Shown in pieces: positions 1-64,000 of a DNA stretch of 64,000 nt. This DNA comes from Streptacidiphilus albus JL83 (lineage in GTDB: Bacteria; Actinomycetota; Actinomycetes; Streptomycetales; Streptomycetaceae): positions 9,496,017-9,560,016 of the forward strand of contig NZ_JQML01000001.1 in the NCBI RefSeq assembly GCF_000744705.1, read 5' to 3'. The stretch's first letter is position 1, and every line of letters starts with the position of its first letter. The notes below the pieces were generated by a model that saw only the letters and a list, made by a program, of their open reading frames with translations, was not told where the DNA came from and did not search any database. The position numbers and the translations under genes are program-made.

Positions 1-378
1 GGAATGCGTCCGCTTGGGCAGGGCGTCGCGTGGTTCGAGGACCTTGCCCATGACGAGCAGTTCGAGGTGCTGCGGGACCTGAGCGGGTTCTGCATCCAGG
101 CCCGCGCGACAGTGGAGGACAGCCCGGAGAGCGTGCGCATGGCCGGCATCCGGCCGACGCATACTCCAGCGGTCCTGATCGCGCGCGGGCAACTGCACGG
201 ACAGCTGGAAAAGATCATCAATCTGCCCCAGGACGAGCGGGTGAAGGCGTTTCGGCTGCTGGTAGCCCTGCTGGGAGTAGCCGACAAGCGCCGCCGGGAG
301 CGGTTCTGCGCCGACGGGTGCACCCACGCCTGGCACCAGCCGGCGGCCGGGACCGATACGGAAGCGGCCACCGCGTGA
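1..378 (+). CDS. DUF5958-like protein, 5'-truncated by the window edge
   Basis: The frame is open from base 1 and ends with TGA at 376-378, giving about 125 visible residues. The visible part contains a GIRPTHTPAVLI-type core, a helical segment with DERVKAFRLLVALLGVADKRRRERFC, and a C-terminal Cys-His patch (CADGCTHAWH). This matches my memory of the streptomycete DUF5958 family, whose function is unknown. In those relatives the segment here read as MRPLGQG follows roughly 15 residues, so the ATG at position 4 is probably internal and the true start lies outside the window. It ends only 12 bp before the transposase start and may share a transcript with it. The family name is from recall; the reading frame is certain. 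Confidence 0.7.
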   Translation, partial: GMRPLGQGVAWFEDLAHDEQFEVLRDLSGFCIQARATVEDSPESVRMAGIRPTHTPAVLIARGQLHGQLEKIINLPQDERVKAFRLLVALLGVADKRRRERFCADGCTHAWHQPAAGTDTEAATA

Positions 379-390
379 TCATCAGAGGTT

Positions 391-1737
391 GTGTGGACTC
401 CTGAAGACAGTGCGGTGGCCGCGGGCCACAGCGTAGACCCCGCCCGCTGGCGGGCGATGTTCGACCAGGCCATGGCCCGCATCGCGGGCCGGTTCCGACG
501 CGTTGAACCCCGGGCGACGGCAAGGGCGTTCGTGCTCGGGCTGCTGTCCGGCGTCGAACGAAAGAACTGCTGGCAGTTGGCCGAGCAAGCCGGGCACGCC
601 CGTCCCGGCGCGATGCAGCGGCTGCTGCGGAGCGCACGCTGGGACGCCGACGAGGTGCGCGACGAAGTCCGCTCTTACGTCCTGGAGCACCTTGGCGGTG
701 GTGGGGTGCTGATCGTGGACGAGACGGGGTTCCTGAAGAAGGGCGACCGCTCGGCGGGCGTCCAGCGGCAGTACACCGGCACTGCGGGAAGAATCGAGAA
801 TGCCCAGGTCGGAGTGTTTCTCGCCTACGCATCCGAGCGGGGACGGTCGCTGATCGACCGTCGGCTCTACCTGCCCGAGCACACCTGGTGCAAGGACTCC
901 GAGCGACGGTCGGGCTCCGGCGTTCCCGAGGACATCGAGTTCGCGACCAAGCCCCGCCTGGCCCTGCAGATGATCGAAGCGGCCCTGGACGCGGGATGCC
1001 AGTCCTCCTGGGTGACCGGCGACGAGGTCTACGGCCAGGACCCGCAGCTTCGCTCCGCGTTGGAGGCACGGGGGGTCGGCTACGTCCTGGCGGTCGCCTG
1101 CACCACCCGTGTGCGGATCAACCAGGACCGCACCGTCATCCGGGCCGACGCCGCGGCAACCGCCCTGCCCCCTGACGCCTGGCACCGACAGAGCGCCGGC
1201 GCCGGGGCGAAGGGCCCGCGCTACTACGACTGGGCCTGGGTGCAGATCGGCCCCGACGCCAACCGCTGCCTTCTGGTCCGCCGCAACCCCGCAACCGGTG
1301 AACTCGCCTTCTATCTCTGCTGGTCACCGGGACAAGTAGCCCTGTCGGCACTGGTGCGCGTCGCCGGGATCAGGTGGTGCATCGAAGAGTGCTTCCAAGC
1401 CGCGAAGGGCCAGGTCGGCCTGGACCACTACCAGGTCCGCCACTGGACCGCCTGGCACCGCCACATCACACTCGCCATGCTCGCGCTGGCCTTCCTGGCC
1501 GCCGTCGCCACCAGCACGAAACCCGCCAGAAGCGCAGACCCGTCCCGTCCCGCCCGCAGCAGCGACCCGATCGACCTCAGCATCCCGGAGATCCGGCACC
1601 TGATCGGGGCCCTGTTCAAGCGGCCATCCCTATCGGTGACCACGCTGCTGGCCTGGTCAATCTGGCGCAGACGCCACCAAGCACAGGCCAGGCGCTGCCA
1701 CTATCGACGACGCCTCACCACCCGTTCGCCCACCTAA
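391..1737 (+). CDS. IS701-family DDE transposase
   Basis: A 448-residue protein starting at GTG 391 with an AGAGG ribosome-binding site at 384-388. It carries the IS701-type DDE layout: first Asp in LIVDETGF (about residue 110), second Asp in WVTGDEVYG (about 211), and the Glu in IRWCIEECFQAAKGQVGLD (about 332). The length is normal for full-length IS701 transposases and no stop or frameshift interrupts it, so it could be active. It cuts and pastes its own element. Element ends could not be placed: the 12-bp gap to the preceding gene leaves no room for a left terminal repeat between them. A strong dyad at 1780-1823 follows the gene. Confidence 0.9.
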   Translation: MWTPEDSAVAAGHSVDPARWRAMFDQAMARIAGRFRRVEPRATARAFVLGLLSGVERKNCWQLAEQAGHARPGAMQRLLRSARWDADEVRDEVRSYVLEHLGGGGVLIVDETGFLKKGDRSAGVQRQYTGTAGRIENAQVGVFLAYASERGRSLIDRRLYLPEHTWCKDSERRSGSGVPEDIEFATKPRLALQMIEAALDAGCQSSWVTGDEVYGQDPQLRSALEARGVGYVLAVACTTRVRINQDRTVIRADAAATALPPDAWHRQSAGAGAKGPRYYDWAWVQIGPDANRCLLVRRNPATGELAFYLCWSPGQVALSALVRVAGIRWCIEECFQAAKGQVGLDHYQVRHWTAWHRHITLAMLALAFLAAVATSTKPARSADPSRPARSSDPIDLSIPEIRHLIGALFKRPSLSVTTLLAWSIWRRRHQAQARRCHYRRRLTTRSPT

Positions 1738-1779
1738 ATCACGAAGTCGAACTGGAGTACTAGGGCTCCGACTTGTCGA

Positions 1780-1823
1780 CTGAGGACCCCGTCTCCCCTT
1801 CCTGGGAGATACGGGGTCCTCAG
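1780..1823. terminator. Strong stem-loop after the transposase
   Basis: The left arm CTGAGGACCCCGTCTCCC (1780-1797) pairs with 1804-1823, which is the same sequence inverted with a 2-base bulge. The loop is about 6 nt. It begins 43 bp after the transposase stop and is symmetric enough to act on either strand. It has no U-run, as is common in actinobacteria. It could also be part of the right end of the IS. Confidence 0.6.
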
Positions 1824-1841
1824 TGGTGCTGTGGCTGTCGG

Positions 1842-2086
1842 TCCGTACTTGACCTGTGAGTTTCCAGGGTTGGGGTGTTGATGCCACACACATCGTGGAC
1901 ATCCTCCGCTGTCTCGCTCCCGGCGAGATCGACCACGTGGACCACGTGCAGCCCTGCGGACCCACGAGGTCTGTGAGCGGATCGTGCTGGAGATCGAGGA
2001 CAGCGTGAGCGCGGTGGCGGCGGGGTGGTGGACGGGCGGGGGCGGTCCCGGCGCGTTGCGCGGGACGGTGCCTGACGGCTTGTCAT
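1842..2086 (+). other. Gene-free stretch with a possible decayed ORF
   Basis: No intact gene is visible between the post-transposase stem-loop and the carboxypeptidase promoter region. Two short protein-like segments lie in different frames: one from 1877 reading IVDILRCLAPGEIDHV, the other from 1954 reading LRTHEVCERIVLEIEDSVSAVAAGWW. Joined by a single frameshift near 1940-1954 they would make one continuous piece of about 70 residues. I do not recognise the family. It may be a relic left by IS activity. Confidence 0.35.
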
Positions 2087-2126
2087 CATGATCGGACGGT
2101 CGTGCACAGCCGATCGTCCGATCATG
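2087..2126. promoter_or_regulatory. 40-bp near-perfect palindrome upstream of the S13 peptidase gene
   Basis: CATGATCGGACGGTCG (2087-2102) and CGATCGTCCGATCATG (2111-2126) are inverted copies with 15 of 16 bases matching around an 8-bp spacer. It ends 20 bp before the ATG at 2147, just ahead of the GGAGG ribosome-binding site at 2136-2140. This position fits an operator or a 5'-leader hairpin better than a terminator. The binding protein is unknown. Confidence 0.6.
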
Positions 2127-2146
2127 ACTCCGGCTGGAGGTCCGAC

Positions 2147-3652
2147 ATGAGGCGGGACCTGTCACGGCGGTGGGCGGCAGCCCGGTGCGCACTGCCGCTG
2201 TCCGTCGCACTGGCGCTGACACTGGGAGCGGGAGCCGGTGGGGCGGCGGCTGCCGCGCAGCGCGGCACGGCGGGACAGGTGTCGGCGGGGGAACGTGCCT
2301 TGGCCGCTGTACTCGCCGAACGCTTCCCCCGGGCCGGGCTGGGGCCGGGCGGGGTCGGCCAGGTGATCGACGCGGCGTCCGGGCGCGTCCTGTGGTCCTC
2401 GGGGCCGGGGACGGGACGGATGCCCGCCTCGACCGCCAAGCTGGCCACGGCGGTGGCCGCGCTGACCGTCCTCGGACCGGAGCGGACCGAGTCGACCAGC
2501 ACCCGCTACCGCGCCGAGGACGGCACCCTCTACCTGGTGGCCGGCGGCGATCCGGAGCTGGACCCCGACGGACTCGGCGCGCTGGCGGCGGACACCGCGA
2601 AGGCGCTGAAGGCGCGCGGGGTCACCCAGGTCCACCTGTCGCTCGACGACACCCTCTTCCCCGCGCCCAGCAGGCCGCCGGGCTGGCCGCCCGGCTACTA
2701 CCCCTATGTCGTCGCCCCGGTACGGGCACTGTCCCTGGTCGGCGACCGGACCGAGGACACGGCGCAGACGGCGGCCCGACTCTTCCAGCGGCAGCTGGCC
2801 GGGGACGGGGTCCGGAGCGTGGCGGGCGGTCCGCCGTCGGGCACCCCGGCTCCGCCGACCCCTGCCCCGCCGACCTCGACCGGGCCGAGCGGGCCGACGG
2901 GTCCGAGCGATCCGACCGACCCGGGCGCGCCGCCGGTCGAGGAAGGCGATGCGGCGGCCGGGCGCTCCGGGGCGCTGCGGTCCGCCGCGTCGTATGCGAC
3001 CGCCACCAGGACTGCCACCACGGCCGCCGCTGCGACTGCCGCCCCGGCGATCGGCCGGGCCGCCGTGCCGCGCGAGGCGGAGCTGCTGGCGGTGCACACC
3101 TCCCGGCCGCTCTGGAGCACCGTCGAGTACATGCTGAAGGTCAGCGACAACGAGATCGCCGAGGAACTGCTGCGGCTCACCGCGCTGGCCACCGGCCGAC
3201 CCGCGACCTGGTACGACGGCACCGCCGCCGTCACCCGGGTGCTCGCCGGGTACCACGTGCCGCTCGACGGCGTGGCGCTCTACGACGGCAGCGGACTCTC
3301 CCGTCGGGACCGGCTCACCGCCCGTGCGCTCTCGGCGCTCGCCGCCCTCACCGTCGCCCCCGCGTACCGATCGCTGCTGTGGCCGGTCTACGCCGGGATG
3401 CCGGTGGCCGGGCGCGACGGCACGCTCAGCTCCGACCTGCACCGGTTCAGCACCCGTCCCAGCAGCTGCGCCGCCGGCCTGGTCCGGGCGAAGACCGGGA
3501 CCCTGCACGACGCCACGGCGCTGGCGGGGGTGACCCGCGACCGCAATGGACGCTGGCTGGCCTTCGCTTTCCTGGAGAACGGCAGCACGCCCGTCCACAC
3601 GGCCCGCCACGGACTGGACGGCCTCGCAGCGACCGTGGAGGGCTGCTGGTGA
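2147..3652 (+). CDS. D-alanyl-D-alanine carboxypeptidase/endopeptidase (S13, PBP4 class)
   Basis: A penicillin-binding protein of the DacB/PBP4 class that trims or cleaves peptidoglycan peptides outside the cell. I chose ATG 2147 because GGAGG lies at 2136-2140 and an export signal (Arg-rich start, then a long Ala/Leu stretch) follows; the frame stays open upstream to 2102. The three serine beta-lactamase-fold motifs are present: STAK near residue 95, SDN near 333 and KTG near 449. Residues of roughly 225-305 form a Pro/Gly/Thr/Ala-rich low-complexity insert, a likely cell-wall-spanning linker. Total length is 501 residues, normal for the family. The palindrome just upstream suggests dedicated control. 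Confidence 0.93.
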   Translation: MRRDLSRRWAAARCALPLSVALALTLGAGAGGAAAAAQRGTAGQVSAGERALAAVLAERFPRAGLGPGGVGQVIDAASGRVLWSSGPGTGRMPASTAKLATAVAALTVLGPERTESTSTRYRAEDGTLYLVAGGDPELDPDGLGALAADTAKALKARGVTQVHLSLDDTLFPAPSRPPGWPPGYYPYVVAPVRALSLVGDRTEDTAQTAARLFQRQLAGDGVRSVAGGPPSGTPAPPTPAPPTSTGPSGPTGPSDPTDPGAPPVEEGDAAAGRSGALRSAASYATATRTATTAAAATAAPAIGRAAVPREAELLAVHTSRPLWSTVEYMLKVSDNEIAEELLRLTALATGRPATWYDGTAAVTRVLAGYHVPLDGVALYDGSGLSRRDRLTARALSALAALTVAPAYRSLLWPVYAGMPVAGRDGTLSSDLHRFSTRPSSCAAGLVRAKTGTLHDATALAGVTRDRNGRWLAFAFLENGSTPVHTARHGLDGLAATVEGCW

Positions 3653-3786
3653 GCGGTGGCGGCGCCGGAGCGAAGGGCAGCGGAGCAGCCGGACGGGGGA
3701 TGCTGACTGGCCGGGTTGTCGGTCCGGGCCGATAAGCTTGCGAGCTGCGCAGCATGCGCACCAGTTTCATCGCAGGGGAGGAACCC

Positions 3787-4578
3787 ATGGGCCGGGCTCG
3801 GGGCCTGATGGCCATTCACGCACATCCGGACGACGAGTCCCTCTGGACGGGCGGCGTACTCGCCCAGCACGTCGCCCAGGGACGGCCGACGGCCGTGCTC
3901 ACCTGCACCGATGGCGAGCGGGCGGACGAGGAGCCCTTCGCCGGGCCGGGCACGCGGGCCAAGGAGCTGGCCCAGGCGCTGGAGTTGCTGGGCGTCGCCG
4001 AGTCGGGGATGCTCCGCTACCACGACTCCGGGCACCTCGGGCGCGGCCCGGGTTCGCTCTGCGAGGCGCCCTTCGACGAGTTCGTCGGCGAGCTGGTCGC
4101 GCGGATCCGCTCGTTCCGACCGGCCGCCGTCGTCACCTACGACGCCTACGGGATATACGGACACCCCGACCATGTCCGGGTGCACCGCGCGGTGCTGGCG
4201 GCGGTGGAGGCCGCGGCCTGTGCCAGCACGCTGCCGCAGGCCGGACCGGCCTGGGCGGTGGACTCGCTGTGGCTGGCCACGGTCCCCGAGTCGCTGGTGC
4301 GGCAGCTCATCGGACTCGGCCTCGACCAGCCCATGCCGTCCACCCCGGACGCGCGGATCGCCGCCGACGTCGACGTCCGGCCCTGGCTGGACGTCAAATG
4401 GGCGGCCGTCCGGTCCCATGCGACCGAGTTCGCCCGGGGGGCACGGATCGCGGCGTTCGAGGAGCCGCAGCTGCGCGAGCTGTGCCTCGGGCGGGAGTGG
4501 TTCCTCTACCGGCCGGGACCGGGCGCGCAGAGCGGCCGGGAGCCGTACCGGGGCGGGCTGCTCGCCGACCGGGACTGA
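3787..4578 (+). CDS. PIG-L/MshB-type zinc-dependent deacetylase
   Basis: A 263-residue member of the PIG-L (LmbE/MshB/Mca) family, zinc amidohydrolases acting on N-acetyl sugars or mycothiol conjugates. The AHPDDE zinc-binding motif is at residues 12-17, and the HPDH motif that completes the metal site is at 126-129. The start at ATG 3787 is preceded by GGGAGGA, while the longer ATG at 3754 has no such site. The gene stands alone on the + strand, convergent with the flavin monooxygenase. The substrate cannot be read from the sequence: mycothiol-S-conjugate amidase, MshB-like deacetylase and an unrelated sugar deacetylase are all possible. Confidence 0.88.
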   Translation: MGRARGLMAIHAHPDDESLWTGGVLAQHVAQGRPTAVLTCTDGERADEEPFAGPGTRAKELAQALELLGVAESGMLRYHDSGHLGRGPGSLCEAPFDEFVGELVARIRSFRPAAVVTYDAYGIYGHPDHVRVHRAVLAAVEAAACASTLPQAGPAWAVDSLWLATVPESLVRQLIGLGLDQPMPSTPDARIAADVDVRPWLDVKWAAVRSHATEFARGARIAAFEEPQLRELCLGREWFLYRPGPGAQSGREPYRGGLLADRD

Positions 4579-4612
4579 GGCCGGGACCGGCGAGCCGCCG
4601 CCCGGCCTCGGT

Positions 4613-5938
4613 TCAGGAAGCGGCGGAGGAGGCAGAGGAGGGGGAGGGGACGGAGGCGGCGACGGTGCGGGCGACGGCCGGTGCGATCCGGGTGGCCGCG
4701 TAGCGCGTGCCGACCACGAAGCGCATCATCGGGCCGAAGGCCGGCGCCGACAGGTTGCCGGTGAAGTAGAGGCCGGGCACGCTCGACTCGAAGTTCGCCG
4801 ACAGCCGGGGGCCGCGCGCGCCCGGCACCCGGACCAGGGAGGCGCGCAGCTCCGGGGCGAGGAAGCGGGTCGCCTCGATGTCGATCCGGTAGCCGGTGGC
4901 CGCCAGGACATGATCGACCGTCAGCACCTTGGGCCCGGGGCCCGCGCCGCGCAGCCGCAGCCGGATCCCGTCCGTGCCCGCCTCGGCGTGGATGACCTCG
5001 CGGTTGGTGTGGATGGTGACCAGCCCGTCCACGCGCTCCCGCAGCCACCAGCCGCCCGAGGGGCCGAGCACCCGGCGCAGGATGTAGCGGCGGGTCGGAC
5101 TCGGGAGCTTGCGTACCAGCTGCGGGTAGCGGCAGATCACCGCGAGCGCCCAGCCGGTGCCCAGTGGCGAGGAGGGTTTCACCAGCCGCTCGACCCGGCT
5201 GCGGGTCAGCACCGGGCGGCCCCCGAAGATCACCTTGTCGGCGCGCACCAGGACGTCGACCGTCGCGCCGGACTCCTGCATCAGCGCGGCGCTCTCCAGG
5301 GCGGACTGGCCCGCCCCGATCACCGCGACCCGCTTCCCGGCGAAGACCGAGAGGTCGGCGTGGTGGCTGGTGTGCGAGAGCAGCGCGTCGGCGGCGGGCC
5401 CCTCCGGGGCGAGGTGGGCGAGGTGCTGCGGGATCTGCGCGAGTCCGGTCAGTCCGGAGGCCACGACCACGGCGGACGCCGCGAACTCCTCGCCGTCCTC
5501 CAGCAGGACGGTGAAGCCGGGCGCGCCCCCGTCCGCCGCCACCTTGTTCTGCCGGACCGCCGCGACCCGGGTCTCCTCGACCTCGCCGACGTGCCGCTCC
5601 TGGAACCAGAGGCCGTAGCGGACGAACAGGGTGCACGGTATCGGCGTGAGCTCGGTCAGCTCCGACTCGCCCACGGCGCGGACGAAGTCCGCGAGCTCCG
5701 CGCCGGGTACGGGTGCCGAGAGGTCCACCGCGTCCGGCGTGGACTTGAGGAACATGCCCGAGGCCATGTCGTGCCTCCAGCTGCCCATCACCACGCCGAA
5801 GACGCGTACGGGTATGCCGAGGGCGCGGAGGTGGGCCGCGACGGAGAGCCCGTAGGGCCCGGCGCCGATCACCGCGACCGGCGCGGCGTCCGCCACCGGG
5901 TCGGCGGCGGGCTGCGCCGCGCGGCGGTTCCGTTCCAT
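4613..5938 (-). CDS. FAD-dependent monooxygenase / lysine-N-hydroxylase-like flavoprotein
   Basis: A 441-residue two-dinucleotide-domain flavoprotein. It has an N-terminal FAD Rossmann motif (VIGAGPYG, residues 24-30), a second NAD(P)H-binding motif (VIGAGQSA, about 207-213) and the late ATGYRID motif typical of flavin monooxygenases. The start at 5938 is supported by AGGA seven bases upstream. The frame continues upstream without stop but lacks coding character. Such enzymes hydroxylate small amines or oxidise sulfur or carbon centres. No biosynthetic partner lies next to it, so the substrate is unknown. The C-terminus ends in a Ser/Ala-rich tail. Confidence 0.85.
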   Translation of the reverse strand: MERNRRAAQPAADPVADAAPVAVIGAGPYGLSVAAHLRALGIPVRVFGVVMGSWRHDMASGMFLKSTPDAVDLSAPVPGAELADFVRAVGESELTELTPIPCTLFVRYGLWFQERHVGEVEETRVAAVRQNKVAADGGAPGFTVLLEDGEEFAASAVVVASGLTGLAQIPQHLAHLAPEGPAADALLSHTSHHADLSVFAGKRVAVIGAGQSALESAALMQESGATVDVLVRADKVIFGGRPVLTRSRVERLVKPSSPLGTGWALAVICRYPQLVRKLPSPTRRYILRRVLGPSGGWWLRERVDGLVTIHTNREVIHAEAGTDGIRLRLRGAGPGPKVLTVDHVLAATGYRIDIEATRFLAPELRASLVRVPGARGPRLSANFESSVPGLYFTGNLSAPAFGPMMRFVVGTRYAATRIAPAVARTVAASVPSPSSASSAAS

Positions 5939-6378
5939 GGCGTCGTCCTGCTTGGACAGTGGCTGGGCCACAGAACCCCCCAGTGCGTCGATGTGCACCT
6001 CTCCCCAGGGTGCACGGCGGCAAGGACGCCACCGGTTCCGGATCGATCGTGCCAACCGTTGTCCGGAGGTGGCGACATCCAGTCCAGTGTGATCCATCGA
6101 TCCTGGGAACAGGAGGACTTCAACGAAACTGAACGGTCCGACCGAGCCGGTCGCAGTCCATGTCCGGCCTGCTCCGACGCCCCGGCAGACCCCTGCGTCC
6201 CGGCCGACCCTGAGGCCCTTCCGGTGCACCACCCGGGCGGTGCACCGCGGTGCGCCCGAGCCCCGGTCGGGCTGGTCCGGCCCGGGTCGGTCTGGCGGGC
6301 CGGTCAGGCGGGCCGGTCAGGCGGGCCGGTCGGCGGGCCGGTCAGGCGGGCCGGTCGGCGGGCCGGTCGGCGGACCGG
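5939..6378. other. Promoter region of the flavoprotein gene plus tandem repeats
   Basis: 440 bp without a gene, between two minus-strand genes. The part near 5939-6150 is less GC-rich and should carry the flavoprotein promoter, but I cannot assign confident -35/-10 boxes. The distal part is filled by the tandem repeats listed separately. No ORF with coding character is seen on either strand. Confidence 0.5.
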
Positions 6379-6382
6379 TCAG
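6295..6382. repeat. Seven tandem 12/13-bp repeats (GCGGGCCGGTCAG type)
   Basis: Seven head-to-tail units start at 6295, 6308, 6321, 6333, 6346, 6358 and 6370. Units are either GCGGGCCGGTCAG (13 bp) or GCGGGCCGGTCG (12 bp); the last has one substitution. The array runs over the stop codon of the MFS transporter gene at 6379-6381. It looks like a minisatellite that could vary between strains. Confidence 0.85.
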
Positions 6383-8046
6383 GTCCGGTCGGCCGGACGG
6401 CGGTGCCGCAGCAGCACCCACACCAGCACCGCCGCACCGACCAGCAGCGCGCCGGAGAGCACCGCCGCCAGGTTCATCCCCTGGACGAAGGCGCCACGGG
6501 CGCTGCTCAGCAGGGCGTCAGCCGATCCGGACGGCAGGGTGGACGCGGTGTGGACGGCTCCGCCGAGCGAGTTGGCCGACTCCGTCGCCGCCGGTCCGTG
6601 CACGGTCGCGGGCAGCACCAGCCCGGAGCGGTAGACGGCCGTCAGTACCGAGCCGACCAGCGCGATGCCCAGCGCGGTGCCCAGTTCGTAGGCGGTCTCC
6701 GAGACGGCGCCCGCTGCGCCCGACTTCTCCTTGGGGGCGGCGTCCAGCACCATCGTCGTCGACATCGCGTAGACGACGCCCTCGGCGACGCCGGTGACCA
6801 GGAAGGCGACGGCGATCAGCAGGTACGAGGTCCCGCTGTGGACCCAGCCCAGCGCGCCCAGGCCCAGGCCCATCGCCAGCAGGCCGCCGGCGAAGGCCGC
6901 GCGGTGGCCGCAGCGGCGGGCCAGGTAGGCGGCGGTGAGCCCGCCGACCACCGAGCCGGCGAAGGCCGGCATGTCCGCGAGCCCGGCCTGCAGCGGCGAG
7001 TAGCCGCGCACCAGCTGGAAGTACTGGGAGAGGAAGAAGACCACGCCGGCCAGCCCGATCAGCGCGATCAGCGCACCGGAGGCGGCAGCGGTGAAGCGCG
7101 GGTCCGCGAACAGCCGCACGTCCAGCAGCGGCACCGGCAGCCGCAGCTGCCGCCGGACGAAACCGATCAGGCAGCCGGTGCCGAGCACCGCCGTGACGAT
7201 GACGCCGGCCTCGAACGGCCCGTTCACCGCGGCCTCCTTGACCGCGTAGACCACGGCGATGATCCCGACCAGGGACAGCCCGACGCTGGGCAGGTCCCAG
7301 GCCCCCGGGTTCGGGTCGCGGGACTCCGGCAGCAGCCGCCAGCCGAGCACCATCAGCAGGGCGATCAGCGGAAGGTTGATCAGGAAGACCGAGCCCCACC
7401 AGAAGTGCTCCAGCAGGAGGCCGCCGAGCAGCGGACCGCCGGCGGCGCCGGCGGTGGCCGCCGCGCCCCAGATGCCGATGGCCCTGGCCCGCTCGCCGTC
7501 GTCCGGGAACAGGTTGCGGATCAGCGACAGGGTGGAGGGCATGATGGTCGCCCCGGCGACGCCGAGCAGCGCGCGGGCGGCGATCAGCCAGCCCGCCCCG
7601 GGCGCGTAGGCGGCGAGGAGGGAGGCCGCGCCGAAGGCCAGCGAGCCGATCAGCAGCAGCCGCTTGCGTCCGATCCGGTCGCTGAGCGAGCCCATGCTGA
7701 CCAGGAGTCCGGCCAGCACGAAGGAGTAGCTGTCGCCGATCCAGAGCAGCTGGGTGGCGGAGGGGTTCAGGCTCTCGCTGATGAAGGGGATCGCCAGGAC
7801 CAGGACGGTGGCGTCGAGGGTGACCAGCAGCACGGCCAGGATGAGCACGGCGAGCGCGATCCAGCGGCGGCGCGCGGCGGGCGGGCCCGGCCGCGACGGG
7901 GTCGCGGCGGCGGGCGGCGCGGGCCGGACGGCGGCGCTCGGGGCTGCGGCCTGGGACGGGGCCTGGGACGGGGACGGGGTGTGCGGCCGTCCCTGGGGAC
8001 TTCGGTACGCGGACGTGGTCTGCGGGACCGTCGGGCTGGTGGTCAT
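6379..8046 (-). CDS. DHA2/EmrB-QacA-family MFS drug-efflux transporter
   Basis: A 555-residue membrane protein with about 14 hydrophobic segments, typical of the 14-TMS DHA2 family that exports drugs by proton antiport. Family signatures include LLWIGDSYSFVLAGLLVSMGSLSDRIGRKR in TM2 and the following loop, and the antiporter-type proline/glycine-rich TM5 (GVAGATIMPSTLSL). A Pro/Ala-rich cytosolic N-terminus of about 60 residues precedes TM1. The start at 8046 has AGGAGAG upstream and overlaps the TetR stop in an ATGA junction, so the two are translationally coupled. Its 3' end lies inside a minisatellite. The substrate is unknown, but induction through the TetR partner is likely. Confidence 0.93.
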   Translation of the reverse strand: MTTSPTVPQTTSAYRSPQGRPHTPSPSQAPSQAAAPSAAVRPAPPAAATPSRPGPPAARRRWIALAVLILAVLLVTLDATVLVLAIPFISESLNPSATQLLWIGDSYSFVLAGLLVSMGSLSDRIGRKRLLLIGSLAFGAASLLAAYAPGAGWLIAARALLGVAGATIMPSTLSLIRNLFPDDGERARAIGIWGAAATAGAAGGPLLGGLLLEHFWWGSVFLINLPLIALLMVLGWRLLPESRDPNPGAWDLPSVGLSLVGIIAVVYAVKEAAVNGPFEAGVIVTAVLGTGCLIGFVRRQLRLPVPLLDVRLFADPRFTAAASGALIALIGLAGVVFFLSQYFQLVRGYSPLQAGLADMPAFAGSVVGGLTAAYLARRCGHRAAFAGGLLAMGLGLGALGWVHSGTSYLLIAVAFLVTGVAEGVVYAMSTTMVLDAAPKEKSGAAGAVSETAYELGTALGIALVGSVLTAVYRSGLVLPATVHGPAATESANSLGGAVHTASTLPSGSADALLSSARGAFVQGMNLAAVLSGALLVGAAVLVWVLLRHRRPADRT

Positions 8047-8594
8047 GCCGGATCTCTCCTGAGGGCGCCGCCGAGGAAGAGCTCGGTCAGCGCATGGGTG
8101 CTGTCACGGGGGGCGAGGCGTCCTTCCTGGACCGCCCAGCCGACGCCGGCGAGCAGGTCGAGGAAGGCCTCGCTGAGCCAGGCCGCGGTCAGTTCGACGC
8201 GCAGTGCCCCGCACTGCTGGCCGCGCAGGAACAGCGCGGCGACGCGGGCGTCCAGGACGTCCCAGGCGTCGTTGATGGACTCGTCGTCGTAGAGGCGGTT
8301 CTCGCCGGCGACGAAGGCGGCCAGGCTGGCGTGCGGGATGAACGCCTCCGCCAGGCGACGGACGGCGGCCACCGGATCGCCCTCCTCGGGACGCGCCGAG
8401 TCCAGCGCTTCGTTCAGCCGGCGCAGCGCGTGCGCGCCCACCTCGTGGACGAGCGCATCGCGGCCGGGGAACATCCGGTGCAGGGTCGCTCGGCTGATCC
8501 CGGCCGCCCGCGCGATCTCGTCCATGGCAGCGGTGGGCTGCCGGGAGAGCACGCCGACGGCGGCGATGAGTACAGCGTTGCGATCCGTGGCCAT
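8043..8594 (-). CDS. TetR-family repressor of the adjacent efflux pump
   Basis: A 183-residue TetR regulator. The N-terminal helix-turn-helix reads MDEIARAAGISRATLHRMFPGRDAL (about residues 25-49 from the ATG at 8594), and the remainder is an all-helical ligand domain. An in-frame GTG at 8612 directly abuts the operator and would add six residues. Neither start has a good Shine-Dalgarno site. Overlap with the MFS start and a perfect inverted repeat at 8614-8631 indicate an autoregulated tetR-efflux operon opened by a toxic ligand, probably one the pump exports. Confidence 0.92.
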   Translation of the reverse strand: MATDRNAVLIAAVGVLSRQPTAAMDEIARAAGISRATLHRMFPGRDALVHEVGAHALRRLNEALDSARPEEGDPVAAVRRLAEAFIPHASLAAFVAGENRLYDDESINDAWDVLDARVAALFLRGQQCGALRVELTAAWLSEAFLDLLAGVGWAVQEGRLAPRDSTHALTELFLGGALRRDPA

Positions 8595-8613
8595 GCGCCA
8601 AGGATAGCTCACA

Positions 8614-8631
8614 TGAGACAGTTGTGTCTCA
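8614..8631. promoter_or_regulatory. TetR operator
   Basis: TGAGACA and TGTCTCA form a perfect 7-bp inverted repeat around a 4-bp spacer. It lies two bases upstream of the possible GTG start at 8612. This is the expected size and place for autorepression of the tetR-MFS operon. Confidence 0.8.
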
Positions 8632-8747
8632 AGAGATACTGTCGAGACGCAAGGTCTTGTGCGGAACGGTCGAGCGGGCCCGGGGGACGGGGACAGGGGA
8701 GGTGGGAGGGGGCAGCCGCTGCCGACGCTGAACCCGCGCCCCCTGCG

Positions 8748-9527
8748 CTACTCCTCGGTCAGCGACCGGTACGCGGGCTCCAGCAGGGACTCCAGCGGGC
8801 GTCCCCGGACCAGGATGCCGGAGGGACCGAGCTGCGCCAGGGCGGTCGGTCCGGTCCGGTCCGGCTCGGCGGCCGGCAGCCGGTGCCGGTCGCCCTCGCG
8901 CCAGAAGTCCTCCAGGCACTCGGTCAGTGGCCGGTCGACCACCCGGAGCGTGCCCCCGCCCGGCCCGGCGTCGGCCGGGGGCTCCGCCGCGCGCAGTTCC
9001 CGCAGATGGCGCAGCAGTCGCTCGCGGGTGCGTCCGCGCCAGCGCAGCAGCAGGAACGGATCCGCGTCGAAGGCCGCCGCGAGCGTGCCCAGGGCCGCCG
9101 CCAGGTGGACGCAGGAGGACCACTGCGGGCAGGGGCACTCGGCGACCAGGTCGCGGGCGCGGGCGGGGAGCAGCGAGAGGCCCGCCCGGGCGAAGACGGC
9201 CTCCGTCCGGTCGGGGAACTCGCCGTCGAGCAGTTGCTCGCGGGCCTCGGCGTCCGCGTTGAGAGCCTGCTCGGCCCGGGTCCAGCGGAGGCCGTCGAAC
9301 ACCGGGAGCTCGAACCACACCTCGTAGCCGTCCCCGTCGCCGGACGGGTCCGCTACCCGGACGCGGACCGAGCCCGCGCCCACCTCGGGTCCGTCCACCG
9401 CCAGTGTTCGGGCGGCCTCGCGCACGGCGGAGGCGGTCAGGCCGGTGCCGAAGGACTCGACCCGTTCCAGGAACCGCTCCGACCACGGACCGCCGCCGTC
9501 GGCCGCACTGCCCGGCGCACCGCTCAT
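8748..9527 (-). CDS. SWIM zinc-finger protein, partner of the SNF2 helicase
   Basis: A 259-residue protein with the SWIM zinc-binding pattern C-x-C-x5-C-x-H at C131, C133, C139 and H141. SWIM proteins of this kind are regularly encoded directly after SNF2-family helicases in actinobacteria and are thought to aid DNA or protein binding by the remodeller. Its start at 9527 lies 13 bp after the helicase stop, inside the second copy of a 16-bp tandem duplication that separated an ancestral ATGA overlap. No enzymatic motif is visible. The N-terminal half has a beta-rich stretch around a DGDGYEVWFELP segment. Confidence 0.87.
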   Translation of the reverse strand: MSGAPGSAADGGGPWSERFLERVESFGTGLTASAVREAARTLAVDGPEVGAGSVRVRVADPSGDGDGYEVWFELPVFDGLRWTRAEQALNADAEAREQLLDGEFPDRTEAVFARAGLSLLPARARDLVAECPCPQWSSCVHLAAALGTLAAAFDADPFLLLRWRGRTRERLLRHLRELRAAEPPADAGPGGGTLRVVDRPLTECLEDFWREGDRHRLPAAEPDRTGPTALAQLGPSGILVRGRPLESLLEPAYRSLTEE

Positions 9528-9554
9528 GCCTCGCTCACCTCATGCCTCGCTCAC
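9523..9554. repeat. 16-bp perfect tandem duplication at the SNF2/SWIM junction
   Basis: CTCATGCCTCGCTCAC occurs twice in direct succession (9523-9538 and 9539-9554). The helicase uses the stop in one copy and the SWIM gene uses the ATG in the other. Without the duplication the two would overlap as ATGA. Confidence 0.9.
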
Positions 9555-12500
9555 CGCGTCCACCGACAGGGCCAGTACCTCGCGCAGGGCGTCCAGCGGC
9601 AGCTCGCCGAGCCAGCCCTCGGCGGAGCCGACGCCGACGCCGACCACCGCGTCCGCCAGCGCCCGTTTGGCCTCGATCATGGCGTCCACCCGCTCCTCGA
9701 CCGTCCCCACGCAGACGAACCGGCGTACCTGGACGTCGCGCTGCTGGCCGAGCCGGTAGGCGCGGTCGGTGGCCTGCTCCTCGACCGCCGGGTTCCACCA
9801 GCGGTCGATGTGCACCACCTGGTTGGCCGCCGTCAGGTTCAGCCCGCGCCCGCCGGCCTTGAGCGACAGCAGGAAGACCGAGGGGCCGTCGGGATCCTGG
9901 AAGCGGTCCACCGTCGCGTCCCGCTGCCGCTTGGTCATCCCGCCGTGGAGGAACAGCACCTCGCTGTCCAGGCGCTCCGCCAGGTAGGGCTGGAGCAGCG
10001 AGCCGAACTCGGTGTACTGGGTGAAGCAGAGGGTGCGGTCGCCCTCGGCCACGGCCTCCTCCAGGGTCTCCTCCAACCGGGCCAGCTTGCCCGAGCGGCC
10101 GTCCAGCCGGGGCGGACCCGTGGGCCCGCGTTCGCCGGAGTAGTGCGCCGGGTGGTTGCAGATCTGCTTCAGCCGGGTCAGCGCGGCCAGCACGGTGCCC
10201 TTGCGCTCGATGGTGGAGTGGCTGCCGTCGCGGATCCGCTCCATCCGCCGCAGCAGGTCGTCCACCACCGCCTGGTAGAGGCCGGCCTGCTCGGCCGTCA
10301 GATTGCACAGCACCGTCATCTCCTGCTTGCGCGGCAGGTCCAGCGCGATGGCGGGGTCGTTCTTGGTGCGCCGCAGCACGAAGGGGGAGGTGAGCCGCCG
10401 CAGTTCGCTGGTGGCGCGGACGCTGGCATTGCGTTCGATCGGGACCGAGTAGCGCTCCTTGAAGCGCTCGGCGGAACCGAACAGGCCGGGGTTGGCGAAG
10501 TCCAGCACCGCGTGCAGCTCGCCGAGGCGGTTCTCGACCGGGGTGCCGGTCAGGGCCAGCCGGTGCCGGGCCGGCAGTCCGCGCACGGCGCGGGACTGCT
10601 GGGTGGCGCTGTTCTTCAGATGGTGGGCCTCGTCGGCGACCACCCGGTGCCAGTCGACCGAGCGCAGCGCGTCGAAGTCGCGCAGTGCCAGCCCGTAGGT
10701 GGTGATCACCACATCGGCCCCGGCCACCTCACGGCGCAGCGCCGGGCCGTCCGGGCGGCCCGCGCCGTGGTGGACGTAGACGCGCAGCTCCGGCGCGAAC
10801 CGGGCGCACTCGCGCTGCCAGTTGCCGACCAGCGACATCGGGCAGACCACCAGGGTCGGGGCCGACCGCGCACCGGGCGGCCGGGGCGCGTCGTGCTCGA
10901 CCGCGAGCAGCGCCAGGGTCTGCACGGTCTTGCCGAGGCCCATGTCGTCGGCGAGCACCCCGCCCAGCCCCAGACTGCTGAGGAAGGCCAACCAGGCCAG
11001 CCCGCGCTGCTGGTACGGGCGGAGCGCCGTGCCGAACCAGGGCGGGACGGCGACCGGGGCGGGCCGCAGCGCCGCGCCGGAGGGGCCCGCAGTGCCCCCG
11101 CCGTCGGGAGTTCCGCCGTCGGGGCTGCGTCGTTCGGGGCCCCGCCCCGGAGGCCGCGCAGCAGCTCGCCGAGCGCGCCCAGCTCCCCTTCGCTCCGGGT
11201 CACCAGGACCGGTAGGCCGGTGCCCGGCTCCTGCCCGGCGAGGGCGATCCGCAGCAGCTCGCCGGCGGTCGTCACGCCCGCCGCCTCGGCGCGGGCCAGG
11301 AACGCCGCGGCGGCCGCGATCCCGGCCCGGTCCGCCTCCAGCCAGTGGCCCCGGAGCCGGACCAGGGTGCCCTTGGCCGCGGCCAGCTCGGCCAGTTCGG
11401 CCGGACTGAGCGGCACCTCGCCGAGCGCGGCCTGCCAGGCGAACTCCACCAGCTCGTCCTTGCCGACCAGGCTCAGCTGCTCCACCGCGCCCGCCTGGAC
11501 CGGACGGGCCGTCAGCGCCAGCCCCACCCGCACCGGCTGACGCCACCAGGCGGGCAGGAGCACGCCGAAGCCGGCGTCGGCGAGCGCGGGCGCGGCCTCG
11601 CGGAGGAAGTCCAGCGCCCCGGCGCGGTCCAGCGGCAGCCCGGTCGGGCGGTGTTCGAGCAGTGCGGGTTCCAGCTCGGGGCGGCAGCGGGCGGCCCGCT
11701 CCAACTCGGCGAGGAACGCCTCGCGCGGACGGTCCACCAGCCGCAGCAGCGCGTCCGCCGCCGGGCCGCCGGCCCACAGGTCGGCCGCCTCGACCAGCAC
11801 CGAGGGCTCGTCCACCGCCTGGAGGCTGAACTCCAGCCGCCACGGGTCCTCCGGTGCGGGCTCGCCGGGCCGACCGGGCTCGCCGGGGAGGGCGTCGTTG
11901 TCGCCGAGGCGGTCGTCCGGGCGGTCGTCCCGGCGGTGGTCCGGGTGGTCGTCGAGGTCGTCGCCCATCGGTTCGACCAGTCGGAAGCCCAGCCGCAGCG
12001 GTCCGGGGGCCGCGCCGGGGGAGCGGTGCCAGGCGGTGAGCCGGCTCTGCAGGACGTCGAGCTCGGTGCGGGCGGACTCCTGATCGGGGAGCGCCGGCTC
12101 CGGCAGGCGCGGGTCGGCGGTCGACAGGGCGTGCAGCCAGCGCTCCGCGCCGGTGGCGGGGGGCCGGGTGCGGCCGGAGCGCAGCAGCGACGGACCGTCG
12201 GCCAGTACCGCCCGCACCTCGTAGTCGACCAGCGCGCTCAGTAGGTCCTCGACCAGCTCGACGGAGCCGGGGCCGACGGGGCCGCCCTCGGGGTCGGCCT
12301 CCGCCCGGCAGACCGGCGGGCAGTCGGCGGCCAGCGCGGCCGACTCGCGCCGGGCGGCGGCGTCGGGGCGGGGCGCCAACGGGCGCAGGCCGCGCCCGAC
12401 TCGAACGCCAGCGCGGGCAGTACCCGGCCGCGACCGGCGAGCCGCCAGGCCAGGTCGTGGACCTCCGCCAGCCAGCGCAGCGACGCGCCGTAGGGGGCCT

Positions 12501-12945
12501 CGATCTGGCCCACCCCGGGGCGCTCGGGCTGGAGCACGGAGCGGTGCGGGTCGTAGAGCTCGCCGAGCAGTTGCGCGGCCTCGGCCGGCGCGAAGATCAG
12601 TGCCGGGAGCCGCCAGGGTGCCAGTGCCGCCGCCCCGGCGCGCCGGCCACCGCCGGTCCGGGCGGTCGCGGCCCGCTCCGCTTCGGGTGGGGCCGGTGGG
12701 AACGGGGGCGGGTCGGGCAGCGCCAGCTCCGGCGAGGGAATCCGGACGCCGTCCACGGTGGGGAGCAGCAGCGATGCGTGCCCCGCCGCCGCGCGTTCCG
12801 CGAGCCACTCCAGCCCCGGGCCGACCGAGCCGAGCAGGGCCCGCAGGGTCGGCGCGTCGCAGCCGAAGGGGGAACCGTCCTCCGCCCAGAGGGCGAGCTG
12901 TCGGTCGGTCCGCCAGAGTCCGTGCAGGACGATCAATGCTGTCAC
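9540..12945 (-). pseudogene. SNF2-family DEAD/DEAH-like helicase, split by two -1 frameshifts
   Basis: An ATP-dependent DNA translocase of the Swi2/Snf2 superfamily, about 1,135 residues if repaired. It starts at GTG 12945 with GGGAGCGG upstream. The N-terminal region is readable in one frame down to about 12385, the middle in a second frame down to about 11110, and the catalytic part in a third to 9540. The catalytic part is intact: motif I DDMGLGKT, DEAH box, TGTPVENRL, and C-terminal FLLSLKAGGRGLNL and DRAYRLGQ motifs. Both shifts equal loss of one base and lie in C/G runs. The first is in the ARWRP segment (about 12365-12395), the second just before the ATPase core (about 11070-11150). 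Either the gene is inactive or the assembly has two indels. The downstream SWIM partner is intact. Confidence 0.85.
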
Positions 12946-12963
12946 CCGCTCCCGCAGGCCGAA

Positions 12964-12993
12964 GGGTGTGCAGCGCGGAAGCGCTGCACACCC
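12964..12993. terminator. 13-bp perfect hairpin with GGAA tetraloop
   Basis: GGGTGTGCAGCGC (12964-12976) pairs perfectly with 12981-12993 around a GGAA (GNRA-type) loop. It lies between the sepF stop and the SNF2 start on the minus strand. It probably terminates sepF transcription, but its distance of 18 nt from the helicase start would also allow it to influence helicase translation. Confidence 0.75.
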
Positions 12994-13058
12994 ACCACCC
13001 TACGTAGCACCACCGTCATCGCCCGCCCCGAAGGCGAGCGGGGCCGCGCTCCGGGAGC

Positions 13059-13454
13059 TCAGCTCTGGTTGTAGAAGCCGGAGCCGTCCGAGGACTTGTC
13101 GATCACCAGCACCTCGACCTCGGGCGGGGCCAGCAGGAACACCCGCTTGGCGATCCGCTCGAAGTTGCCCCGGGTGCCGAAGACCAGGCCGGAGGCGAAG
13201 TCGACCAGGCGCTTGGCGTCCTCGTTCGACATCTCGCTCAGGTCCATGATGACCGGGGTACCGACCCGGACGTGTTCGCCGATGACCCGTGCCGACTCGA
13301 ATCCGGTCGGTCGCACGGTCGTGATCTGCGGCGCCTGTGGAACCGGGGTGAACTCGGGGGAGTCCCAGGGCTCCTCGTAGTCCGGGACCGCCACCGGATA
13401 GTTCCCGGAGGGCGCCAGCCACCCGCGGTAGTCGTCACGCAGTGCTGCTCCCAT
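13059..13454 (-). CDS. sepF: SepF-like cell-division protein
   Basis: A 131-residue protein whose C-terminal 85 residues match the SepF (DUF552) core, including TPVIMDLSEMSNEDAKRLVDF, GLVFGTRGNFERIAKRVFLLAPP and a short tail. SepF ties FtsZ filaments to the membrane at the division site. I chose the ATG at 13454 because GGGGAGG lies eight bases upstream; the frame stays open much further but without coding character. Streptomycetes carry several SepF paralogues, and this one is outside the ftsZ/dcw cluster, so it is likely a secondary paralogue. The N-terminal MGAALRDDYRGWL could form the amphipathic membrane helix. Confidence 0.85.
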   Translation of the reverse strand: MGAALRDDYRGWLAPSGNYPVAVPDYEEPWDSPEFTPVPQAPQITTVRPTGFESARVIGEHVRVGTPVIMDLSEMSNEDAKRLVDFASGLVFGTRGNFERIAKRVFLLAPPEVEVLVIDKSSDGSGFYNQS

Positions 13455-13974
13455 GCCGTGCCTCCCCATCTTTGCTGCTGCCCCGTAATACGCACGCGGG
13501 TCGGCGTGCGGTTCTGCTGTTGCCCGATGTTTCTGCGCCGGATGTTTCCGGACTGTCCCACCGTGCTGTCTGAGTATCGCATTGATCACCGACAAGACAC
13601 TCGTCCGGTCGTGCCGCCGCGCCGTTCGTGTCAACCGTTCTGACGTGCTGTTCGGACAGAGAAGCGAGATGCCCGAGAGCGTTCGCACAGTTGTACGAAT
13701 ATAGTGTCGCTGATTATGCTGAGCTGGAAGCGAGCCGGGTTTTGCTCAGGGAACTCCGGGCATGACCCCATGATCGTCCATCATCTGGCGTTTCTCTTGC
13801 GCACTCTGACGCACCATCATTGCGTGTGGACGATTTTCATACCAGCCCTTTTGCCCAAGGCGTTAAGAAGGGCTAACTATGCCGCCGCCCTCCGGATGCA
13901 CGAACGGCCAGGCCCGGAGACCGGCCCGGCTGTTGTGACACTTCTGTGCCCCGGAGAGTTCACCCGGCGTCGGT
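13455..13974. other. 520-bp gene-free region upstream of sepF
   Basis: This stretch is clearly more A/T-rich than its surroundings, especially 13690-13880, as expected for a promoter region. It separates the 3' end of an MFS gene from the sepF start, both on the minus strand. No convincing ORF, tRNA or hairpin is seen. The sepF promoter must lie here, but I cannot place it. Confidence 0.5.
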
Positions 13975-15246
13975 TCAGGAGGCGTGTGCCCGGCCCGCCG
14001 TGGCGCCCGGAGTCGAATCCGAAGCCATATTCGAATGTGAATTCGAATCTGCTGCCAGGGTCGAGGCCGGGGTCGAGGCCAGGGTCGAGGTCGGGGTCGA
14101 AACCGGGGCCGGCGGCGCCAGCACCCCGGCGCCCAGGACCAGGCCCAGCGTCAGCACCGTGACCACGCCGAAGGAGACCGGGAGGGAGGTCCCCTGGGCG
14201 ACCCAGCCGATCGTGGCCGGCGCCAGCAGCCCCGAGGTATAGGTGACGGTCGCCACTCCGGCGATCGAGCGGCTCGGGTTGTCGCCGCTGCGCCCGGCCG
14301 CCGCGAAGCAGAGCGGGACGACCACGGCGATGCCGATGCCGAGCAGGGCGAAGCCCGCGATCGCCGGCGCCGGGTTCCGGGCGACGACCACCAGTACGCC
14401 GCCGGCCAGCGCGACCAGGCCGCCCAGCCGGACCGCCGCCACCGCCCCCAGCCGCCGTACCGCCGCGTCCCCGAACAGCCGGCTGAGCGCCATCATGCAG
14501 GCGAAGACCGTGTAGCTGCAGGCGGCGACGGTCGCCGAGGAGCCGGCCACGCCGTGCAGGTAGACACCGCTCCAGTCGCCGCTGGCCCCCTCCGCGAAGA
14601 CCGCGCAGAAGCCGACCATCCCGATCGCCAGGGCGGAGCGGGGCGGCAGGGCGAAGCGCGGGGGAGCCTCGCTCTCCGGCTCCGGGTGGACGTCCAGCAG
14701 GCCCCGGCAGGCGACCGCGCCCAGGGCGATCAGGACCGCCGCCACCACCGCCAGGTCGAGCCTGGCATCCATGTGCAGCGCGATGGCGGCGACGCCGACG
14801 CCCGAGGCGGCCAGGCAGCCGACGCTCCACATCCCGTGCAGCCCGGACATGATCGAACGGCCGTGGCGCTGCTCGACCTCCACGCCCTGGGCGTTCATCG
14901 CCACGTCGGCCGTCCCGGCCGCCGCCCCGGACAGCAGCAGGCTCAGCACCAGCACCGGCAGGTCGGGTGCGAGCACCGGCAGCACCAGCGAGGCGCAGCA
15001 CAGCAACAGCAGCAGCCGCACCGCCGAGCGGTGTCCTCGTGCGTGGACCAGCCGCCCGGCGAGCGGCATCGCCAGCGAGGACCCGATCGCGGGCGCCATC
15101 AGGGCGATGCCGAGCTCGCCGGTGGAGAGGTGCAGATGCGCCTTGATCCAGGGGATGCGGGTGGCGAAGGAGCCGGACTGCGCCCCGTGCACGGCGAAGA
15201 CGGCGGCGATGGAGCGACGCGCTCGACGTATCTCGGGTTGATGCAC
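13975..15246 (-). CDS. MFS transporter (YbjJ/fucose-permease-like)
   Basis: A 423-residue protein with about 12 transmembrane segments, beginning MHQPEIRRARRSIAAVFAVHGAQSG. The TRIPWIKAHLHLSTGELGIAL stretch is typical of the YbjJ-like branch of MFS transporters, which often lie beside sugar or regulator genes. The last roughly 40 residues are not membrane but Thr/Ser/Pro-rich, encoded by tandem 12-bp repeats (14058-14105), so the tail is likely hypervariable. The gene is divergent from the HTH-TOBE gene, with about 175 bp of shared upstream DNA. Substrate unknown. Confidence 0.85.
   Translation of the reverse strand: MHQPEIRRARRSIAAVFAVHGAQSGSFATRIPWIKAHLHLSTGELGIALMAPAIGSSLAMPLAGRLVHARGHRSAVRLLLLLCCASLVLPVLAPDLPVLVLSLLLSGAAAGTADVAMNAQGVEVEQRHGRSIMSGLHGMWSVGCLAASGVGVAAIALHMDARLDLAVVAAVLIALGAVACRGLLDVHPEPESEAPPRFALPPRSALAIGMVGFCAVFAEGASGDWSGVYLHGVAGSSATVAACSYTVFACMMALSRLFGDAAVRRLGAVAAVRLGGLVALAGGVLVVVARNPAPAIAGFALLGIGIAVVVPLCFAAAGRSGDNPSRSIAGVATVTYTSGLLAPATIGWVAQGTSLPVSFGVVTVLTLGLVLGAGVLAPPAPVSTPTSTLASTPASTLAADSNSHSNMASDSTPGATAGRAHAS
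14058..14105. repeat. Four tandem 12-bp repeats in the MFS C-terminal tail
   Basis: Units of GGGTCGAGGCCG type start at 14058, 14070, 14082 and 14094 with one to three substitutions. Because 12 bp is a multiple of three, copy-number change would alter the Ser-Thr-Pro/Leu tail of the transporter without breaking its frame. Confidence 0.8.
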
Positions 15247-15312
15247 GATCGGAGCCCCCTGGGCCAGGATGGATCAAGGGATCAAACCTATCCGATCGGA
15301 CTGCTGCGGCCT

Positions 15313-15387
15313 GAGGATTTTTGAGATCCTCCGAGGTGACCGACTGTCACCTCGCACATGCAAGGGGCATAGAGCGATGGCCCTTGC
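15313..15387 (+). promoter_or_regulatory. Three consecutive stem-loops ahead of the HTH-TOBE gene
   Basis: GAGGA/TCCTC pairs around 15313-15331. GAGGTGAC (15333-15340) pairs perfectly with GTCACCTC (15346-15353). GCAAGGG (15360-15366) pairs with CCCTTGC (15381-15387). All lie in the 175-bp space between divergent genes and upstream of the AGGAG site at 15410-15414. They could be a structured RNA leader or overlapping operators. I do not see enough to name a riboswitch class. Confidence 0.45.
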
Positions 15388-15421
15388 CTGTGCAATGCTA
15401 CGAGTGACCAGGAGACAGCAC

Positions 15422-15838
15422 ATGCGACAGGATGACACTCAGGTGAACAGCTACCGGATCGGTGAAGCTGCCACTCTGCTCGGGGTCAGCGCGGACACCA
15501 TGCGGCGCTGGGTCGACGGAGGGCGGCTCGACGCCGAGCGGGACGAGCACGGCCACCGGATCGTCCCCGGTGCCAAGCTGGCGGCCTTCGCCCGCGAGCT
15601 GGCCCGACCGGACACCGCTGCCGAGGAGGGCTACCCCTCGTCGGCGCGGAACCGCTTCCGCGGCATCGTCACCGAGGTGCTCCTCGGGGACGTGATGGCG
15701 CAGGTGGAGATCCAGGCCGGACCGCATCGCGTGGTCTCACTGATCAGCCGGGAGTCGGCCGAGGAACTGGGCCTCCAGCCCGGGACGCCGGCCGTCGCGG
15801 TCGTCAAGTCGACCAATGTGGTGGTCGAACGTGCCTGA
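15422..15838 (+). CDS. HTH-TOBE molybdate-responsive protein
   Basis: A 138-residue protein with an N-terminal MerR/excisionase-type helix-turn-helix (SYRIGEAATLLGVSADTMRRWVDGGRL, about residues 9-35). A C-terminal TOBE/Mop domain follows (SARNRFRGIVTEVLLGDVMAQVEIQAGPHRVVSLISRESAEELGLQPG). Mop domains bind molybdate or tungstate oxyanions. AGGAG at 15410-15414 supports the ATG. The modABC genes follow on the same strand after a short hairpin, so this is most likely the molybdate-sensing regulator or storage protein of that transporter. It is not a ModE homologue in domain order. Confidence 0.9.
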   Translation: MRQDDTQVNSYRIGEAATLLGVSADTMRRWVDGGRLDAERDEHGHRIVPGAKLAAFARELARPDTAAEEGYPSSARNRFRGIVTEVLLGDVMAQVEIQAGPHRVVSLISRESAEELGLQPGTPAVAVVKSTNVVVERA

Positions 15839-15860
15839 CACCGACAGCCCGGCAGCGATC

Positions 15861-15886
15861 CGGACGCCCGGCGTCCGGTCTCTTTT
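15861..15886 (+). terminator. Stem-loop with T-rich tail between the TOBE gene and modA
   Basis: CGGACGCC (15861-15868) pairs with GGCGTCCG (15870-15877) almost without loop, followed by TCTTTT at 15881-15886. It resembles a Rho-independent terminator and would set the TOBE gene apart from modABC, or attenuate read-through. Confidence 0.6.
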
Positions 15887-15943
15887 ATTAGCAAACCCTG
15901 ACATAAGCACCAGCTGACTACCGACGCCCTTGGGGGTACCGCC

Positions 15944-16825
15944 ATGACCGCTGACCAGACCGCCGACACCGCCGCAGCCCGTCGCCCCGGCCGGACCAGG
16001 ATCCGACGATCCGGTGCCGTGTTGACCGCCGCTGCGGCACTGCTCGCCCTGGCCGCCTGTAGTTCGAGCAGCAGCGCCTCAGCCGGCGCCTCGGCCTCGG
16101 CCACGGCCTCCGCCGGTTCTTCCTCCTCGACCGCCGCGAGTCCGGCGGTCACCGGGAAGATCACCGTCTTCGCGGCGTCCTCGCTGCAGCAGGTCTTCAC
16201 CAAGCTGGGCAACCAGTTCGAGGCCGCCAACCCCGGAGCCAAGGTCACTTTCAACTTCAGCGGCAGCGGCACGCTCGCGGCCAGCATCACCTCCGGCGCC
16301 CCGGCCGACGTCTTCGCCGCCGCCAGCGACGCGACCATGGCGACCGTCACCAAGGCCGGTGACAACTCCGGCGCCCCGGTGACCTTCACCAAGAACATCC
16401 TGGAGATCGCCACCGCGCCCGGGAACCCGAAGCACATCACCAGCCTGGCCGACCTGACCAAGCCCGGGATCAAGGTCGCGCTGTGCGCCGTGACCGAGCC
16501 CTGCGGCGCGGCCGCGGTGACCGCGCTCAAGGACGCCGGGGTCAAGCTCAAGCCGGTCACCTACGAGCAGGACGTCACCAGCGCCCAGAACGTGGTCCAG
16601 CTGGGCGAGGTGGATGCCTCGCTGGTCTACCGGACCAACGTCCTCGGTGCGGGCGGCAAGATCACCGGCGTGGACTTCCCGACCGCGGTCCAGGCCATCA
16701 CCGACTACCCGATCGCCGTGCTGAAGGACGCCCCCAACGCCGCGGGGGCCCAGGCGTTCGTCAACTACATCCTCTCCGCCCAGGGTCAGCAGGTGCTGAC
16801 CGCCGCCGGATTCGAGAGCCCGTGA
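15944..16825 (+). CDS. modA: Molybdate ABC transporter, substrate-binding lipoprotein ModA
   Basis: A 293-residue lipoprotein. The signal peptide ends in a lipobox (LALAAC, Cys39), followed by a Ser/Ala-rich spacer. The binding domain has the ModA signatures ITVFAASSLQQVFTKLGNQFE near residues 75-95, FNFSGSGTLAASITSGAPADVFAAAS, and DVTSAQNVVQLGEVDASLVYRTN near the end, whose Ser and Tyr contact the oxyanion. It captures molybdate or tungstate outside the membrane and delivers it to ModB. Its stop overlaps the modB GTG, so the three genes form one operon. Confidence 0.95.
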   Translation: MTADQTADTAAARRPGRTRIRRSGAVLTAAAALLALAACSSSSSASAGASASATASAGSSSSTAASPAVTGKITVFAASSLQQVFTKLGNQFEAANPGAKVTFNFSGSGTLAASITSGAPADVFAAASDATMATVTKAGDNSGAPVTFTKNILEIATAPGNPKHITSLADLTKPGIKVALCAVTEPCGAAAVTALKDAGVKLKPVTYEQDVTSAQNVVQLGEVDASLVYRTNVLGAGGKITGVDFPTAVQAITDYPIAVLKDAPNAAGAQAFVNYILSAQGQQVLTAAGFESP

Positions 16826-17687
16826 CCTCGAACACCACCGCGCCGGCCGGGGGCGGGTCCGTGCGGACCGCCCCCGGCCCGGCGCGGGTCCGCCGCACCG
16901 CCCGCAAGGGCGGCGGCGTGCCCGTCGTGCTACTGGTTCCGGCCCTGCTCGGGCTGGCCTTCCTGGTGCTGCCGCTGATCGGGCTGCTGGTCAAGGCGCC
17001 CTGGAGCAGCATGTCCAGCGAGTTGGACGGCGGCACGGTCTGGCCCGCGCTGCGGCTCTCGCTGGAGACGGCGACCGCCGCCACCGCCGTCTCGCTGGTG
17101 CTCGGCGTCCCGCTGGCCTGGCTGCTGGCCCGCACCGAGTTCCCCGGACGCCGGTTCGCGCGCACCCTGGTGACCCTGCCGCTGGTGATGCCGCCGGTGG
17201 TCGGCGGGGTCGCGCTGCTGCTGGTGTTCGGCCGGAACGGGCTGGTCGGCGAGTGGTTGAACAGCGCCTTCGGGATCACCCTGCCGTTCACCACGGCGGG
17301 GGTGGTGGTCGCCGAGGCATTCGTGGCCATGCCCTTCCTGGTGCTCAGCGTCGAGGGCGCGCTGCGCGGCTCGGACTCCCGCTACGAGGAGGCCGCCGCG
17401 ACCCTCGGCGCGTCCCGCTTCACCGCCTTCCGCCGGGTCACCCTGCCGCTGGTCGCCCCCGGCATCGGGGCCGGCGCGGTGCTGGCCTGGGCCCGCGCGC
17501 TCGGCGAGTTCGGCGCCACCATCACCTTCGCCGGGGACTTCCCCGGCACCACCCAGACCATGCCGCTGGCCGTCTACCTGGCACTGGAGAGCGACCCGGA
17601 CGCAGCCATCGCGCTGAGCGTGGTGCTGCTGATCGTCTCCGTGCTGGTCCTGGCCGGACTGCGCGGACGCTGGACGGGAGGTGCGGC

Positions 17688-17691
<4 letters not shown>
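16822..17691 (+). CDS. modB: Molybdate ABC transporter permease ModB
   Basis: A 289-residue integral membrane protein starting at GTG 16822, which overlaps the modA stop (GTGA). After about 30 basic/Gly-rich residues come roughly six transmembrane segments. The ABC permease EAA loop is EEAAATLGASRFTAFRRVTLPL, and the late GEFGATITFAGDFPGTTQTMP segment is characteristic of ModB. It forms the channel through which ModA-bound molybdate passes, driven by ModC. Its stop overlaps the modC start in a GTGA junction. Confidence 0.95.
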
Positions 17692-18800
<1,109 letters not shown>

Positions 18801-18972
18801 CCCGGTGGCTGTCGCCGGTCGCCGACGTGCCCTCACGGCGTCATGCCGTCCGCCGACCGGCGCGCGACCGCCGGTCGCGCGCCACCCGGACAGATGATCG
18901 GGGATGCGGCGCCCGGTCCGGCGGAGGAGCCTCGACAGGGGTACCGCGGAACGGGCGGGCGAACGGAGTGGG

Positions 18973-19887
18973 ATGACGGACCAGCAGCACCAGCGGGGGC
19001 GGCGCACCGGCGTCCGGGCCGCAGCCCTCGCCGCGCTCGCGGCCGGCTGCGCCGCACTGGCCGGCTGCGGGAGCGCCGGCTCCACCGCGGCCGGTTCGAC
19101 CGCCGGCGGCCCGGCGTCCGCCTCCGGCGCCCACCCGGTCACGCTGACCGTCAGCGGCAGCCCCCGGGCCTGGTCGAAGGAGCGCTTCGAGAAGGCGCTG
19201 TCGGAGCACGGCGGCACCTTCCACGCGGCCAAGGCCACCACCAGCAACGCCCGGGTGGGGGCGATCTTCTCGCAGGGCGTCGACGGCGACCACTTCTGCA
19301 CCGCCAGCGTGGTCCACAGCGCCGCCGGGGACCTGCTGGTCACCGCCGCCCACTGCGTCCACGGCGGCCAGGGCGGCAGCTACGGCAGCGACCTGGTCTT
19401 CGTTCCGGACTACCGCGACGGCAGCGCGCCCGACGGGCAGTGGCCGGTCACCCGGATCGTGGTGGACCCGCGCTGGATCTCCTCCTCCGACCCCGACCTC
19501 GACGTGGCCTTCGTGACCGTCGGCCAGGTCGGCGGCAGGAGCATCGAGCAGGTGCTGGGCGGGAACACCCTCGGCATTGACAAGGGCTTCACCAAGGTCG
19601 TCCAGATCACCGGCTACCCGTCCACGGCGAGCGCCCCGATCTCCTGCTTCAACCGGACCACCCAGCAGAGCCAGTACCAGATGCGGATCGCCTGCACCGG
19701 TTTCCCCGGCGGCACCAGCGGCAGCCCCTGGCTGACCTCCTTCGACCGGACCACCCGCACCGGGACGGTCATCGGCGTCATCGGCGGCTACCAGCAGGGC
19801 GGCGACACCGCCGACGTCTCCTACAGCCCGTACTTCGACGCCGACGTCCAGACGCTCTACAACGAGGCCGCCGGCCAGGGTAGCTGA
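18973..19887 (+). CDS. Trypsin-like (S1) serine protease lipoprotein
   Basis: A 304-residue secreted lipoprotein. The signal peptide is followed by a lipobox LAGC (Cys32) and an Ala/Gly/Ser-rich spacer. The catalytic domain has the chymotrypsin triad: His127 in VTAAHCVHGG, Asp177 in DLDVAF, and Ser249 in GGTSGSPWL. GGAG at 18965-18968 supports ATG 18973. The triad Ser motif has Ser instead of the second Gly of GDSGGP, which occurs in bacterial trypsin-like proteins. It stands alone downstream of modC, and no inhibitor gene is nearby. Confidence 0.9.
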   Translation: MTDQQHQRGRRTGVRAAALAALAAGCAALAGCGSAGSTAAGSTAGGPASASGAHPVTLTVSGSPRAWSKERFEKALSEHGGTFHAAKATTSNARVGAIFSQGVDGDHFCTASVVHSAAGDLLVTAAHCVHGGQGGSYGSDLVFVPDYRDGSAPDGQWPVTRIVVDPRWISSSDPDLDVAFVTVGQVGGRSIEQVLGGNTLGIDKGFTKVVQITGYPSTASAPISCFNRTTQQSQYQMRIACTGFPGGTSGSPWLTSFDRTTRTGTVIGVIGGYQQGGDTADVSYSPYFDADVQTLYNEAAGQGS

Positions 19888-20046
19888 GCCGGAAGGGGCC
19901 CAGGGGGCCGAGCGGGAGATCGGGTCGGACTCGCGGCAACTCGCACCAAGCCGTACGCCCGACCGTGTCGAATCACTTGTGACCAGGGAATCTGGGCAAG
20001 GGTCGCGTGACTGCGGCCGGGATTCGGGACGCAGGGGTGAGTGGGG

Positions 20047-21408
20047 ATGTTCGAGAGCGCAGCGACAACCGCCGTACCGGGGCCGGTCGGCGGCGGTCGC
20101 CCCCGCCCCGGGCGGCACCGGGGCGCGGAACCCGGCCGCCGCGTCGCCGTGGTGGGCAGCGGCGTGGCCGGGCTCACCGCCGCCCACGAGCTCACCCGCA
20201 GCGGCGCCCGGGTCACCCTGCTGGAGGCCGACGACCGGCTCGGCGGCCACGCCCACACCCAGGACGTCACCGGGGGCGACGGTCGGGCGCTCGCGCTGGA
20301 CACCGCGTTCCTGGTCCACAACGAGCGCACCTACCCCCGGTTGCTGCGGCTCTTCGCCGAACTCGGGGTCGCCACCCAGGAGTCCGAGATGAGCATGTCG
20401 GTCCGCTGCCTGGGCTGCGGCCTGGAGTACGCCGGGGCGCGCGGCGCGTCAGGTCTGCTCGCCCGGCCCGGGAGCCTGCTGCGGGGCGACTACCTGCGGA
20501 TGCTGGCCGAGGTCCCGCGCTTCCACCGGCAGGCCCGCCGACTGCTCGCCGCCGGCGCCGCCGACGACACCCTGACGCTCGGCGCCTTCCTCCGCGCGGG
20601 CGGCTTCTCGCCCTACTTCGCCGCCCACTTCATGACCCCGCTGGTCTCCGCCGTCTGGTCGTGCGACCCGGCGCTGGCCGCCGACTACCCCGCCCGCTAC
20701 CTGTTCGCCTTCATGGACAACCACGGCATGCTGTCGGTCACCGGCTCGCCCACCTGGCGCACCGTCGTCGGCGGCTCCCGCACCTATGTCGAGCGGATCG
20801 CCGCCCGGCTGCACAGCGTCCGGACAAGCGCCCCGGTCACCCGGGTGCACCGCCACCCGGACGGGGTCACCCTGACCACCGGCGACGGCCTCGCCGCCCG
20901 CTACGACGCGGTGGTCCTGGCGACCCACCCCGACCAGGCGCTGCGGCTGCTGGCCGACCCGACGGCGGACGAGCGGCGCACCCTGGGCGCGTTCCGCTAC
21001 AGCCGGAACCCCACCGTGCTGCACCGCGACGCCTCGGTGCTGCCCCGGGCCCGGCGGGCCCGGGCCTCCTGGAACTACCTGATGTCCTCCTGCGAGGACC
21101 GCTCCGAGCAGGTCCGGGTGTCGTACCACCTGAACCGGCTGCTCCGGCTCGACACCGAGGAGGACTACCTGGTCACCCTCAACGAGGACCCGGCCGCGCC
21201 CGTCCCCGAGCGGTACGTCCTCTCCCGGACGGTCTACCGGCACCCCCAGTACACGCCGGACTCGCTCGCCGCCCAGCGCCTGCTGCCCGCGCTCAACCGG
21301 GGCCGCACCGCCTTCGCCGGCGCCTACCACGGCTGGGGCTTCCACGAGGACGGCTGCCGTTCCGGCGTGGAGGCCGCCGAGTCCCTGCACGCACTGGTGG
21401 CGGCATGA
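20047..21408 (+). CDS. FAD/NAD(P)-binding amine-oxidase-like flavoprotein (Rv0449c type)
   Basis: A 453-residue flavoprotein of the NAD(P)-binding/amine-oxidase fold. The FAD motif VVGSGVAGLTAAHELTRSGARVTLLEADDRLGGHA lies at about residues 36-70, after an Arg/Pro-rich start. ATG 20047 has GGGGTGAG upstream; GTG 20041 is an alternative. It is the first gene of a tightly coupled four-gene operon whose order equals Mycobacterium tuberculosis Rv0449c-Rv0448c-ufaA1-Rv0446c. It probably oxidises or reduces a modified acyl chain made by the methyltransferase in the operon; this role is inferred. Its stop overlaps the next start (ATGA). Confidence 0.88.
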   Translation: MFESAATTAVPGPVGGGRPRPGRHRGAEPGRRVAVVGSGVAGLTAAHELTRSGARVTLLEADDRLGGHAHTQDVTGGDGRALALDTAFLVHNERTYPRLLRLFAELGVATQESEMSMSVRCLGCGLEYAGARGASGLLARPGSLLRGDYLRMLAEVPRFHRQARRLLAAGAADDTLTLGAFLRAGGFSPYFAAHFMTPLVSAVWSCDPALAADYPARYLFAFMDNHGMLSVTGSPTWRTVVGGSRTYVERIAARLHSVRTSAPVTRVHRHPDGVTLTTGDGLAARYDAVVLATHPDQALRLLADPTADERRTLGAFRYSRNPTVLHRDASVLPRARRARASWNYLMSSCEDRSEQVRVSYHLNRLLRLDTEEDYLVTLNEDPAAPVPERYVLSRTVYRHPQYTPDSLAAQRLLPALNRGRTAFAGAYHGWGFHEDGCRSGVEAAESLHALVAA

Positions 21409-22208
21409 GCACCCGGGCCCCGCAGCAGGAGGCGGCCCCGGACCGGGCGGCCGTGCCCCCGCCGCTGCCCGGCCCCTGGGGTGCGGCGCTCTACGACTGC
21501 CGGATAGCCCACGTCCGCACCCGGCCGCTGCGGCACGCCTTCACCCACCGCACCTACCTCTGGCTGGTCGACCTGGACCACCTCCCCGCCCTGCCCGCCG
21601 CGCTGCGCCCGCTCGCCCGGTTCCGGGCCCGCGACCACCTCGGCGACCCGGACCGCACGCTGCGGCAGAACCTCGACCGCTACCTCGCCGTCCACGGCGT
21701 CGACCTGCACGGCGGGCGGGTGCTGATGCTCGCCCACGCCCGCTCTGTCGGCCACGTCTTCAACCCGCTGACCCTGTACTGGTGCCACGACGCGGCCGGC
21801 GCCCCGGTGTGCACCGTCGCCGAGGTCCACAACACCTACGGCCAGCGCCACTGCTACCTGCTCCGGCCGGACGCCGAGGGGCGGTCCCGGACCGGCAAGG
21901 ACTTCTACGTCTCGCCGTTCTTCCCGGTCGACGGCGGCTACCGGATGTCCCTGCCCGAGCCGGACGCCGCGCTCCGGGTCACCATGCACCTGGAGCGGGA
22001 GGGCGACCGGGTGTTCACCGCCACCGTGCGCGGCCGCCGCCGCCCGGCCACCCCGGTCGGACTGCTCCGCGCGGCGGTGCGGCACCCGCTGTCGACCCTC
22101 GCGGTGTCGGTGCACATCCGGCTCCAGGGGCTGCGGCTGCTCGCCCGCGGCCTGCCGGTCCAACCCAGACCCGACCATCCGCACCAGGACGGAGTGACCA
22201 CACGATGA
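21405..22208 (+). CDS. DUF1365 family protein (Rv0448c type)
   Basis: A 267-residue DUF1365 protein with the family signatures YDCRIAHVRTRPLRHAFTHRTYLWLVDLD near the N-terminus, HARSVGHVFNPLTLYWCHD in the middle and EVHNTYGQRHCYLL afterwards. Several conserved His, Asn and Tyr residues suggest a binding or catalytic site, but no activity is established to my knowledge. It is coupled by ATGA overlaps to the flavoprotein upstream and the fatty-acid methyltransferase downstream, so it very likely acts in the same lipid-modifying pathway. Confidence 0.9.
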   Translation: MSTRAPQQEAAPDRAAVPPPLPGPWGAALYDCRIAHVRTRPLRHAFTHRTYLWLVDLDHLPALPAALRPLARFRARDHLGDPDRTLRQNLDRYLAVHGVDLHGGRVLMLAHARSVGHVFNPLTLYWCHDAAGAPVCTVAEVHNTYGQRHCYLLRPDAEGRSRTGKDFYVSPFFPVDGGYRMSLPEPDAALRVTMHLEREGDRVFTATVRGRRRPATPVGLLRAAVRHPLSTLAVSVHIRLQGLRLLARGLPVQPRPDHPHQDGVTTR

Positions 22209-23491
22209 CCCAGGTATCCACCCGGACGGCCCTCGTCGTCCCGGCCGCCGACGCCCGCCGCTGGCCCGACGTCGTCGCGGTCCCGCACGGACCGCTGCGG
22301 GCCCGCGTCGCCCGGCTGCTGCTGCGCCGGGTCGCCCGTCGGCTGGCGATCCGGGTCGAACTCCCCGGTGGCAGGCTGCTGGCGCCCGCGCCGGCCGGCG
22401 CCGAGGTGCTCCGGCTGCACGACCCGGACGCCTTCTTCAGCCGCGTCGGCGCCGGCGGGCTGATCGGCTTCGGCGAGTCCTACCAGGCCGGCGACTGGGA
22501 CAGCCCGGACCTGGTCGGCGTGCTGACCGTGCTTGCCCGCTCGCTGCCCTCGCTGGTCCCGGCCCGGCTGCAGCACCTGCGCCGCTGGTACGCGGCCCGG
22601 CAGCCGGAGGAGCAGAACGGCACTCCGGAGAACGCCCGGCGCAACATCGCCGCCCACTACGACCTCTCCAACGAGCTCTTCGCGCTCTTCCTCGACCCGA
22701 CCATGACCTACTCCTCGGCCGTGTTCGAGCCGGGCCCGACCGGTGAGCCGGTCGCCCGTCCCGAACTGCTGGTGGCCGCCCAGCACCGCAAGATCGACCG
22801 GCTGCTCGACCTGGCCGGGGTCGGGGCCGGCACCCGGCTGCTGGAGATCGGCACCGGCTGGGGCGAGCTGGCGCTGCGGGCCGCCGCCCGCGGCGCCGAC
22901 GTGGTCACCCTCACCCTGTCGACCGAGCAGCAGGCCCTCGCCCGGCAGCGGATCGCCGCCGCCGGCCACGCCGACCGGGTCGACGTCCGGCTGTGCGACT
23001 ACCGGGCCGCCACGGGCGAGTACGACGCCATCGTCAGCGTGGAGATGGTGGAGGCCGTCGGCCGGGCCTACTGGCCCGCCTACTTCGGGGTGCTGGACCG
23101 GCTGCTCGCCCCCGGCGGCCGGGTCGCCCTGCAGGCGATCACCATGCCGCACGAGCGGATGCTCGCCACCGAGGCGACCTTCACCTGGATCCAGAAGTAC
23201 ATCTTCCCCGGCGGGCTGCTGCCCTCGGTCGAGGCGGTCGAGCAGACCCTGGCCGCGCACACCGGACTGCGGCTGGCGCACCGTCAGTCCTTCGGCGCCC
23301 ACTACGCCGAGACCCTGCGGCTGTGGCGGGAGCGGTTCGCCGCGCGCGGCGCCGAGGTCGCCGCCCTCGGCTTCGACCAGGTGTTCCGCCGGATGTGGAC
23401 GCTCTACCTCGGCTACTCCGAGGCCGGGTTCCGCAGCGGCTACCTCGACGTCCAACACCTGCTGCTGACCCGACAGGACGAGGTGCGATGA
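22205..23491 (+). CDS. Cyclopropane-fatty-acid-synthase family methyltransferase (UfaA1-like)
   Basis: A 428-residue SAM-dependent enzyme of the CFA synthase family. The catalytic domain begins around residue 140 (NIAAHYDLSNELFALFLDPTMTYSSAVF). The SAM-binding motif LLEIGTGWGELAL is near 213, and the late EATFTWIQKYIFPGG motif is typical of these enzymes. They transfer a methyl or methylene group to the double bond of phospholipid acyl chains, giving cyclopropane or 10-methyl branched fatty acids. UfaA1, at the same position of the mycobacterial locus, has been linked to tuberculostearic acid. The exact product here is inferred. Confidence 0.92.
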   Translation: MTQVSTRTALVVPAADARRWPDVVAVPHGPLRARVARLLLRRVARRLAIRVELPGGRLLAPAPAGAEVLRLHDPDAFFSRVGAGGLIGFGESYQAGDWDSPDLVGVLTVLARSLPSLVPARLQHLRRWYAARQPEEQNGTPENARRNIAAHYDLSNELFALFLDPTMTYSSAVFEPGPTGEPVARPELLVAAQHRKIDRLLDLAGVGAGTRLLEIGTGWGELALRAAARGADVVTLTLSTEQQALARQRIAAAGHADRVDVRLCDYRAATGEYDAIVSVEMVEAVGRAYWPAYFGVLDRLLAPGGRVALQAITMPHERMLATEATFTWIQKYIFPGGLLPSVEAVEQTLAAHTGLRLAHRQSFGAHYAETLRLWRERFAARGAEVAALGFDQVFRRMWTLYLGYSEAGFRSGYLDVQHLLLTRQDEVR

Positions 23492-23544
23492 CCCGAACCA
23501 CGCCTGGGGCCGCCGGTCGCCCCGCCGCTCGGGCGGGCGAGTGA
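23488..23544 (+). CDS. 18-codon coupling ORF between the CFA synthase and DUF1295 genes
   Basis: ATG 23488 overlaps the upstream stop (ATGA), and the TGA at 23542-23544 overlaps the GTG of the next gene (GTGA). The ORF encodes MTRTTPGAAGRPAARAGE. It may be a tiny translated linker that hands ribosomes to the DUF1295 gene, or the shifted remains of a longer N-terminus of that gene. There is no independent evidence that the peptide has a function. Confidence 0.4.
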   Translation: MTRTTPGAAGRPAARAGE

Positions 23545-24392
23545 ACGGCATCGACGGTGCGGCGCTGGCCGACTGCCTGGCGGCCACCCTCGGCGCGGCC
23601 CTCGCCGTGCTGCTGGCGGCCTTCGTGGTCGGCGCGCGCAGCGGCGTCCACCGCCATGTCGACGTGGCCTGGGGGCTGGCCTTCTGCGCCGTCGCGCTCA
23701 CCGGCTTCCTGCTCTCGGCCGGCCACGGCGCCGACTCCCGACGGGTGCTGATGCTGGTCCTGGTACTGCTCTGGGGCCTCCGGCTGTCTGCCCACATCTG
23801 GTGGCGCGGCCGCGGCCGGCCGGAGGACCCGCGCTACGCCCGGCTGCTGGAACGCGCCCCGGTCGAGCGGCGCACCGGCTACGCCCTGCGGAAGGTCTAC
23901 CTGCTCCAGGGCGCGATCGTCTGGCTGGTGTCGCTGCCGGTCCAGGTCGCGATGTTCCTGCCGCACCCGCCCGCCCTCCTCGGCTGGACGGGCACCGCCC
24001 TGTGGGCGGTCGGCCTGTTCTTCGAATCCGTCGGCGACCACCAGCTCGGCCGCTTCCGCGCCGACCCCGCCAACCGGGGCCGGGTCATGGACGGCGGACT
24101 GTGGCGGTACACCCGGCACCCCAACTACTTCGGCGACGCCTGCGTCTGGTGGGGCCTGTTCCTCTGCGCCGCCGACGCCCCGATCGGCTGGGCCACCGTC
24201 CTCTCGCCGCTGCTGATGACCTACCTGCTGGTCAACGGCAGCGGCAAGCCCATGCTGGAACGGCAGTTGGGCTCCAGCAAGCCGGGTTGGGCCGACTACG
24301 CGGCCCGCACCAGCGGCTTCCTGCCGCTGCCGCCGCGCCACCGGCACGCGGCGGGGGGCCGCTCGCACCCGACCCGCCGACCCGAGGGCTGA
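23541..24392 (+). CDS. DUF1295 / steroid 5-alpha-reductase-like membrane protein (Rv0446c type)
   Basis: A 283-residue integral membrane protein with about six to seven hydrophobic segments and the DUF1295 signature GLWRYTRHPNYFGDACVWWGLFL near residues 190-215, shared with 5-alpha-reductases and isoprenylcysteine methyltransferases. Its Arg/His/Asn/Tyr residues bind NADPH or SAM in relatives. It is the last gene of the four-gene lipid operon and probably reduces or otherwise processes the methylated acyl chain in the membrane. The GTG start is coupled to an 18-codon ORF. Its TGA directly abuts the TGA of the convergent TPR gene. Confidence 0.88.
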   Translation: MNGIDGAALADCLAATLGAALAVLLAAFVVGARSGVHRHVDVAWGLAFCAVALTGFLLSAGHGADSRRVLMLVLVLLWGLRLSAHIWWRGRGRPEDPRYARLLERAPVERRTGYALRKVYLLQGAIVWLVSLPVQVAMFLPHPPALLGWTGTALWAVGLFFESVGDHQLGRFRADPANRGRVMDGGLWRYTRHPNYFGDACVWWGLFLCAADAPIGWATVLSPLLMTYLLVNGSGKPMLERQLGSSKPGWADYAARTSGFLPLPPRHRHAAGGRSHPTRRPEG

Positions 24393-25043
24393 TCAGCCGA
24401 GCTCGGCGCGGGTCCGGTCGATCCACCCGGCGGTCCCGTGCGCGCCGCTCGCCGCGGCCAGGGCGGCGGCCTCGTCCAGCAGTGCCAGCGCCTCCGCCCG
24501 GTCGCCGGTCCGGGCCGCGAACTCGGCCAGGCTGAGCTTGGCCGCCGCGACGCCCGGGAGGAAGCCGACCTCCTCCCGGAGCCGTACCGACTCCTCGAAC
24601 AGCCGCCGGGCCTCCGCGGCGCTGCCCTCGTACATCTCGAAGAAGGCCAGGTGCCGCACCGCGTAGGAGAGGGTGAGCCGGTCCCCGGCCTGTCCGGCGA
24701 GTTCGCGGGCGCGTCGGAGGGAGGGCAGCGAGCCGCGCCCGTCGCGCAGCACCACCTGGTGGTAGAGGCCCACCCAGAGCAGCGCCTCGCCCTCGCCGCG
24801 CACCTCCCCCAGCGACCGGAAGAGCTCCGCCGAGCGGGTGAACAGCCGCAGCTCCTCGGGGTCCGGCCGCTGGTCGTCGAGGAAGCGCGCGTGCAGGATC
24901 CGCCCCCGGGCCAGTGCCAGTTCCGCCTCCACCCGGTCCAGCAGCCGGTCCGCCCGGCCGGGCGCCGTGGCGTCCCCGCCGAAGACCGCGGCCTCGTACA
25001 ACTCTCGTGCGGTGTCGGCCCAGTTCGCGTCGTCGATGGTCAT
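24393..25043 (-). CDS. Tetratricopeptide-repeat protein
   Basis: A 216-residue, almost entirely helical protein with several TPR-like units, for example EALLWVGLYHQVVLRDGRGSLPSLRRARELA, LSYAVRHLAFFEMYEGSAAEARRLFEESVRLREE and AAAKLSLAEFAARTGDRAEALALLDEAAALA. TPRs are protein-protein interaction scaffolds. No signal peptide, membrane segment or catalytic motif is visible. It is convergent with the lipid operon and divergent from the T-box/aspS unit, so its neighbours say little about its job. Confidence 0.75.
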   Translation of the reverse strand: MTIDDANWADTARELYEAAVFGGDATAPGRADRLLDRVEAELALARGRILHARFLDDQRPDPEELRLFTRSAELFRSLGEVRGEGEALLWVGLYHQVVLRDGRGSLPSLRRARELAGQAGDRLTLSYAVRHLAFFEMYEGSAAEARRLFEESVRLREEVGFLPGVAAAKLSLAEFAARTGDRAEALALLDEAAALAAASGAHGTAGWIDRTRAELG

Positions 25044-25090
25044 GGCGGCACGGTAGCCGGTGGTGGCCGGCGCGTGCCCGCAATATCCGC

Positions 25091-25120
25091 TTGCGCGGAC
25101 GATTCGGCCTCGTCTAACGT
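25091..25120 (+). promoter_or_regulatory. Likely promoter of the T-box/aspS transcript
   Basis: TTGCGC at 25091-25096 and TAACGT at 25115-25120 are separated by 18 bp and resemble -35/-10 boxes for the housekeeping sigma factor. This would place the transcript start near 25127, just where the structured leader begins. Confidence 0.5.
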
Positions 25121-25126
25121 CGGCGC

Positions 25127-25380
25127 CAACGCTACGAGGGAGACGAGTAGCCCCGGGGAACGGGTGGGACGAGAGAGCCGCCGGCAGCTGTGAAGGCGGC
25201 CCACACACCCGGGACGAAGACACTCCTGAGCGCGGGGAGGAAATGCCCCGCCGGCCTGCCCCCGTCACCGGGCCGAACGAGGCCGCCACCCCCGGTGGCG
25301 GCGAAAGTGCGGTGGCACCGCGAGTCGCCCTTCTCGCCCGCACTTCCAAGGGATCAGCCGAGGTCCGCAGGAGGACTGAG
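25127..25380 (+). promoter_or_regulatory. T-box riboswitch leader, probably aspartate-specific
   Basis: The T-box core GGTGGCACCGCG is at 25311-25322. It sits in a textbook antiterminator/antisequestrator: GTGCGG (25307-25312) pairs with CCGCAC (25338-25343), the 7-nt TGGCACC bulge follows, and GCGAG (25320-25324) pairs with CTCGC (25333-25337). Upstream, stem I can be built from CGGGTG (25161-25166) with CACCCG (25206-25211) and GCCGCC (25177-25182) with GGCGGC (25195-25200), with a GACGAGTA motif at 25142-25149. GAC at 25219-25221 followed by A is the best specifier triplet, matching tRNA-Asp. There is no U-run, and the AGGAGG site at 25369-25374 lies in a possible GTCC/GGAC hairpin. Control is therefore probably translational, as in other actinobacterial T-boxes. 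Confidence 0.8.
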
Positions 25381-26751
25381 ATGATCCGCACGACAGAGCA
25401 CACCGTGACGCGGCCCACCGCGACACCGCGCACCCTGGTCCACGACCTGCGCGCACACCTGGGCGGGACGGTCTCCGTCTCGGGCTGGGTGAACACCCTC
25501 CGCCTCCAGCGCGCCATGCAGTTCGTGCTGGTGCGCGACCACACCGGCACGGTCCAGGTCGCCCACCGCCGGGCCGGCGCCGGCCCGGACGACGCGCGGG
25601 CCGCAGCGCTGGCCGAGCTCATCGACGGGCTCACGCCCGAGTCGGCGGTCCGGATCACCGGCCGGGTCGTCGAGAACCCCGTCGTCAAGCTCGGCGGCCT
25701 GGAGATCGTCCCGACGCGGGTCGAGGTGCTCAACCGGGCGGAGACGCCGCTGCCGATCGACCAGCAGACCGGGCTCGAACACCGCCTGGACTGGCGCTTC
25801 CTGGACGTGCGGGCCCGCCCGGCGGCCCAGCTGCTGTTCGCGGTGCAGACCACCGTCGAGCGGGCCATGCGGGCGTTCGCCCAGGCCGAGGGCTGCACCG
25901 AGATGCACACCCCGAAGCTGATGGGCACCGCCTCCGAGTCCGGCGCGGAGGTCTTCGAGCTCGGCTACTTCGGCCGCAGCGCGTACCTTGCCCAGTCGCC
26001 GCAGTTCTACAAGCAGATGGCGATCGCGGCCGGCATCGACCGGGTGTTCGAGGTCGGCCCGGTGTTCCGGGCCGAGCCCTCGTTCACCTCCCGGCACGCC
26101 ACCGAGTTCACCGGCGTCGACGTCGAACTGGCCTGGATCGACGGGGTCGAGGACGTGATGGACTTCGAGGAGCGGATGCTCGCCCACGCCCTGGCCGAGG
26201 TGGCGGCGGTCCACGGCGCGGCGATCCGTGAGCAGTTCGGCATCGAGGTCACCGTGCCGCAACTGCCGTTCCCCCGCATCACCATGGCCGAGGCCCAGGA
26301 ACTGCTGCGGGCGGAGGGCTGGGACCCGGAGGGGCTGAAGGAGGACCTCGACCCGGACGGGGAGCGCCGACTGGCCGCGCACATCCGTGAGCGCAGCGGT
26401 CACGAGTTCGTCTTCGTCACCCACTACCCGTCCGGCATCCGGCCGTTCTACCACATGCGGCCGGAGGGGCAGGACGGGCTGACGCTCAGCTTCGACCTGC
26501 TGTGGAAGGGGCTGGAGATCACCACCGGCGCCCAGCGCGAGCACCGCTACGAGGTGCTGCTCCGCCAGGCGGCGGAGAAGGGCGTGGGCACCGAGTCGCT
26601 CCGCGACTACCTCAACTGCTTCCGCTTCGGCTGCCCGCCGCACGGCGGCCTGGGGATGGGGCTCGGCCGGGTGCTGATGGTGCTGCTGGGACTGGAGTCG
26701 ATCCGCGAGGCGACCTTCCTCTTCCGCGGCCCGAACCGGCTCACCCCCTAG
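25381..26751 (+). CDS. aspS: Aspartyl-tRNA synthetase, archaeal/non-discriminating type
   Basis: A 456-residue class IIb synthetase. The N-terminal OB-fold anticodon-binding domain is SVSGWVNTLRLQRAMQFVLVRDHTG. The class II catalytic core follows, with motif 2 (VFEVGPVFRAEPSFTSRHATEFTGVDVELAW) and motif 3 (PPHGGLGMGLGRVLMVLLGL), ending in RGPNRLTP. It lacks the long insertion of the standard bacterial AspRS (about 590 residues) and matches the short archaeal-type enzyme, which often charges both tRNA-Asp and tRNA-Asn. GCAGGAGG precedes the ATG. It is probably a second AspRS beside the housekeeping one, induced through the T-box when charged tRNA is scarce or the main enzyme is inhibited. Confidence 0.9.
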   Translation: MIRTTEHTVTRPTATPRTLVHDLRAHLGGTVSVSGWVNTLRLQRAMQFVLVRDHTGTVQVAHRRAGAGPDDARAAALAELIDGLTPESAVRITGRVVENPVVKLGGLEIVPTRVEVLNRAETPLPIDQQTGLEHRLDWRFLDVRARPAAQLLFAVQTTVERAMRAFAQAEGCTEMHTPKLMGTASESGAEVFELGYFGRSAYLAQSPQFYKQMAIAAGIDRVFEVGPVFRAEPSFTSRHATEFTGVDVELAWIDGVEDVMDFEERMLAHALAEVAAVHGAAIREQFGIEVTVPQLPFPRITMAEAQELLRAEGWDPEGLKEDLDPDGERRLAAHIRERSGHEFVFVTHYPSGIRPFYHMRPEGQDGLTLSFDLLWKGLEITTGAQREHRYEVLLRQAAEKGVGTESLRDYLNCFRFGCPPHGGLGMGLGRVLMVLLGLESIREATFLFRGPNRLTP

Positions 26752-26780
26752 CCGGGAGGCTGCGCCGATCCGGGCGGACC

Positions 26781-27563
26781 TCAGAGCGTGCGGCGGCGGG
26801 GGAGCGGCAGGTCGAGACCGCCCGGGTCGGTGCCGCGTCGGTCGAAGGCGTCGCAGACCTCGCCGGGCAGCGGGGTCAGCCCGAGCAGGCCGGTCGCCAG
26901 GCGGGTGGTGACGGCGTGCCAGTCGGCGGCGCGCTCCAGCATCGCGTGCCGGCCGCCGGGCAGGGTGAGGACACAGACCTCGGCCCCGGCCGCCCGGGCC
27001 TCGCGGGCTGTCCGGCGCGAGGCCGCCGGCTCGGTCACCCGGTCGGCCGAGCCGTGGACCACGGCCAGCCGCCGCCCGGCCAGCTGCGTGCACGGTTCGC
27101 CCGGCGGGCACCAGGGCGCCAGCGCCACCACGCCGGTGACCGCCGGACCGCCGGCCGCCCGCAGCGCCGCCCGGCCGCCCATCGAGTGGCCCACCAGCAC
27201 CACCGGCACCGGCCCCCAGTCCGCCGCCACCTCCTCGACCGCCGCGACCGCGTCCACGGCCGCGTCGGCCCGGCCGCCGTTCCAGCCCTCGCAGCGGTAG
27301 ACGACCTCGCCGACCGCGACCCCCCGTCCGCGCGTCGCCCGTGCGAGCGCGGAGACGAACGGGAGCATCCGCAGCCTGGCCGGCGTCCAGCGCCCGGGCG
27401 GCTGGAGCCCGTGCTCCTGCCCGCCGTGCAGCACCAGGACGACCGCCCGGGGCTGCGCCCCGGCCCGGCGCCAGCGCACCCTTGCGCTGCTGCGGACGGC
27501 AGTGGCGGGCCAGGTGTCCATGGCTTCCTCTCGCACGGCGGCCGGGGCGCCGGCGGCGGTCAC
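26781..27563 (-). CDS. Alpha/beta-hydrolase
   Basis: A 260-residue alpha/beta-hydrolase. The nucleophile elbow is GHSMGG (Ser in VVLVGHSMGGRAA, around residue 126), the acid lies in the AVVHGSADRVT segment, and the catalytic His is in LPGGRHAMLERAADWH. An early VLHGGQEHG loop probably supplies the oxyanion hole. The GTG start at 27563 overlaps the stop of the small upstream gene (GTGA), so the two are co-translated. The substrate is unknown. It is convergent with aspS, 29 bp apart. Confidence 0.85.
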   Translation of the reverse strand: MTAAGAPAAVREEAMDTWPATAVRSSARVRWRRAGAQPRAVVLVLHGGQEHGLQPPGRWTPARLRMLPFVSALARATRGRGVAVGEVVYRCEGWNGGRADAAVDAVAAVEEVAADWGPVPVVLVGHSMGGRAALRAAGGPAVTGVVALAPWCPPGEPCTQLAGRRLAVVHGSADRVTEPAASRRTAREARAAGAEVCVLTLPGGRHAMLERAADWHAVTTRLATGLLGLTPLPGEVCDAFDRRGTDPGGLDLPLPRRRTL

Positions 27564-27934
27564 GTCCAGCGGTACGAGCTGACGCTGCCCCCGGCGACGG
27601 CCACCACGCCCTCGACGGTGTCCGGATCGCGCCAGACGGTGTAGTCCCCTTCGGGCAGGGGAGTGATGACGACGCAGTACACAGTACGGCCCACCAGTTG
27701 CCGGGGGCGCACGGCGGCATGGGTCCGCCGGGCGTCGTCGCCGACAGGGCTGACCTCGATCTCCTGGCCGTCCTGCTCGGGGCCGGTGTGGATGATCAGC
27801 GCGCCGGTGTCCGCGCCGATGTCCAGCACCACGCTGCCCTCCCGCGAGGGCGGGGGAAGCGGTGCGTGGGTCGACCCGGCAACGTGCGGATGGGCGTGCG
27901 GGTGCGGGTGGTCGTGGCGGGACGGCGAGGTCAT
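27560..27934 (-). CDS. Small hypothetical protein with His-rich N-terminus
   Basis: A 124-residue protein. It begins with a His/Pro-rich stretch (RHDHPHPHAHPH) that could bind metal, followed by a beta-rich domain (SVVLDIGADTGALIIHTG, GRTVYCVVITPLPEGDYTVWRD). GGAG precedes the ATG. The gene is coupled by a GTGA overlap to the downstream hydrolase. I recall similar unnamed proteins in streptomycetes but know no function. No membrane segment or signal peptide is visible. Confidence 0.7.
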   Translation of the reverse strand: MTSPSRHDHPHPHAHPHVAGSTHAPLPPPSREGSVVLDIGADTGALIIHTGPEQDGQEIEVSPVGDDARRTHAAVRPRQLVGRTVYCVVITPLPEGDYTVWRDPDTVEGVVAVAGGSVSSYRWT

Positions 27935-28049
27935 CGGGAGGACTCCAGGGGGGTGAACCGGCCGGGCCGGTGCGAGCAGCAGTGGGCGCGGTGCAGGGCC
28001 GCGCCGGAAGGTCCCGGTTCCGGGACCACCGGCGGGCCCTGGGGGAGCG

Positions 28050-29447
28050 TCAGCTCGGGTTGTAGAAGCCGTCGTAGGGCACCCCGAGGTACGGGAAGCG
28101 GTCCAGGTAGGGGTTCTTCACATCGGCCGGCGTCAGCCCGTCCGTCACCTGGCCGGCCGCGCCGTCCGGGGTGTAGGTCGGGTCCACCAGCGGGATGGTC
28201 ACCCCCGCGATGGCCCGCAGCTCCACCGTGACCACGTCGTCGAAGACCCGGCGGCCGTTGGGGAAGCCGGCCGCGTCACCGGCGACCAGGCCGAGGATGT
28301 CGGGCTTGTCCACGGTGGGCGGGACCGCGACGTTGAGCCGCAGCATGTCCGCCTGCACCGTGCCGGTGTAGTTCTGGAAGCCGGGGACGACGCCCTTCGG
28401 GATCCCGGTGAGCAGGATCGCCAGCAGGTCCGCGCGCGGCTTGCCGGCCTTGGTCCGCGCCTCCAGGTTGGGGAACACCCCCGGGTAGAGCGAGGGCAGC
28501 AGCGAGGCCAGCTCCGGCTTGGCCACGTAGCCGGCGAACTGGCTGTCCTCGGCCGGCGGCAGCGAGTTCCAGCGGTCCTTGCGGCTCATCGGGACCAGCA
28601 CCTCGTTGAACAGCGGGTTGCCCAGCCGGGAGACCTGGACGAACGGCCCCGACTCGTGGTCGGTGCCGGTGCGCGGCTCGATCACCCGGGCCGCGCGGCG
28701 GCTCGCCGTGGTCCACACGCCGATGGTGGCCCGCGGGTCGTCGACGTCGCCGCCGTTCCAGCCGTCGCGGGTCAGGTCGGCGATCGGCAGCTGCAGCGCC
28801 AGGCTGTGGACGTTCAGCTCGCGGGTGGTGTTCACCCCGGGCGCCGGCTTGTCGAAGAGGTGCAGGCCGAACTGGTTGTGCAGCTGCTGGAACGGGCGCA
28901 GGTTGCCCAGGTCGAAGATGGCGCCCAGGTCGACGTAGAAGCCCTCGGCACGCTGCCCGGCGAAGACCTTGCGCCCGTGGCCCAGCTGGTGCACCGCCTC
29001 GTCCGCCAGCTTCGGGTAGTCCGGGGTGGACAGCGGGCCGATGTTGCACGGCGGGCAGGGCAGGTCGGTCCCCAGCACCGTGCTGCGGCCGCGCGCCTCG
29101 ACCCGGGTGAGGGTGTAGCTCTGGTGGCGGTTCCAGTTCGGGGAGTCCAGCGAGCCGATCGGACCGGTGTTGTAGAGGAAGGTGTCGTTGTCGCGCAGCT
29201 TGGTGGTGAAGCGGAACTGGTAGCTGATGTCGGGTCGGCCGTCGCCGTCGTTGTCGATGTGGATCTCGTACAGCACGTCGTCGCCGAACTCGAAGAAGTT
29301 CGGTCCGGAGGCCGCGCCCTGGAGCGGGATGTAGTTGGCGATCAGGGTGACCTTGGTGCAGTCGTCCGGGCTGACGAACGCGTAGACGTCGGTGCTGTCC
29401 GCCACCGGGTCCTGGGAGATCTCGGGGGCTTCACGGTGCGACGACAT
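28050..29447 (-). CDS. DUF4331 family protein
   Basis: A 465-residue protein with the DUF4331 signature start MSSHREAPEISQDPVADSTDVYAFVSPDD, then NYIPLQGAASGPNFFEFGDDVLYEIHIDNDGDGRPDISYQF. The Asp/Asn-rich loop resembles a calcium-binding loop. There is no signal peptide in the frame. GAGGA lies upstream of the ATG. The family's biochemical function is not established. In many actinobacteria it sits beside a small TAT-exported protein, as it does here, which suggests a joint role. Confidence 0.9.
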   Translation of the reverse strand: MSSHREAPEISQDPVADSTDVYAFVSPDDCTKVTLIANYIPLQGAASGPNFFEFGDDVLYEIHIDNDGDGRPDISYQFRFTTKLRDNDTFLYNTGPIGSLDSPNWNRHQSYTLTRVEARGRSTVLGTDLPCPPCNIGPLSTPDYPKLADEAVHQLGHGRKVFAGQRAEGFYVDLGAIFDLGNLRPFQQLHNQFGLHLFDKPAPGVNTTRELNVHSLALQLPIADLTRDGWNGGDVDDPRATIGVWTTASRRAARVIEPRTGTDHESGPFVQVSRLGNPLFNEVLVPMSRKDRWNSLPPAEDSQFAGYVAKPELASLLPSLYPGVFPNLEARTKAGKPRADLLAILLTGIPKGVVPGFQNYTGTVQADMLRLNVAVPPTVDKPDILGLVAGDAAGFPNGRRVFDDVVTVELRAIAGVTIPLVDPTYTPDGAAGQVTDGLTPADVKNPYLDRFPYLGVPYDGFYNPS

Positions 29448-29528
29448 GGGGTAGTCCTCACTGGTGGGGGGAGCGGGGCAGGGGAGCTGGGCTGGGGAGA
29501 CGCGGGGCGGGAGCGGGACGCGGAGGGG

Positions 29529-29861
29529 TCAGCCCGCGGCCTTGCGCAGCGCGGCGGCGAGGTCGGCGTCGTGCACCTGGCGGTGTTCCTCGCCGTGGAA
29601 GATGTCCAGGGCGTCCGAGCCCGCTGCGGGCAGACGGACGATCAGCGGTTCGGCCACCGCCGCGCGCCGGTCGGGCGCGGCGGCAGCGGGCTGGGCAGCG
29701 GGCTCGGCCCGGCCGGGGGTGGCGGCCGAGGCGGCGGAAGCGTTGAGCAGCACACCTGCGGCGAGGCCGGCGGCTCCGGCCCCGGCGGCGTTGCGGATCA
29801 GGCCGCGCCGGGAGAGCGCCGACGCGGTGTCGTTCTCGGGTACGGGGGATTCGATGGCCAT
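29529..29861 (-). CDS. Small TAT-exported protein upstream of DUF4331
   Basis: A 110-residue protein with a twin-arginine signal (SRRGLIRNAAGAGAAGLAAGVLL at about residues 17-39, AxA cleavage region after it). The short mature domain of about 60 residues contains GSDALDIFHGEEHRQVHDADLAAALRKAAG. AAAGGA precedes the ATG. It lies 81 bp upstream of the DUF4331 gene on the same strand and is probably in the same operon. Function unknown; export in folded form is implied by the TAT signal. Confidence 0.75.
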   Translation of the reverse strand: MAIESPVPENDTASALSRRGLIRNAAGAGAAGLAAGVLLNASAASAATPGRAEPAAQPAAAAPDRRAAVAEPLIVRLPAAGSDALDIFHGEEHRQVHDADLAAALRKAAG

Positions 29862-30473
29862 GGACGGATCCTTTGCAGAAAGCGAAGTTGGAAGCCGGTG
29901 AGCGGAGCTGCGGGAGGAATCCCGGCGCATTCACGGCTGAGCCGACGCAGGTGCGCCGGACCGACTTGTGGCAGACGAACTGCAGCCACTCGGAAGTGAA
30001 GACCTGTCCGGCTGCGGCGTCAAGGGGACACGCGTAACGGGAGCCGGAGATCGGTGGCGCTTCAGCCATCTGCACTGGTCAAGGCGGTCATTGTGGCTTC
30101 CTGGCGACGGTGCGGAAATCTCTTCGGACGCGGACCGATCCAAAGCGCCCACGGCTCCGAACCACTGTCGGCAGAAGACTTGTGGAGGTGGCCGAGAGCC
30201 GAGCGCCGTGACGAATCGTCATTTCAATGGAGAGCACGGCCCGTATTTCGCACGGAAACAGTGTCAGGGGTCGTGGCGCTCCTGCGCGCCCAATTCCATT
30301 TGTGTGCAGAAGGTGTACCGGCCAAGGCGATCTCGGGAATCAGCCGGTGCGGCGACGGCTCGCGCGGGGTTGTCGAACCGGACCAGCAGGCCCTGCCGGC
30401 ACGCGAGTTAGGCCCGGTCCGCTCGAACTCGCGGCGCGGCAGCCCGCGATCGGCGGCGCTGGCCGACGGTGGC
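29862..30473. other. 612-bp gene-free region
   Basis: Between the ArsR-type gene end and the small TAT protein start there is no ORF with coding character on either strand. The GC content is visibly lower than in flanking genes, most clearly at 30080-30320. The promoter of the TAT/DUF4331 unit must be here. I see no strong hairpin, tRNA or repeat. It may contain a decayed gene or a non-coding RNA, but nothing supports either specifically. Confidence 0.45.
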
Positions 30474-30860
30474 TCAGTAGCGGGCGGAGGGGCCGCCGTC
30501 GGGCTCGGGGGTGTCGACCACGCCCAGCCGCAGGTGCTCGACATGGAAGATGGCCTGGTCCAGCAGTTCGGCCACATGGTGGTCGTGGAGCGCGTAGACG
30601 ATCGAGCGGCCGTGGCGTTCGCCGGTGATCAGGCCGAGGTTCTTCAGCAGCCGCAGCTGGTGCGAGCAGGCGGAGCGCTCCATCCCGGCGGCCTCGGCCA
30701 ACTCCCCGGCCGAGCAGGCGCCCTCGGCCAGGCGGGCGAGGATCAGCAGCCGGGACGGGGTGGCCAGGGCCTGGAGCATGGTGGCGACGCTGGTGCTGCC
30801 GACCGTGTCCAGCCGTTCGCGCGCGGTGGCTTGCTGCTTCGCTGCGGTTCCGTGGCCCAT
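30474..30860 (-). CDS. ArsR-family nickel/cobalt sensor, NmtR-like
   Basis: A 128-residue winged-helix repressor. The recognition helix region is SAGELAEAAGMERSACSHQLRLLKNLGLI (about 50-78). The C-terminal alpha-5 helix has D93, H95, H106 and H109 in the spacing D-x-H-x10-H-x2-H, which is the metal site described for NmtR of Mycobacterium tuberculosis. Divergently transcribed from a P1B-4 metal ATPase 97 bp away, with a TGAA-N6-TTCA operator between them. It should repress the ATPase until Ni, Co or a related metal binds. The C-terminal tail is disordered. Confidence 0.9.
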   Translation of the reverse strand: MGHGTAAKQQATARERLDTVGSTSVATMLQALATPSRLLILARLAEGACSAGELAEAAGMERSACSHQLRLLKNLGLITGERHGRSIVYALHDHHVAELLDQAIFHVEHLRLGVVDTPEPDGGPSARY

Positions 30861-30878
30861 GCGGTCATCCTACCGACG

Positions 30879-30913
30879 ATGCGTGAATGGTTGTTCAATC
30901 ATGCGTGTATGGT
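30879..30913. promoter_or_regulatory. ArsR/SmtB-type operator plus a direct repeat
   Basis: TGAA-N6-TTCA at 30884-30897 matches the core of SmtB/ArsR operators. In addition, ATGCGTGAATGGT (30879-30891) and ATGCGTGTATGGT (30901-30913) form a direct repeat with one mismatch and a 22-bp period, two DNA turns. Both lie in the short space between the sensor and the ATPase genes. Confidence 0.7.
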
Positions 30914-30957
30914 GGTCGGGTCGCCCTGTCCTGCCGCCGCGAAGGATGCCGAACGCC

Positions 30958-32943
30958 ATGTCGACGACCCTCACCGCACGCCCGGCGCCACCCGCCGCGC
31001 GCGACGTCTCCCCACCCCGGCGGCGCACCCGCCTGCTCGCGCAGCCCGAGGCGCGCTGGGCGGCGGCGGCCACCGTGCTGTTCCTGCTCGCCCTCGCGCT
31101 GCAGCTGGCCGGGGCGAGCGCCTGGGTCTGGGGCCCCCTCTACGCGCTCGGCTACGCCACCGGCGGTTGGGAGCCCGGCCTGGCCGGGCTCCGGGCGCTG
31201 CGTGAGCGGACCCTGGACGTGGACCTGCTGATGATCGTCGCGGCCCTCGGCGCCGCCGCCATCGGCCAGGTCATGGACGGCGGCCTGCTGATCGTCATCT
31301 TCGCCACCTCCGGCGCGCTGGAGGCGCTGGCCACCGCCCGGACCCAGGACTCGGTGCGGGCCCTGCTCGACCTCGCCCCGGCCACCGCCACCCGGCTCAC
31401 CGCCGACGGCGGCGAGGAGACCGTCGCCACCGGCGAACTGGGCGTCGGCGACCTGGTCCTGGTCCGCCCCGGCGAGAGGATCGGTGCGGACGGCCGGGTC
31501 CTGGACGGGAGCAGCGAGGTCGACCAGGCCACCGTCACCGGCGAGCCGCTGCCGGTGGCCAAGGCCCCCGGCGACGAGGTCTTCGCCGGAACCCTCAACG
31601 GCACCGGCGCGCTCCGGGTACGGATCGAGCGCGACCCCGCCGACTCGGTGATCGCCCGGATCGTCCAGCTGGTCGAGGAGGCGTCCGAGACCAAGGCGCC
31701 GACCCAGCTGTTCATCGAGAAGGTCGAGCAGCGCTACTCGATCGCCATGGTGATCGCCACCCTCGTGGTCTTCCTGGCCCCGGTCGCCCTCGGCGGGAAC
31801 ACCACGGCCGCCCTGCTGCGGGCGATGACCTTCATGATCGTCGCCTCGCCCTGCGCGGTGGTGCTGGCCACCATGCCGCCGCTGCTGTCCGCCATCGCCA
31901 ACGCCGGCCGGCACGGCGTCCTGGTCAAGTCGGCCGTGGTGATGGAGCAGCTCGGCCAGGTCGACGCGGTCGCCCTGGACAAGACCGGCACCCTCACCGA
32001 GGGCGCCCCGCGCGTCGCCGAGACCCGTCCGCTCGCCGGCAGCGGCCTGTCCGAGGACGACCTGCTCGCACTCGCGGCGGCGGCCGAGCACCCCAGCGAG
32101 CACCCGCTGGCCCGGGCCGTGGTCGACGCGGCCCGCGCGCGCGGACTGGAACCGGCCGAGGCCCGGGACTTCGCCTCCGCGCCGGGCATCGGGGTGACCG
32201 CCACCGTCGACGGCTCCGCCGTCGCGGTCGGCGCCCCGGCCCGGCTGCTGGGCGGCAGTGCTGACACCGAAGCCGTGGAGGCCGCCGCCGTCGCCCGGGA
32301 ACTGGAGGTGCGGGGCCGGACGGCGGTCCTGGTCGAACGCGACGGCGTCCCGGTCGGCCTGCTGGGCATCGCCGACCGGCTCCGCCCGGACGCCGCCGCC
32401 ACCGTCGCCGCGCTGACGGCGCTGACCGCCCTCCCGCCGATGCTGCTCACCGGGGACAACCCGCGCGCCGCCGCGCGACTGGCCGCCGAGGCGGGCATCC
32501 CGGCCCGGGGCGTCCGCGCCGGGCTGCTGCCGCAGGACAAGGTGGCGGAGGTCCGCCGGCTGGAGGCGGACGGCCACCGGGTGCTGGTGGTCGGCGACGG
32601 CGTCAACGACGCGCCCGCGCTGGCCGCCGCCCACGCCGGGATCGCCATGGGCCGGGCCGGCTCGGACCTGGCACTGGAGACCGCCGACGCGGTGATCGTC
32701 CGCGACGAGCTCGGCACCGTCCCCACCGTCGTCGCGCTCTCCCGCCGGGCGCGCCGGCTGGTGGTGCAGAACCTGGTGGTCGCCGCCGTGTTCGTCACCG
32801 GCCTGGTGGTCTGGGACCTGGCCGGGCGCCTGCCGCTGCCGCTGGGCGTCCTCGGCCACGAGGGCTCCACGGTCGTGGTCGGACTCAACGGGCTGCGGCT
32901 GCTGCGCGACCGCGCCTGGGAGCGGGCCGGCGCGGGCAGCTGA
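30958..32943 (+). CDS. P1B-4-type metal-exporting ATPase (CtpD/CtpJ/CoaT class)
   Basis: A 661-residue P-type ATPase without an N-terminal metal-binding domain. It has about six transmembrane segments, the actuator TGE motif (TVTGEPLPV), the phosphorylation site DKTGT (Asp341), TGDN and GDGVNDAPAL. The transmembrane metal motif is SPC (297-299) instead of CPC, and TM6 holds HEGST (634-638). SPC with HEGxT defines the P1B-4 class that exports Co, Ni or Fe. GAAGG is upstream of ATG 30958; ATG 30946 is an alternative. With the NmtR-like regulator next door it forms a metal detoxification pair. Confidence 0.93.
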   Translation: MSTTLTARPAPPAARDVSPPRRRTRLLAQPEARWAAAATVLFLLALALQLAGASAWVWGPLYALGYATGGWEPGLAGLRALRERTLDVDLLMIVAALGAAAIGQVMDGGLLIVIFATSGALEALATARTQDSVRALLDLAPATATRLTADGGEETVATGELGVGDLVLVRPGERIGADGRVLDGSSEVDQATVTGEPLPVAKAPGDEVFAGTLNGTGALRVRIERDPADSVIARIVQLVEEASETKAPTQLFIEKVEQRYSIAMVIATLVVFLAPVALGGNTTAALLRAMTFMIVASPCAVVLATMPPLLSAIANAGRHGVLVKSAVVMEQLGQVDAVALDKTGTLTEGAPRVAETRPLAGSGLSEDDLLALAAAAEHPSEHPLARAVVDAARARGLEPAEARDFASAPGIGVTATVDGSAVAVGAPARLLGGSADTEAVEAAAVARELEVRGRTAVLVERDGVPVGLLGIADRLRPDAAATVAALTALTALPPMLLTGDNPRAAARLAAEAGIPARGVRAGLLPQDKVAEVRRLEADGHRVLVVGDGVNDAPALAAAHAGIAMGRAGSDLALETADAVIVRDELGTVPTVVALSRRARRLVVQNLVVAAVFVTGLVVWDLAGRLPLPLGVLGHEGSTVVVGLNGLRLLRDRAWERAGAGS

Positions 32944-32987
32944 CCGGCTCGGCCCACGGACCGGCGCGCCGCCCGGTCCACTGTCCG

Positions 32988-33026
32988 GCCGCCACGCCCA
33001 CCGGACCACCCGGCGGGCGTGGCGGC
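32988..33026. terminator. 12-bp perfect stem after the ATPase gene
   Basis: GCCGCCACGCCC (32988-32999) pairs perfectly with GGGCGTGGCGGC (33015-33026) around a 15-nt loop. It begins 45 bp after the ATPase stop and ends 23 bp before the next start, and is probably the ATPase terminator. Confidence 0.65.
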
Positions 33027-33049
33027 CCGGGCGGCGTGACAATGACGGC

Positions 33050-33271
33050 ATGAGCGACAGTACGGAACCCGAGCCGCCGCACCATCTGGTCGAGGTCGCG
33101 CCGTTCTCCGCCGACACCCGCTACCGGCTGGTGCGGCTGATGGGCGTGGGCTGGAGCCCGATGGACGAGGAGGAGTTCGCGGCCAGGGTCCGCTCGGTCT
33201 TCGTGGACATCGACCTCAACGACCCGGAGCAGGTCCAGTGGGCGGACCGGCCGGGGGAGTGGCCCAGGTGA
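33050..33271 (+). CDS. Small conserved hypothetical protein (73 aa)
   Basis: A 73-residue acidic protein with a compact core (HHLVEVAPFSADTRYRLVRLMGVGWSPMDEEEFAARVRSVFVDIDLNDPEQVQW). No clear ribosome-binding site is seen, but it is coupled by a GTGA overlap to the downstream membrane protein. Soluble, with no signal or membrane segment. I do not recognise a named family. Confidence 0.65.
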   Translation: MSDSTEPEPPHHLVEVAPFSADTRYRLVRLMGVGWSPMDEEEFAARVRSVFVDIDLNDPEQVQWADRPGEWPR

Positions 33272-33846
33272 CCGACGCCGGCGGCCCGCCGCCGAGCGGA
33301 GAGCCGGACCGCCCGCCGACCGCTCCGCCGGTCCCGGACGCCGGTCCGGTGCCGCCGGCCGCACCGCCGGTGCCGCCGTCCCCGCCGTCCCCGCCCTCCG
33401 CGCCGCCTCCGATCGCGTCCCCGTCGGGGCCCCCGTCGGGGTTCCCGTCCGGGGCCGGCGCGGAGCGGACCTGGGACCGGAGCCATGTCATCGGGCTGGT
33501 CGCCGCCACGCTGATCGCGGTGGCCGCGATCGGCTTCGCGGTCGGGCGCAGCACCGCGCCCCGGATCGCGGTGGGCAGCGAGCCGCAGGCCCCGGTGGCG
33601 GTGGGCGACTGCACCACCGCCCAGCGTCCCGGCGGCGGTGCCAACACCTTCGTGGTGGTCGGCTGCCGGGACAGGGCCGCCCGCTACGAGGTGCTCCAGG
33701 TGTTCTCGGGCACGACCGACCAGCGGCTGTGCGACGAGGTCCCGAACGTGGAGTTCGCCCTGACGCAGCAGACGACGAAGACCTCGGCGGGCTTCGTCGT
33801 CTGCGTCGATCGGCTGGACGTGCCGGCCCGCGGCAGCCAGGAGTAG
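33268..33846 (+). CDS. Proline-rich single-pass membrane protein with extracellular Cys domain
   Basis: A 192-residue protein starting at GTG 33268, which overlaps the previous stop. Residues 1-70 are Pro/Ser-rich and cytosolic, followed by one transmembrane segment (HVIGLVAATLIAVAAIGFAVG) and an extracellular domain with four Cys (GDCTTA, VVGCRDR, RLCDEV, FVVCVD) that can form two disulfides. The pattern recalls the LppU/SCO3897-like group, with low certainty. Expressed with the 73-residue protein upstream. Function unknown. Confidence 0.7.
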   Translation: MTDAGGPPPSGEPDRPPTAPPVPDAGPVPPAAPPVPPSPPSPPSAPPPIASPSGPPSGFPSGAGAERTWDRSHVIGLVAATLIAVAAIGFAVGRSTAPRIAVGSEPQAPVAVGDCTTAQRPGGGANTFVVVGCRDRAARYEVLQVFSGTTDQRLCDEVPNVEFALTQQTTKTSAGFVVCVDRLDVPARGSQE

Positions 33847-33877
33847 CGACCCGGGCCCGCCGGCCGGGCGGTGCGGA

Positions 33878-35302
33878 TCAGACGTGCTTGCGGTGGCCCC
33901 GCTCCTGCTGCGGGAAGCGCTGGTCGGCGCCGGGCAGCGTCGGCGCCGGCAGCGTGGCGACCTCCTGCTCGGCCAGGGCCAGCTGGGCGGCGGTGGGCGG
34001 CAGCGGCGGGGCGCTCTTGCCGCGCCGGTGGAACTGGAAGGCGGAGGTCAGGTCGCCGAAGGTCTCGCGCCGCCAGTCGGTGACGTTCACCGCCGGGACG
34101 CCGGTGAAGCTCTCCAGGAACTGCAGCACCGAGGTGTGGTCGAAGGCCTCGGTGGCGACGTAGCCGCCGACCGTCCACGGGGAGACGATGATGCACGGCA
34201 CCCGGAAGCCGCCGCCGATCGGCAGGCCGCCGATGTACTCGTCCTTGGTGCCGGCCGGCGAGGTCGGCGGCACGACGTGGTCGAACAGGCCGTCGTTCTC
34301 GTCGTAGTTGAGGATGAAGACGGTCTTCGCCCACACCTCCGGGTTGGAGGCGATGGCCTCGATCTTCGAGGCGACGAAGTCCGCGCCCGCCGCCGGCAGG
34401 TAGTCCGGGTGCTCCGACTGGTAGCTGGTCGGCAGGATCCAGGACACGGCCGGGAGCCGGTCGTTGCGGGCGTCGTCCTCGAAGGTGCCGGTCGGCTGCG
34501 CCAGCATGCCCTTGTCGTAGAGCGGGTCGCCGGGCTTGGCCTGCTGGAAGGTCTCGAAGAGCGAGAGCACGTCGGTGCCGTAGTTGTCGGTCTCCTGGTA
34601 GACCTTCCAGCTCACGCCGGCCTCTTCCAGGCTCTCCGCGTAGGTCTTCCAGGTCAGCGGCGTGGGAGCGGCGTTCTGGATTATCGGGCCGCCGCCGGTG
34701 CCGGCCGGGTCTATCGAGCCGGTCATCCAGTAGAGCCGGTTCGGCCAGGTCGGGCCCTGGACCGAGCAGAAGTAGTTGTCGCAGATGGTGAAGGACTCGG
34801 CGAGGGCGAACTGGAAGGGGATGTCCTCGCGGGTGTAGTAGCCCATCACGTAGGGGCCGTTGACGCCGTCGGCGGCCCGGTGCGCGGGCAGCCACTGGTC
34901 CATCTTGCCGTCGTTCCAGGCCTCGTGCTGGACCGACCAGGCGTGGCTGGTGGAGGGGATGGCCTGGGCGCTGGTGGTGCTGGTGTTCAGGTGGAACGGC
35001 AGGGTGTAGCCGTCCGGGTTGACCGCGTCGGGCTGGTAGAAGACGGAGCGTCCGGTGTCCAGCCGCAGGGCGTGCGGGTCGTTGAAGCCGCGGACGCCGG
35101 ACAGGGTGCCGAAGTAGTGGTCGAACGAGCGGTTCTCCTGCATCAGCAGGACCACGTGCTCGATGTCCGCCATCGAGCCGCGCTTGGGCACTCCGGCCGC
35201 CACGGCCTGCTGGACGCTGGCCGGCAGCAGTGACAGCGCTGCCGCTCCGCCGGCCACGCCGGCCGTCGAACCGAGCAGCCGGCGTCGGGTCATTCCGGAC
35301 AT
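33878..35302 (-). CDS. Phospholipase C/phosphoesterase family enzyme, TAT-exported
   Basis: A 474-residue secreted enzyme. It starts with a TAT signal (MTRRRLLGSTAGVAGGAAALSLL), then the phosphoesterase core with ADIEHVVLLMQENRSFDHYFGTLSGVRGF, where the Glu, Asn and His bind metal in the family. GPTWPNRLYWMTGS (catalytic Thr region), LNYDENDGLFDHVVPP and a late EAFDHTSVLQFLESFTG complete the site. GGGGAG precedes the ATG. It is much shorter than the roughly 690-residue phosphocholine-specific enzymes and lacks their C-terminal repeats, so it could be an acid phosphatase-like member. It probably hydrolyses phospholipids or phosphate esters outside the cell. Confidence 0.88.
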   Translation of the reverse strand: MSGMTRRRLLGSTAGVAGGAAALSLLPASVQQAVAAGVPKRGSMADIEHVVLLMQENRSFDHYFGTLSGVRGFNDPHALRLDTGRSVFYQPDAVNPDGYTLPFHLNTSTTSAQAIPSTSHAWSVQHEAWNDGKMDQWLPAHRAADGVNGPYVMGYYTREDIPFQFALAESFTICDNYFCSVQGPTWPNRLYWMTGSIDPAGTGGGPIIQNAAPTPLTWKTYAESLEEAGVSWKVYQETDNYGTDVLSLFETFQQAKPGDPLYDKGMLAQPTGTFEDDARNDRLPAVSWILPTSYQSEHPDYLPAAGADFVASKIEAIASNPEVWAKTVFILNYDENDGLFDHVVPPTSPAGTKDEYIGGLPIGGGFRVPCIIVSPWTVGGYVATEAFDHTSVLQFLESFTGVPAVNVTDWRRETFGDLTSAFQFHRRGKSAPPLPPTAAQLALAEQEVATLPAPTLPGADQRFPQQERGHRKHV

Positions 35303-35583
35303 GTATGTCTCCCCATCTGTCGTACCTCAGTTGGTACTTGAGCTACTTGAGGTGTTCGAGGTAAGGCCGTCCAAGGCCGAGGAAGACTCTGGCGCAGGGG
35401 GGAGCCCGGGTGCGGGAGGCTGTTGGTGAACAGATGGATAATGTCAGGGACGCGGCAGAACCGGAGCGCGTCCTCCTGCGTCTGCGGCGCGCCGGTCGAC
35501 TATGCTGCCTCTCCGGGCACGGCAAGCGCGGAGACCTCCGCGGCGTGACTCCCCGCCACCGTCCCGACCAGCTCTGGTACCAA

Positions 35584-36777
35584 ATGAACCGCTTGACGAC
35601 CGCTCACGGCCCGCTCGACCTGGCCCGCCACCCCGAGGACCCCCGGGAGCAGCTCCGGGCCTGGGACGCCGCCGACGAGTACCTGCTCCGCCACCTCGCC
35701 GGAACCGCCGCGCTGCCGGGAGCGGAGCCCGCCGCGCCGGTGGACCTCTCCGGCGCCGTCGCCGTCGTCGGCGACCGCTGGGGCGCGCTGGCCACCGCCC
35801 TCGCCGTGCAGCGCCAGGCGCAGCCGCCGGTGCAGATCAGCGACTCCTACCTGGCCCAGCAGGCGACGCTGCGCAACCTCGACCGGAACGGCCTCGCCCC
35901 GGAGGCGGTCCGGCAGCTCACCACCCGGGACGCCCCGCCGGAGCGGATCGACGTGCTGGTGGTCCGGGTGCCCAAGAGCCTGGCCCTGCTGGAGGACCAG
36001 CTGCACCGGCTGGCCCCGGCGCTCCACGCCGGGACCGCCGTGGTCGGCGCCGGCATGGTCACCGAGGTCCACACCTCGACCCTGCAGACCTTCGAACGGC
36101 TGGTCGGGCCGGTCCGGACCTCGCTCGCGGTCCGCAAGGCGCGCCTGATCCACTGCGCGCCCGACCCGGAGCTGGTCCGACCGGCCAACCCCTGGCCGCA
36201 CCGGTACGACCTGCCCGCCGACACCGGCCCGCTGGCCGGACGGACCGTCACCAACCACGCGGGCGTGTTCTGCGCCGACCACCTGGACATCGGCACCCGC
36301 TTCCTCCTGCGGAACCTGCCGCAGCGGCACGGCTTCCGCCGGATCGTCGACCTCGGCTGCGGCAACGGCGTCGTCGGCACCGCCGCCGCGCTCGCCGCGC
36401 CCGGAGCCGAGCTGCTCTTCGTCGACGAGTCGCACCAGGCCGTCGCCTCCGCCCGGGAGACCTTCACCGCCAATGCCGCGCCGGAGGCGGTCGCCGACGC
36501 GAGCTTCCGGGTCGGCGACGGCATGGCCGGGATCCCGGCCGGCTCGGTCGACCTGGTCCTGAACAACCCGCCCTTCCACACCTACCACGCCTCCACCGAC
36601 TCCACGGCCTGGCGGATGTTCAGCGGCGCGCACGTGGCGCTGCGCCCCGGCGGCGAACTGTGGGTGGTCGGCAACCGGCACCTCGGCTACCACGTGAAGC
36701 TGCGCCGGATCTTCGGCAACAGCGAGGTCGTCGCGAGCGACCCGAAGTTCGTGGTGCTGCGGGCGGTCAGGAACTGA
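35584..36777 (+). CDS. RsmC/RlmG-like rRNA guanine-N2 methyltransferase
   Basis: A 397-residue SAM-dependent methyltransferase built of a degenerate N-terminal half and a catalytic C-terminal half, as in RsmC and RlmG. The SAM motif IVDLGCGNGVVGTAAAL lies near residues 257-273, and the catalytic NPPFH motif near 330 is the one used by guanine-N2 methylases of rRNA. I chose ATG 35584 because the family alignment begins there (PLDLARHPEDPREQLRAWDAADEYLL); the upstream in-frame extension looks non-coding. No good ribosome-binding site is visible. It overlaps the convergent MFS gene by 11 bp. Confidence 0.85.
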   Translation: MNRLTTAHGPLDLARHPEDPREQLRAWDAADEYLLRHLAGTAALPGAEPAAPVDLSGAVAVVGDRWGALATALAVQRQAQPPVQISDSYLAQQATLRNLDRNGLAPEAVRQLTTRDAPPERIDVLVVRVPKSLALLEDQLHRLAPALHAGTAVVGAGMVTEVHTSTLQTFERLVGPVRTSLAVRKARLIHCAPDPELVRPANPWPHRYDLPADTGPLAGRTVTNHAGVFCADHLDIGTRFLLRNLPQRHGFRRIVDLGCGNGVVGTAAALAAPGAELLFVDESHQAVASARETFTANAAPEAVADASFRVGDGMAGIPAGSVDLVLNNPPFHTYHASTDSTAWRMFSGAHVALRPGGELWVVGNRHLGYHVKLRRIFGNSEVVASDPKFVVLRAVRN

Positions 36778-38149
36778 CGGCTGGTCCGGCCGAGTCGTCG
36801 GCCGCCCAGCGCCGCACCGCGCAGGCGGCCAGCAGGGTGGCGCCGGCCAGGCCGCCCCACAGCACGCCCGAGCCCCGGTCGAGCAGCGCCATCAGCACGG
36901 CGGGTGAGGCCGCCAGCCCGATCCCGCTGCTCAGCTGGAACCGCGCCAGCGCCCGTCCCAGCTGCCCGGGCGGGGTGGTCGCGGCGATCAGCGCGGTGGC
37001 GCTGCCGGTGTAGAGGATCTCCCCGGCGGTATAGACCACCGACACCAGGGCGATCCCGGCCGGGGCGGCCCAGGAGCCGAGCGAGCCGGCTGCCCAGAAG
37101 CCCAGGTAGGAGCCGGCCAGGAGCAACCCGGAGAGGGCCAGCGTCGAGCGCCGCGCCCGGGTGCGCAGCCGGGTCACCACGGCGATCTGGGCGGCGACGA
37201 CGATGGCGGTGTTGCCCACGAAGATCCCGGCGGACCAGGCGGGCGCGGCGTGCAGCCGGGTGACCAGCACGGCCGGGAGGGCGACCTCCAGCACGTTGAA
37301 GCAGAAGGCGTAGGGCAGGTTGGCGACGTCCAGCACGCCGAGCCCCCGGCCCCCGGACCGGCCCCCGGACCGGGACCGAGCGCCGGGCCCGGACCGGTCA
37401 CCGGAGCGCGACCGGTCGCCGGACGGCGCCCGCCCGGGTTCGGCCGGGCCGGCCGCGCGCACCCGGACCGACCACGCCAGTACACCGGCCACCGCGTAGC
37501 CCAGCGCGGTCACCGCCGCCAGCACCCGCAGCGCGCCGGCCCCGCCGCCCAGGCAGACGGTGGCGATCAGCGCGCCCGCGCCCAGCCCGGCGTTGCGCAG
37601 CGACCGCCCGGCGGCCAGCGCGGCGTCCCGCTCCTCGGCCGCCGCCACCGTGGCGACCAGCGCGGCGTGCGCCGGGGGCCAGCACTGGTTGCCCACCCCC
37701 AGGAACAGTGCGGCCACGGCGAAACCCCAGACCGGCGGAGCTCCGGCGTGCCCGGCCGCGAGCAGCAGCGCCACGCCCAGCACCCGGACCAGCATCGCCG
37801 CCGCGACCACCGTCGAGCGGGCGCCCCGGTCGATCCACCGTCCGACGAAAGGCACCGAGACCAGCCCCAGCACCATCCCCGCCGACATCGCCACCCCGGT
37901 CGCCGCCGCGCCGAGCCCCAGTACCTTGATGCCGTAGAGCAGCAGGAAGGGCCGCAGCAGGCCGGAGCCGAGCGAGTCCACGACCAGCGCCAGGCCGTAG
38001 CGGGGCCCGCCGGAGGCCCGCACCAGCGCGCCGAGCCGCAGCAGGGGCGGACGGTCGGCGGTGCGGGCGGGTGGGTCGGCGGCGGGCGAGCCGGAGCCGG
38101 GTACGACGGCGTCGCGGCCGACCGGGGGCCGGATCATCGAGGAGGTCAT
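36767..38149 (-). CDS. MFS transporter divergent from an ArsR-type regulator
   Basis: A 460-residue MFS protein with about 12 transmembrane segments. The central cytosolic loop is a low-complexity Arg/Ser/Gly stretch (roughly residues 230-265). The A-motif equivalent is FVGRWIDRGARSTVV. I prefer ATG 38149, with GGTGA upstream; the frame is open to 38185. It shares a 100-bp divergent promoter region with an ArsR-type regulator, and a perfect dyad lies in between, so it is probably repressed by that protein. Substrate unknown. Confidence 0.87.
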   Translation of the reverse strand: MTSSMIRPPVGRDAVVPGSGSPAADPPARTADRPPLLRLGALVRASGGPRYGLALVVDSLGSGLLRPFLLLYGIKVLGLGAAATGVAMSAGMVLGLVSVPFVGRWIDRGARSTVVAAAMLVRVLGVALLLAAGHAGAPPVWGFAVAALFLGVGNQCWPPAHAALVATVAAAEERDAALAAGRSLRNAGLGAGALIATVCLGGGAGALRVLAAVTALGYAVAGVLAWSVRVRAAGPAEPGRAPSGDRSRSGDRSGPGARSRSGGRSGGRGLGVLDVANLPYAFCFNVLEVALPAVLVTRLHAAPAWSAGIFVGNTAIVVAAQIAVVTRLRTRARRSTLALSGLLLAGSYLGFWAAGSLGSWAAPAGIALVSVVYTAGEILYTGSATALIAATTPPGQLGRALARFQLSSGIGLAASPAVLMALLDRGSGVLWGGLAGATLLAACAVRRWAADDSAGPAVSS

Positions 38150-38185
38150 GCGGTCACCGTCGCGGTCCCGCCCGCCGCCGGTCAC

Positions 38186-38212
38186 GCCGATTGACGGTTG
38201 TCGTCAATCGGC
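38186..38212. promoter_or_regulatory. Perfect 11-bp inverted repeat in the MFS/ArsR divergent promoter
   Basis: GCCGATTGACG (38186-38196) and CGTCAATCGGC (38202-38212) are exact inverted copies around a 5-bp spacer. It lies 37 bp from the MFS start and 37 bp from the regulator start. It is the likely operator controlling both. Confidence 0.8.
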
Positions 38213-38248
38213 GCCGGAACAGCGGTTTCCACCTGCGACGATGTCCGG

Positions 38249-39334
38249 GTGAGCCTCACCGTCGACATCACCGGCGTCCAGCCGGAGCAGCTGCTGTTCG
38301 CGGCCTCGCCGCTGGCCGAGCTGACCGCCATGCTGCACGTCCTCGCCGTGCCCGGACACCACCCCGCCTGGCAGGGCTGGGCGGCCAAGACCCGGACGGC
38401 GCTCGACCCCGACCTCGCCGAACGCCTCGCCGAGGCCGAGTTCCTGTGGCGCTCCTCGCGCGCCGACTTCCTGCTGCCCGGCCGCCCCGGCGCCTCCCTG
38501 GCCGAGGAGCTGGACACGGTCGACCGGCTCGACGACCACGTCTACGTCGCCGCCGCGCTGACCACCACCTGCGGCAGCGACCGGACGCTCTTCGGACTGC
38601 CCTCACCGCTGGCGGACGCCCGGGTCCGGGCCCGTGCCCTCGACCTCGCCCAGGCGCGGGGCCCGCAGCAGGCGTCCTTCGCCGACCGGCTGATGGCCGA
38701 CCCGGCCTCGGTGCGGGCCCGGGTCCGGCGGACGCTGGAGGACTGCGGACCGGCCTTCTTCGACGCGACCTGGCAGCGCGTCCACCCGCAACTCGCCGCC
38801 GACCTGCGGCTCAAGGCCGACCTGATGGCCCGGCGCGGCCTTGCCGACACCCTGGCCTCGGTCTCCGGCTCGGTCGGCCTCGACCCGGCCCGGCGGACCA
38901 TCGTCGTCGACAAGCTCCAGGACAACCGCGCCGACGCGACCGGCGGCGGCCTGACCTTCGTCCCCACCGTGTTCGGCCGGCCGCACCTGGTCGTCGTGCA
39001 CGCCCCCGGCTGGCGCCCGGTCATGCAGTACCCGGTCGCCACGGCGGAGGAGCCGGCGCCCGTCCCGATGGAGCTGGTGCGGCTGCGGCTGGACGCCCTC
39101 GCGCACCCGGTCCGGCTGCGGTTGCTCCGCACCCTGGCCCGGGGCCCGCACACCACCGGCGAACTCGCCTCGGGCTGGGACCTCAGCGCCCCCGAGGTCT
39201 CCCGCCACCTGGCCCTGCTGCGCCGCGCCGGACTGCTGACGACCCGTCGGCGCGGACGCTACGTCCTCTACGAGCTCGACGCATCCACCACGGCCGACCT
39301 CGGCCCCGACCTCCTCGACGCGCTGCTGCGCTGA
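38249..39334 (+). CDS. DUF5937/ArsR-type transcriptional regulator
   Basis: A 361-residue regulator with a long N-terminal DUF5937-like domain (from SLTVDITGVQPEQLLFAASPLAELTAMLHVL) and a C-terminal ArsR winged helix (LDALAHPVRLRLLRTLARGPHTTGELASGWDLSAPEVSRHLALLRRAGLLTTRRRGRYVLYEL, about 285-345). I chose GTG 38249, where the family starts; there is no clear ribosome-binding site, so the mRNA may be leaderless. The inverse order (sensor first, DNA-binding domain last) is usual for this actinobacterial group. Its divergent partner is an MFS exporter. Confidence 0.87.
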   Translation: MSLTVDITGVQPEQLLFAASPLAELTAMLHVLAVPGHHPAWQGWAAKTRTALDPDLAERLAEAEFLWRSSRADFLLPGRPGASLAEELDTVDRLDDHVYVAAALTTTCGSDRTLFGLPSPLADARVRARALDLAQARGPQQASFADRLMADPASVRARVRRTLEDCGPAFFDATWQRVHPQLAADLRLKADLMARRGLADTLASVSGSVGLDPARRTIVVDKLQDNRADATGGGLTFVPTVFGRPHLVVVHAPGWRPVMQYPVATAEEPAPVPMELVRLRLDALAHPVRLRLLRTLARGPHTTGELASGWDLSAPEVSRHLALLRRAGLLTTRRRGRYVLYELDASTTADLGPDLLDALLR

Positions 39335-39398
39335 CCGGGAGCGGGCGGCCGGTCCGGCCGGCCCCCCCGAGCCCGGCCGGACCGGTCCGCCCCCGGTG

Positions 39399-39581
39399 TC
39401 AGCCGAGGAAGTTCGACCCCCCGGTGCTGCCGAGGCGGTGCTGCTCCTCGATCCGGATCGCGGTCACGTCCGGCCCCGGGGCCCCGTACTGCTGGGTCGA
39501 GCCCGCCAGGTCCCGGTTCCGGTCCCCGGCCAGCCACACCCGCCGAGCCACCGACACGATCGTTGCCCACACCCGCTTCAT
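39399..39581 (-). CDS. Small hypothetical protein (60 aa)
   Basis: A 60-residue ORF with a strong AGGGGGA ribosome-binding site. The protein has a basic, amphipathic start (MKRVWATIVSVARRVWLAG) and a polar remainder ending GSTGGSNFLG. The first 20 residues could lie on a membrane, but there is no signal-peptidase site. I do not recognise it. It stands alone between two + strand genes. Real-gene status rests on the ribosome-binding site and codon bias. Confidence 0.55.
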   Translation of the reverse strand: MKRVWATIVSVARRVWLAGDRNRDLAGSTQQYGAPGPDVTAIRIEEQHRLGSTGGSNFLG

Positions 39582-39822
39582 AGCGATCCCCCTGACACCC
39601 GAACAAGTACTGCTGATGGCACACAGTAAGCCCGGAACCATGGCCGGAGAACGAATATTGAGCTGAATCTGAGGTTGATCGTCCCGCCTCCCCGGGCGCG
39701 GAGCTCCGACGCCGGATCAGGGGCGGTCGGCGGCGGCGGACGAGTGGAGGAACGGGGGCGCGTCTCCCACACTGGAGGGCAGGTCACCCCGGTCGGGGTG
39801 CGCGTCCGAAGGGGAGCCCGCC

Positions 39823-40416
39823 GTGGCTGCTGTGCACAGTGTCCTGTTCATCACCGCCACGGACGGCGATCAGATCTCCAAGGCCTTCGAGGAGGCCCAG
39901 CACCTGCCCGGGATCCGCCAGGCCGCCGTGCTGACCCGCTCGGCCGAGGGCATCGTCGAGATGGGCGACAGCTACGTCCACCTCGCGGGTGCCCCGACCG
40001 TGCTGACCGGGGCGATCGGGGCGCTGGTGGGCCTGGTCGCCGGGCCGATGGGCTCCTTCCTCGGGATGGCGGCGGGGGCCTGGGTCGGCAGTGCGCTGGA
40101 GGGCCACAACATCCAGGAGGCGGGGGCCGGGCTGATCTTCCTGGGCGCGGGCGTCCCCGACGCCAGCAGTCAGCTGATCGTCGAGCTGAAGGAGGAGGAC
40201 CCCGCGCCGGCCGACGAGCTCGCCGCCCGCCACGGCGCCACGCTGGTGCGCCGTCCGGCGGAGGAGGTCGCCGAGCAGGTGCGGGCGGCGGAGAAGGCGG
40301 CGGAGGACTCGCTGCACGGAGAGGTCGAGCTGGCCGAGTCCGAGGACGACGACGATGACGCGGATCTCGGCGACGGCCACGGCGGCCCGGAGAGCGGCAG
40401 CGGTCGCACGGACTGA
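39823..40416 (+). CDS. DUF1269-like membrane-associated protein
   Basis: A 197-residue protein starting at GTG 39823 with GAAGGGGAG upstream. The N-terminal alpha/beta part (HSVLFITATDGDQISKAFEEAQHL) is followed by a hydrophobic glycine-rich hairpin (VLTGAIGALVGLVAGPMGSFLGMAAGAWVG) of the kind seen in DUF1269 proteins. The C-terminal tail is extremely acidic, with a run of Asp. Function unknown; the glycine-zipper-like hairpin suggests membrane association. Confidence 0.75.
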   Translation: MAAVHSVLFITATDGDQISKAFEEAQHLPGIRQAAVLTRSAEGIVEMGDSYVHLAGAPTVLTGAIGALVGLVAGPMGSFLGMAAGAWVGSALEGHNIQEAGAGLIFLGAGVPDASSQLIVELKEEDPAPADELAARHGATLVRRPAEEVAEQVRAAEKAAEDSLHGEVELAESEDDDDDADLGDGHGGPESGSGRTD

Positions 40417-40425
40417 CCCGCTCGC

Positions 40426-41724
40426 TCAGCCGGGGGCCGGTCCCCCCGGCTGCGGGAGTTCCCGCAGCCGGGGGAGCGGGGAGGGCAGCAGCCAGAGGAA
40501 CGAGGCGGTGGCGCCCGCGACGGCGAGCCACAGCGTCGGCCGCAGGCCGATCGCACCGGCCAGCAGTCCGCCGGCGAGCGAGCCCAGCGGCCGGACGCCG
40601 AAGTTGACGGTGCGGTAGGCGCCGGTGACCCGGGAGAGCAGCTCGGGCGGGACGACTGTGGAGAAGATCGATCCGGCGGCGATGTCCAGCCACATCATGC
40701 CGATTCCGGAGCCGAACTCGGCGGCGAAGAGCAGCGCGAGGATGGTCGGGGTGGGCCCGTGCGCGGCCGGGATCAGCAGCATGGGCGCCGGGAACACGAT
40801 CAGGCCGATCAGGAACGTCCGGCCGACGCCCACCCGCCGGGCCACGGCCCCGGCGCTGACCGCGCCCACCACCCCGCCGACCGCCCCCGCGCCGAGGACC
40901 GCGCCCAGCAGCCCGGCGCTCAGGTGCAGGGTGCCGATCGCGTAGAGCACGAACAGCGCGTTGGCCATGAAGGTGAAGAAGTTGACGGTCGCGGTGGCGG
41001 CCAGCGCGGCCCGCATCACCGAGGAGCCGGCGATGAACCGGCGTCCGGCCGTGAGTCCGCCCCGGCCGCCGGGGGTCGGCGGCGGTTCGGCCGGGGAGAT
41101 CCGGGACAGGCAGAGCGCCGAGGCGACGAAGGAGAGCGCGTCGGCCAGCAGCGCGAGCGGCGCGGAGAGCAGTTGGACCAGCAGCCCGCCCAGGCCCGGT
41201 CCGAGGACCTGCGCCATCGCGCTGCTGCCGCTGACCAGCGAACTGCCTTCGACATAGCGTCCGGCCGGGACCAGCGCCTGGAACAGCGGGGCCCGGCTGA
41301 CGTCGAAGAGCACGGACAGGGTCCCGGTCGCGAAGGCCACGACGTAGAGCTGGGTCAGCGTCAGGGCGTGCAGGGCGTAGCCGAGCGGCAGGGTGGCGAC
41401 CAGGGCGGCGCGGCCGAGGTCGGTGGCGATCATCGTCCGGCGCCGCCGGCCCCGGCGGTCGGCCCAGGCGCCCGCGTGCAGCGCGAAGAGCAGGTTGGGC
41501 AGCCAGATCGCGGCGGTCAGGAAGCCCATCCGGGTCGCGTCGGCGTGCAGGGTGACGACCGCGATCAGCGGGAGGGCGAGGGCGGAGACCTGGTCGCCGA
41601 GCACGGATATGGACTGGCCGGTCCAGTAGCGGCGGAAGGCGGTGTCCAGGAGCAGTTCGGGTATCCACCGGCGGCGGACCGCGGCCCCGGCCGTCGGCCG
41701 GGCGGAGGGGTCGACGGCGGTCAT
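40426..41724 (-). CDS. MFS transporter (EntS/MFS_3 type)
   Basis: A 432-residue, 12-segment MFS exporter with WTGQSISVLGDQVSALALPLIAVVTLHADATRMGFL and AWADRRGRRRRTMIATD signatures, typical of the EntS-like MFS_3 group that exports siderophores or macrolide-like drugs. Its ATG at 41724 overlaps the stop of the upstream regulator (ATGA). The pair is therefore co-translated. No siderophore or antibiotic cluster is nearby, so its substrate is open. Confidence 0.88.
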   Translation of the reverse strand: MTAVDPSARPTAGAAVRRRWIPELLLDTAFRRYWTGQSISVLGDQVSALALPLIAVVTLHADATRMGFLTAAIWLPNLLFALHAGAWADRRGRRRRTMIATDLGRAALVATLPLGYALHALTLTQLYVVAFATGTLSVLFDVSRAPLFQALVPAGRYVEGSSLVSGSSAMAQVLGPGLGGLLVQLLSAPLALLADALSFVASALCLSRISPAEPPPTPGGRGGLTAGRRFIAGSSVMRAALAATATVNFFTFMANALFVLYAIGTLHLSAGLLGAVLGAGAVGGVVGAVSAGAVARRVGVGRTFLIGLIVFPAPMLLIPAAHGPTPTILALLFAAEFGSGIGMMWLDIAAGSIFSTVVPPELLSRVTGAYRTVNFGVRPLGSLAGGLLAGAIGLRPTLWLAVAGATASFLWLLPSPLPRLRELPQPGGPAPG

Positions 41725-42332
41725 GAGTCCTGGCTCCCGGTGGTGTCGGTCCCGCTGAAGCGGCTGGGGAAGGCCAGGTGCACCAGGCTGATGGGCCGTG
41801 ACCCCTCGGGGCGGAGCCCGGGGTTGACCAGCCGCTCCTGATAGGGCCGCATCAGCTGCTGGAACTGCTCGCCCAGCTCGGTCAGTTCGGCGGCGGTCAG
41901 GTACAGCAGCGAGTCGCCGAAGTGCGCCGCCTGCTGCCACTCCGCGGGCTCCCGCGGACGGTCCCGGATCCAGCGCGTGGTGAGGTCGAAGTACAGCCCC
42001 GCGATCGCGAGCTGCAGCGCCTCGCTGGCGGCTGCGGCGGCCGGGTCGGCCGGGCCGTCGTCCCAGCTGGTGGTCATCGCGGTGGCCTGCCACGGCTTCT
42101 GCCGGCCGCGCCCGCCGCCGGCCTCCTCCACCAGCCCGTACTTGGCGAGCTGGCGCAGGTGGAAGGAGCAGCTGGCGACGCTCTCGCCGATGACCGCCGA
42201 GGCCTGGGTGGCCGTCAGCGGGCCCTCCCGGCGCAGTAGTCCGACCAGGGCCATCCGGGTCGGGTGGGCGTAGGCGCGGAGGGCGCGGGGGTCGGTCAGG
42301 CGGATGGAGGGCAGCGGTTCCTGCTCGGTCAT
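41721..42332 (-). CDS. ArsR-type winged-helix regulator
   Basis: A 203-residue regulator with an N-terminal winged helix (LRAYAHPTRMALVGLLRREGPLTATQASAVIGESVASCSFHLRQLAKYGLVEEA, residues 18-71) and a C-terminal helical domain of the HTH_20 group. Start at 42332. No clear Shine-Dalgarno site; the 12-bp palindrome AAAGATATCTTT begins six bases upstream, suggesting direct autorepression. It is translationally coupled to the MFS exporter that follows, so the two act as a regulated efflux unit. Confidence 0.87.
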   Translation of the reverse strand: MTEQEPLPSIRLTDPRALRAYAHPTRMALVGLLRREGPLTATQASAVIGESVASCSFHLRQLAKYGLVEEAGGGRGRQKPWQATAMTTSWDDGPADPAAAAASEALQLAIAGLYFDLTTRWIRDRPREPAEWQQAAHFGDSLLYLTAAELTELGEQFQQLMRPYQERLVNPGLRPEGSRPISLVHLAFPSRFSGTDTTGSQDS

Positions 42333-42337
42333 GATGG

Positions 42338-42349
42338 AAAGATATCTTT
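42338..42349. promoter_or_regulatory. 12-bp palindrome AAAGATATCTTT at the ArsR-MFS operon start
   Basis: A perfect, A/T-rich palindrome in otherwise G/C-rich DNA, immediately upstream of the regulator ATG, with CTTTAGAAAG overlapping its right end (42346-42355). It is a good candidate operator, possibly also overlapping the -10 region. Confidence 0.6.
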
Positions 42350-42436
42350 AGAAAGAACCCTTTACAAGCACCGCGGGCGATCGCCGTCGGGCGAAGGCGG
42401 TTGATGGCCTCCAGCGGTCCGCCCTAGATTGGCGCG

Positions 42437-43048
42437 ATGAGTGAAGCCCCGGACGTCCCGCCCACCCTGCTGCGCATCATCGGTCCGCCCGCCGTGGGCA
42501 AGATGGCCGTCGGGCACGAGATCGCCGCCAGGACCGGGCTGCGGCTGTTCCACAACCACGTGTCGATCGAGCCGGTGCTGCGCTACTTCGACTTCGGGAC
42601 GCCGCAGTTCCACCGGCTGGTGGGCGGCTTCCGGCGACAGCTGATGGCGGAGGTCGCCGGAAGCGACCTGCCCGGACTGATCTTCACCTATGTGCTCGCC
42701 TTCGAGGAGCCCGAGGACCACCGGGCGCTGGAGGAGTACGCGGCCCCGTTCCGGGCGCGCGGCGGCCGGGTGCTGCTGCTCGAACTGGCGGCGAGTCGGA
42801 CCGAGCGGCTGCGCCGCAACGAGGGCGAACTGCGGCTGGCCGAGAAGCCGTCCAAGCGCGACCTCGCGGCCTCGCGCCGCCATGTGGTGGAGCTGGACGG
42901 CGCCCACCGGCTGAACTCCGAGGGCGACTTCGACCACTGGCCGGACTCGGAGTACCTGCGGATCGACAACACCCACCGTTCGGTGGCGGAGGTGGCGGAG
43001 CGGACGATCGAGCACTTCGGCCTGGTCCGGGCGGCGGAGAACGGCTGA
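42437..43048 (+). CDS. P-loop small-molecule kinase-like ATPase
   Basis: A 203-residue P-loop protein. Walker A is GPPAVGK (residues 17-23) in an adenylate/shikimate-kinase-like context (TLLRIIGPPAVGKMAVGHEIAARTGLRLFHNHVSIEP). It has a VLLLELAASRTERLRRNEGELR segment like the LID/Arg region of such kinases. It may phosphorylate a small metabolite, but the substrate is unknown. ATG 42437 lies about 100 bp from the divergent regulator. Two strong hairpins follow the gene. Confidence 0.78.
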   Translation: MSEAPDVPPTLLRIIGPPAVGKMAVGHEIAARTGLRLFHNHVSIEPVLRYFDFGTPQFHRLVGGFRRQLMAEVAGSDLPGLIFTYVLAFEEPEDHRALEEYAAPFRARGGRVLLLELAASRTERLRRNEGELRLAEKPSKRDLAASRRHVVELDGAHRLNSEGDFDHWPDSEYLRIDNTHRSVAEVAERTIEHFGLVRAAENG

Positions 43049-43140
43049 GTCGACGGATGGGTGCGTCGGTGGCAGGACCCGGGGCGTTGCCCTTACAGGT
43101 TGTCAGTGGTCGGCGCGGCCGGGCCGGGACCAGGGTGGGG

Positions 43141-43197
43141 GACGGTCCGGCAGGACCGTCGTTCCCGTCGGCCGGGGCCCGTGCCTGGGCCCCGGCC
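43141..43197. terminator. Tandem perfect hairpins between the kinase and cupin genes
   Basis: GACGGTCC (43141-43148) pairs with GGACCGTC (43153-43160) around GGCA. GGCCGGGGCCC (43170-43180) pairs with GGGCCCCGGCC (43187-43197) around GTGCCT. They lie 93-149 bp after the kinase stop and end 30 bp before the cupin ATG. Either a double terminator or a leader structure for the cupin. Confidence 0.65.
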
Positions 43198-43227
43198 GCA
43201 CCGTTCGAGGCAGGAAGTCACCGCATC

Positions 43228-43587
43228 ATGGCCATAGTGCTGCACGCCGCCGACAGCGCCGATCTGGGCGCCCGCGCCCCCAAGCCGACCACCACCACGC
43301 CGGGCCAGGAAGAGGCCGCGCTGACGGTGTGGCAGACGGAGGGCGGCGTCGAGACCGGTATCTGGGAGGCCACCCCCGGCCGCTTCACGGCCGCACGCGC
43401 CGGCTACCACGAGGTCTGCCAGATCCTCTCGGGCCGCGCCACCGTCACCGAGACCGGCGGTGAGCCGGTGGAGATCGGTCCGGGCGACACCCTGGTCACC
43501 CCGGCCGGCTGGACCGGGGTGTGGCAGGTCCACGAGACGCTGCGCAAGACCTACGTGGTCATGGACGAGGTCACCCCGCAGGGCTGA
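43228..43587 (+). CDS. Cupin-domain protein (DUF861/cupin_3)
   Basis: A 119-residue single-domain cupin with the DUF861 signature GIWEATPGRFTAARAGYHEVCQILSGRATVTETGGEPVEIGPGDTLVTPAGWTGVWQVHETLRKTYVV. Relatives include ureidoglycine aminohydrolase-like proteins and unnamed stress proteins. AGGAAG lies about 12 nt before the ATG. Likely metal-binding through His/Glu in the two cupin motifs. It overlaps the convergent hutD by 17 bp. Confidence 0.83.
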   Translation: MAIVLHAADSADLGARAPKPTTTTPGQEEAALTVWQTEGGVETGIWEATPGRFTAARAGYHEVCQILSGRATVTETGGEPVEIGPGDTLVTPAGWTGVWQVHETLRKTYVVMDEVTPQG

Positions 43588-44146
43588 GCACCACCACGGC
43601 GGCGGTGCCGTCCACCTCCAGGACGGCGCCGCCGCCGGTCAGCAGTACCGCGTCCAGCGGCCCCAGGTGCTCCGGCGCGGTGGCGTCGCCGCCACGGAGC
43701 ACCGCGCCGCCCTCGAACAGGATGGCCAGCACCGTCGGCCCTTCCAGCCGGGTCGTGCCCCTGACGATGTCGACGCGCGCGGTGACCGTGCCCCGACGGG
43801 TCATCACATTGAAGTCGACGAGCGCCCCTTCGAGCAGCCGGCAGTCGGTGTCCGCGTCCCCGGAGAAGGCGAACGGCCGGTAGGGCTCGTCGACCACGTG
43901 GTCCGTCCCGTCGACGGTCAGCACCATGCCGCCGCCCCGGACGACGGTGATCACCCGGTCGATGCCGGCGAAGACCGAGAACGGTCCGCCCCGGGCCACG
44001 TCGGCGAGGCTCACCCGCCAGTGGAACCCGGCCAGGTCCGCGCCCTCGGGAAAGGCCGCGACCTCGCGGGTCACCCCGCCGCCGTTCTTCCACGCGGACG
44101 CCGTCCGCTCGCCCGCCCGCAGTACCCGTACCTCTGCCGTCGCCAT
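43571..44146 (-). CDS. HutD family protein
   Basis: A 191-residue HutD protein of bicupin fold, with the signature TASAWKNGGGVTREVAAFPEGADLAGFHWRVSLADVARGGPFSVFAGIDRVITVVRGGGMVLTVDG. HutD has been described as a governor of histidine utilisation in Pseudomonas; no hut genes are in the window, so this may be a stand-alone copy with another role. GGAGAG precedes the ATG. The gene overlaps the cupin gene tail to tail. Confidence 0.9.
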   Translation of the reverse strand: MATAEVRVLRAGERTASAWKNGGGVTREVAAFPEGADLAGFHWRVSLADVARGGPFSVFAGIDRVITVVRGGGMVLTVDGTDHVVDEPYRPFAFSGDADTDCRLLEGALVDFNVMTRRGTVTARVDIVRGTTRLEGPTVLAILFEGGAVLRGGDATAPEHLGPLDAVLLTGGGAVLEVDGTAAVVVLSPAG

Positions 44147-44226
44147 TGACCGCTCTCCGTTCCGTGCCGTGCCGTGTGGTGCCGTGCCGTGTCTGCGACG
44201 TCTGTCGCGGCCTGCGACGGCCATGA

Positions 44227-45324
44227 TCACATGTCGGCCCCGGCCACGGGGGGCGCCGGGGCGGGGGAGAGGGCCTCGCCGGTGCCGAACAGGGGGCCGA
44301 GGACCAGGCCCGCCGCGCCGAGGGCGACCGCCTGCCGACCCGCCCCGGCCACCGAGACCGCCACCTGCTGCCAGTCCGGGTCCGGCAGCCGCTCGCCCAG
44401 CAGCGCGGTGATCCGGGTGCGGTAGAGCTCGGGCGCGGCCAGGACGGCCCGGCCGCCGAGGACCACCTCGTCCAGGTCCAGCAGCCGGACCAGGTTGGCG
44501 ATGCCCTCGCCGAGGAGGTCGGCGGCGCGGTCCGGCGCCCCGGCGTCCAGCGCGGCCAGGCACAGGGCCTCCAGGCAGCCCAGGTTGCCGCAGGCGCAGC
44601 GCGGGCCGCGCGGGTCGAGGACCTGGTGGCCGAACTCGCCGGCGTTGGTGCGGGCCCCGCGCTGCACCCGGCCGCCGAGGACCAGCCCGGCGCCCAGCCC
44701 GTCGTCCAGGTAGACGAAGGCGCGGTCGGGCGATCCTGGCTGGCTGAGCACGCCGGCGGTGGTGTTCTTGTCCAGGGCGACGGGCAGGCCGAGCCGGGCG
44801 CCGAGCTCCGGTCCCAGCGCCGCGCCCGCCCAGCCGGGCCGTCCGGTGACCCGGTGCAGCACGCCGGCCCGCTGGTCCAGCGGTCCTGGGCAGGCCAGGC
44901 CGACGCCCAGCACCCGCTCGCGCTCGACCCCGGCGAGCAGGCCGTCGACGAGCTCGGCGAGCCGGTCCAGGATGTGGTCGGGGGTGATGTCCGGGCCGAT
45001 CGCCAGCGCGGCGGATCCGGCGACCCGGCCGTCGAGGTCGACCAGCAGCGCGGTCACCCCGCTGCGGTGCAGGTGGGCGCCGACGGCCCAGCGGGCCTGC
45101 GGGACCAGCCGGAGCAGGGTGCGGGGCTTGCCGCCGGTCGGCAGGGCCTGCCCGGCCCGGGTGACCAGGCCCTCCTCGGCCAGCCGCTTCACGATCTTGC
45201 TGATCGCCTGGGCGGTGAGCCCGGTCGCGGCGGCGAGTTCCACCTGGCTGGTCTCGCCCGCGCCGCGGATCGCCCCGAGGACGGCGGCGGTGTTGTGGTC
45301 GCGCAGGGCGGTGAGGTTGGCCAT
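44227..45324 (-). CDS. ROK-family transcriptional regulator
   Basis: A 365-residue ROK protein with an N-terminal winged helix (GETSQVELAAATGLTAQAISKIVKRLAEEGLV, about 22-53) and a C-terminal sugar-kinase-like domain. The ROK zinc motif is CACGNLGCLEA (about 240-250), and the acceptor region is NAGEFGHQVLD. The regulatory kinds of ROK proteins repress sugar genes and respond to sugars or sugar phosphates. It is divergent from a Gfo/Idh/MocA dehydrogenase 56 bp away, which is its most likely target. CTGGAG is upstream of ATG 45324. Confidence 0.92.
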   Translation of the reverse strand: MANLTALRDHNTAAVLGAIRGAGETSQVELAAATGLTAQAISKIVKRLAEEGLVTRAGQALPTGGKPRTLLRLVPQARWAVGAHLHRSGVTALLVDLDGRVAGSAALAIGPDITPDHILDRLAELVDGLLAGVERERVLGVGLACPGPLDQRAGVLHRVTGRPGWAGAALGPELGARLGLPVALDKNTTAGVLSQPGSPDRAFVYLDDGLGAGLVLGGRVQRGARTNAGEFGHQVLDPRGPRCACGNLGCLEALCLAALDAGAPDRAADLLGEGIANLVRLLDLDEVVLGGRAVLAAPELYRTRITALLGERLPDPDWQQVAVSVAGAGRQAVALGAAGLVLGPLFGTGEALSPAPAPPVAGADM

Positions 45325-45380
45325 GGACTCCAGTATGGCGCAGCTTGCCACTTTCTCCACACTGTTGTTTTACTGGGGGC

Positions 45381-46448
45381 ATGGCTACTCCTCCTTCTTC
45401 CAGCCCCGCTCCGCTGCGGGTCGGCCTGATCGGCTACGGCCTGGCCGGCTCCGTCTTCCACGCGCCGCTGATCGCCGCCACCCCGGACCTGGAGCTGACC
45501 GCGGTCGTCACCGGTGACCCCGGGCGCCGGGCGCAGGCGCTGCGCGAGCACCCCGGCGTGCGGGTGGTGGACGACGCGGCCGAACTGCCGACCCTCGGCC
45601 TCGACCTGGTCGTCGTCGCCTCGCCCAACCGGTTCCACGTCCCGCAGGCGACCGCGGCGCTGGAGGCCGGCCTGGCGGTGGTCGTGGACAAGCCGCTGGC
45701 GGCCTCCGCGGCCGAGGCGCGCACCCTGGCGGCCCTCGCCGAGCGGCGCGGCCTGCTGCTGAGCGCCTTCCAGAACCGGCGCTGGGACGGTGACTTCCGC
45801 ACGGTCGCCGAACTCGTCAGCACCGGCAAGCTGGGCACGGTGCACCGGTTCGAGTCCCGGTTCGAGCGCTGGCGCCCGCAGCTCAAGGGCGGCTGGCGCG
45901 AGCTGGGCGACCCGGCCGAGGCCGGCGGGCTGCTCTACGACCTGGGCAGCCACCTGGTCGACCAGGCGCTGACCCTGTTCGGTCCGGTCGCCGAGGTCTA
46001 CGCCGAACTGGACGCCCGCCGGGCGGGCGCGCAGACCGACGACGACGCCTTCCTCGCCCTGCGCCACGTCGGCGGCGTCCGCTCGCACCTGTGGATGAGC
46101 GCGGTCGCCGGCGACCCGGGCCCCCGGTTCCGGGTCCTCGGCAGCGAGGCCGCGTACGTCTGCCACGGGCTCGACGGGCAGGAGGCCGCGCTGAAGGCCG
46201 GCGGCTCCCCGACCGCTCCGGACTGGGGCACGACCCCGCCGGAGGGCTACGGGCTGCTGGGCGCCGACGACCGGCTCGCGCCCCATCCGACCGAGCGCGG
46301 CGCCTACCAGGACTACTACGCCGCCGTCGCCGAGGCGCTGCGCGGCCGGGGACCGGTGCCGGTGACCGCCGAGGAGGCGGCGGTGGCGCTCACCGTCCTG
46401 GAGGCCGCGCGCCGCTCGGCCGCCGAGCAGCGGGTGGTGGCCCTGTGA
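45381..46448 (+). CDS. Gfo/Idh/MocA-family oxidoreductase
   Basis: A 355-residue NAD(P)-dependent dehydrogenase with Rossmann motif RVGLIGYGLAGSVFHAPLI (about 13-31), the DKPLA variant of the EKP motif (about 111-115), and the catalytic-region GGLLYDLGSHLVDQAL (about 184-199). Such enzymes oxidise sugars, inositols or related polyols. Divergent from a ROK sugar regulator. Its stop overlaps the next start (GTGA type), so the UPF0303-like gene is co-translated. Confidence 0.92.
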   Translation: MATPPSSSPAPLRVGLIGYGLAGSVFHAPLIAATPDLELTAVVTGDPGRRAQALREHPGVRVVDDAAELPTLGLDLVVVASPNRFHVPQATAALEAGLAVVVDKPLAASAAEARTLAALAERRGLLLSAFQNRRWDGDFRTVAELVSTGKLGTVHRFESRFERWRPQLKGGWRELGDPAEAGGLLYDLGSHLVDQALTLFGPVAEVYAELDARRAGAQTDDDAFLALRHVGGVRSHLWMSAVAGDPGPRFRVLGSEAAYVCHGLDGQEAALKAGGSPTAPDWGTTPPEGYGLLGADDRLAPHPTERGAYQDYYAAVAEALRGRGPVPVTAEEAAVALTVLEAARRSAAEQRVVAL

Positions 46449-46949
46449 CGGCCGAACAGCCGCCGACCTCCGCCGAGTTGGAGGCCGAGGAGCAGCGGCT
46501 GCTGCTGCCGCGCCTCGACAACGACGACGCCTGGCGGCTCGGCTGCCTGACGGTCGCCCTCGCCCGCGAACGGGGCCACGCGGTCACCGTCGACATCCGG
46601 CGCGGCGAGCAGCAGCTGTTCCACTGCGCGCTGCCCGGCACCACTCCGGAGAACGACGCCTGGATCGAGCGGAAGACCGCCGTGGTCCGCCGCTTCGACG
46701 CGAGCTCCTACCGGGTCGGGCAGCGCTTCCGGGACCGGGGCGTCAGCTTCGAGGAGGGCTCCCGGCTGGACCCCGCCCGCTTCGCGGCGCACGGCGGGGC
46801 GTTCCCGCTGCGCGTCCGCGACGTCGGCCCGGTCGGGACGTTCGCGGTCTCCGGGCTGCCGCAGCTCGCCGACCACCGGCTGGTGGTCGAGGCGCTGGGA
46901 CTGTTCCTGGCCGAGCCGGCGGCGGCCGACGGCGGGGAGCGGGGCCTAG
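46445..46949 (+). CDS. Heme-degrading-domain/UPF0303-like protein with a disturbed 3' end
   Basis: GTG 46445 overlaps the dehydrogenase stop. About 160 residues follow the UPF0303/YBR137W pattern ([71 protein letters not shown], then [24 protein letters not shown]). The domain is complete near FLAEP (about 46915). No stop follows in this frame: it stays open to 48307 through two genes on the other strand, which is not credible. A TAG at 46947-46949 in another frame would end the protein at the usual 165-170 residues, so one extra base is suspected between about 46915 and 46945. Confidence 0.75.
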
Positions 46950-47605
46950 CCGGCCGGGGCGTCGAGCCGGGCGGCGACCAGCAGTTCACAGCCGGTCGCC
47001 GCGCGGACCTCGTCCACGGTGACCCCCGGGGCGAGCTCCACCAGCCGCAGGCCCGCCGGGGTGACGTCGAGGACGGCCAGGTCGGTCACCACCCGGTCGA
47101 CCACGGACTGTCCGGTCAGCGGCAGGGTGCAGCACTCCAGCAGCTTCGGGCTGCCGTCCTTCGCGGTGTGCTCCATCACCACCACGACCCGGCGGGCCCC
47201 GTGGACCAGGTCCATCGCCCCGCCCATGCCCTTGACCAGCCTGCCGGGGATCGTCCAGTTGGCCAGGTCGCCCCCGGCCGAGACCTGCATCGCGCCCAGC
47301 ACGGTGACGTCCACCCGCCCGCTGCGGACCATGCCGAAGGAGGCGGCCGAGTCGAAGCAGGACGCGCCGGGGCGCAGCGTCACCGTCTCCTTGCCGGCGT
47401 TGACCAGGTCGGGGTGGGCCTCGCCCGGGTACGGGTAGGGGCCGACGCCGAGGATGCCGTTCTCCGAGTGCAGGACCACCTCCACCCCGGGCGGCAGGTG
47501 GCTCGGGATCAGCGTCGGCAGGCCGATGCCGAGGTTCACGTACTGGCCGTCGCGGAGTTCGGCGGCGGCGCGGGCGGCGAGCCGGTCACGGGTGAGCGGT
47601 GGCAC
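46946..47605 (-). CDS. CoA-transferase subunit B
   Basis: A 219-residue beta subunit of a class I CoA-transferase (3-oxoacid or 3-oxoadipate type). The catalytic Glu is in the SENGILG motif (about residues 47-53), and [18 protein letters not shown] precedes it. Further signatures are [38 protein letters not shown]. It works as a heteromer with the subunit A encoded 3 bp upstream, moving CoA from succinyl-CoA to acetoacetate or 3-oxoadipate. Substrate choice cannot be decided without pathway neighbours. Confidence 0.93.
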
Positions 47606-47608
47606 GGT

Positions 47609-48364
47609 TCAGTCCTTCCTGGGCGTGGTCGTGGTGCGCTCGATGCGCTTGTCGCCGGGGTCGGCGCGGACGATCCGGTCGACGTGGATGCCGGGCAGGT
47701 GCACGGCGTCCGGCGGGATCTCCCCGGGCTCGACGATCCGCTCCGCCTCGACCAGCGTGGTCCGCCCGGCCATCGCCGCCAGCGGGTTGAAGTTGCGGGC
47801 GGCGGCGTGGAAGACCAGGTTGCCGTGACGGTCCGCCAGTTCGGCCCGGACCAGGGCGAAGTCCGTGCCGATCGCCTCCTCCAGCAGGTAGCGGCGACCG
47901 CCGAAGACGCGGACCTCCTTGGCCGGAGAGGCCAGCGCCACCGCGCCGTCGGCGGCGTATCGCCAGGGCAGGCCGCCGGCCTCGACCTGGGTGCCGACAC
48001 CGGCCGGGGTGAAGAACGCCGGGATGCCGCAGCCGCCCGCCCGCAGCCGCTCCGCGAGCGTGCCCTGCGGGGTGAGCTCCACCTCCAGCTCCCCGCTCAG
48101 GTACTGCCGGGCGAACTCCTTGTTCTCGCCGACGTAGGACGAGGTCATCCGGCTGATCCGGCCGGCCCGCAGCAGCAGCCCCAGCCCCCAGTCGTCGACC
48201 CCGCAGTTGTTCGACACCACCCGGAGCCCGCCGGTCCCGGCCTCCGCCAGGGCCGCGATCAGCGTCGAGGGGATGCCGCAGAGGCCGAAGCCGCCGACGG
48301 CGAGTGACGCCCCGTCGGGAATGTCGGCCACCGCCTCGGCGACCGAGCCCACCACCTTGTCCAT
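47609..48364 (-). CDS. CoA-transferase subunit A
   Basis: A 251-residue alpha subunit of the same class I CoA-transferase. It has [18 protein letters not shown] near residues 22-39, [68 protein letters not shown], and [24 protein letters not shown]. The subunit B gene follows after a 3-bp gap, so the two are one operon. The start ATG 48364 has GGCGAGAACG upstream, a weak site. The gene is divergent from the ABC-importer operon. Confidence 0.93.
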
Positions 48365-48621
48365 AACGTTCTCGCCTGTGCCTTCCACGCGTCCCGGCTG
48401 TGCCCCGCCGTCCCTCGGCGGGGTGTGCCCACCCTTGCTGCGGCGGCGCTGTGCGGTCCATGTGCGCCGGACACATGGGCGCGCCGGTAGGAACGGTTGC
48501 CCACCACATGTCCAGCCCGGTGCCGTGCTCCTACGGTTCGAGCAACCAAAACCACCCAGGCCGGGCCGCACCCGGGCGCCGAGCAGCACCGGCGTCCTGG
48601 GGCTCCACGAGAGGGCCAACC
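48365..48621. other. Divergent promoter region, CoA-transferase / ABC importer
   Basis: 257 bp separating two divergent operons. It should contain both promoters. I cannot assign boxes with confidence, and no strong dyad stands out. Confidence 0.4.
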
Positions 48622-49869
48622 ATGAAGCCGAACACCAGCACCGCCGCCACCGCCGCCGGCCGGGGCAGACTGCTCCCGCCGCTGGCCCTGGTCACTGCCG
48701 CAGGACTCCTGCTCGCCGGCTGCGCCTCGGCCGGGACCGCGGGCACCGCCGCCGGGGGCCCGGCCTCCGCGACCGCGCCGGTGAAGGTCGGGCTGATCTA
48801 CTCCAGGACCGGCCCGCTCGCCGCCTACGGGCTCCAGTACCAGCAGGGCTTCGAGGCCGGGCTCGCCTACGCCACCGGCGGCAGCGGCAAGGTGGACGGG
48901 CACCGGATCGAGGTCACCGAGGACGACGACACCGGCAGCCCGACCACCGCCGTCGCCGACGCCAAGGACCTGATCGGCAAGGGCTACAAGGTCCTGGCCG
49001 GCACCGTCGACTCCGGCATCGCGGTGCAGCTGGCCCCGCTCGCCGCACAGAACCAGGTGCTCTACATCAGCGGCCCGGCCGCCGCCGACGCGATCACCGG
49101 CAGCAACAAGTACACCTTCCGCTCCGGACGGCAGAGCTACCAGGACGTCGCCGCCGCCGGCAGCCTGGTCGGCGACCCCGCCGGGAAGAAGATCCTGGTC
49201 CTCAGCCAGGACTCGGCCTTCGGCCAGGCCAACGTCGCCGCCGTCAAGGAGGTCCTCGGCGCCAAGGGCGCCACGATCAGCTCGGTGCTGGTCCCGCCCA
49301 GCGCGACCGACCTCACCTCCTACGCCCAGCAGGTCAAGTCCGCCGCGCCGGACCTGGTCTACGTGGCCTGGGCCGGGGCCAACGCCCCCGCCCTGTGGAC
49401 CGCGCTGGACCAGCAGGGCGTGGTCGGCTCGGTCAAGGTGGTCACCGGCCTGGCCGGCGTCGCCTCCTACCCGCTGTTCGGCGACGCGGGCAGCAAGGTC
49501 TCCTTCATCGCCCACTACTTCCCGGGCGCCGGCGGCGACAACCCGGTCGAGACCGCGATGATCAACGGCATCACCAAGGCCGGCGGCACCCCCGACCTGT
49601 TCTCCCCGGACGGCTTCACCGCCGCGCAGATGATCGTGCACGCGCTGCAGTCCAGCACCACCAGCACCGCGACCATGGTCGGCGCGCTGGAGGGCTGGAG
49701 CTTCGACGGCCCCAAGGGACCCGAGCAGATCCGTGCCGCCGACCACGCGCTGCTCCAGCCGAGGTTCCAGGCGACCCTGGTCGGCACCGGCGCCGCTGCC
49801 AAGCCGCAGCTGGTCGCCACCCTGACGGCCGCTCAGGTGGCCCCGCCCACCGTGACCATGGCGGGCTGA
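48622..49869 (+). CDS. Branched-chain-amino-acid-type ABC transporter, substrate-binding lipoprotein
   Basis: A 415-residue lipoprotein with lipobox LLLAGC (Cys near residue 33), then a periplasmic-binding-protein type I fold: [31 protein letters not shown], then [35 protein letters not shown]. It should bind an amino acid, amide, urea or short organic acid outside the cell. GAGAGGG precedes ATG 48622. It opens a six-gene operon whose other members are two ATPases, two permeases and a hydrolase. Confidence 0.93.
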
Positions 49870-49873
49870 GCCG

Positions 49874-50704
49874 ATGAGCACCCCCACCCCGACCGGCGGC
49901 CGCGGGCCCGCGACGGTCGAGGCCGAGGACCCGGGTGCGGGGACGGCGGCCACGGCCGTCCCCGCACCCGTGCTCCGACTCGCCTCCCTGGGCTGGCAGG
50001 TCGGCGGCGCGACCATTCTCGACGAGGTCACGTTCGACGTCCGCGAGGGCGAGTTCCTGGCCTTCATCGGACCCAACGGGGCCGGCAAGACCTCGCTGTT
50101 CAACCTGATCAGCGGGCTCAACCGGGCCACCCGGGGCAGCATCGCGCTGGACGGCACCGACATCACCGCGCTGCCGCCGCACGCCCGCGCCCGGCGCGGC
50201 CTCGGCCGGACCTTCCAGACCTCCAGCCTCTGGCCCGGGATGACCGTCGCCGACCACGTCCGGCTGGCCGCGCAGGCCGCGGGCGGCGGCTCCTACAGCC
50301 TGTGGCGGCGCGCCCGTCCCTACACCGGGGAGACCGCCCGCACCCTGGAGCGCACCGGCCTCGCCCACCGCGCCGACACCCCGGCCGGCGCCCTCTCGCA
50401 CGGCGAGAAGCGCAAGCTCGAACTGGCGGTGCTGCTGGTCGGCGACCCCCGGGTGATGCTGCTGGACGAGCCGATGGCCGGCGTCAGCGCCGAGGAGGTC
50501 CCCGCGCTCACCGAGCTGATCCGCTCGCTCCACCGCGACGAGGGCCGGACCGTGCTGATGGTCGAACACCACATGGACGTCCTGCTCGGACTCGCCGACC
50601 GGCTCGCCGTGATGCACCACGGGACGCTGCTGGCGCTGGACACCCCGGAGGCCGTCACCGCCGACGAGACCGTCCAGTCCGCGTACCTGGGGGAGGCCCT
50701 GTGA
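49874..50704 (+). CDS. LivG-type ABC ATPase
   Basis: A 276-residue ATPase. Walker A is GPNGAGKT (about 66-73), the signature is an LSHGEKRKLELA variant (LSHGE instead of LSGGQ, usual for LivG relatives), and Walker B is VMLLDEPMAG. The switch region is VLMVEHHMDVLLGLADRLAVMHHG. An unusually long Pro/Ala/Gly-rich N-terminus of about 30 residues precedes the domain. Four bp after the binding-protein gene and overlapping the next start (GTGA). Confidence 0.93.
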   Translation: MSTPTPTGGRGPATVEAEDPGAGTAATAVPAPVLRLASLGWQVGGATILDEVTFDVREGEFLAFIGPNGAGKTSLFNLISGLNRATRGSIALDGTDITALPPHARARRGLGRTFQTSSLWPGMTVADHVRLAAQAAGGGSYSLWRRARPYTGETARTLERTGLAHRADTPAGALSHGEKRKLELAVLLVGDPRVMLLDEPMAGVSAEEVPALTELIRSLHRDEGRTVLMVEHHMDVLLGLADRLAVMHHGTLLALDTPEAVTADETVQSAYLGEAL

Positions 50705-51540
50705 CCGCCGAACCCCTGCTGCGCGTCCGCGACCTCCGGGTGGTCATCGGCGGCCGGCACATCCTGCACGGCGTCGGCTTCGACGTCGCCGCGAGCGGGG
50801 TGACCGCACTGCTCGGGCGCAACGGCGCGGGCAAGACCACCACCGTGCGCGGCATCCTCGGACTGGTGCCCCGGACCGGCAGCATCCGGTTCGACGGCGC
50901 GGAGACCGTCGGCCTCCCCACCCACGCCCTGGTGCGCCGGGGCATCGGCTACGTGCCGGAGGACCGGGGCGTCTTCGCCGGGCTCACCGTCGCCGAGAAC
51001 CTCCGCCTCGCGGAGCGGTCCGGACCGGGCGAGGCCGCCGAGCCCGACTACGCGCTGGTGCACGAGCTGTTCCCGGAGCTCAGGCAGCGCGCCCGGCAGG
51101 CCGCCGGGACGCTCTCCGGCGGCCAGCAGCAGATGGTCGCCATCGCCCGGACCCTGCTCAACGGCAACCGCCTGATCATCGCCGACGAGCCCACCAAGGG
51201 CCTCGCCCCGCGCATCGTGACCGAGGTCGCGGTCGCGCTGGAGCGCGCCGCCGAGGCGGTGCCGGTGCTGCTGGTCGAACAGAACCTGGCGCTGGTCCGC
51301 CGGCTCGCCGCCGACTGCGTGGTCCTCGCCGACGGGCGCACCGCGCACACCGGCCCCGCCGCCGAGCTCCTCGCCGACGCCTCCGCCGCCCGCACCCTGC
51401 TCGGCGTCGGCCGGAGCACCCCGCTCCGACCTGCGGCGGAACCCGCAGCGGTGGAACTGTCAGTGACGGCGGCCATACCTGACCCCACGTCAACCCACTC
51501 CCCCCGACCGACCGGCACCCCCCGGGCAGGAGGTCTCTGA
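50701..51540 (+). CDS. LivF-type ABC ATPase
   Basis: A 279-residue ATPase starting at GTG 50701. Walker A is GRNGAGKTT, followed by YVPEDRGVFAGLTVAENL (LivF-type loop), LSGGQQQMVAIARTLL and Walker B LIIADEPTKGLAP. The C-terminal roughly 40 residues (after ARTLLGVG) are Pro/Thr-rich and not part of the usual fold. It pairs with the LivG-type protein to power the importer. Its TGA overlaps the ATG of the first permease (TGATG). Confidence 0.93.
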   Translation: MTAEPLLRVRDLRVVIGGRHILHGVGFDVAASGVTALLGRNGAGKTTTVRGILGLVPRTGSIRFDGAETVGLPTHALVRRGIGYVPEDRGVFAGLTVAENLRLAERSGPGEAAEPDYALVHELFPELRQRARQAAGTLSGGQQQMVAIARTLLNGNRLIIADEPTKGLAPRIVTEVAVALERAAEAVPVLLVEQNLALVRRLAADCVVLADGRTAHTGPAAELLADASAARTLLGVGRSTPLRPAAEPAAVELSVTAAIPDPTSTHSPRPTGTPRAGGL

Positions 51541-52403
51541 TGTCCGTCCTCGTACTGCTCACCCTCACCGGACTCGGCCTCGGCGCGCTGTACTTCCTCG
51601 TCGCCTCCGGCCTCTCGCTCATCTTCGGGCTGATGGACGTGCTGAACTTCGCCCACGGCGCGCTGCTCGCCGTCGGCGCCTACGCCACCTGGTGGGCCGC
51701 CTCCCGGGGCAGCGGCTTCGTCCTCGCCGTGCTCTTCGGCACGGCCGTCGGCACCGCCGCCGCCGTGCTGCTGGAACTCGGCCTGATCCGCCGGCTCTAC
51801 GCCAGGCCCCGCGAACAGGTGCTGGTCACCGTCGGCGTCGGCCTCGCCGTGCCCGCGCTGCTCTCCGCGATCTGGGGCTCCGACGCCCGCACCTTCCCCA
51901 CCCCGGCCGCGCTGGCCGGCACCGTCCGCGTCCTCGGCGCGGTGATACCGGTCAACCGGCTGCTGCTGATCGGCGCGGCGGTGCTGGTCCTGGCCGGACT
52001 CGAACTCTTCCTCGGGCGCACCCGCTTCGGCCTGGTCGTCCGGGCCGGCGTCGAGGACCGCGCCATGGTCACCGCCCTCGGCATCGACGTCCGCAGGGCG
52101 TTCACCCTGGTCTTCGCCCTCGGCGGGGCCGCCGCCGCCCTCGCCGGGGCGCTCGGCGGCGTCTACTTCGGCGAGGTCGACCCCGGCCAGGGCAGCTCGC
52201 TGCTGATCTTCGCCTTCGTGGTGGTGGTGATGGGCGGCATGGGCTCCGTGCGCGGCGCCGCGCTCGCCTCCGTCGTCGTCGGCCTGGTCCAGCAGTTCGC
52301 CAACTACTACACCACCGGCGGCCTCGGCGACCTCTCCGTGGTCGTGCTGCTCGCCGCCCTGCTGCTGCTCCGGCCGCGCGGACTGACCGGGAGGCTCGCT
52401 TGA
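51540..52403 (+). CDS. LivH-type ABC permease
   Basis: A 287-residue permease with about eight transmembrane segments. The family signature is FGLMDVLNFAHGALLAVGAYATW, with the later GIDVRRAFTLVFALGGAAAALAGALGG and VVVMGGMGSVRGA cytosolic EAA-like loop. It forms half of the membrane channel. The stop at 52401-52403 overlaps a TTG (52400) that is the likely start of the second permease. Confidence 0.93.
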   Translation: MSVLVLLTLTGLGLGALYFLVASGLSLIFGLMDVLNFAHGALLAVGAYATWWAASRGSGFVLAVLFGTAVGTAAAVLLELGLIRRLYARPREQVLVTVGVGLAVPALLSAIWGSDARTFPTPAALAGTVRVLGAVIPVNRLLLIGAAVLVLAGLELFLGRTRFGLVVRAGVEDRAMVTALGIDVRRAFTLVFALGGAAAALAGALGGVYFGEVDPGQGSSLLIFAFVVVVMGGMGSVRGAALASVVVGLVQQFANYYTTGGLGDLSVVVLLAALLLLRPRGLTGRLA

Positions 52404-53547
52404 ACTCCACCGCCCTGCACCCGCCCACCACCCCGGCCCCGCGCCGACCGCCGCCCGCGCCGACCGCCGCGCCCTGCTGCGCCGGAGCGGACGCTACTGG
52501 CCGGCCGCCGTCCTGCTGCTGCTGGTCGTCGCCCCCTACAGCGCGCTGCCGCTGCCCGGCCTGCTCGACGGTCCGGTCGGCAGCCCCGGCAACCTCCAAC
52601 TGCTGGCCCTGTGCCTGGTCTTCGGCGCCCTCGCCACCGGCTACGACCTGCTGCTCGGCCGCACCGGACTGCTCTCCTTCGGCCACGCCCTCTACTTCGC
52701 GGCCGGCACCTACGCCACCAACACCCTGATGCTGGAGTCCGGCCTGGGCTTCTGGCCCGCCGCCCTGCTCGGCCTCGCCTTCGGGACGCTGCTCGCCGCC
52801 CTGCTCGGCTCGGTCAGCCTCCGGGTCAGCGGCATCGGCTTCTCCATGGTCACCCTGGCCTTCGCCCAGGCCGGGTCGATCCTGGTGAACCGCGACCCCG
52901 GCGGCGTCACCGGCGGCGAGGAGGGCCGCGCCGCCCAGGGCCTGCCCGGCGCCTTCGTCGGCATCGACCACACCGCCAACCTCTACTGGGTGGCCCTCGG
53001 CTACCTGGTGCTGACCCTCGCCGCCGTCCACTGGGCGGTCCGCTCGCCCACCGGCCGGGTCTGGGAGGGCATCAAGGAGAACGAACGCCGGGTCGAGGTG
53101 CTGGGGCTGCGCCCCTACGGCTACAAGCTCGTGGCCTTCACCCTGGCCGGGGCGCTGGCCGCGCTCGGCGGCGTGGTCTACCTGCTGCTCACCGGCGGCG
53201 CGACCCCGCAGACCACCACCTCGGACTTCACCCTGTCGCTGCTGGTGATGGTCGTTCTCGGCGGCTCCGGCAGCCGTTGGGGGCCGATGGTCGGCGGGAT
53301 CCTCTACACCTGGGCGCAGCAGCGGCTCACCGACCTGGCCGGCACCGGCGCCGTCGCCGGGCTGCCGGCGGTGCTGCGGGTGCCGCTGTCGCAGCCGCTG
53401 TTCCTGCTCGGCGCCCTCTTCGTGCTGATCGTGTACGCCCTCCCCGGGGGCGTGGTACGACTTCCGGAACACATCCGCGCGGTCCGCGCCGCCCGGCGGG
53501 AACAGCGTCAGCAGCGGGTCGAGCAGAGAGGGAGGACAGCGGCATGA
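52400..53547 (+). pseudogene. LivM-type ABC permease with an N-terminal frameshift
   Basis: The second permease of the importer, with about 370 residues. The main frame is open from after 52386 and encodes ADRRALLRRSGRYWPAAVLLLLVVAPYSALPL, GYDLLLGRTGLLSFGHALYFAAGTYATNTL and VVLGGSGSRWGPMVGGILYTW. It has no usable start codon upstream of the first membrane segment; the first ATG at 52729 would delete about two segments. A TTG at 52400, coupled to the livH-type stop, opens the frame MNSTALHPPTTPAP, which would join the main frame if one base were restored at about 52430-52470, a G/C-rich repeat. So either an indel or an assembly error. The downstream hydrolase overlaps its stop. Confidence 0.85.
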
Positions 53548-54428
53548 CCGACCACCAGGAGATCCGGGTCCCCGTCGACGGCGGCGAACTGACCGCGCTG
53601 CGCTGGCCCGCGACCCGGGCGGACGCCCCGGTGGTGCTGGCGCTGCACGGCGTCACCGCCAACGCCCTGTCCTGGGGCCGGGTCGCCGACGCGCTGGCCG
53701 GACGGGCCACCCTGATCGCCCCCGACCTGCGCGGCCGGGCCGGCAGCAGGGCCGTCGCCGGCCCGTTCGGGATCGGGGTGCACGCCGACGACGTCGCCGC
53801 GCTGGCCACGGCGCTGCGCCTGCCGGCCGTGGTCCTCACCGGCCATTCGATGGGCGCCTTCGTCGCCGCGACGGCCGCCGTCCGCCACCCGCAGCTGGCG
53901 GACCGGCTGCTGCTGGTCGACGGCGGGGTCGGCTTCCCGCGTCCGGCCGGGGTCGACCCGGACGAGCTGATCACCGCCGTGATCGGCCCGGCGATGACCC
54001 GGCTGTCGATGACCTTCCCGGACCGCGCGGCCTACCGGACCTTCTGGCGGCGGCATCCCGCCTTCGCCGACGACTGGTCGGACTGGGCCGACGCCTACAT
54101 CCAGCGGGACCTCACCGGCACCGAGCCGGAGCTCCGCTCGACCTGTCGGCTGGACGCGGTGCGGGCCGACAGCGTCGACCTGTTCGACAGCGAGGAGGTG
54201 CTGGGCGCCGTGCACCGGCTGCCCTGCCCGGCCCGACTGCTCCGGGCCGAACGCGGCCTGATGGACGAGGCCCAGGGGCTGTACGACCCGAAGCGACTGG
54301 AGGCGGCGGCGCTCGACCCGGACCGGCTCGCCGTCGAGCTCGTCCCCGACACCAACCACTACAGCATCCTGATCGGCGAGCGCGGCGCCCGCACGGTCGC
54401 CGACCGGCTGCTGGCCGCCGCCCGGTGA
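53544..54428 (+). CDS. Alpha/beta-hydrolase at the end of the ABC-importer operon
   Basis: A 294-residue hydrolase with oxyanion-hole LHGVTANALSW (near 35-45), nucleophile GHSMGAF (about 105), acid in PARLLRAERGLMDE and catalytic His in DTNHYSIL. The ATG at 53544 overlaps the permease stop (ATGA). Translational coupling to an importer suggests it cleaves the imported compound, for instance an amide, ester or lactone. The specific substrate is not visible. Confidence 0.88.
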   Translation: MTDHQEIRVPVDGGELTALRWPATRADAPVVLALHGVTANALSWGRVADALAGRATLIAPDLRGRAGSRAVAGPFGIGVHADDVAALATALRLPAVVLTGHSMGAFVAATAAVRHPQLADRLLLVDGGVGFPRPAGVDPDELITAVIGPAMTRLSMTFPDRAAYRTFWRRHPAFADDWSDWADAYIQRDLTGTEPELRSTCRLDAVRADSVDLFDSEEVLGAVHRLPCPARLLRAERGLMDEAQGLYDPKRLEAAALDPDRLAVELVPDTNHYSILIGERGARTVADRLLAAAR

Positions 54429-54780
54429 AGTGGCCTCAGGCCAGTTGCGGGGTGTTCCGCCGCAGGCCCCTGCGGTCGTAGCGGAGGCCATGAGACTTCC
54501 CGGGGCCTCTGGGGCACCGGAACATGCTGATATCGGACACCCCGACCACAGGCTCAGTTCGTGGACGGACCCGGGCGCGACACCGGTTCCGCCCGGCGCT
54601 GCGCCGATGCGGCGAATGCCGCGCAGCCGTCGTGACGGAACCGTGGGCTGCTGGTCGGCACTGGCGGACCCCGTCGCGGCCGACGAGGGCCTCGGGGCCG
54701 GGGCGCTGTGCCCGAGTCGACAGATTGCCCCAGTCAGGATCGGGTAGCAGGTCGGCAGCCGACCGAGAAGGAGTTCGCGT
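54429..54780. other. 352-bp gene-free region
   Basis: A short dyad TGGCC/GGCCA at 54432-54444 follows the hydrolase stop. On the minus strand a 29-codon frame (54525-54436) reads MFRCPRGPGKSHGLRYDRRG and ends QLA; it has no ribosome-binding site and may be a gene relic. GAAGGAG before the next ATG at 54781 is the only firm signal. Confidence 0.4.
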
Positions 54781-55908
54781 ATGAGTTCGCCCGACGTGCC
54801 CGCCGAGAACGAGACGCCGCAGCCCCAACCCAGGCCACCGGCTCCGGAGCAGGGCTTCTGGGCGGAGTGGTGGGACGCCGTGTCTCCTCGCACGGTCGCC
54901 CTGCTGTTCGGGGTGCTCCTGCTCCAGCTCGCGTTCATCCTGTCCTACGTGGGCGCCTTCCACTCCCCGCAGCCGCACCGGATACCCGTCGCCGTGGTCG
55001 CCCCGGCGCAGGTCTCGGCCCGGACCGTCGACCAGCTGAACGCGATCGGGTCGAACCCGGTGAAAGCGACCGCCGTCGCCGACCAGGCCCTGGCCGAACA
55101 GCAGATCCGCGACGACGACACCTCGGCCGCGTTCATCGTCGATCCGACGTCCAACACCGACACACTGCTCGTGTCCTCGGCCGGAGGCACCTCGGTCTCG
55201 GGGGCGGTCACCACCGTGCTCACCCAGGTCGACGCCGCGCAGCACCGCTCCCTGACGGTGCGGGACATCGTGCCCCTGCAGCCCGGCGACGGGCGCGGCC
55301 TGACCGGGTTCTACCTGGTCATCGGCTGGATCGTCGGCGGCTATCTGGTGGCTGCGCTGCTCGGCGTCGCCAAGGGAGTCCGGCCGGCCACACCGCGCCG
55401 CGCGTATTTCCGCCTCGCCGCAGTCGTCCCGTACGCCGTCCTGTCGGGACTGGGCGGCGCGTTCGTCGTCGACCAGCTCCTGGGCGCCCTCACCGGCCAC
55501 TTCCTCGCCCTGTGGCTGCTCGGCGCGCTCCTGGTCGCCTCCTCGGCCACCGTCACCATGGCCTTCCAGATGCTCTTCGGCGTGCTGGGCATCGGGGTGA
55601 CCGTGCTGGTGTTCGTGATCCTCGGCAACCCGTCCGCCGGCGGCGCCTACCAGCCCACCCTGTTGCCGCCGTTCTGGCGGGCGCTGAGCGGCGCCCTGCC
55701 CAACGGGGCCGGTACGGACGCGGTCCGACGGATCGTCTACTTCGGCGCCGACGGCATCACCGGTCATCTGATCGTCATCGCGGTCTACATCCTCGGCGGC
55801 GCGGTGATCGCCGCAGCAGGCTCGCACCTGCAGCACCACCGGCTCCGCCGGCGCGGCGAAACCGCTTCGCCGACCGGCGAGTTCGACACCGACACGGCCG
55901 TCGCCTGA
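54781..55908 (+). CDS. ABC-2/YhgE-like (DUF3533-type) membrane protein
   Basis: A 375-residue membrane protein starting at ATG 54781 with GAAGGAG upstream. It has a Pro-rich N-terminus, one transmembrane segment (VALLFGVLLLQLAFILSYVGAF, about 40-61), an extracellular domain of about 110 residues (HRIPVAVVAPAQVSARTVDQLNAIG) and about five C-terminal transmembrane segments. This layout, half an ABC-2 permease with a large external domain, fits YhgE/Pip/DUF3533 proteins. No ATPase gene is adjacent. Possibly a cell-envelope transporter; function unknown. Confidence 0.78.
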   Translation: MSSPDVPAENETPQPQPRPPAPEQGFWAEWWDAVSPRTVALLFGVLLLQLAFILSYVGAFHSPQPHRIPVAVVAPAQVSARTVDQLNAIGSNPVKATAVADQALAEQQIRDDDTSAAFIVDPTSNTDTLLVSSAGGTSVSGAVTTVLTQVDAAQHRSLTVRDIVPLQPGDGRGLTGFYLVIGWIVGGYLVAALLGVAKGVRPATPRRAYFRLAAVVPYAVLSGLGGAFVVDQLLGALTGHFLALWLLGALLVASSATVTMAFQMLFGVLGIGVTVLVFVILGNPSAGGAYQPTLLPPFWRALSGALPNGAGTDAVRRIVYFGADGITGHLIVIAVYILGGAVIAAAGSHLQHHRLRRRGETASPTGEFDTDTAVA

Positions 55909-55976
55909 CGGCTCGCCCGGCCGGCCGTGGCGCGGTGACCACGGCCGGCCGCCACGGGGCGCGCCGCGACGAGTCC

Positions 55977-56006
55977 TTGAGCCGCTCGTCAGGCTTCGCC
56001 TAGAGT
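55977..56006 (+). promoter_or_regulatory. Likely promoter of the Cas3-like gene
   Basis: TTGAGC (55977-55982) and TAGAGT (56001-56006) are spaced 18 bp and resemble housekeeping -35/-10 boxes. A GGGAGGGAG ribosome-binding site follows before ATG 56031. The gene thus appears to be transcribed by itself. Confidence 0.5.
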
Positions 56007-56030
56007 GCGGTCGCGAGGGAGGGAGCACGG

Positions 56031-58286
56031 ATGGCGGACGGGTTCGCGGAGTTCATGCGGACGGCGACGGGGCACACGCCCTACGGGTACCAGGCCGCGC
56101 TGGCGGCCGACGGGCTTCCCGAGTACCTGGAAGCGCCGTCGGGGGCGGGCAAGACCGCCGCCGCCGTACTGCCCTGGCTCTACCGGCGGCAGGTCGCCGC
56201 AACCGGGGTGACGCCGCGTCGGCTGGTCCACGTGCTGCCCGCGCACAGCCTGGCCCACGGCACGGCCGTGCGGATCGGGGAGTGGCTGCGGCGGCTCGGG
56301 CTCGCCGACGAGGTCGGGCTGCACCTGGTCGCGGGCGCGGCGGCGTCCGGGGGAGCCTGGCGGCGGCGTCCCGAGCAGAGCGCGATCCTGGTCGGCACGG
56401 CCGACGCGCTGCTCAGCCGGGCGCTGATGCGCGGCTTCGCCGACTGGCGCGGGATGGAGGCGGTGTCCTTCGCGCTGCTGCACACCGACACCCAGTGGGT
56501 CTTCGACGAGATGCACCTGCTCGGACCGGCACGGCAGACCGGCATCCGGCTCCAGCAGCTCCGCGACGAGCTCGGCACGGTCGCGCCCACGCGCACCATG
56601 TGGATGTGCTCGACCCGGACGGGTGGCGGGATCGGGGACGACGAGGAGGCGCTGCAGGCGCGGCTGGGCGCGGAGCGGCGGGTCGAACGGCTGCGACCCG
56701 ACCCCGCCCGGTACCTGCCGGAGCTCGCTCGGTCGCTGGTCGCGGCGCACGTCCCCGGCACGCGGAGCATCGCCGTCCTCAACACCGCCGAGCGGGCGCG
56801 GGCGCTGTACCGGGAGCTGCGGGCGACCGCGCCCGGACGCGAGGTGCGCCTGCTGCACCGGGGGTTCCGGGCCGGGGAGCGCCCCGTCGTCACGGAGGGA
56901 CCGGCCGACCTGATCCTGGTCGCCACCCCGGCGCTGGAGGCCGGGACCGACCTCTCGGCGCGGACGCTGCTGACCGAACTCGCCCCCTGGGCGTCGATCG
57001 TGCAGCGGGCCGGCCGCTGCAACCGCCACGGCGAGGAGCCCGACGGCGGGCGGCTGCTGTGGTGCCCGCCGCCGGGAGCGGACGGCGGCGGCGACCGGGT
57101 CGCCGAGTGGTTGACGGAGCGTGAGGGGAGGGCGGTGAGCACGGGGGAGTTCTTCGAGGCGTCGGTCGCCGAGCCCTCCCCGCCCGCGCCCCCGCTGCGG
57201 CGGGCGGACCTGCTCGACCTCTTCGACACCAGCCGCGAGCCGGACGGCACCGGCGTCGCCGGTTGGATCCTCGGGCCCGCCGAGGGCGACGCCCTGGTGG
57301 CCTGGCGCCGTTGGGAGCAGGGCGCGCCCGGCGAGGAGGAGCCCGACCCGGGTGCCGACGAGCTCTGCCCGGTGCCGCTCGCCGACCTGCCCGAGCTGCT
57401 CGACGGCCGCGCCTGGACCCGGGACCGCCGGGACCACCGGTGGCGGCCCGCCGACGCCGGCGACCTGCGTCCCGGGGCGGTCCTGCTGCTCGACGCCGGG
57501 CTCGGCGGCTACCTGCAGGACGAGGGCTGGGCCCCCGACAGCCGGACGCCGGTCGTGCCCTGCGGTGCGATCGCGGAACCCGGGTCCGCTGCCACGGCCC
57601 GGCAGCTCTTCGCCTGCACCAGCTGGGTGAGCCTCGACCAGCACCTGATGGAGACCGAGGAGGAGGCCGAGCGGCTGGTCACGGCGCTGACCGGCGTCTC
57701 GGCGGCCCACCGGGCGGCCGTCGCCCGGGCCGCGCGCTACCACGACCTGGGCAAGTGCCACCCGGCGTTCCAGGAGATGCTGCGCTCCGGCGGCGGCGAC
57801 CCGCCGCCCGGCCTGCTGGCGAAGTCCAAGGCGCCCCACAACGGCATCGGCAACAGCCGGGCCCACTTCCGCCACGAACTGGTCAGCGCCCTGATCCTGC
57901 TGGGCGAGGAGCAGCCCGACGGCGGCGGCGAGCCGGACCACCGGCTGGTGGCGTACCTCGCCGCCGCCCACCACGGCCAGCTGCGGATCGCGCCGCACCG
58001 CCGTCCGGAGGAGGCAGCGCAGCTGCTGGGCGTCCGCGACGGGGACCGCACACCCCCGATCGAGCTCTCCACCGGCGAGCGGTTCCGCGCGCGGACCCTG
58101 AGCACGGCGGCGTTCCGCACCGCCGGGCCGGGATCCTGGACGGAACAGGCCCTGGCCCTCCGCGACCGGGAGGACCTGGGACCGTTCCGCCTCGCCTACC
58201 TGGAGACCCTGGTCCGGGTCGCGGACTGGCGCTCCAGCGCCCGCCACGACGGTCCGGTGCCGCCGCTGCTGCTGCCGCCCGGCTAG
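56031..58286 (+). CDS. Solitary Cas3-like helicase with C-terminal HD domain (type I-G/I-U-like)
   Basis: A 751-residue protein. An SF2 helicase comes first: Walker A APSGAGKT (35-42), DEMH box (159-162), VATPALEAGTDLSA and QRAGRCNRHGE (about 325). An HD nuclease-like domain follows: ARYHDLGKCHPAFQEM with H571 and D572, a NSRAHFRHELVSALIL segment and AAHHGQLR. Helicase first and HD last is the arrangement of Cas3 from type I-G (formerly I-U, GSU0051-type) CRISPR systems. No Cascade gene, cas1/2 or repeat array is in the window. It could be a relic, a trans-acting Cas3, or part of a non-CRISPR defence. Both active sites look intact. Confidence 0.85.
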   Translation: MADGFAEFMRTATGHTPYGYQAALAADGLPEYLEAPSGAGKTAAAVLPWLYRRQVAATGVTPRRLVHVLPAHSLAHGTAVRIGEWLRRLGLADEVGLHLVAGAAASGGAWRRRPEQSAILVGTADALLSRALMRGFADWRGMEAVSFALLHTDTQWVFDEMHLLGPARQTGIRLQQLRDELGTVAPTRTMWMCSTRTGGGIGDDEEALQARLGAERRVERLRPDPARYLPELARSLVAAHVPGTRSIAVLNTAERARALYRELRATAPGREVRLLHRGFRAGERPVVTEGPADLILVATPALEAGTDLSARTLLTELAPWASIVQRAGRCNRHGEEPDGGRLLWCPPPGADGGGDRVAEWLTEREGRAVSTGEFFEASVAEPSPPAPPLRRADLLDLFDTSREPDGTGVAGWILGPAEGDALVAWRRWEQGAPGEEEPDPGADELCPVPLADLPELLDGRAWTRDRRDHRWRPADAGDLRPGAVLLLDAGLGGYLQDEGWAPDSRTPVVPCGAIAEPGSAATARQLFACTSWVSLDQHLMETEEEAERLVTALTGVSAAHRAAVARAARYHDLGKCHPAFQEMLRSGGGDPPPGLLAKSKAPHNGIGNSRAHFRHELVSALILLGEEQPDGGGEPDHRLVAYLAAAHHGQLRIAPHRRPEEAAQLLGVRDGDRTPPIELSTGERFRARTLSTAAFRTAGPGSWTEQALALRDREDLGPFRLAYLETLVRVADWRSSARHDGPVPPLLLPPG

Positions 58287-60665
58287 TCAGCGGGGGTCGA
58301 GTCCCGCCAGCATCTCCGGCAGCTCCCCGCTGTGGACGACCCCGAGGGTCTTCGTGGCGCGGGTGAGCGCGACATAGAGGTCGTTCACGCCGCGGCTGTG
58401 CGCCGCGAGGATCTCCGTGGGCTCGACGACCAGGACCGAGTCGAACTCCAGCCCCTTGGACTGGGCGGCCGTCATCAGCACCACCGGCGAGTCCAGCGCC
58501 GACGGCCCGTCCGCGACCGTGACCCCCTCCAACCCGGCCAGCAGGTCGATCAGTCCGGCCGGGAACCCGGGGGCGTGGATGATCGCCATCCGGCGGCCGT
58601 CCAGCGCCGCGACCTCCCGCTCGACGGCGGTGCGCAGCGCCGGCCCCCGGTCGTCCCCGGGGATCCGGAGGCTCCACGGGCGGCTGCCGCCCTCGCGCAC
58701 CGCGCTGGGCGCGGTGAGTGCCGGGCCGACCGCCCGCAGGACGCCCTCGGTGACCCGCATGATCTCGGCCGGGGTCCGGTAGTTGACGGTGAGTTCGACC
58801 GTGCGCCAGCGCCCCGCCGTGTACTCCTCCAGCGCCTCGCTCCAGGCGTTCAGCCCGGCCGGGGCGCCGGTCTGCGCCAGGTCGCCCACGATGGTCATGG
58901 AGCGGCCGGGGCAGTGACGGGTCAGCAGCCGCCAGTCCATGGGGGAGAGTTCCTGTGCCTCGTCCACGATCACGTGGCCGAAGGCCCAGGTCCGGTCCTC
59001 GGTCGCGCGCTCGGACAGGGGGCGGAGCGACTCGTCGCCCCGGTACTGGCGGGCCAGCATCTCCGCGTCCATCTCCACCAGGCCCACGCCGAAGTCGTCG
59101 AGGACGATCTTGGCGAACTCCAGCTCGGCGGCGTCCGGTCCGCCCCGGTGGGCGGTGTCGCTGCCGGGGAGCGGACCGAGCAGCTCGGCGGCCTCGTCGA
59201 GCAGCGGCACGTCGGCCACGGTCCAGGCGGGCGCGGGAACGGTTGACGTCGCGGTTGCAGTCGCGGCCGCCGCATCCGTGTCCGGCAGTTCGCGCAGCAG
59301 CGCGGCGCGCTCGGCACCGGTGAAGCCCGGCATGGCCCGCGCCAGCCGTTCGGGGGAGGCCAACAGGGTGGTGAGCAACTGCTCCGGGCTCAGCAGCGGC
59401 CACAGCCGGTCGGCCGCGGCCTGGAGCTCGGGCTCGCCGACGAGCGCGTCGGCGAGGTCCGCCACGTCGTCCAGGTGCATCCGGGAGCCCGGGTCCTTGG
59501 CGTCCCGGTCCCTGGCGATCCGCAGGGCCAGCTCCGAGGAGAGCCGCTCGACCAGGTCGGCCCGCGCCTGGTTGTGCGGTTCGCGGCTGCGGTGCGCGGC
59601 GGCGTGGGCCCGTTCGCACAGGGCCCGGCTCAGCTCCAGCTCCAGGTGGTAGGGCGAGCTCTTGCCGACGGTGATGGTCCAGGACTCCTCCGGCAGCTCG
59701 CGCAGGCCGTCCAGCGCGGCGGCGAGCACCCCGGCCATCCGGACGTCGCCCTTGACGGCCGCGGCCTCGGGCGTGTCCGTGCCGGTCGGGGTGACGCCGG
59801 GGAAGAGCGCGCCGATGCTGCTGAGCACGACCTCGCTCTCGCCGAGCGCGGGGAGCACCTGGTCGATGTAGCGGAGGAAGGTCGTGTTCGGCCCGATGAC
59901 CAGCACGCCGCTCTTGGCCAGCCGGTCGCGGTGGGTGTAGAGGAGGTAGGCGGCGCGGTGCAGCGCGACCACGGTCTTGCCGGTGCCCGGGCCGCCCTGG
60001 ACCACCAGCACGCCGCCGAGTTCGGAGCGGATGACCCGGTCCTGCTCGGCCTGGATGGTGGAGACGATGTCGCCCATCCGCCCGGTGCGGGCCGCCGTCA
60101 GCGAGGCGAGCAGCGCGGTCTCCCCGCTCAGCTCGGAGCTGTCCCGGCCCTCCAGGGCGTTCAGGCCGAAGGCGTCGTCGTCGAAGTCGACGACGGTGCG
60201 GCCCTTGCTGCGCAGGTGCCGTCGTGCCGCCACGGCGCCGGGGGCGGCCGGCGTCGCGCGGTAGAACGGCTCGGCGGCGGAGGCCCGCCAGTCGGTGAGC
60301 AGCGGCTCGTGCTCCTCGTCGGCCAGGGCGATCCGGCCGATGTACTGGCGCTCGCCGTCGGCGCTGTCGATCCGTCCGAAGCAGAGCCCGTACTCGGCGG
60401 CGTGCAGTTCCGACAACCGGCGGGTGTGGTGGATTTCGAGCGTGTCGCGCTCCATGCGGGACTGGCTCGTTCCGCCTTTGTCCTGGAGGTGGATCTCGCG
60501 CAGTCGGGCGGTGGCGAGTTCGCGCTGGGCGTCGAGCCGCTGGTACAGCCTGCCGACGTACTCGTTCTCCGCGCGCAGCTCCCCGGCCCGCCAGGTGTCG
60601 GAGGCTTCGGCAGGGCCCGTTGAATCGATTTCGGACGATGACGATGACGATGACGCGGCGACCAC
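58287..60665 (-). CDS. helR: HelR/HelD-type RNA-polymerase-associated helicase
   Basis: A 792-residue UvrD-like SF1 helicase of the actinobacterial HelD group. The N-terminal coiled coil (ENEYVGRLYQRLDAQRELATARLREIH) probes RNA polymerase in this family. The P-loop GGPGTGKTVVALHRAAYLLY is near 222-240, then VIVDEAQELSPMDW, GDLAQTG, NYRTPAEIM, and late SKGLEFDSVLVVEPTE and LYVALTRAT. I chose GTG 60665 (GGAG five bases upstream); the frame is open to 60773. A RAE-like dyad at 60779-60797 lies upstream. HelR proteins with such elements displace rifamycins from RNA polymerase and give resistance. Its stop abuts the Cas3-like gene's stop. Confidence 0.88.
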   Translation of the reverse strand: MVAASSSSSSSEIDSTGPAEASDTWRAGELRAENEYVGRLYQRLDAQRELATARLREIHLQDKGGTSQSRMERDTLEIHHTRRLSELHAAEYGLCFGRIDSADGERQYIGRIALADEEHEPLLTDWRASAAEPFYRATPAAPGAVAARRHLRSKGRTVVDFDDDAFGLNALEGRDSSELSGETALLASLTAARTGRMGDIVSTIQAEQDRVIRSELGGVLVVQGGPGTGKTVVALHRAAYLLYTHRDRLAKSGVLVIGPNTTFLRYIDQVLPALGESEVVLSSIGALFPGVTPTGTDTPEAAAVKGDVRMAGVLAAALDGLRELPEESWTITVGKSSPYHLELELSRALCERAHAAAHRSREPHNQARADLVERLSSELALRIARDRDAKDPGSRMHLDDVADLADALVGEPELQAAADRLWPLLSPEQLLTTLLASPERLARAMPGFTGAERAALLRELPDTDAAAATATATSTVPAPAWTVADVPLLDEAAELLGPLPGSDTAHRGGPDAAELEFAKIVLDDFGVGLVEMDAEMLARQYRGDESLRPLSERATEDRTWAFGHVIVDEAQELSPMDWRLLTRHCPGRSMTIVGDLAQTGAPAGLNAWSEALEEYTAGRWRTVELTVNYRTPAEIMRVTEGVLRAVGPALTAPSAVREGGSRPWSLRIPGDDRGPALRTAVEREVAALDGRRMAIIHAPGFPAGLIDLLAGLEGVTVADGPSALDSPVVLMTAAQSKGLEFDSVLVVEPTEILAAHSRGVNDLYVALTRATKTLGVVHSGELPEMLAGLDPR

Positions 60666-60778
60666 GGTTGCTCCATTGACTAGAAAGAATTGGGCCGGGG
60701 CAGACGTGCGGGGCACGCATTCCGCGGTTTCCAATTCCGTCGATTTCGACCTCGGCCGTCGATTGTGCAGCATGACCA

Positions 60779-60797
60779 GGGCCTTGCGGCAAGCCCC
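60779..60797. promoter_or_regulatory. Rifamycin-associated element (RAE)-like inverted repeat
   Basis: GGGCCTTGCGGCAAGCCCC has 9-bp arms with 8 of 9 pairs around one central base. It fits the 19-bp RAE described upstream of rifamycin-inducible resistance genes in actinobacteria. It lies about 115 bp upstream of the preferred helR start. A TATATA-rich stretch just beyond it (60806-60815) may hold the -10 region. Confidence 0.8.
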
Positions 60798-60876
60798 CCG
60801 GTACGCTATATATTAGTTATGGAGAGGAGTGGGTAAACCTCCTCGTTCCTGGTCCGCGTGACGCGGAAGCCATCGG

Positions 60877-61566
60877 TCAGAGACCGGTACGGTACGCCTC
60901 CAGCCGCTCCGCCAGTTCCTTCGGGTGGCCGAGCATGGGGCAGTGGTCGCCGCGCATCTCGTCCGGCCGGAAGCCCAGCCGGTCGGTGACCGTGCCCCGG
61001 ACGAAGTCGGCCGGGAAGAAGCGGTCGTCGGCTGCGAGCAGGAACCTGGTCTCCACCTCCGGCCAGGCGTCCAGCGGCCACGGCTCGCCGAACGGGGCCG
61101 GCGCCTGGCTCCGTTGGTGCGCGGCGACGAACTCGGCGGCCAGTTCGGCCGGGGTGTCGTGCAGCACCAGCGAGAGCACGTCCTCCCCGGCGCCGTCGGC
61201 GACGCCCCGGTTCCGGTCGGCCTCCTGCCGGGCCGGGCCGTAGCCGGTGTTGCCCCACCAGGCGCCCGGCGACTCGCCCGGTGCCGGGACCTGGGCCTGG
61301 AGCAGCACCAGCAGCTGCACCGGCACCCGGTCACAGACGAGCGGCCCGGTGAACCCGCCGAACGAGTGGGCGACGACGACGAGTTCGGTGCGCCCGCCGA
61401 TCGCCGCGACCACCGCATCGGTGTACTGCGCGAGTCCGGCCGACTCGTCCTCGCACGGCAGGTCCGGTGCGACCACGTCGTGGCCCCGGTCGCGCAACTC
61501 GGCGGCCAGCGGGCCCCAGTACCATGAGTCGACCGCTGCGCCATGGATCAGTACGTATGTCGCCAT
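60877..61566 (-). CDS. Alpha/beta-hydrolase (EstA/YcjY-like)
   Basis: A 229-residue alpha/beta-hydrolase. It starts YVLIHGAAVDSWYWGPLAAELRDRGHDVVAPDLP (oxyanion-hole HG near residue 8). The nucleophile is Ser in VVVAHSFGG (about residue 71), the acid is in LLAADDRFFP, and the catalytic His is GDHCPMLGHPKELAERL. AGGA lies upstream of ATG 61566. Probably a cytosolic esterase, but the substrate is unknown. DasR-like boxes lie in its upstream region, so it may share their control. Confidence 0.87.
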   Translation of the reverse strand: MATYVLIHGAAVDSWYWGPLAAELRDRGHDVVAPDLPCEDESAGLAQYTDAVVAAIGGRTELVVVAHSFGGFTGPLVCDRVPVQLLVLLQAQVPAPGESPGAWWGNTGYGPARQEADRNRGVADGAGEDVLSLVLHDTPAELAAEFVAAHQRSQAPAPFGEPWPLDAWPEVETRFLLAADDRFFPADFVRGTVTDRLGFRPDEMRGDHCPMLGHPKELAERLEAYRTGL

Positions 61567-61670
61567 GCACCGGGATCCTGCCCGATCGGCGCGTGCGGGC
61601 GCCACCGGGACGGGCGCGGACCCGCCGGCCGGCCGGGCGAACAGTTCGGCCTGTGGATCCGACACTCATA

Positions 61671-61819
61671 AGTGGTCTAGTCCAGAATACGGAGCCCCGG
61701 GAGCCCCTGGTCTGGACCTGAGGCCGGCAATGAGCAGGTGAACTACGGCTCTCGACAAAAAGGTTGACTGTACATCAGAGGAGCTGGTCTACTCAGCGCC
61801 CAGATTGGTCTACTCCACT
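61671..61819. promoter_or_regulatory. Cluster of DasR-like operator sites
   Basis: Two sites match 13 of 16 bases of the dre consensus AGTGGTCTAGACCACT as I recall it: AGTGGTCTAGTCCAGA at 61671-61686 and ATTGGTCTACTCCACT at 61804-61819. Two weaker ones share the TGGTCT core: 61706-61721 (TGGTCTGGACC) and 61783-61798 (TGGTCTACTC). They lie between the divergent hydrolase and the hexosaminidase-like gene. DasR is the GntR repressor of N-acetylglucosamine and chitin genes in streptomycetes. Confidence 0.7.
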
Positions 61820-61848
61820 TCTGTTTGCTGACATGACAAGGAGTGACG

Positions 61849-62226
61849 ATGGCGCATCGCAGTCGCCGCATCCCACTGGCTGTAGCAGCAGTCCTCGGCG
61901 TCGGGCTGTTCGCCCCGTCGGCCGTGCCCGCGACAGCCGCGCCCGCGCGCCCGGCGGCGCGCCCGGCCGGCGACCGGCCCGCCCTGCCTTCCGTCCACCC
62001 GGTGCCGCAGTCGATGCAGTCGCACGGCCCGAATGTCCGGCTCGGCAGCTCGGTCGCGCTGGTCGCGCCCGCCGACGTGGACCCCTCCGCCCTCGCCGCC
62101 GCCCGCGCGGTGCTGCAGCAGGCCGGGGTGGCCCGGATCGACCAGGTCGCCTCTTCGGCCGGGATCGGCCACGACGAGACCGCCGTCTGCCTCGGCTACG
62201 AGCTGGAGGCCTACCCGCTGGTCTGA
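61849..62226 (+). CDS. Truncated secreted beta-N-acetylhexosaminidase-like protein
   Basis: A 125-residue exported protein with a signal peptide (RSRRIPLAVAAVLGVGLFAPSAVPATAAPA) and then SVHPVPQSMQSHGPNVRLGSSVALVAPADVDPSALAAARAVLQQAGVARIDQV. This resembles the N-terminal domain found before the catalytic barrel of GH84/GH20 hexosaminidases (hyaluronidase-like). The rest, including any catalytic domain, is missing; the frame ends with TGA at 62224-62226 and DoxX follows from the other strand. AAGGAG at 61838-61843 fits the ATG. DasR-like sites upstream agree with a chitin or glycan role. Likely a deletion remnant, possibly still expressed. Confidence 0.65.
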   Translation: MAHRSRRIPLAVAAVLGVGLFAPSAVPATAAPARPAARPAGDRPALPSVHPVPQSMQSHGPNVRLGSSVALVAPADVDPSALAAARAVLQQAGVARIDQVASSAGIGHDETAVCLGYELEAYPLV

Positions 62227-62305
62227 CCCGACACCGGGGCCCCGGTCCTCGGCCCGCACCGGACCGGGGCCCCGCCGACCACCCCGGCCGCGACCCTCGG
62301 CCGAG

Positions 62306-62668
62306 CTACAGCCGGCCGATGGCGACGAAGGCGGCCAGGGCCAGGTAGACGACGTTGACGGCCACCAGCTTGGACTGGTTCAGCCGGGCGTGGGTGGCCA
62401 TGGCGCCGACCATCAGCAGGATCCAGCAGAGGGCGGTGACCGGGACCATCACCGGGGCGATGCCGAGCGCGGCCGGCAGGACCAGGCCGGCGGCGGCGAG
62501 GAGCTCGACTGCGCCGAGGGCCTTGACGAGGCCGGGCGGGACGTTCGCGGTCCACTCGCCGCCGTGCTGCGCGGCCAGCCTGGCCCGGGGGACGAAGGAC
62601 TTGGTGAGGCCGCCGACCAGCGCGACGGGGGCCAGCAGGGAGGCGGCGATCCAGAGGGCGAGGTGCAT
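62306..62668 (-). CDS. DoxX family membrane protein
   Basis: A 120-residue protein with four transmembrane segments in the DoxX pattern: ALWIAASLLAPVALVGGLTKSF, LVKALGAVELLAAAGLVLPAAL, MVPVTALCWILLMVGAMATHARL and LVAVNVVYLALAAFVAIGRL. GGAG precedes the ATG. It is 11 bp downstream of a SnoaL-like gene in the same direction, with a divergent LysR gene next, a common actinobacterial arrangement. Function unknown; DoxX proteins are tied to redox and quinone metabolism. Confidence 0.88.
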   Translation of the reverse strand: MHLALWIAASLLAPVALVGGLTKSFVPRARLAAQHGGEWTANVPPGLVKALGAVELLAAAGLVLPAALGIAPVMVPVTALCWILLMVGAMATHARLNQSKLVAVNVVYLALAAFVAIGRL

Positions 62669-62679
62669 GGCAGGACTCC

Positions 62680-63135
62680 TCAGGCTGCGGTGGTGGGCAT
62701 GTTGTGGGCGGTGCCGGGGAGCGGGGTGTCGTCGAGGTAGCGAACCTCGTAGACGCGCTCGGCGAACCGCCAGCCGTCCCGGGTCCGGCGGTAACGGTCG
62801 TGGTAGAGCGCGTAGTTGAGGTGCGAGCTGCCGTCGCGCAGCCGACCGAACTCCTGGATCCAGGCGCGGCCGGTGGCGGCGTCGCCGTCGAGGCGCACCA
62901 CACCTGAGTGGGTGTGCTGCACGAAGAACTCCCACAGGCCCTGGCCCCAGGCGATGCCCGCCCGGATCTGCTCCCGGCCGACGAACTCCCGGTTGATGTG
63001 CGGCCAGCTCACCACCGCGTCGGGGGTGAACTGCTCGGCCACCCGTTCGAAGTCGCGCATCAGGATCGCGTCGGTGAGCTCGGCGCAGAGCGCCTCGATC
63101 TCCACCCGGTCGGCGGTGAGCCGCATCTCGTCCAT
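62680..63135 (-). CDS. SnoaL-like/NTF2-fold protein
   Basis: A 151-residue NTF2-fold protein. It has the SnoaL-like pattern IEALCAELTDAILMRDFERVAEQFTPDAVVSWPHINREFVGREQI and WAWIQEFG-like strands, with late YALYHDRYRRTRDGWRFAERVYEVRYL. Members are small hydrolases, isomerases or binding proteins. AAGGAG precedes ATG 63135. The gene is cotranscribed with DoxX and divergent from the LysR gene, which likely controls both. Confidence 0.87.
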   Translation of the reverse strand: MDEMRLTADRVEIEALCAELTDAILMRDFERVAEQFTPDAVVSWPHINREFVGREQIRAGIAWGQGLWEFFVQHTHSGVVRLDGDAATGRAWIQEFGRLRDGSSHLNYALYHDRYRRTRDGWRFAERVYEVRYLDDTPLPGTAHNMPTTAA

Positions 63136-63254
63136 CGGAAACTCCTTGTTCTGCGGACCGGACCGCTCGCCGATCCGCTGAATCAAGGTTCGTCCCGCTC
63201 GGGAACCGGAACAATGAGAGGTTCACCGACCGATCGATAACACCGGGGTTATGG

Positions 63255-64000
63255 GTGGAGCTGCGCGACATCGAGATCTTCCTGACGCTGGCCGAGGAAC
63301 TGCACTTCGGCCGCACTGCCGAGCGGCTCCACGTCTCGCAGGCCCGGGTGAGCCAGGCGGTGGCCCGGCAGGAGCGGCAGTTGGGCGTGGCGCTGTTCGA
63401 CCGCACCAGCCGCCGGGTCGTGCTCACGCCTGTCGGTCGTCGGCTGCGGGAGGACCTGCAGCAGGTGGTGGAGCTGCTGCAGCAGAGCCTGGACCGGGCC
63501 CGCGCCGCCGGACCCGAAGGCCCCGGACGCCCGCTGCGGGTGGGCGTGTTCGGCCAGGCGGGCCACGAGCTGCTGCCGCTGGTCGAGGCCTTCCGTGCGC
63601 AACACCCGGGGCAGGAGCTGGAGTTCGCGGAGGTCAACGGCACCGATCCGTTCACCCCGCTGCGCACCGGGGAGCAGGACGCCGCCGTGCTGTGGCTCCC
63701 GGTGGCGGAGCCGGACCTCACCGTCGGCCCGGTGCTGCTCACCGGCGGCCGGGTGCTGGCCGTCGCGGCCGACCACCCGCTGGCCGCGCGCGGCAGCGCC
63801 GGCCTGGAGGCCCTGGCCGAGGAGCACGTGGTGGACCTGGGCCCGGACGCCCCCGATTACTGGGTGGCGTCCATGGTGCCGACGCACACCCCGCTCGGCC
63901 GCCGCATCCCGCGCGGCCCCGCCGCCAGGACCTTCCACGAGATCCTGTCGCTGGTGGCGTCCGGCCGCTGCGTCCACCCGCTGGGCGAGATCGCGGCCCG
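63255..64000 (+). CDS. LysR-family regulator, cut by the window end
   Basis: The visible 248 residues, from GTG 63255, form a LysR regulator. The N-terminal winged helix is LRDIEIFLTLAEELHFGRTAERLHVSQARVSQAVARQERQLGVALFDRTSRRVVLTPVG (residues 3-61), then a linker helix and the first part of the co-inducer domain (RVGVFGQAGHELLPLVEAFRAQHPGQELEFAEV). About 40-50 residues should follow beyond base 64000. It is divergent from the SnoaL-like/DoxX unit, 119 bp away, and so probably regulates it. Confidence 0.9.
   Translation, partial: MELRDIEIFLTLAEELHFGRTAERLHVSQARVSQAVARQERQLGVALFDRTSRRVVLTPVGRRLREDLQQVVELLQQSLDRARAAGPEGPGRPLRVGVFGQAGHELLPLVEAFRAQHPGQELEFAEVNGTDPFTPLRTGEQDAAVLWLPVAEPDLTVGPVLLTGGRVLAVAADHPLAARGSAGLEALAEEHVVDLGPDAPDYWVASMVPTHTPLGRRIPRGPAARTFHEILSLVASGRCVHPLGEIAA

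Follow-up and report, generated by a model that had tools for sequence, protein, structure and literature searches.

The 2005 survey of actinobacteria, which included S. avermitilis and S. coelicolor, found T-boxes only on ileS, of the translational type, and no classical T-boxes, and attenuators were reported for trpS in some Streptomyces (PMC1262725; this paper and those below are cited from excerpts). Elsewhere, 32 T-boxes were listed in 12 of the 19 genomes assigned to Actinobacteria, at least 18 of them from Symbiobacterium (PMC2494555). Translational T-boxes mostly have an intermediate or ultrashort Stem I and a few have a long one (PMC7583486); in TBDB, class I entries are extended and trimmed to the poly-U and class II entries have a truncated Stem I (PMC7778990). 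In C. acetobutylicum, a T-box precedes one of three aspS genes (PMC2494555), a Firmicute system tied to tRNA-dependent amidation (Saad 2012, 2013 as cited in PMC4206432), and a second aspartyl-tRNA synthetase (AspRS) is called rare in bacteria (PMC4206432). In Streptomyces, SerRS2 (albomycin) and TrpRS1 (indolmycin) are divergent second synthetases, for which PMC9437257 does not mention T-box control, the term T-box being absent from it. The open-licence literature holds no report of a T-box with a Streptomyces seryl-tRNA synthetase (SerRS) and, judged by title or abstract start, nothing on T-box riboswitches and Streptomyces that concerns the leader family presented here.

This family was found through the leader located upstream of aspS2 in Streptacidiphilus albus JL83, in a window (the whole stretch of DNA analysed) of 64,000 nt. 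The leader is a genuine T-box. It shares with class I T-boxes of RF00230 a Stem I with AGUA/GAA and AGAGAG/GCUG..GAA motifs, Stem II, Stem IIA/B, Stem III and the UGGN bulge, but differs from them by the lack of a U-run, by a GAA-to-specifier distance that is one nucleotide shorter, by the base after the specifier (C in most leaders of the family, A in the window) and by an extra CCCUN/NAGGG helix. As in the translational ileS T-boxes of actinobacteria (PMC1262725), of which the same genome carries one (L008), a hairpin sequestering the Shine-Dalgarno sequence (SD) replaces the terminator, whereas the gene, the specifier and the sequestrator are different. Like class II leaders, it sequesters the SD without a terminator, a likeness at the sequence level, but we did not file it as class II because its Stem I is long and not truncated. 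The family falls between TBDB class I and class II, and TBDB may hold members of it. As in C. acetobutylicum the T-box sits on an additional AspRS gene, here however a lone aspS2 in an actinomycete; like SerRS2 and TrpRS1, its product is a divergent second synthetase.

Architecture and covariation of the leader

The elements of the leader and its gene are as follows (all on the + strand).

25091-25120, +: putative promoter-like elements read from the sequence, -35 TTGCGC (25091-25096) and -10 TAACGT (25115-25120), with an 18-nt spacer
25131-25231, +: Stem I (Rfam alignment; covariation of helices 1-4)
25139-25142 and 25223-25226, +: base helix of Stem I, GGAG/CUCC
25146-25149, 25172-25177 and 25216-25218, +: AGUA, AGAGAG and GAA of Stem I
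25178-25182 and 25195-25199, +: distal helix of Stem I, CCGCC/GGCGG
25219-25221, +: specifier GAC (Asp; anticodon GUC)
25232-25251, +: Stem II, GCGGGG/CCCCGC (Rfam alignment; covariation of helix 5)
25252-25274, +: Stem IIA/B region with CCGUCA, which we take to be F-box-like (Rfam alignment; covariation of helix 6)
25282-25302, +: Stem III (Rfam alignment; covariation of helix 7)
25305-25345, +: antisequestrator, comprising A1, T-box bulge, A2 and apical loop (Rfam alignment; helix 8 covaries, helix 9 is near-invariant)
25305-25312/25338-25345, 25313-25319 and 25320-25324/25333-25337, +: A1, bulge UGGCACC and A2, respectively
25328-25352, +: loop-tail helix CCCUU (25328-25332)/AAGGG (25348-25352), from 98 unique tails
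25351-25387, +: sequestrator GGAUCA (25351-25356)/UGAUCC (25382-25387) enclosing GUCC (25363-25366)/GGAC (25373-25376)
25370-25374 and 25381-25383, +: SD GGAGG and AUG, both inside the sequestrator
25381-26751, +: aspS2, encoding a 456-aa archaeal-type AspRS (NCBIfam aspartate--tRNA(Asn) ligase; family models, structure match)

The T-box element thus extends to about 25387, the end of the SD/AUG hairpin, and a TATCCT-like -10 is found at the same position in many relatives. The 7-nt UGGNACC bulge of T-box leaders is present within 25305-25345, and the long Stem I carries AGAGAG and the GCUG..GAA distal elbow-binding motif. The first-pass annotation had already proposed a T-box here, with the core, the 7-nt bulge and both flanking helices that we read as A1, UGGCACC and A2, a foldable Stem I, in which the AGUA/GAA, AGAGAG and GCUGUGAA motifs are indeed present, and GAC as specifier; all these parts stand, and the T-box claim itself is borne out by the end-to-end RF00230 alignment, the covariation and the specifier-gene match.

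In a permissive search, RF00230 aligned over its entire length (1-219 of 219) to 25125-25344 with 56.7 bits, corresponding to an E-value of 4.0e-11 for the whole 9.9-Mb genome. At the Rfam gathering score of 93 the leader had no match, so that the Rfam search suggested as a check by the first-pass annotation gave a full-length alignment below the threshold rather than a match above it; the high GC content (bias of 26 bits at this alignment) may account for the low score. At E up to 10, RF00230 found three places in the genome, all below the cut-off: this leader, 4436667 (4.4e-14) and 2077919 (1.4e-8). Since such a loose search also gives matches in 10 of 14 control genomes, archaea included, only very low E-values are meaningful.

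The covariation analysis, likewise suggested beforehand, was positive. It was carried out on 64 leaders, i.e. 73 dereplicated ones minus nine unaligned (L050, L058, L150, L168, L183, L184, L190, L191 and L192). In these, 97.0% of 3277 cells were paired and 26 of the 53 pairs were changed on both sides; the covariation score was 0.190 versus 0.105 for shuffled alignments, none of 500 shuffles reached the observed value on any of five measures and sliding the partners by 1-3 columns lowered pairing to 44-48%, although these shuffle and slid-column controls favour the structure because it was derived from a single row among the 64 and these are mutually related, and related rows may outscore shuffles even without structure. 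Nine of the ten helices showed at least one double-changed pair. A2 (helix 9) is near-invariant and informative neither for nor against, and helix 2, in Stem I, had only 77.6% of its cells paired. The score under the gathering cut-off and the 26-bit bias might suggest that a GC-rich leader looks like a T-box by chance. We consider this almost inconceivable: the core recurs at 45 of 80 related loci (best 80 of 280), its reversed pattern occurs 0 times in 394 genomes, and chance resemblance is ruled out by this reversed-pattern control, the covariation in 64 leaders and the match between specifier and gene.

Specifier codon and synthetase gene

Specifiers were counted over 107 places (96 unique leaders), excluding eight without recognised 5' part (L066, L075, L076, L090, L103, L169, L171 and L185). 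GAC is associated with AspRS in 87 of the 96 unique leaders and UCC with SerRS in 8, these being all the AspRS and SerRS leaders counted (87/87 and 8/8), and the last one (L168) has GAC with no gene found behind. There is no exception to the agreement between specifier and gene among the 96 unique leaders; the associated Fisher value of 8e-12 ignores kinship and overstates independence because the leaders are related. Judging from the sequence, the leader most likely senses uncharged tRNA-Asp. A long-Stem-I family on reserve aspS2 and serS2 genes provides a testable rule, by which the synthetase can be predicted from the specifier codon.

The reading frame of the specifier is fixed by the paralogous serS2 leader, which has UCC at the same position. 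The spacing from GAA to the specifier is one base shorter than in the Rfam consensus and in the ileS leader of the same genome; counted from the helix side, the specifier stands in its usual place, and this counting yields for both Asp and Ser leaders the amino acid of their gene. A Thr specifier (ACA), which results if a single base is allowed between GAA and the codon as in the ileS leader, was rejected because the same frame gives CCC (Pro) in the serS2 leader, and an Asn specifier was also discarded, AAC being absent at the specifier position. The base 3' of the specifier is mostly C (65 of the 96 leaders); 30 leaders, including that of the window, have A and 1 has G.

In the window, the bulge base N is C, which by eye can pair with G73 of the tRNA-Asp(GUC) of the same genome, the one tRNA-Asp(GUC) among the 30 tRNA places fetched out of 83. 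Of the 87 AspRS leaders, 60 have C as this base, 22 have U and 5 have A, and the SerRS leaders have C in 8/8 cases; the five AspRS leaders with UGGA, for which no pairing with G73 is possible, are a misfit. Besides, a dense tRNA array lies at 6687554-6688164 of this genome (His, Trp, Gln, Asn and Met among those read), and its tRNA-Asn is unlike the two other tRNA-Asn seen.

The best RF00230 match of the genome, at 4436667 (L006), is a T-box with specifier UCC before a second SerRS (TIGR00414, 392.6 bits) that shares 39% identity with the genome's other SerRS; the genome therefore carries one GAC/AspRS leader and one UCC/SerRS leader. An APH-like gene lies upstream at this place (Pfam APH below cut-off). 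The T-box at 2077919 (L008) stands, by eye, before an IleRS-like reading frame; its specifier is AUC, separated from GAA by one base.

AspRS2 scored 455.2 bits with PRK05159 (cut-off 353) and 369.7 bits with TIGR00458, only marginally above the cut-off of 368.4; its closest solved structures are 3nel and 1b8a, both of which we take to be from Thermococcus kodakarensis. The genome contains a separate bacterial AspRS above cut-off as well as GatB, and no AsnRS above cut-off was found in it. It follows that aspS2 is a second copy, of archaeal type according to the family models, as the first-pass annotation had supposed, and that Asn-tRNA is probably made by transamidation in this organism. We take H and P, at the positions of W26 and K85 in T. 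kodakarensis, as the marks of a non-discriminating AspRS; AspRS2 has N and K at these positions (alignment with the solved structures, manual count), so that neither signature is complete. One could imagine a role of AspRS2 in tRNA-dependent asparagine formation, like the one put forward for the second, archaeal-type AspRS of Thermus (PMC4206432); the NCBIfam name of AspRS2 and the presence of GatB and no AsnRS above cut-off would agree with it. However, this is quite unlikely, given a specifier for Asp, not Asn, in 87/87 unique AspRS leaders and two specificity residues that differ from the presumed non-discriminating pair. At 8814500-8819500 of the same genome (L198), an AspRS/AsnA-like protein lies between two proteins that, by eye, are glutamate-mutase-like and glutamate-synthase-like.

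Expression platform and predicted switching

Reading of the sequence between 25345 and 25387 gave no U-run, and both the SD and the AUG are enclosed in a hairpin, which makes translational control probable. The element labelled antiterminator by the first-pass annotation thus keeps its structure and loses its terminator role: as no U-run terminator follows, antisequestrator is the better name. Transcription attenuation would agree with the long Stem I and its elbow-binding motif, which are features of transcriptional T-boxes (PMC7583486), but it is very unlikely in view of the absent U-run at 25345-25387 and of the conserved hairpin around SD and AUG.

In this SD/AUG hairpin, 93.7% of 632 cells are paired, with 19 double-changed cells of which 18 fall at one pair; by the number of double-changed pairs, 178 of 500 shuffles do equally well. 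One inner pair is UA in 34 leaders and CG in 17, and no pair of the outer GGAUCA/UGAUCC helix is changed on both sides. The serS2 leader has this hairpin ahead of its first AUG, and its SD is indistinct by eye.

The conserved CCCUN/NAGGG helix pairs the antisequestrator loop to the 5' arm of the sequestrator, and shares G's with the sequestrator helix. Among 98 unique tails, it reads CCCUU/AAGGG in 95, CCCUG/CAGGG in 2 and CCCUC/GAGGG in 1. The minimum-energy structures printed for AspRS leaders by nearest-neighbour folding contain the antisequestrator together with the SD/AUG hairpin. Forcing the antisequestrator raises SD openness from 0.47 to 0.51 (up in 69 of 73) and lowers AUG openness from 0.23 to 0.18. 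When the loop-tail helix is imposed as a nested hairpin, the unpaired AUG fraction rises from 0.24 to 0.32; such a nested hairpin replacing the antisequestrator was rejected, lying 9.8 kcal/mol above the free ensemble (mean, 82 tails). According to these models, CCCUU/AAGGG is probably a pseudoknot or a kinetic state. It could be a pseudoknot of the tRNA-bound state that draws the 5' arm off the start codon, the opposite assignment being possible too, and it is sterically doubtful because the connector is short (2 nt in the window); folding, as modelled, does not discriminate between ways of flipping the switch.

The T-box architecture, the specifier-gene match, the hairpin enclosing SD and AUG and the second-copy status of the AspRS are, as a whole, very probably explained by a T-box that senses tRNA-Asp charging and switches on the reserve AspRS when this tRNA is uncharged. 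Uncharged tRNA-Asp would bind the leader through the specifier GAC (25219-25221), and the UGGC bulge would read its free 3' end. When tRNA-Asp is uncharged, for example with the housekeeping AspRS blocked or aspartate exhausted, the antisequestrator would be stabilised and the ribosome binding site and AUG of the reserve AspRS would become accessible, control thus acting on translation; with charged tRNA-Asp, the reserve AspRS would be kept low. A switch in this direction would let the cell benefit from the reserve enzyme when it is needed.

Distribution, neighbourhood and possible purpose of the reserve synthetases

The leader family is mostly found in Streptomyces and stands before genes of two divergent AspRS clades and before that of a second SerRS. 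Relatives were taken as the best 80 of 280 related stretches from one scan of genome contigs, and 45 of these 80 loci have the core G[GC]UGGNACCGCG at most 500 nt upstream, which answers positively the question, raised by the first-pass annotation, of the same leader before related aspS2 genes. These 45 loci belong to Streptomyces (37) and, for the rest, to Kitasatospora, Wenjunlia, Trebonia, Spongiactinospora and two MAGs. The other 35 of these best 80 of 280 loci, a few of which have little upstream sequence (225 bases for L114), showed neither the core pattern nor a match above 20 bits to R1, a covariance model of the 3' domain; R1 gave among them only L087 (minus strand, E 0.04) and L100 (E 0.9), and its test run recovered L103 (90 bits), L090 (79) and the ileS leader L008 (21.8). 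In 394 genomes of the window's family, a stricter core pattern occurs at 62 places, spread over 52 genomes, and its reversal at 0. In the window's genus, 7 of 14 genomes have the core, and a looser pattern is present in 8 of 394 genomes of the class. At the level of the phylum, R1 exceeded 75 bits in 2 of 296 genomes, own genome included, in a sample with few members of the window's family, and reached 26-38 bits in 20 more.

On the AspRS tree (FastTree, with its warning on joined long branches), T-boxes are found on two clades with a long branch between them. In one of these clades, 68/68 rows have the T-box, and its nearest outgroups, L078 and then 19 rows from Kitasatospora, Streptomyces, Actinocorallia and Streptacidiphilus, are devoid of it. 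In the other clade the T-box pattern is present in 20 of 21 rows, a proportion biased because the clade was collected through this pattern, and the 21st (L200) was found by R1. On a leader tree, leaders from the two AspRS clades are mixed with each other and with those of SerRS, the resolution of this tree being too poor to tell the gene of the first leader; taken together, these data indicate one leader type on at least three distinct genes. L168 and L185 are T-box cores with no synthetase gene found behind, possibly orphaned remnants.

In the window, aspS2 is flanked by a TPR-protein gene and an alpha/beta-hydrolase gene with no evident link. Elsewhere, a cupin-like gene and two radical-SAM genes, convergent behind aspS2, adjoin it at 19 of 45 T-box loci and 0 of 35 loci without T-box (best 80 of 280), a comparison that is no clean test because several loci are short there and the 19 are partly close relatives. 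The cupin-like gene matches Pfam Cupin_8 below cut-off, and comparison of its protein with solved structures gave nothing useful; the radical-SAM genes are above the Pfam cut-off, with no NCBIfam model above its own, and some copies are partial. The set is possibly a small biosynthetic cluster, whose surroundings differ in the three places read further. At four loci (L045, L046, L047 and L108), the T-box aspS2 is preceded on the same strand, at a distance of about 2.85 kb, by a T-box core with serS2; these serS2 were assigned to SerRS by clustering, their specifier being outside the fetched stretch.

Charging-controlled reserve synthetases are the best reading of these data, and two proposals can be made for their purpose. 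In the first, an AspRS inhibitor, own or a competitor's, would leave tRNA-Asp uncharged and thereby turn on an insensitive AspRS. Duplicated enzymes that resist inhibitors include, in one list, SerRS2, TrpRS1 and IleRS2 (PMC9437257), microcin C causes accumulation of uncharged tRNA-Asp (PMC7136475) and the same leader family is found on SerRS2. The cupin-like/radical-SAM set, the serS2-aspS2 pairs at four loci and the spare SerRS, TrpRS and IleRS listed as resistance genes favour, without proving, a reserve enzyme used under inhibition. On the other side, the inhibitor, the insensitivity and the product are all without known example here, the window has no such set beside aspS2 and the 19 loci are partly close relatives; inhibitor resistance of AspRS2 is plausible, although we would give it somewhat less than an even chance. 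In the second, the T-box is mainly a sensor of aspartate starvation and AspRS2 a high-affinity or high-demand enzyme, antibiotics being uninvolved. This would suit the neighbours in the window and the response of T-boxes elsewhere to starvation (PMC10482949), but both long-Stem-I leaders of the genome are on spare synthetases (Asp and Ser), 19 of 45 T-box loci (best 80 of 280) adjoin the cupin-like/radical-SAM set and spare SerRS enzymes can be resistance genes (PMC9437257), which makes it possible if rather doubtful.

Should the charging-controlled reserve enzymes be inhibitor-resistant, the leader would be a genome-mining beacon for natural products that target synthetases and a ready reporter of tRNA-Asp and tRNA-Ser charging for Streptomyces. 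A broader proposal holds jointly that the T-box is a mobile, specifier-swapping cassette of actinomycetes that brings reserve synthetases for different amino acids under charging control, that it confers inducible resistance to synthetase inhibitors, that the CCCUN/NAGGG pseudoknot couples tRNA binding to the start codon and that it marks hidden clusters for making AspRS inhibitors, such as the cupin-like gene with two radical-SAM genes next to aspS2; as a whole, this is unlikely. Finally, the cupin-like/radical-SAM set was seen at L048 (4389-7310), at 18 other loci (best 80 of 280), at L193 and, accompanied by an additional 119-aa protein without Pfam match, at L194 and L195.
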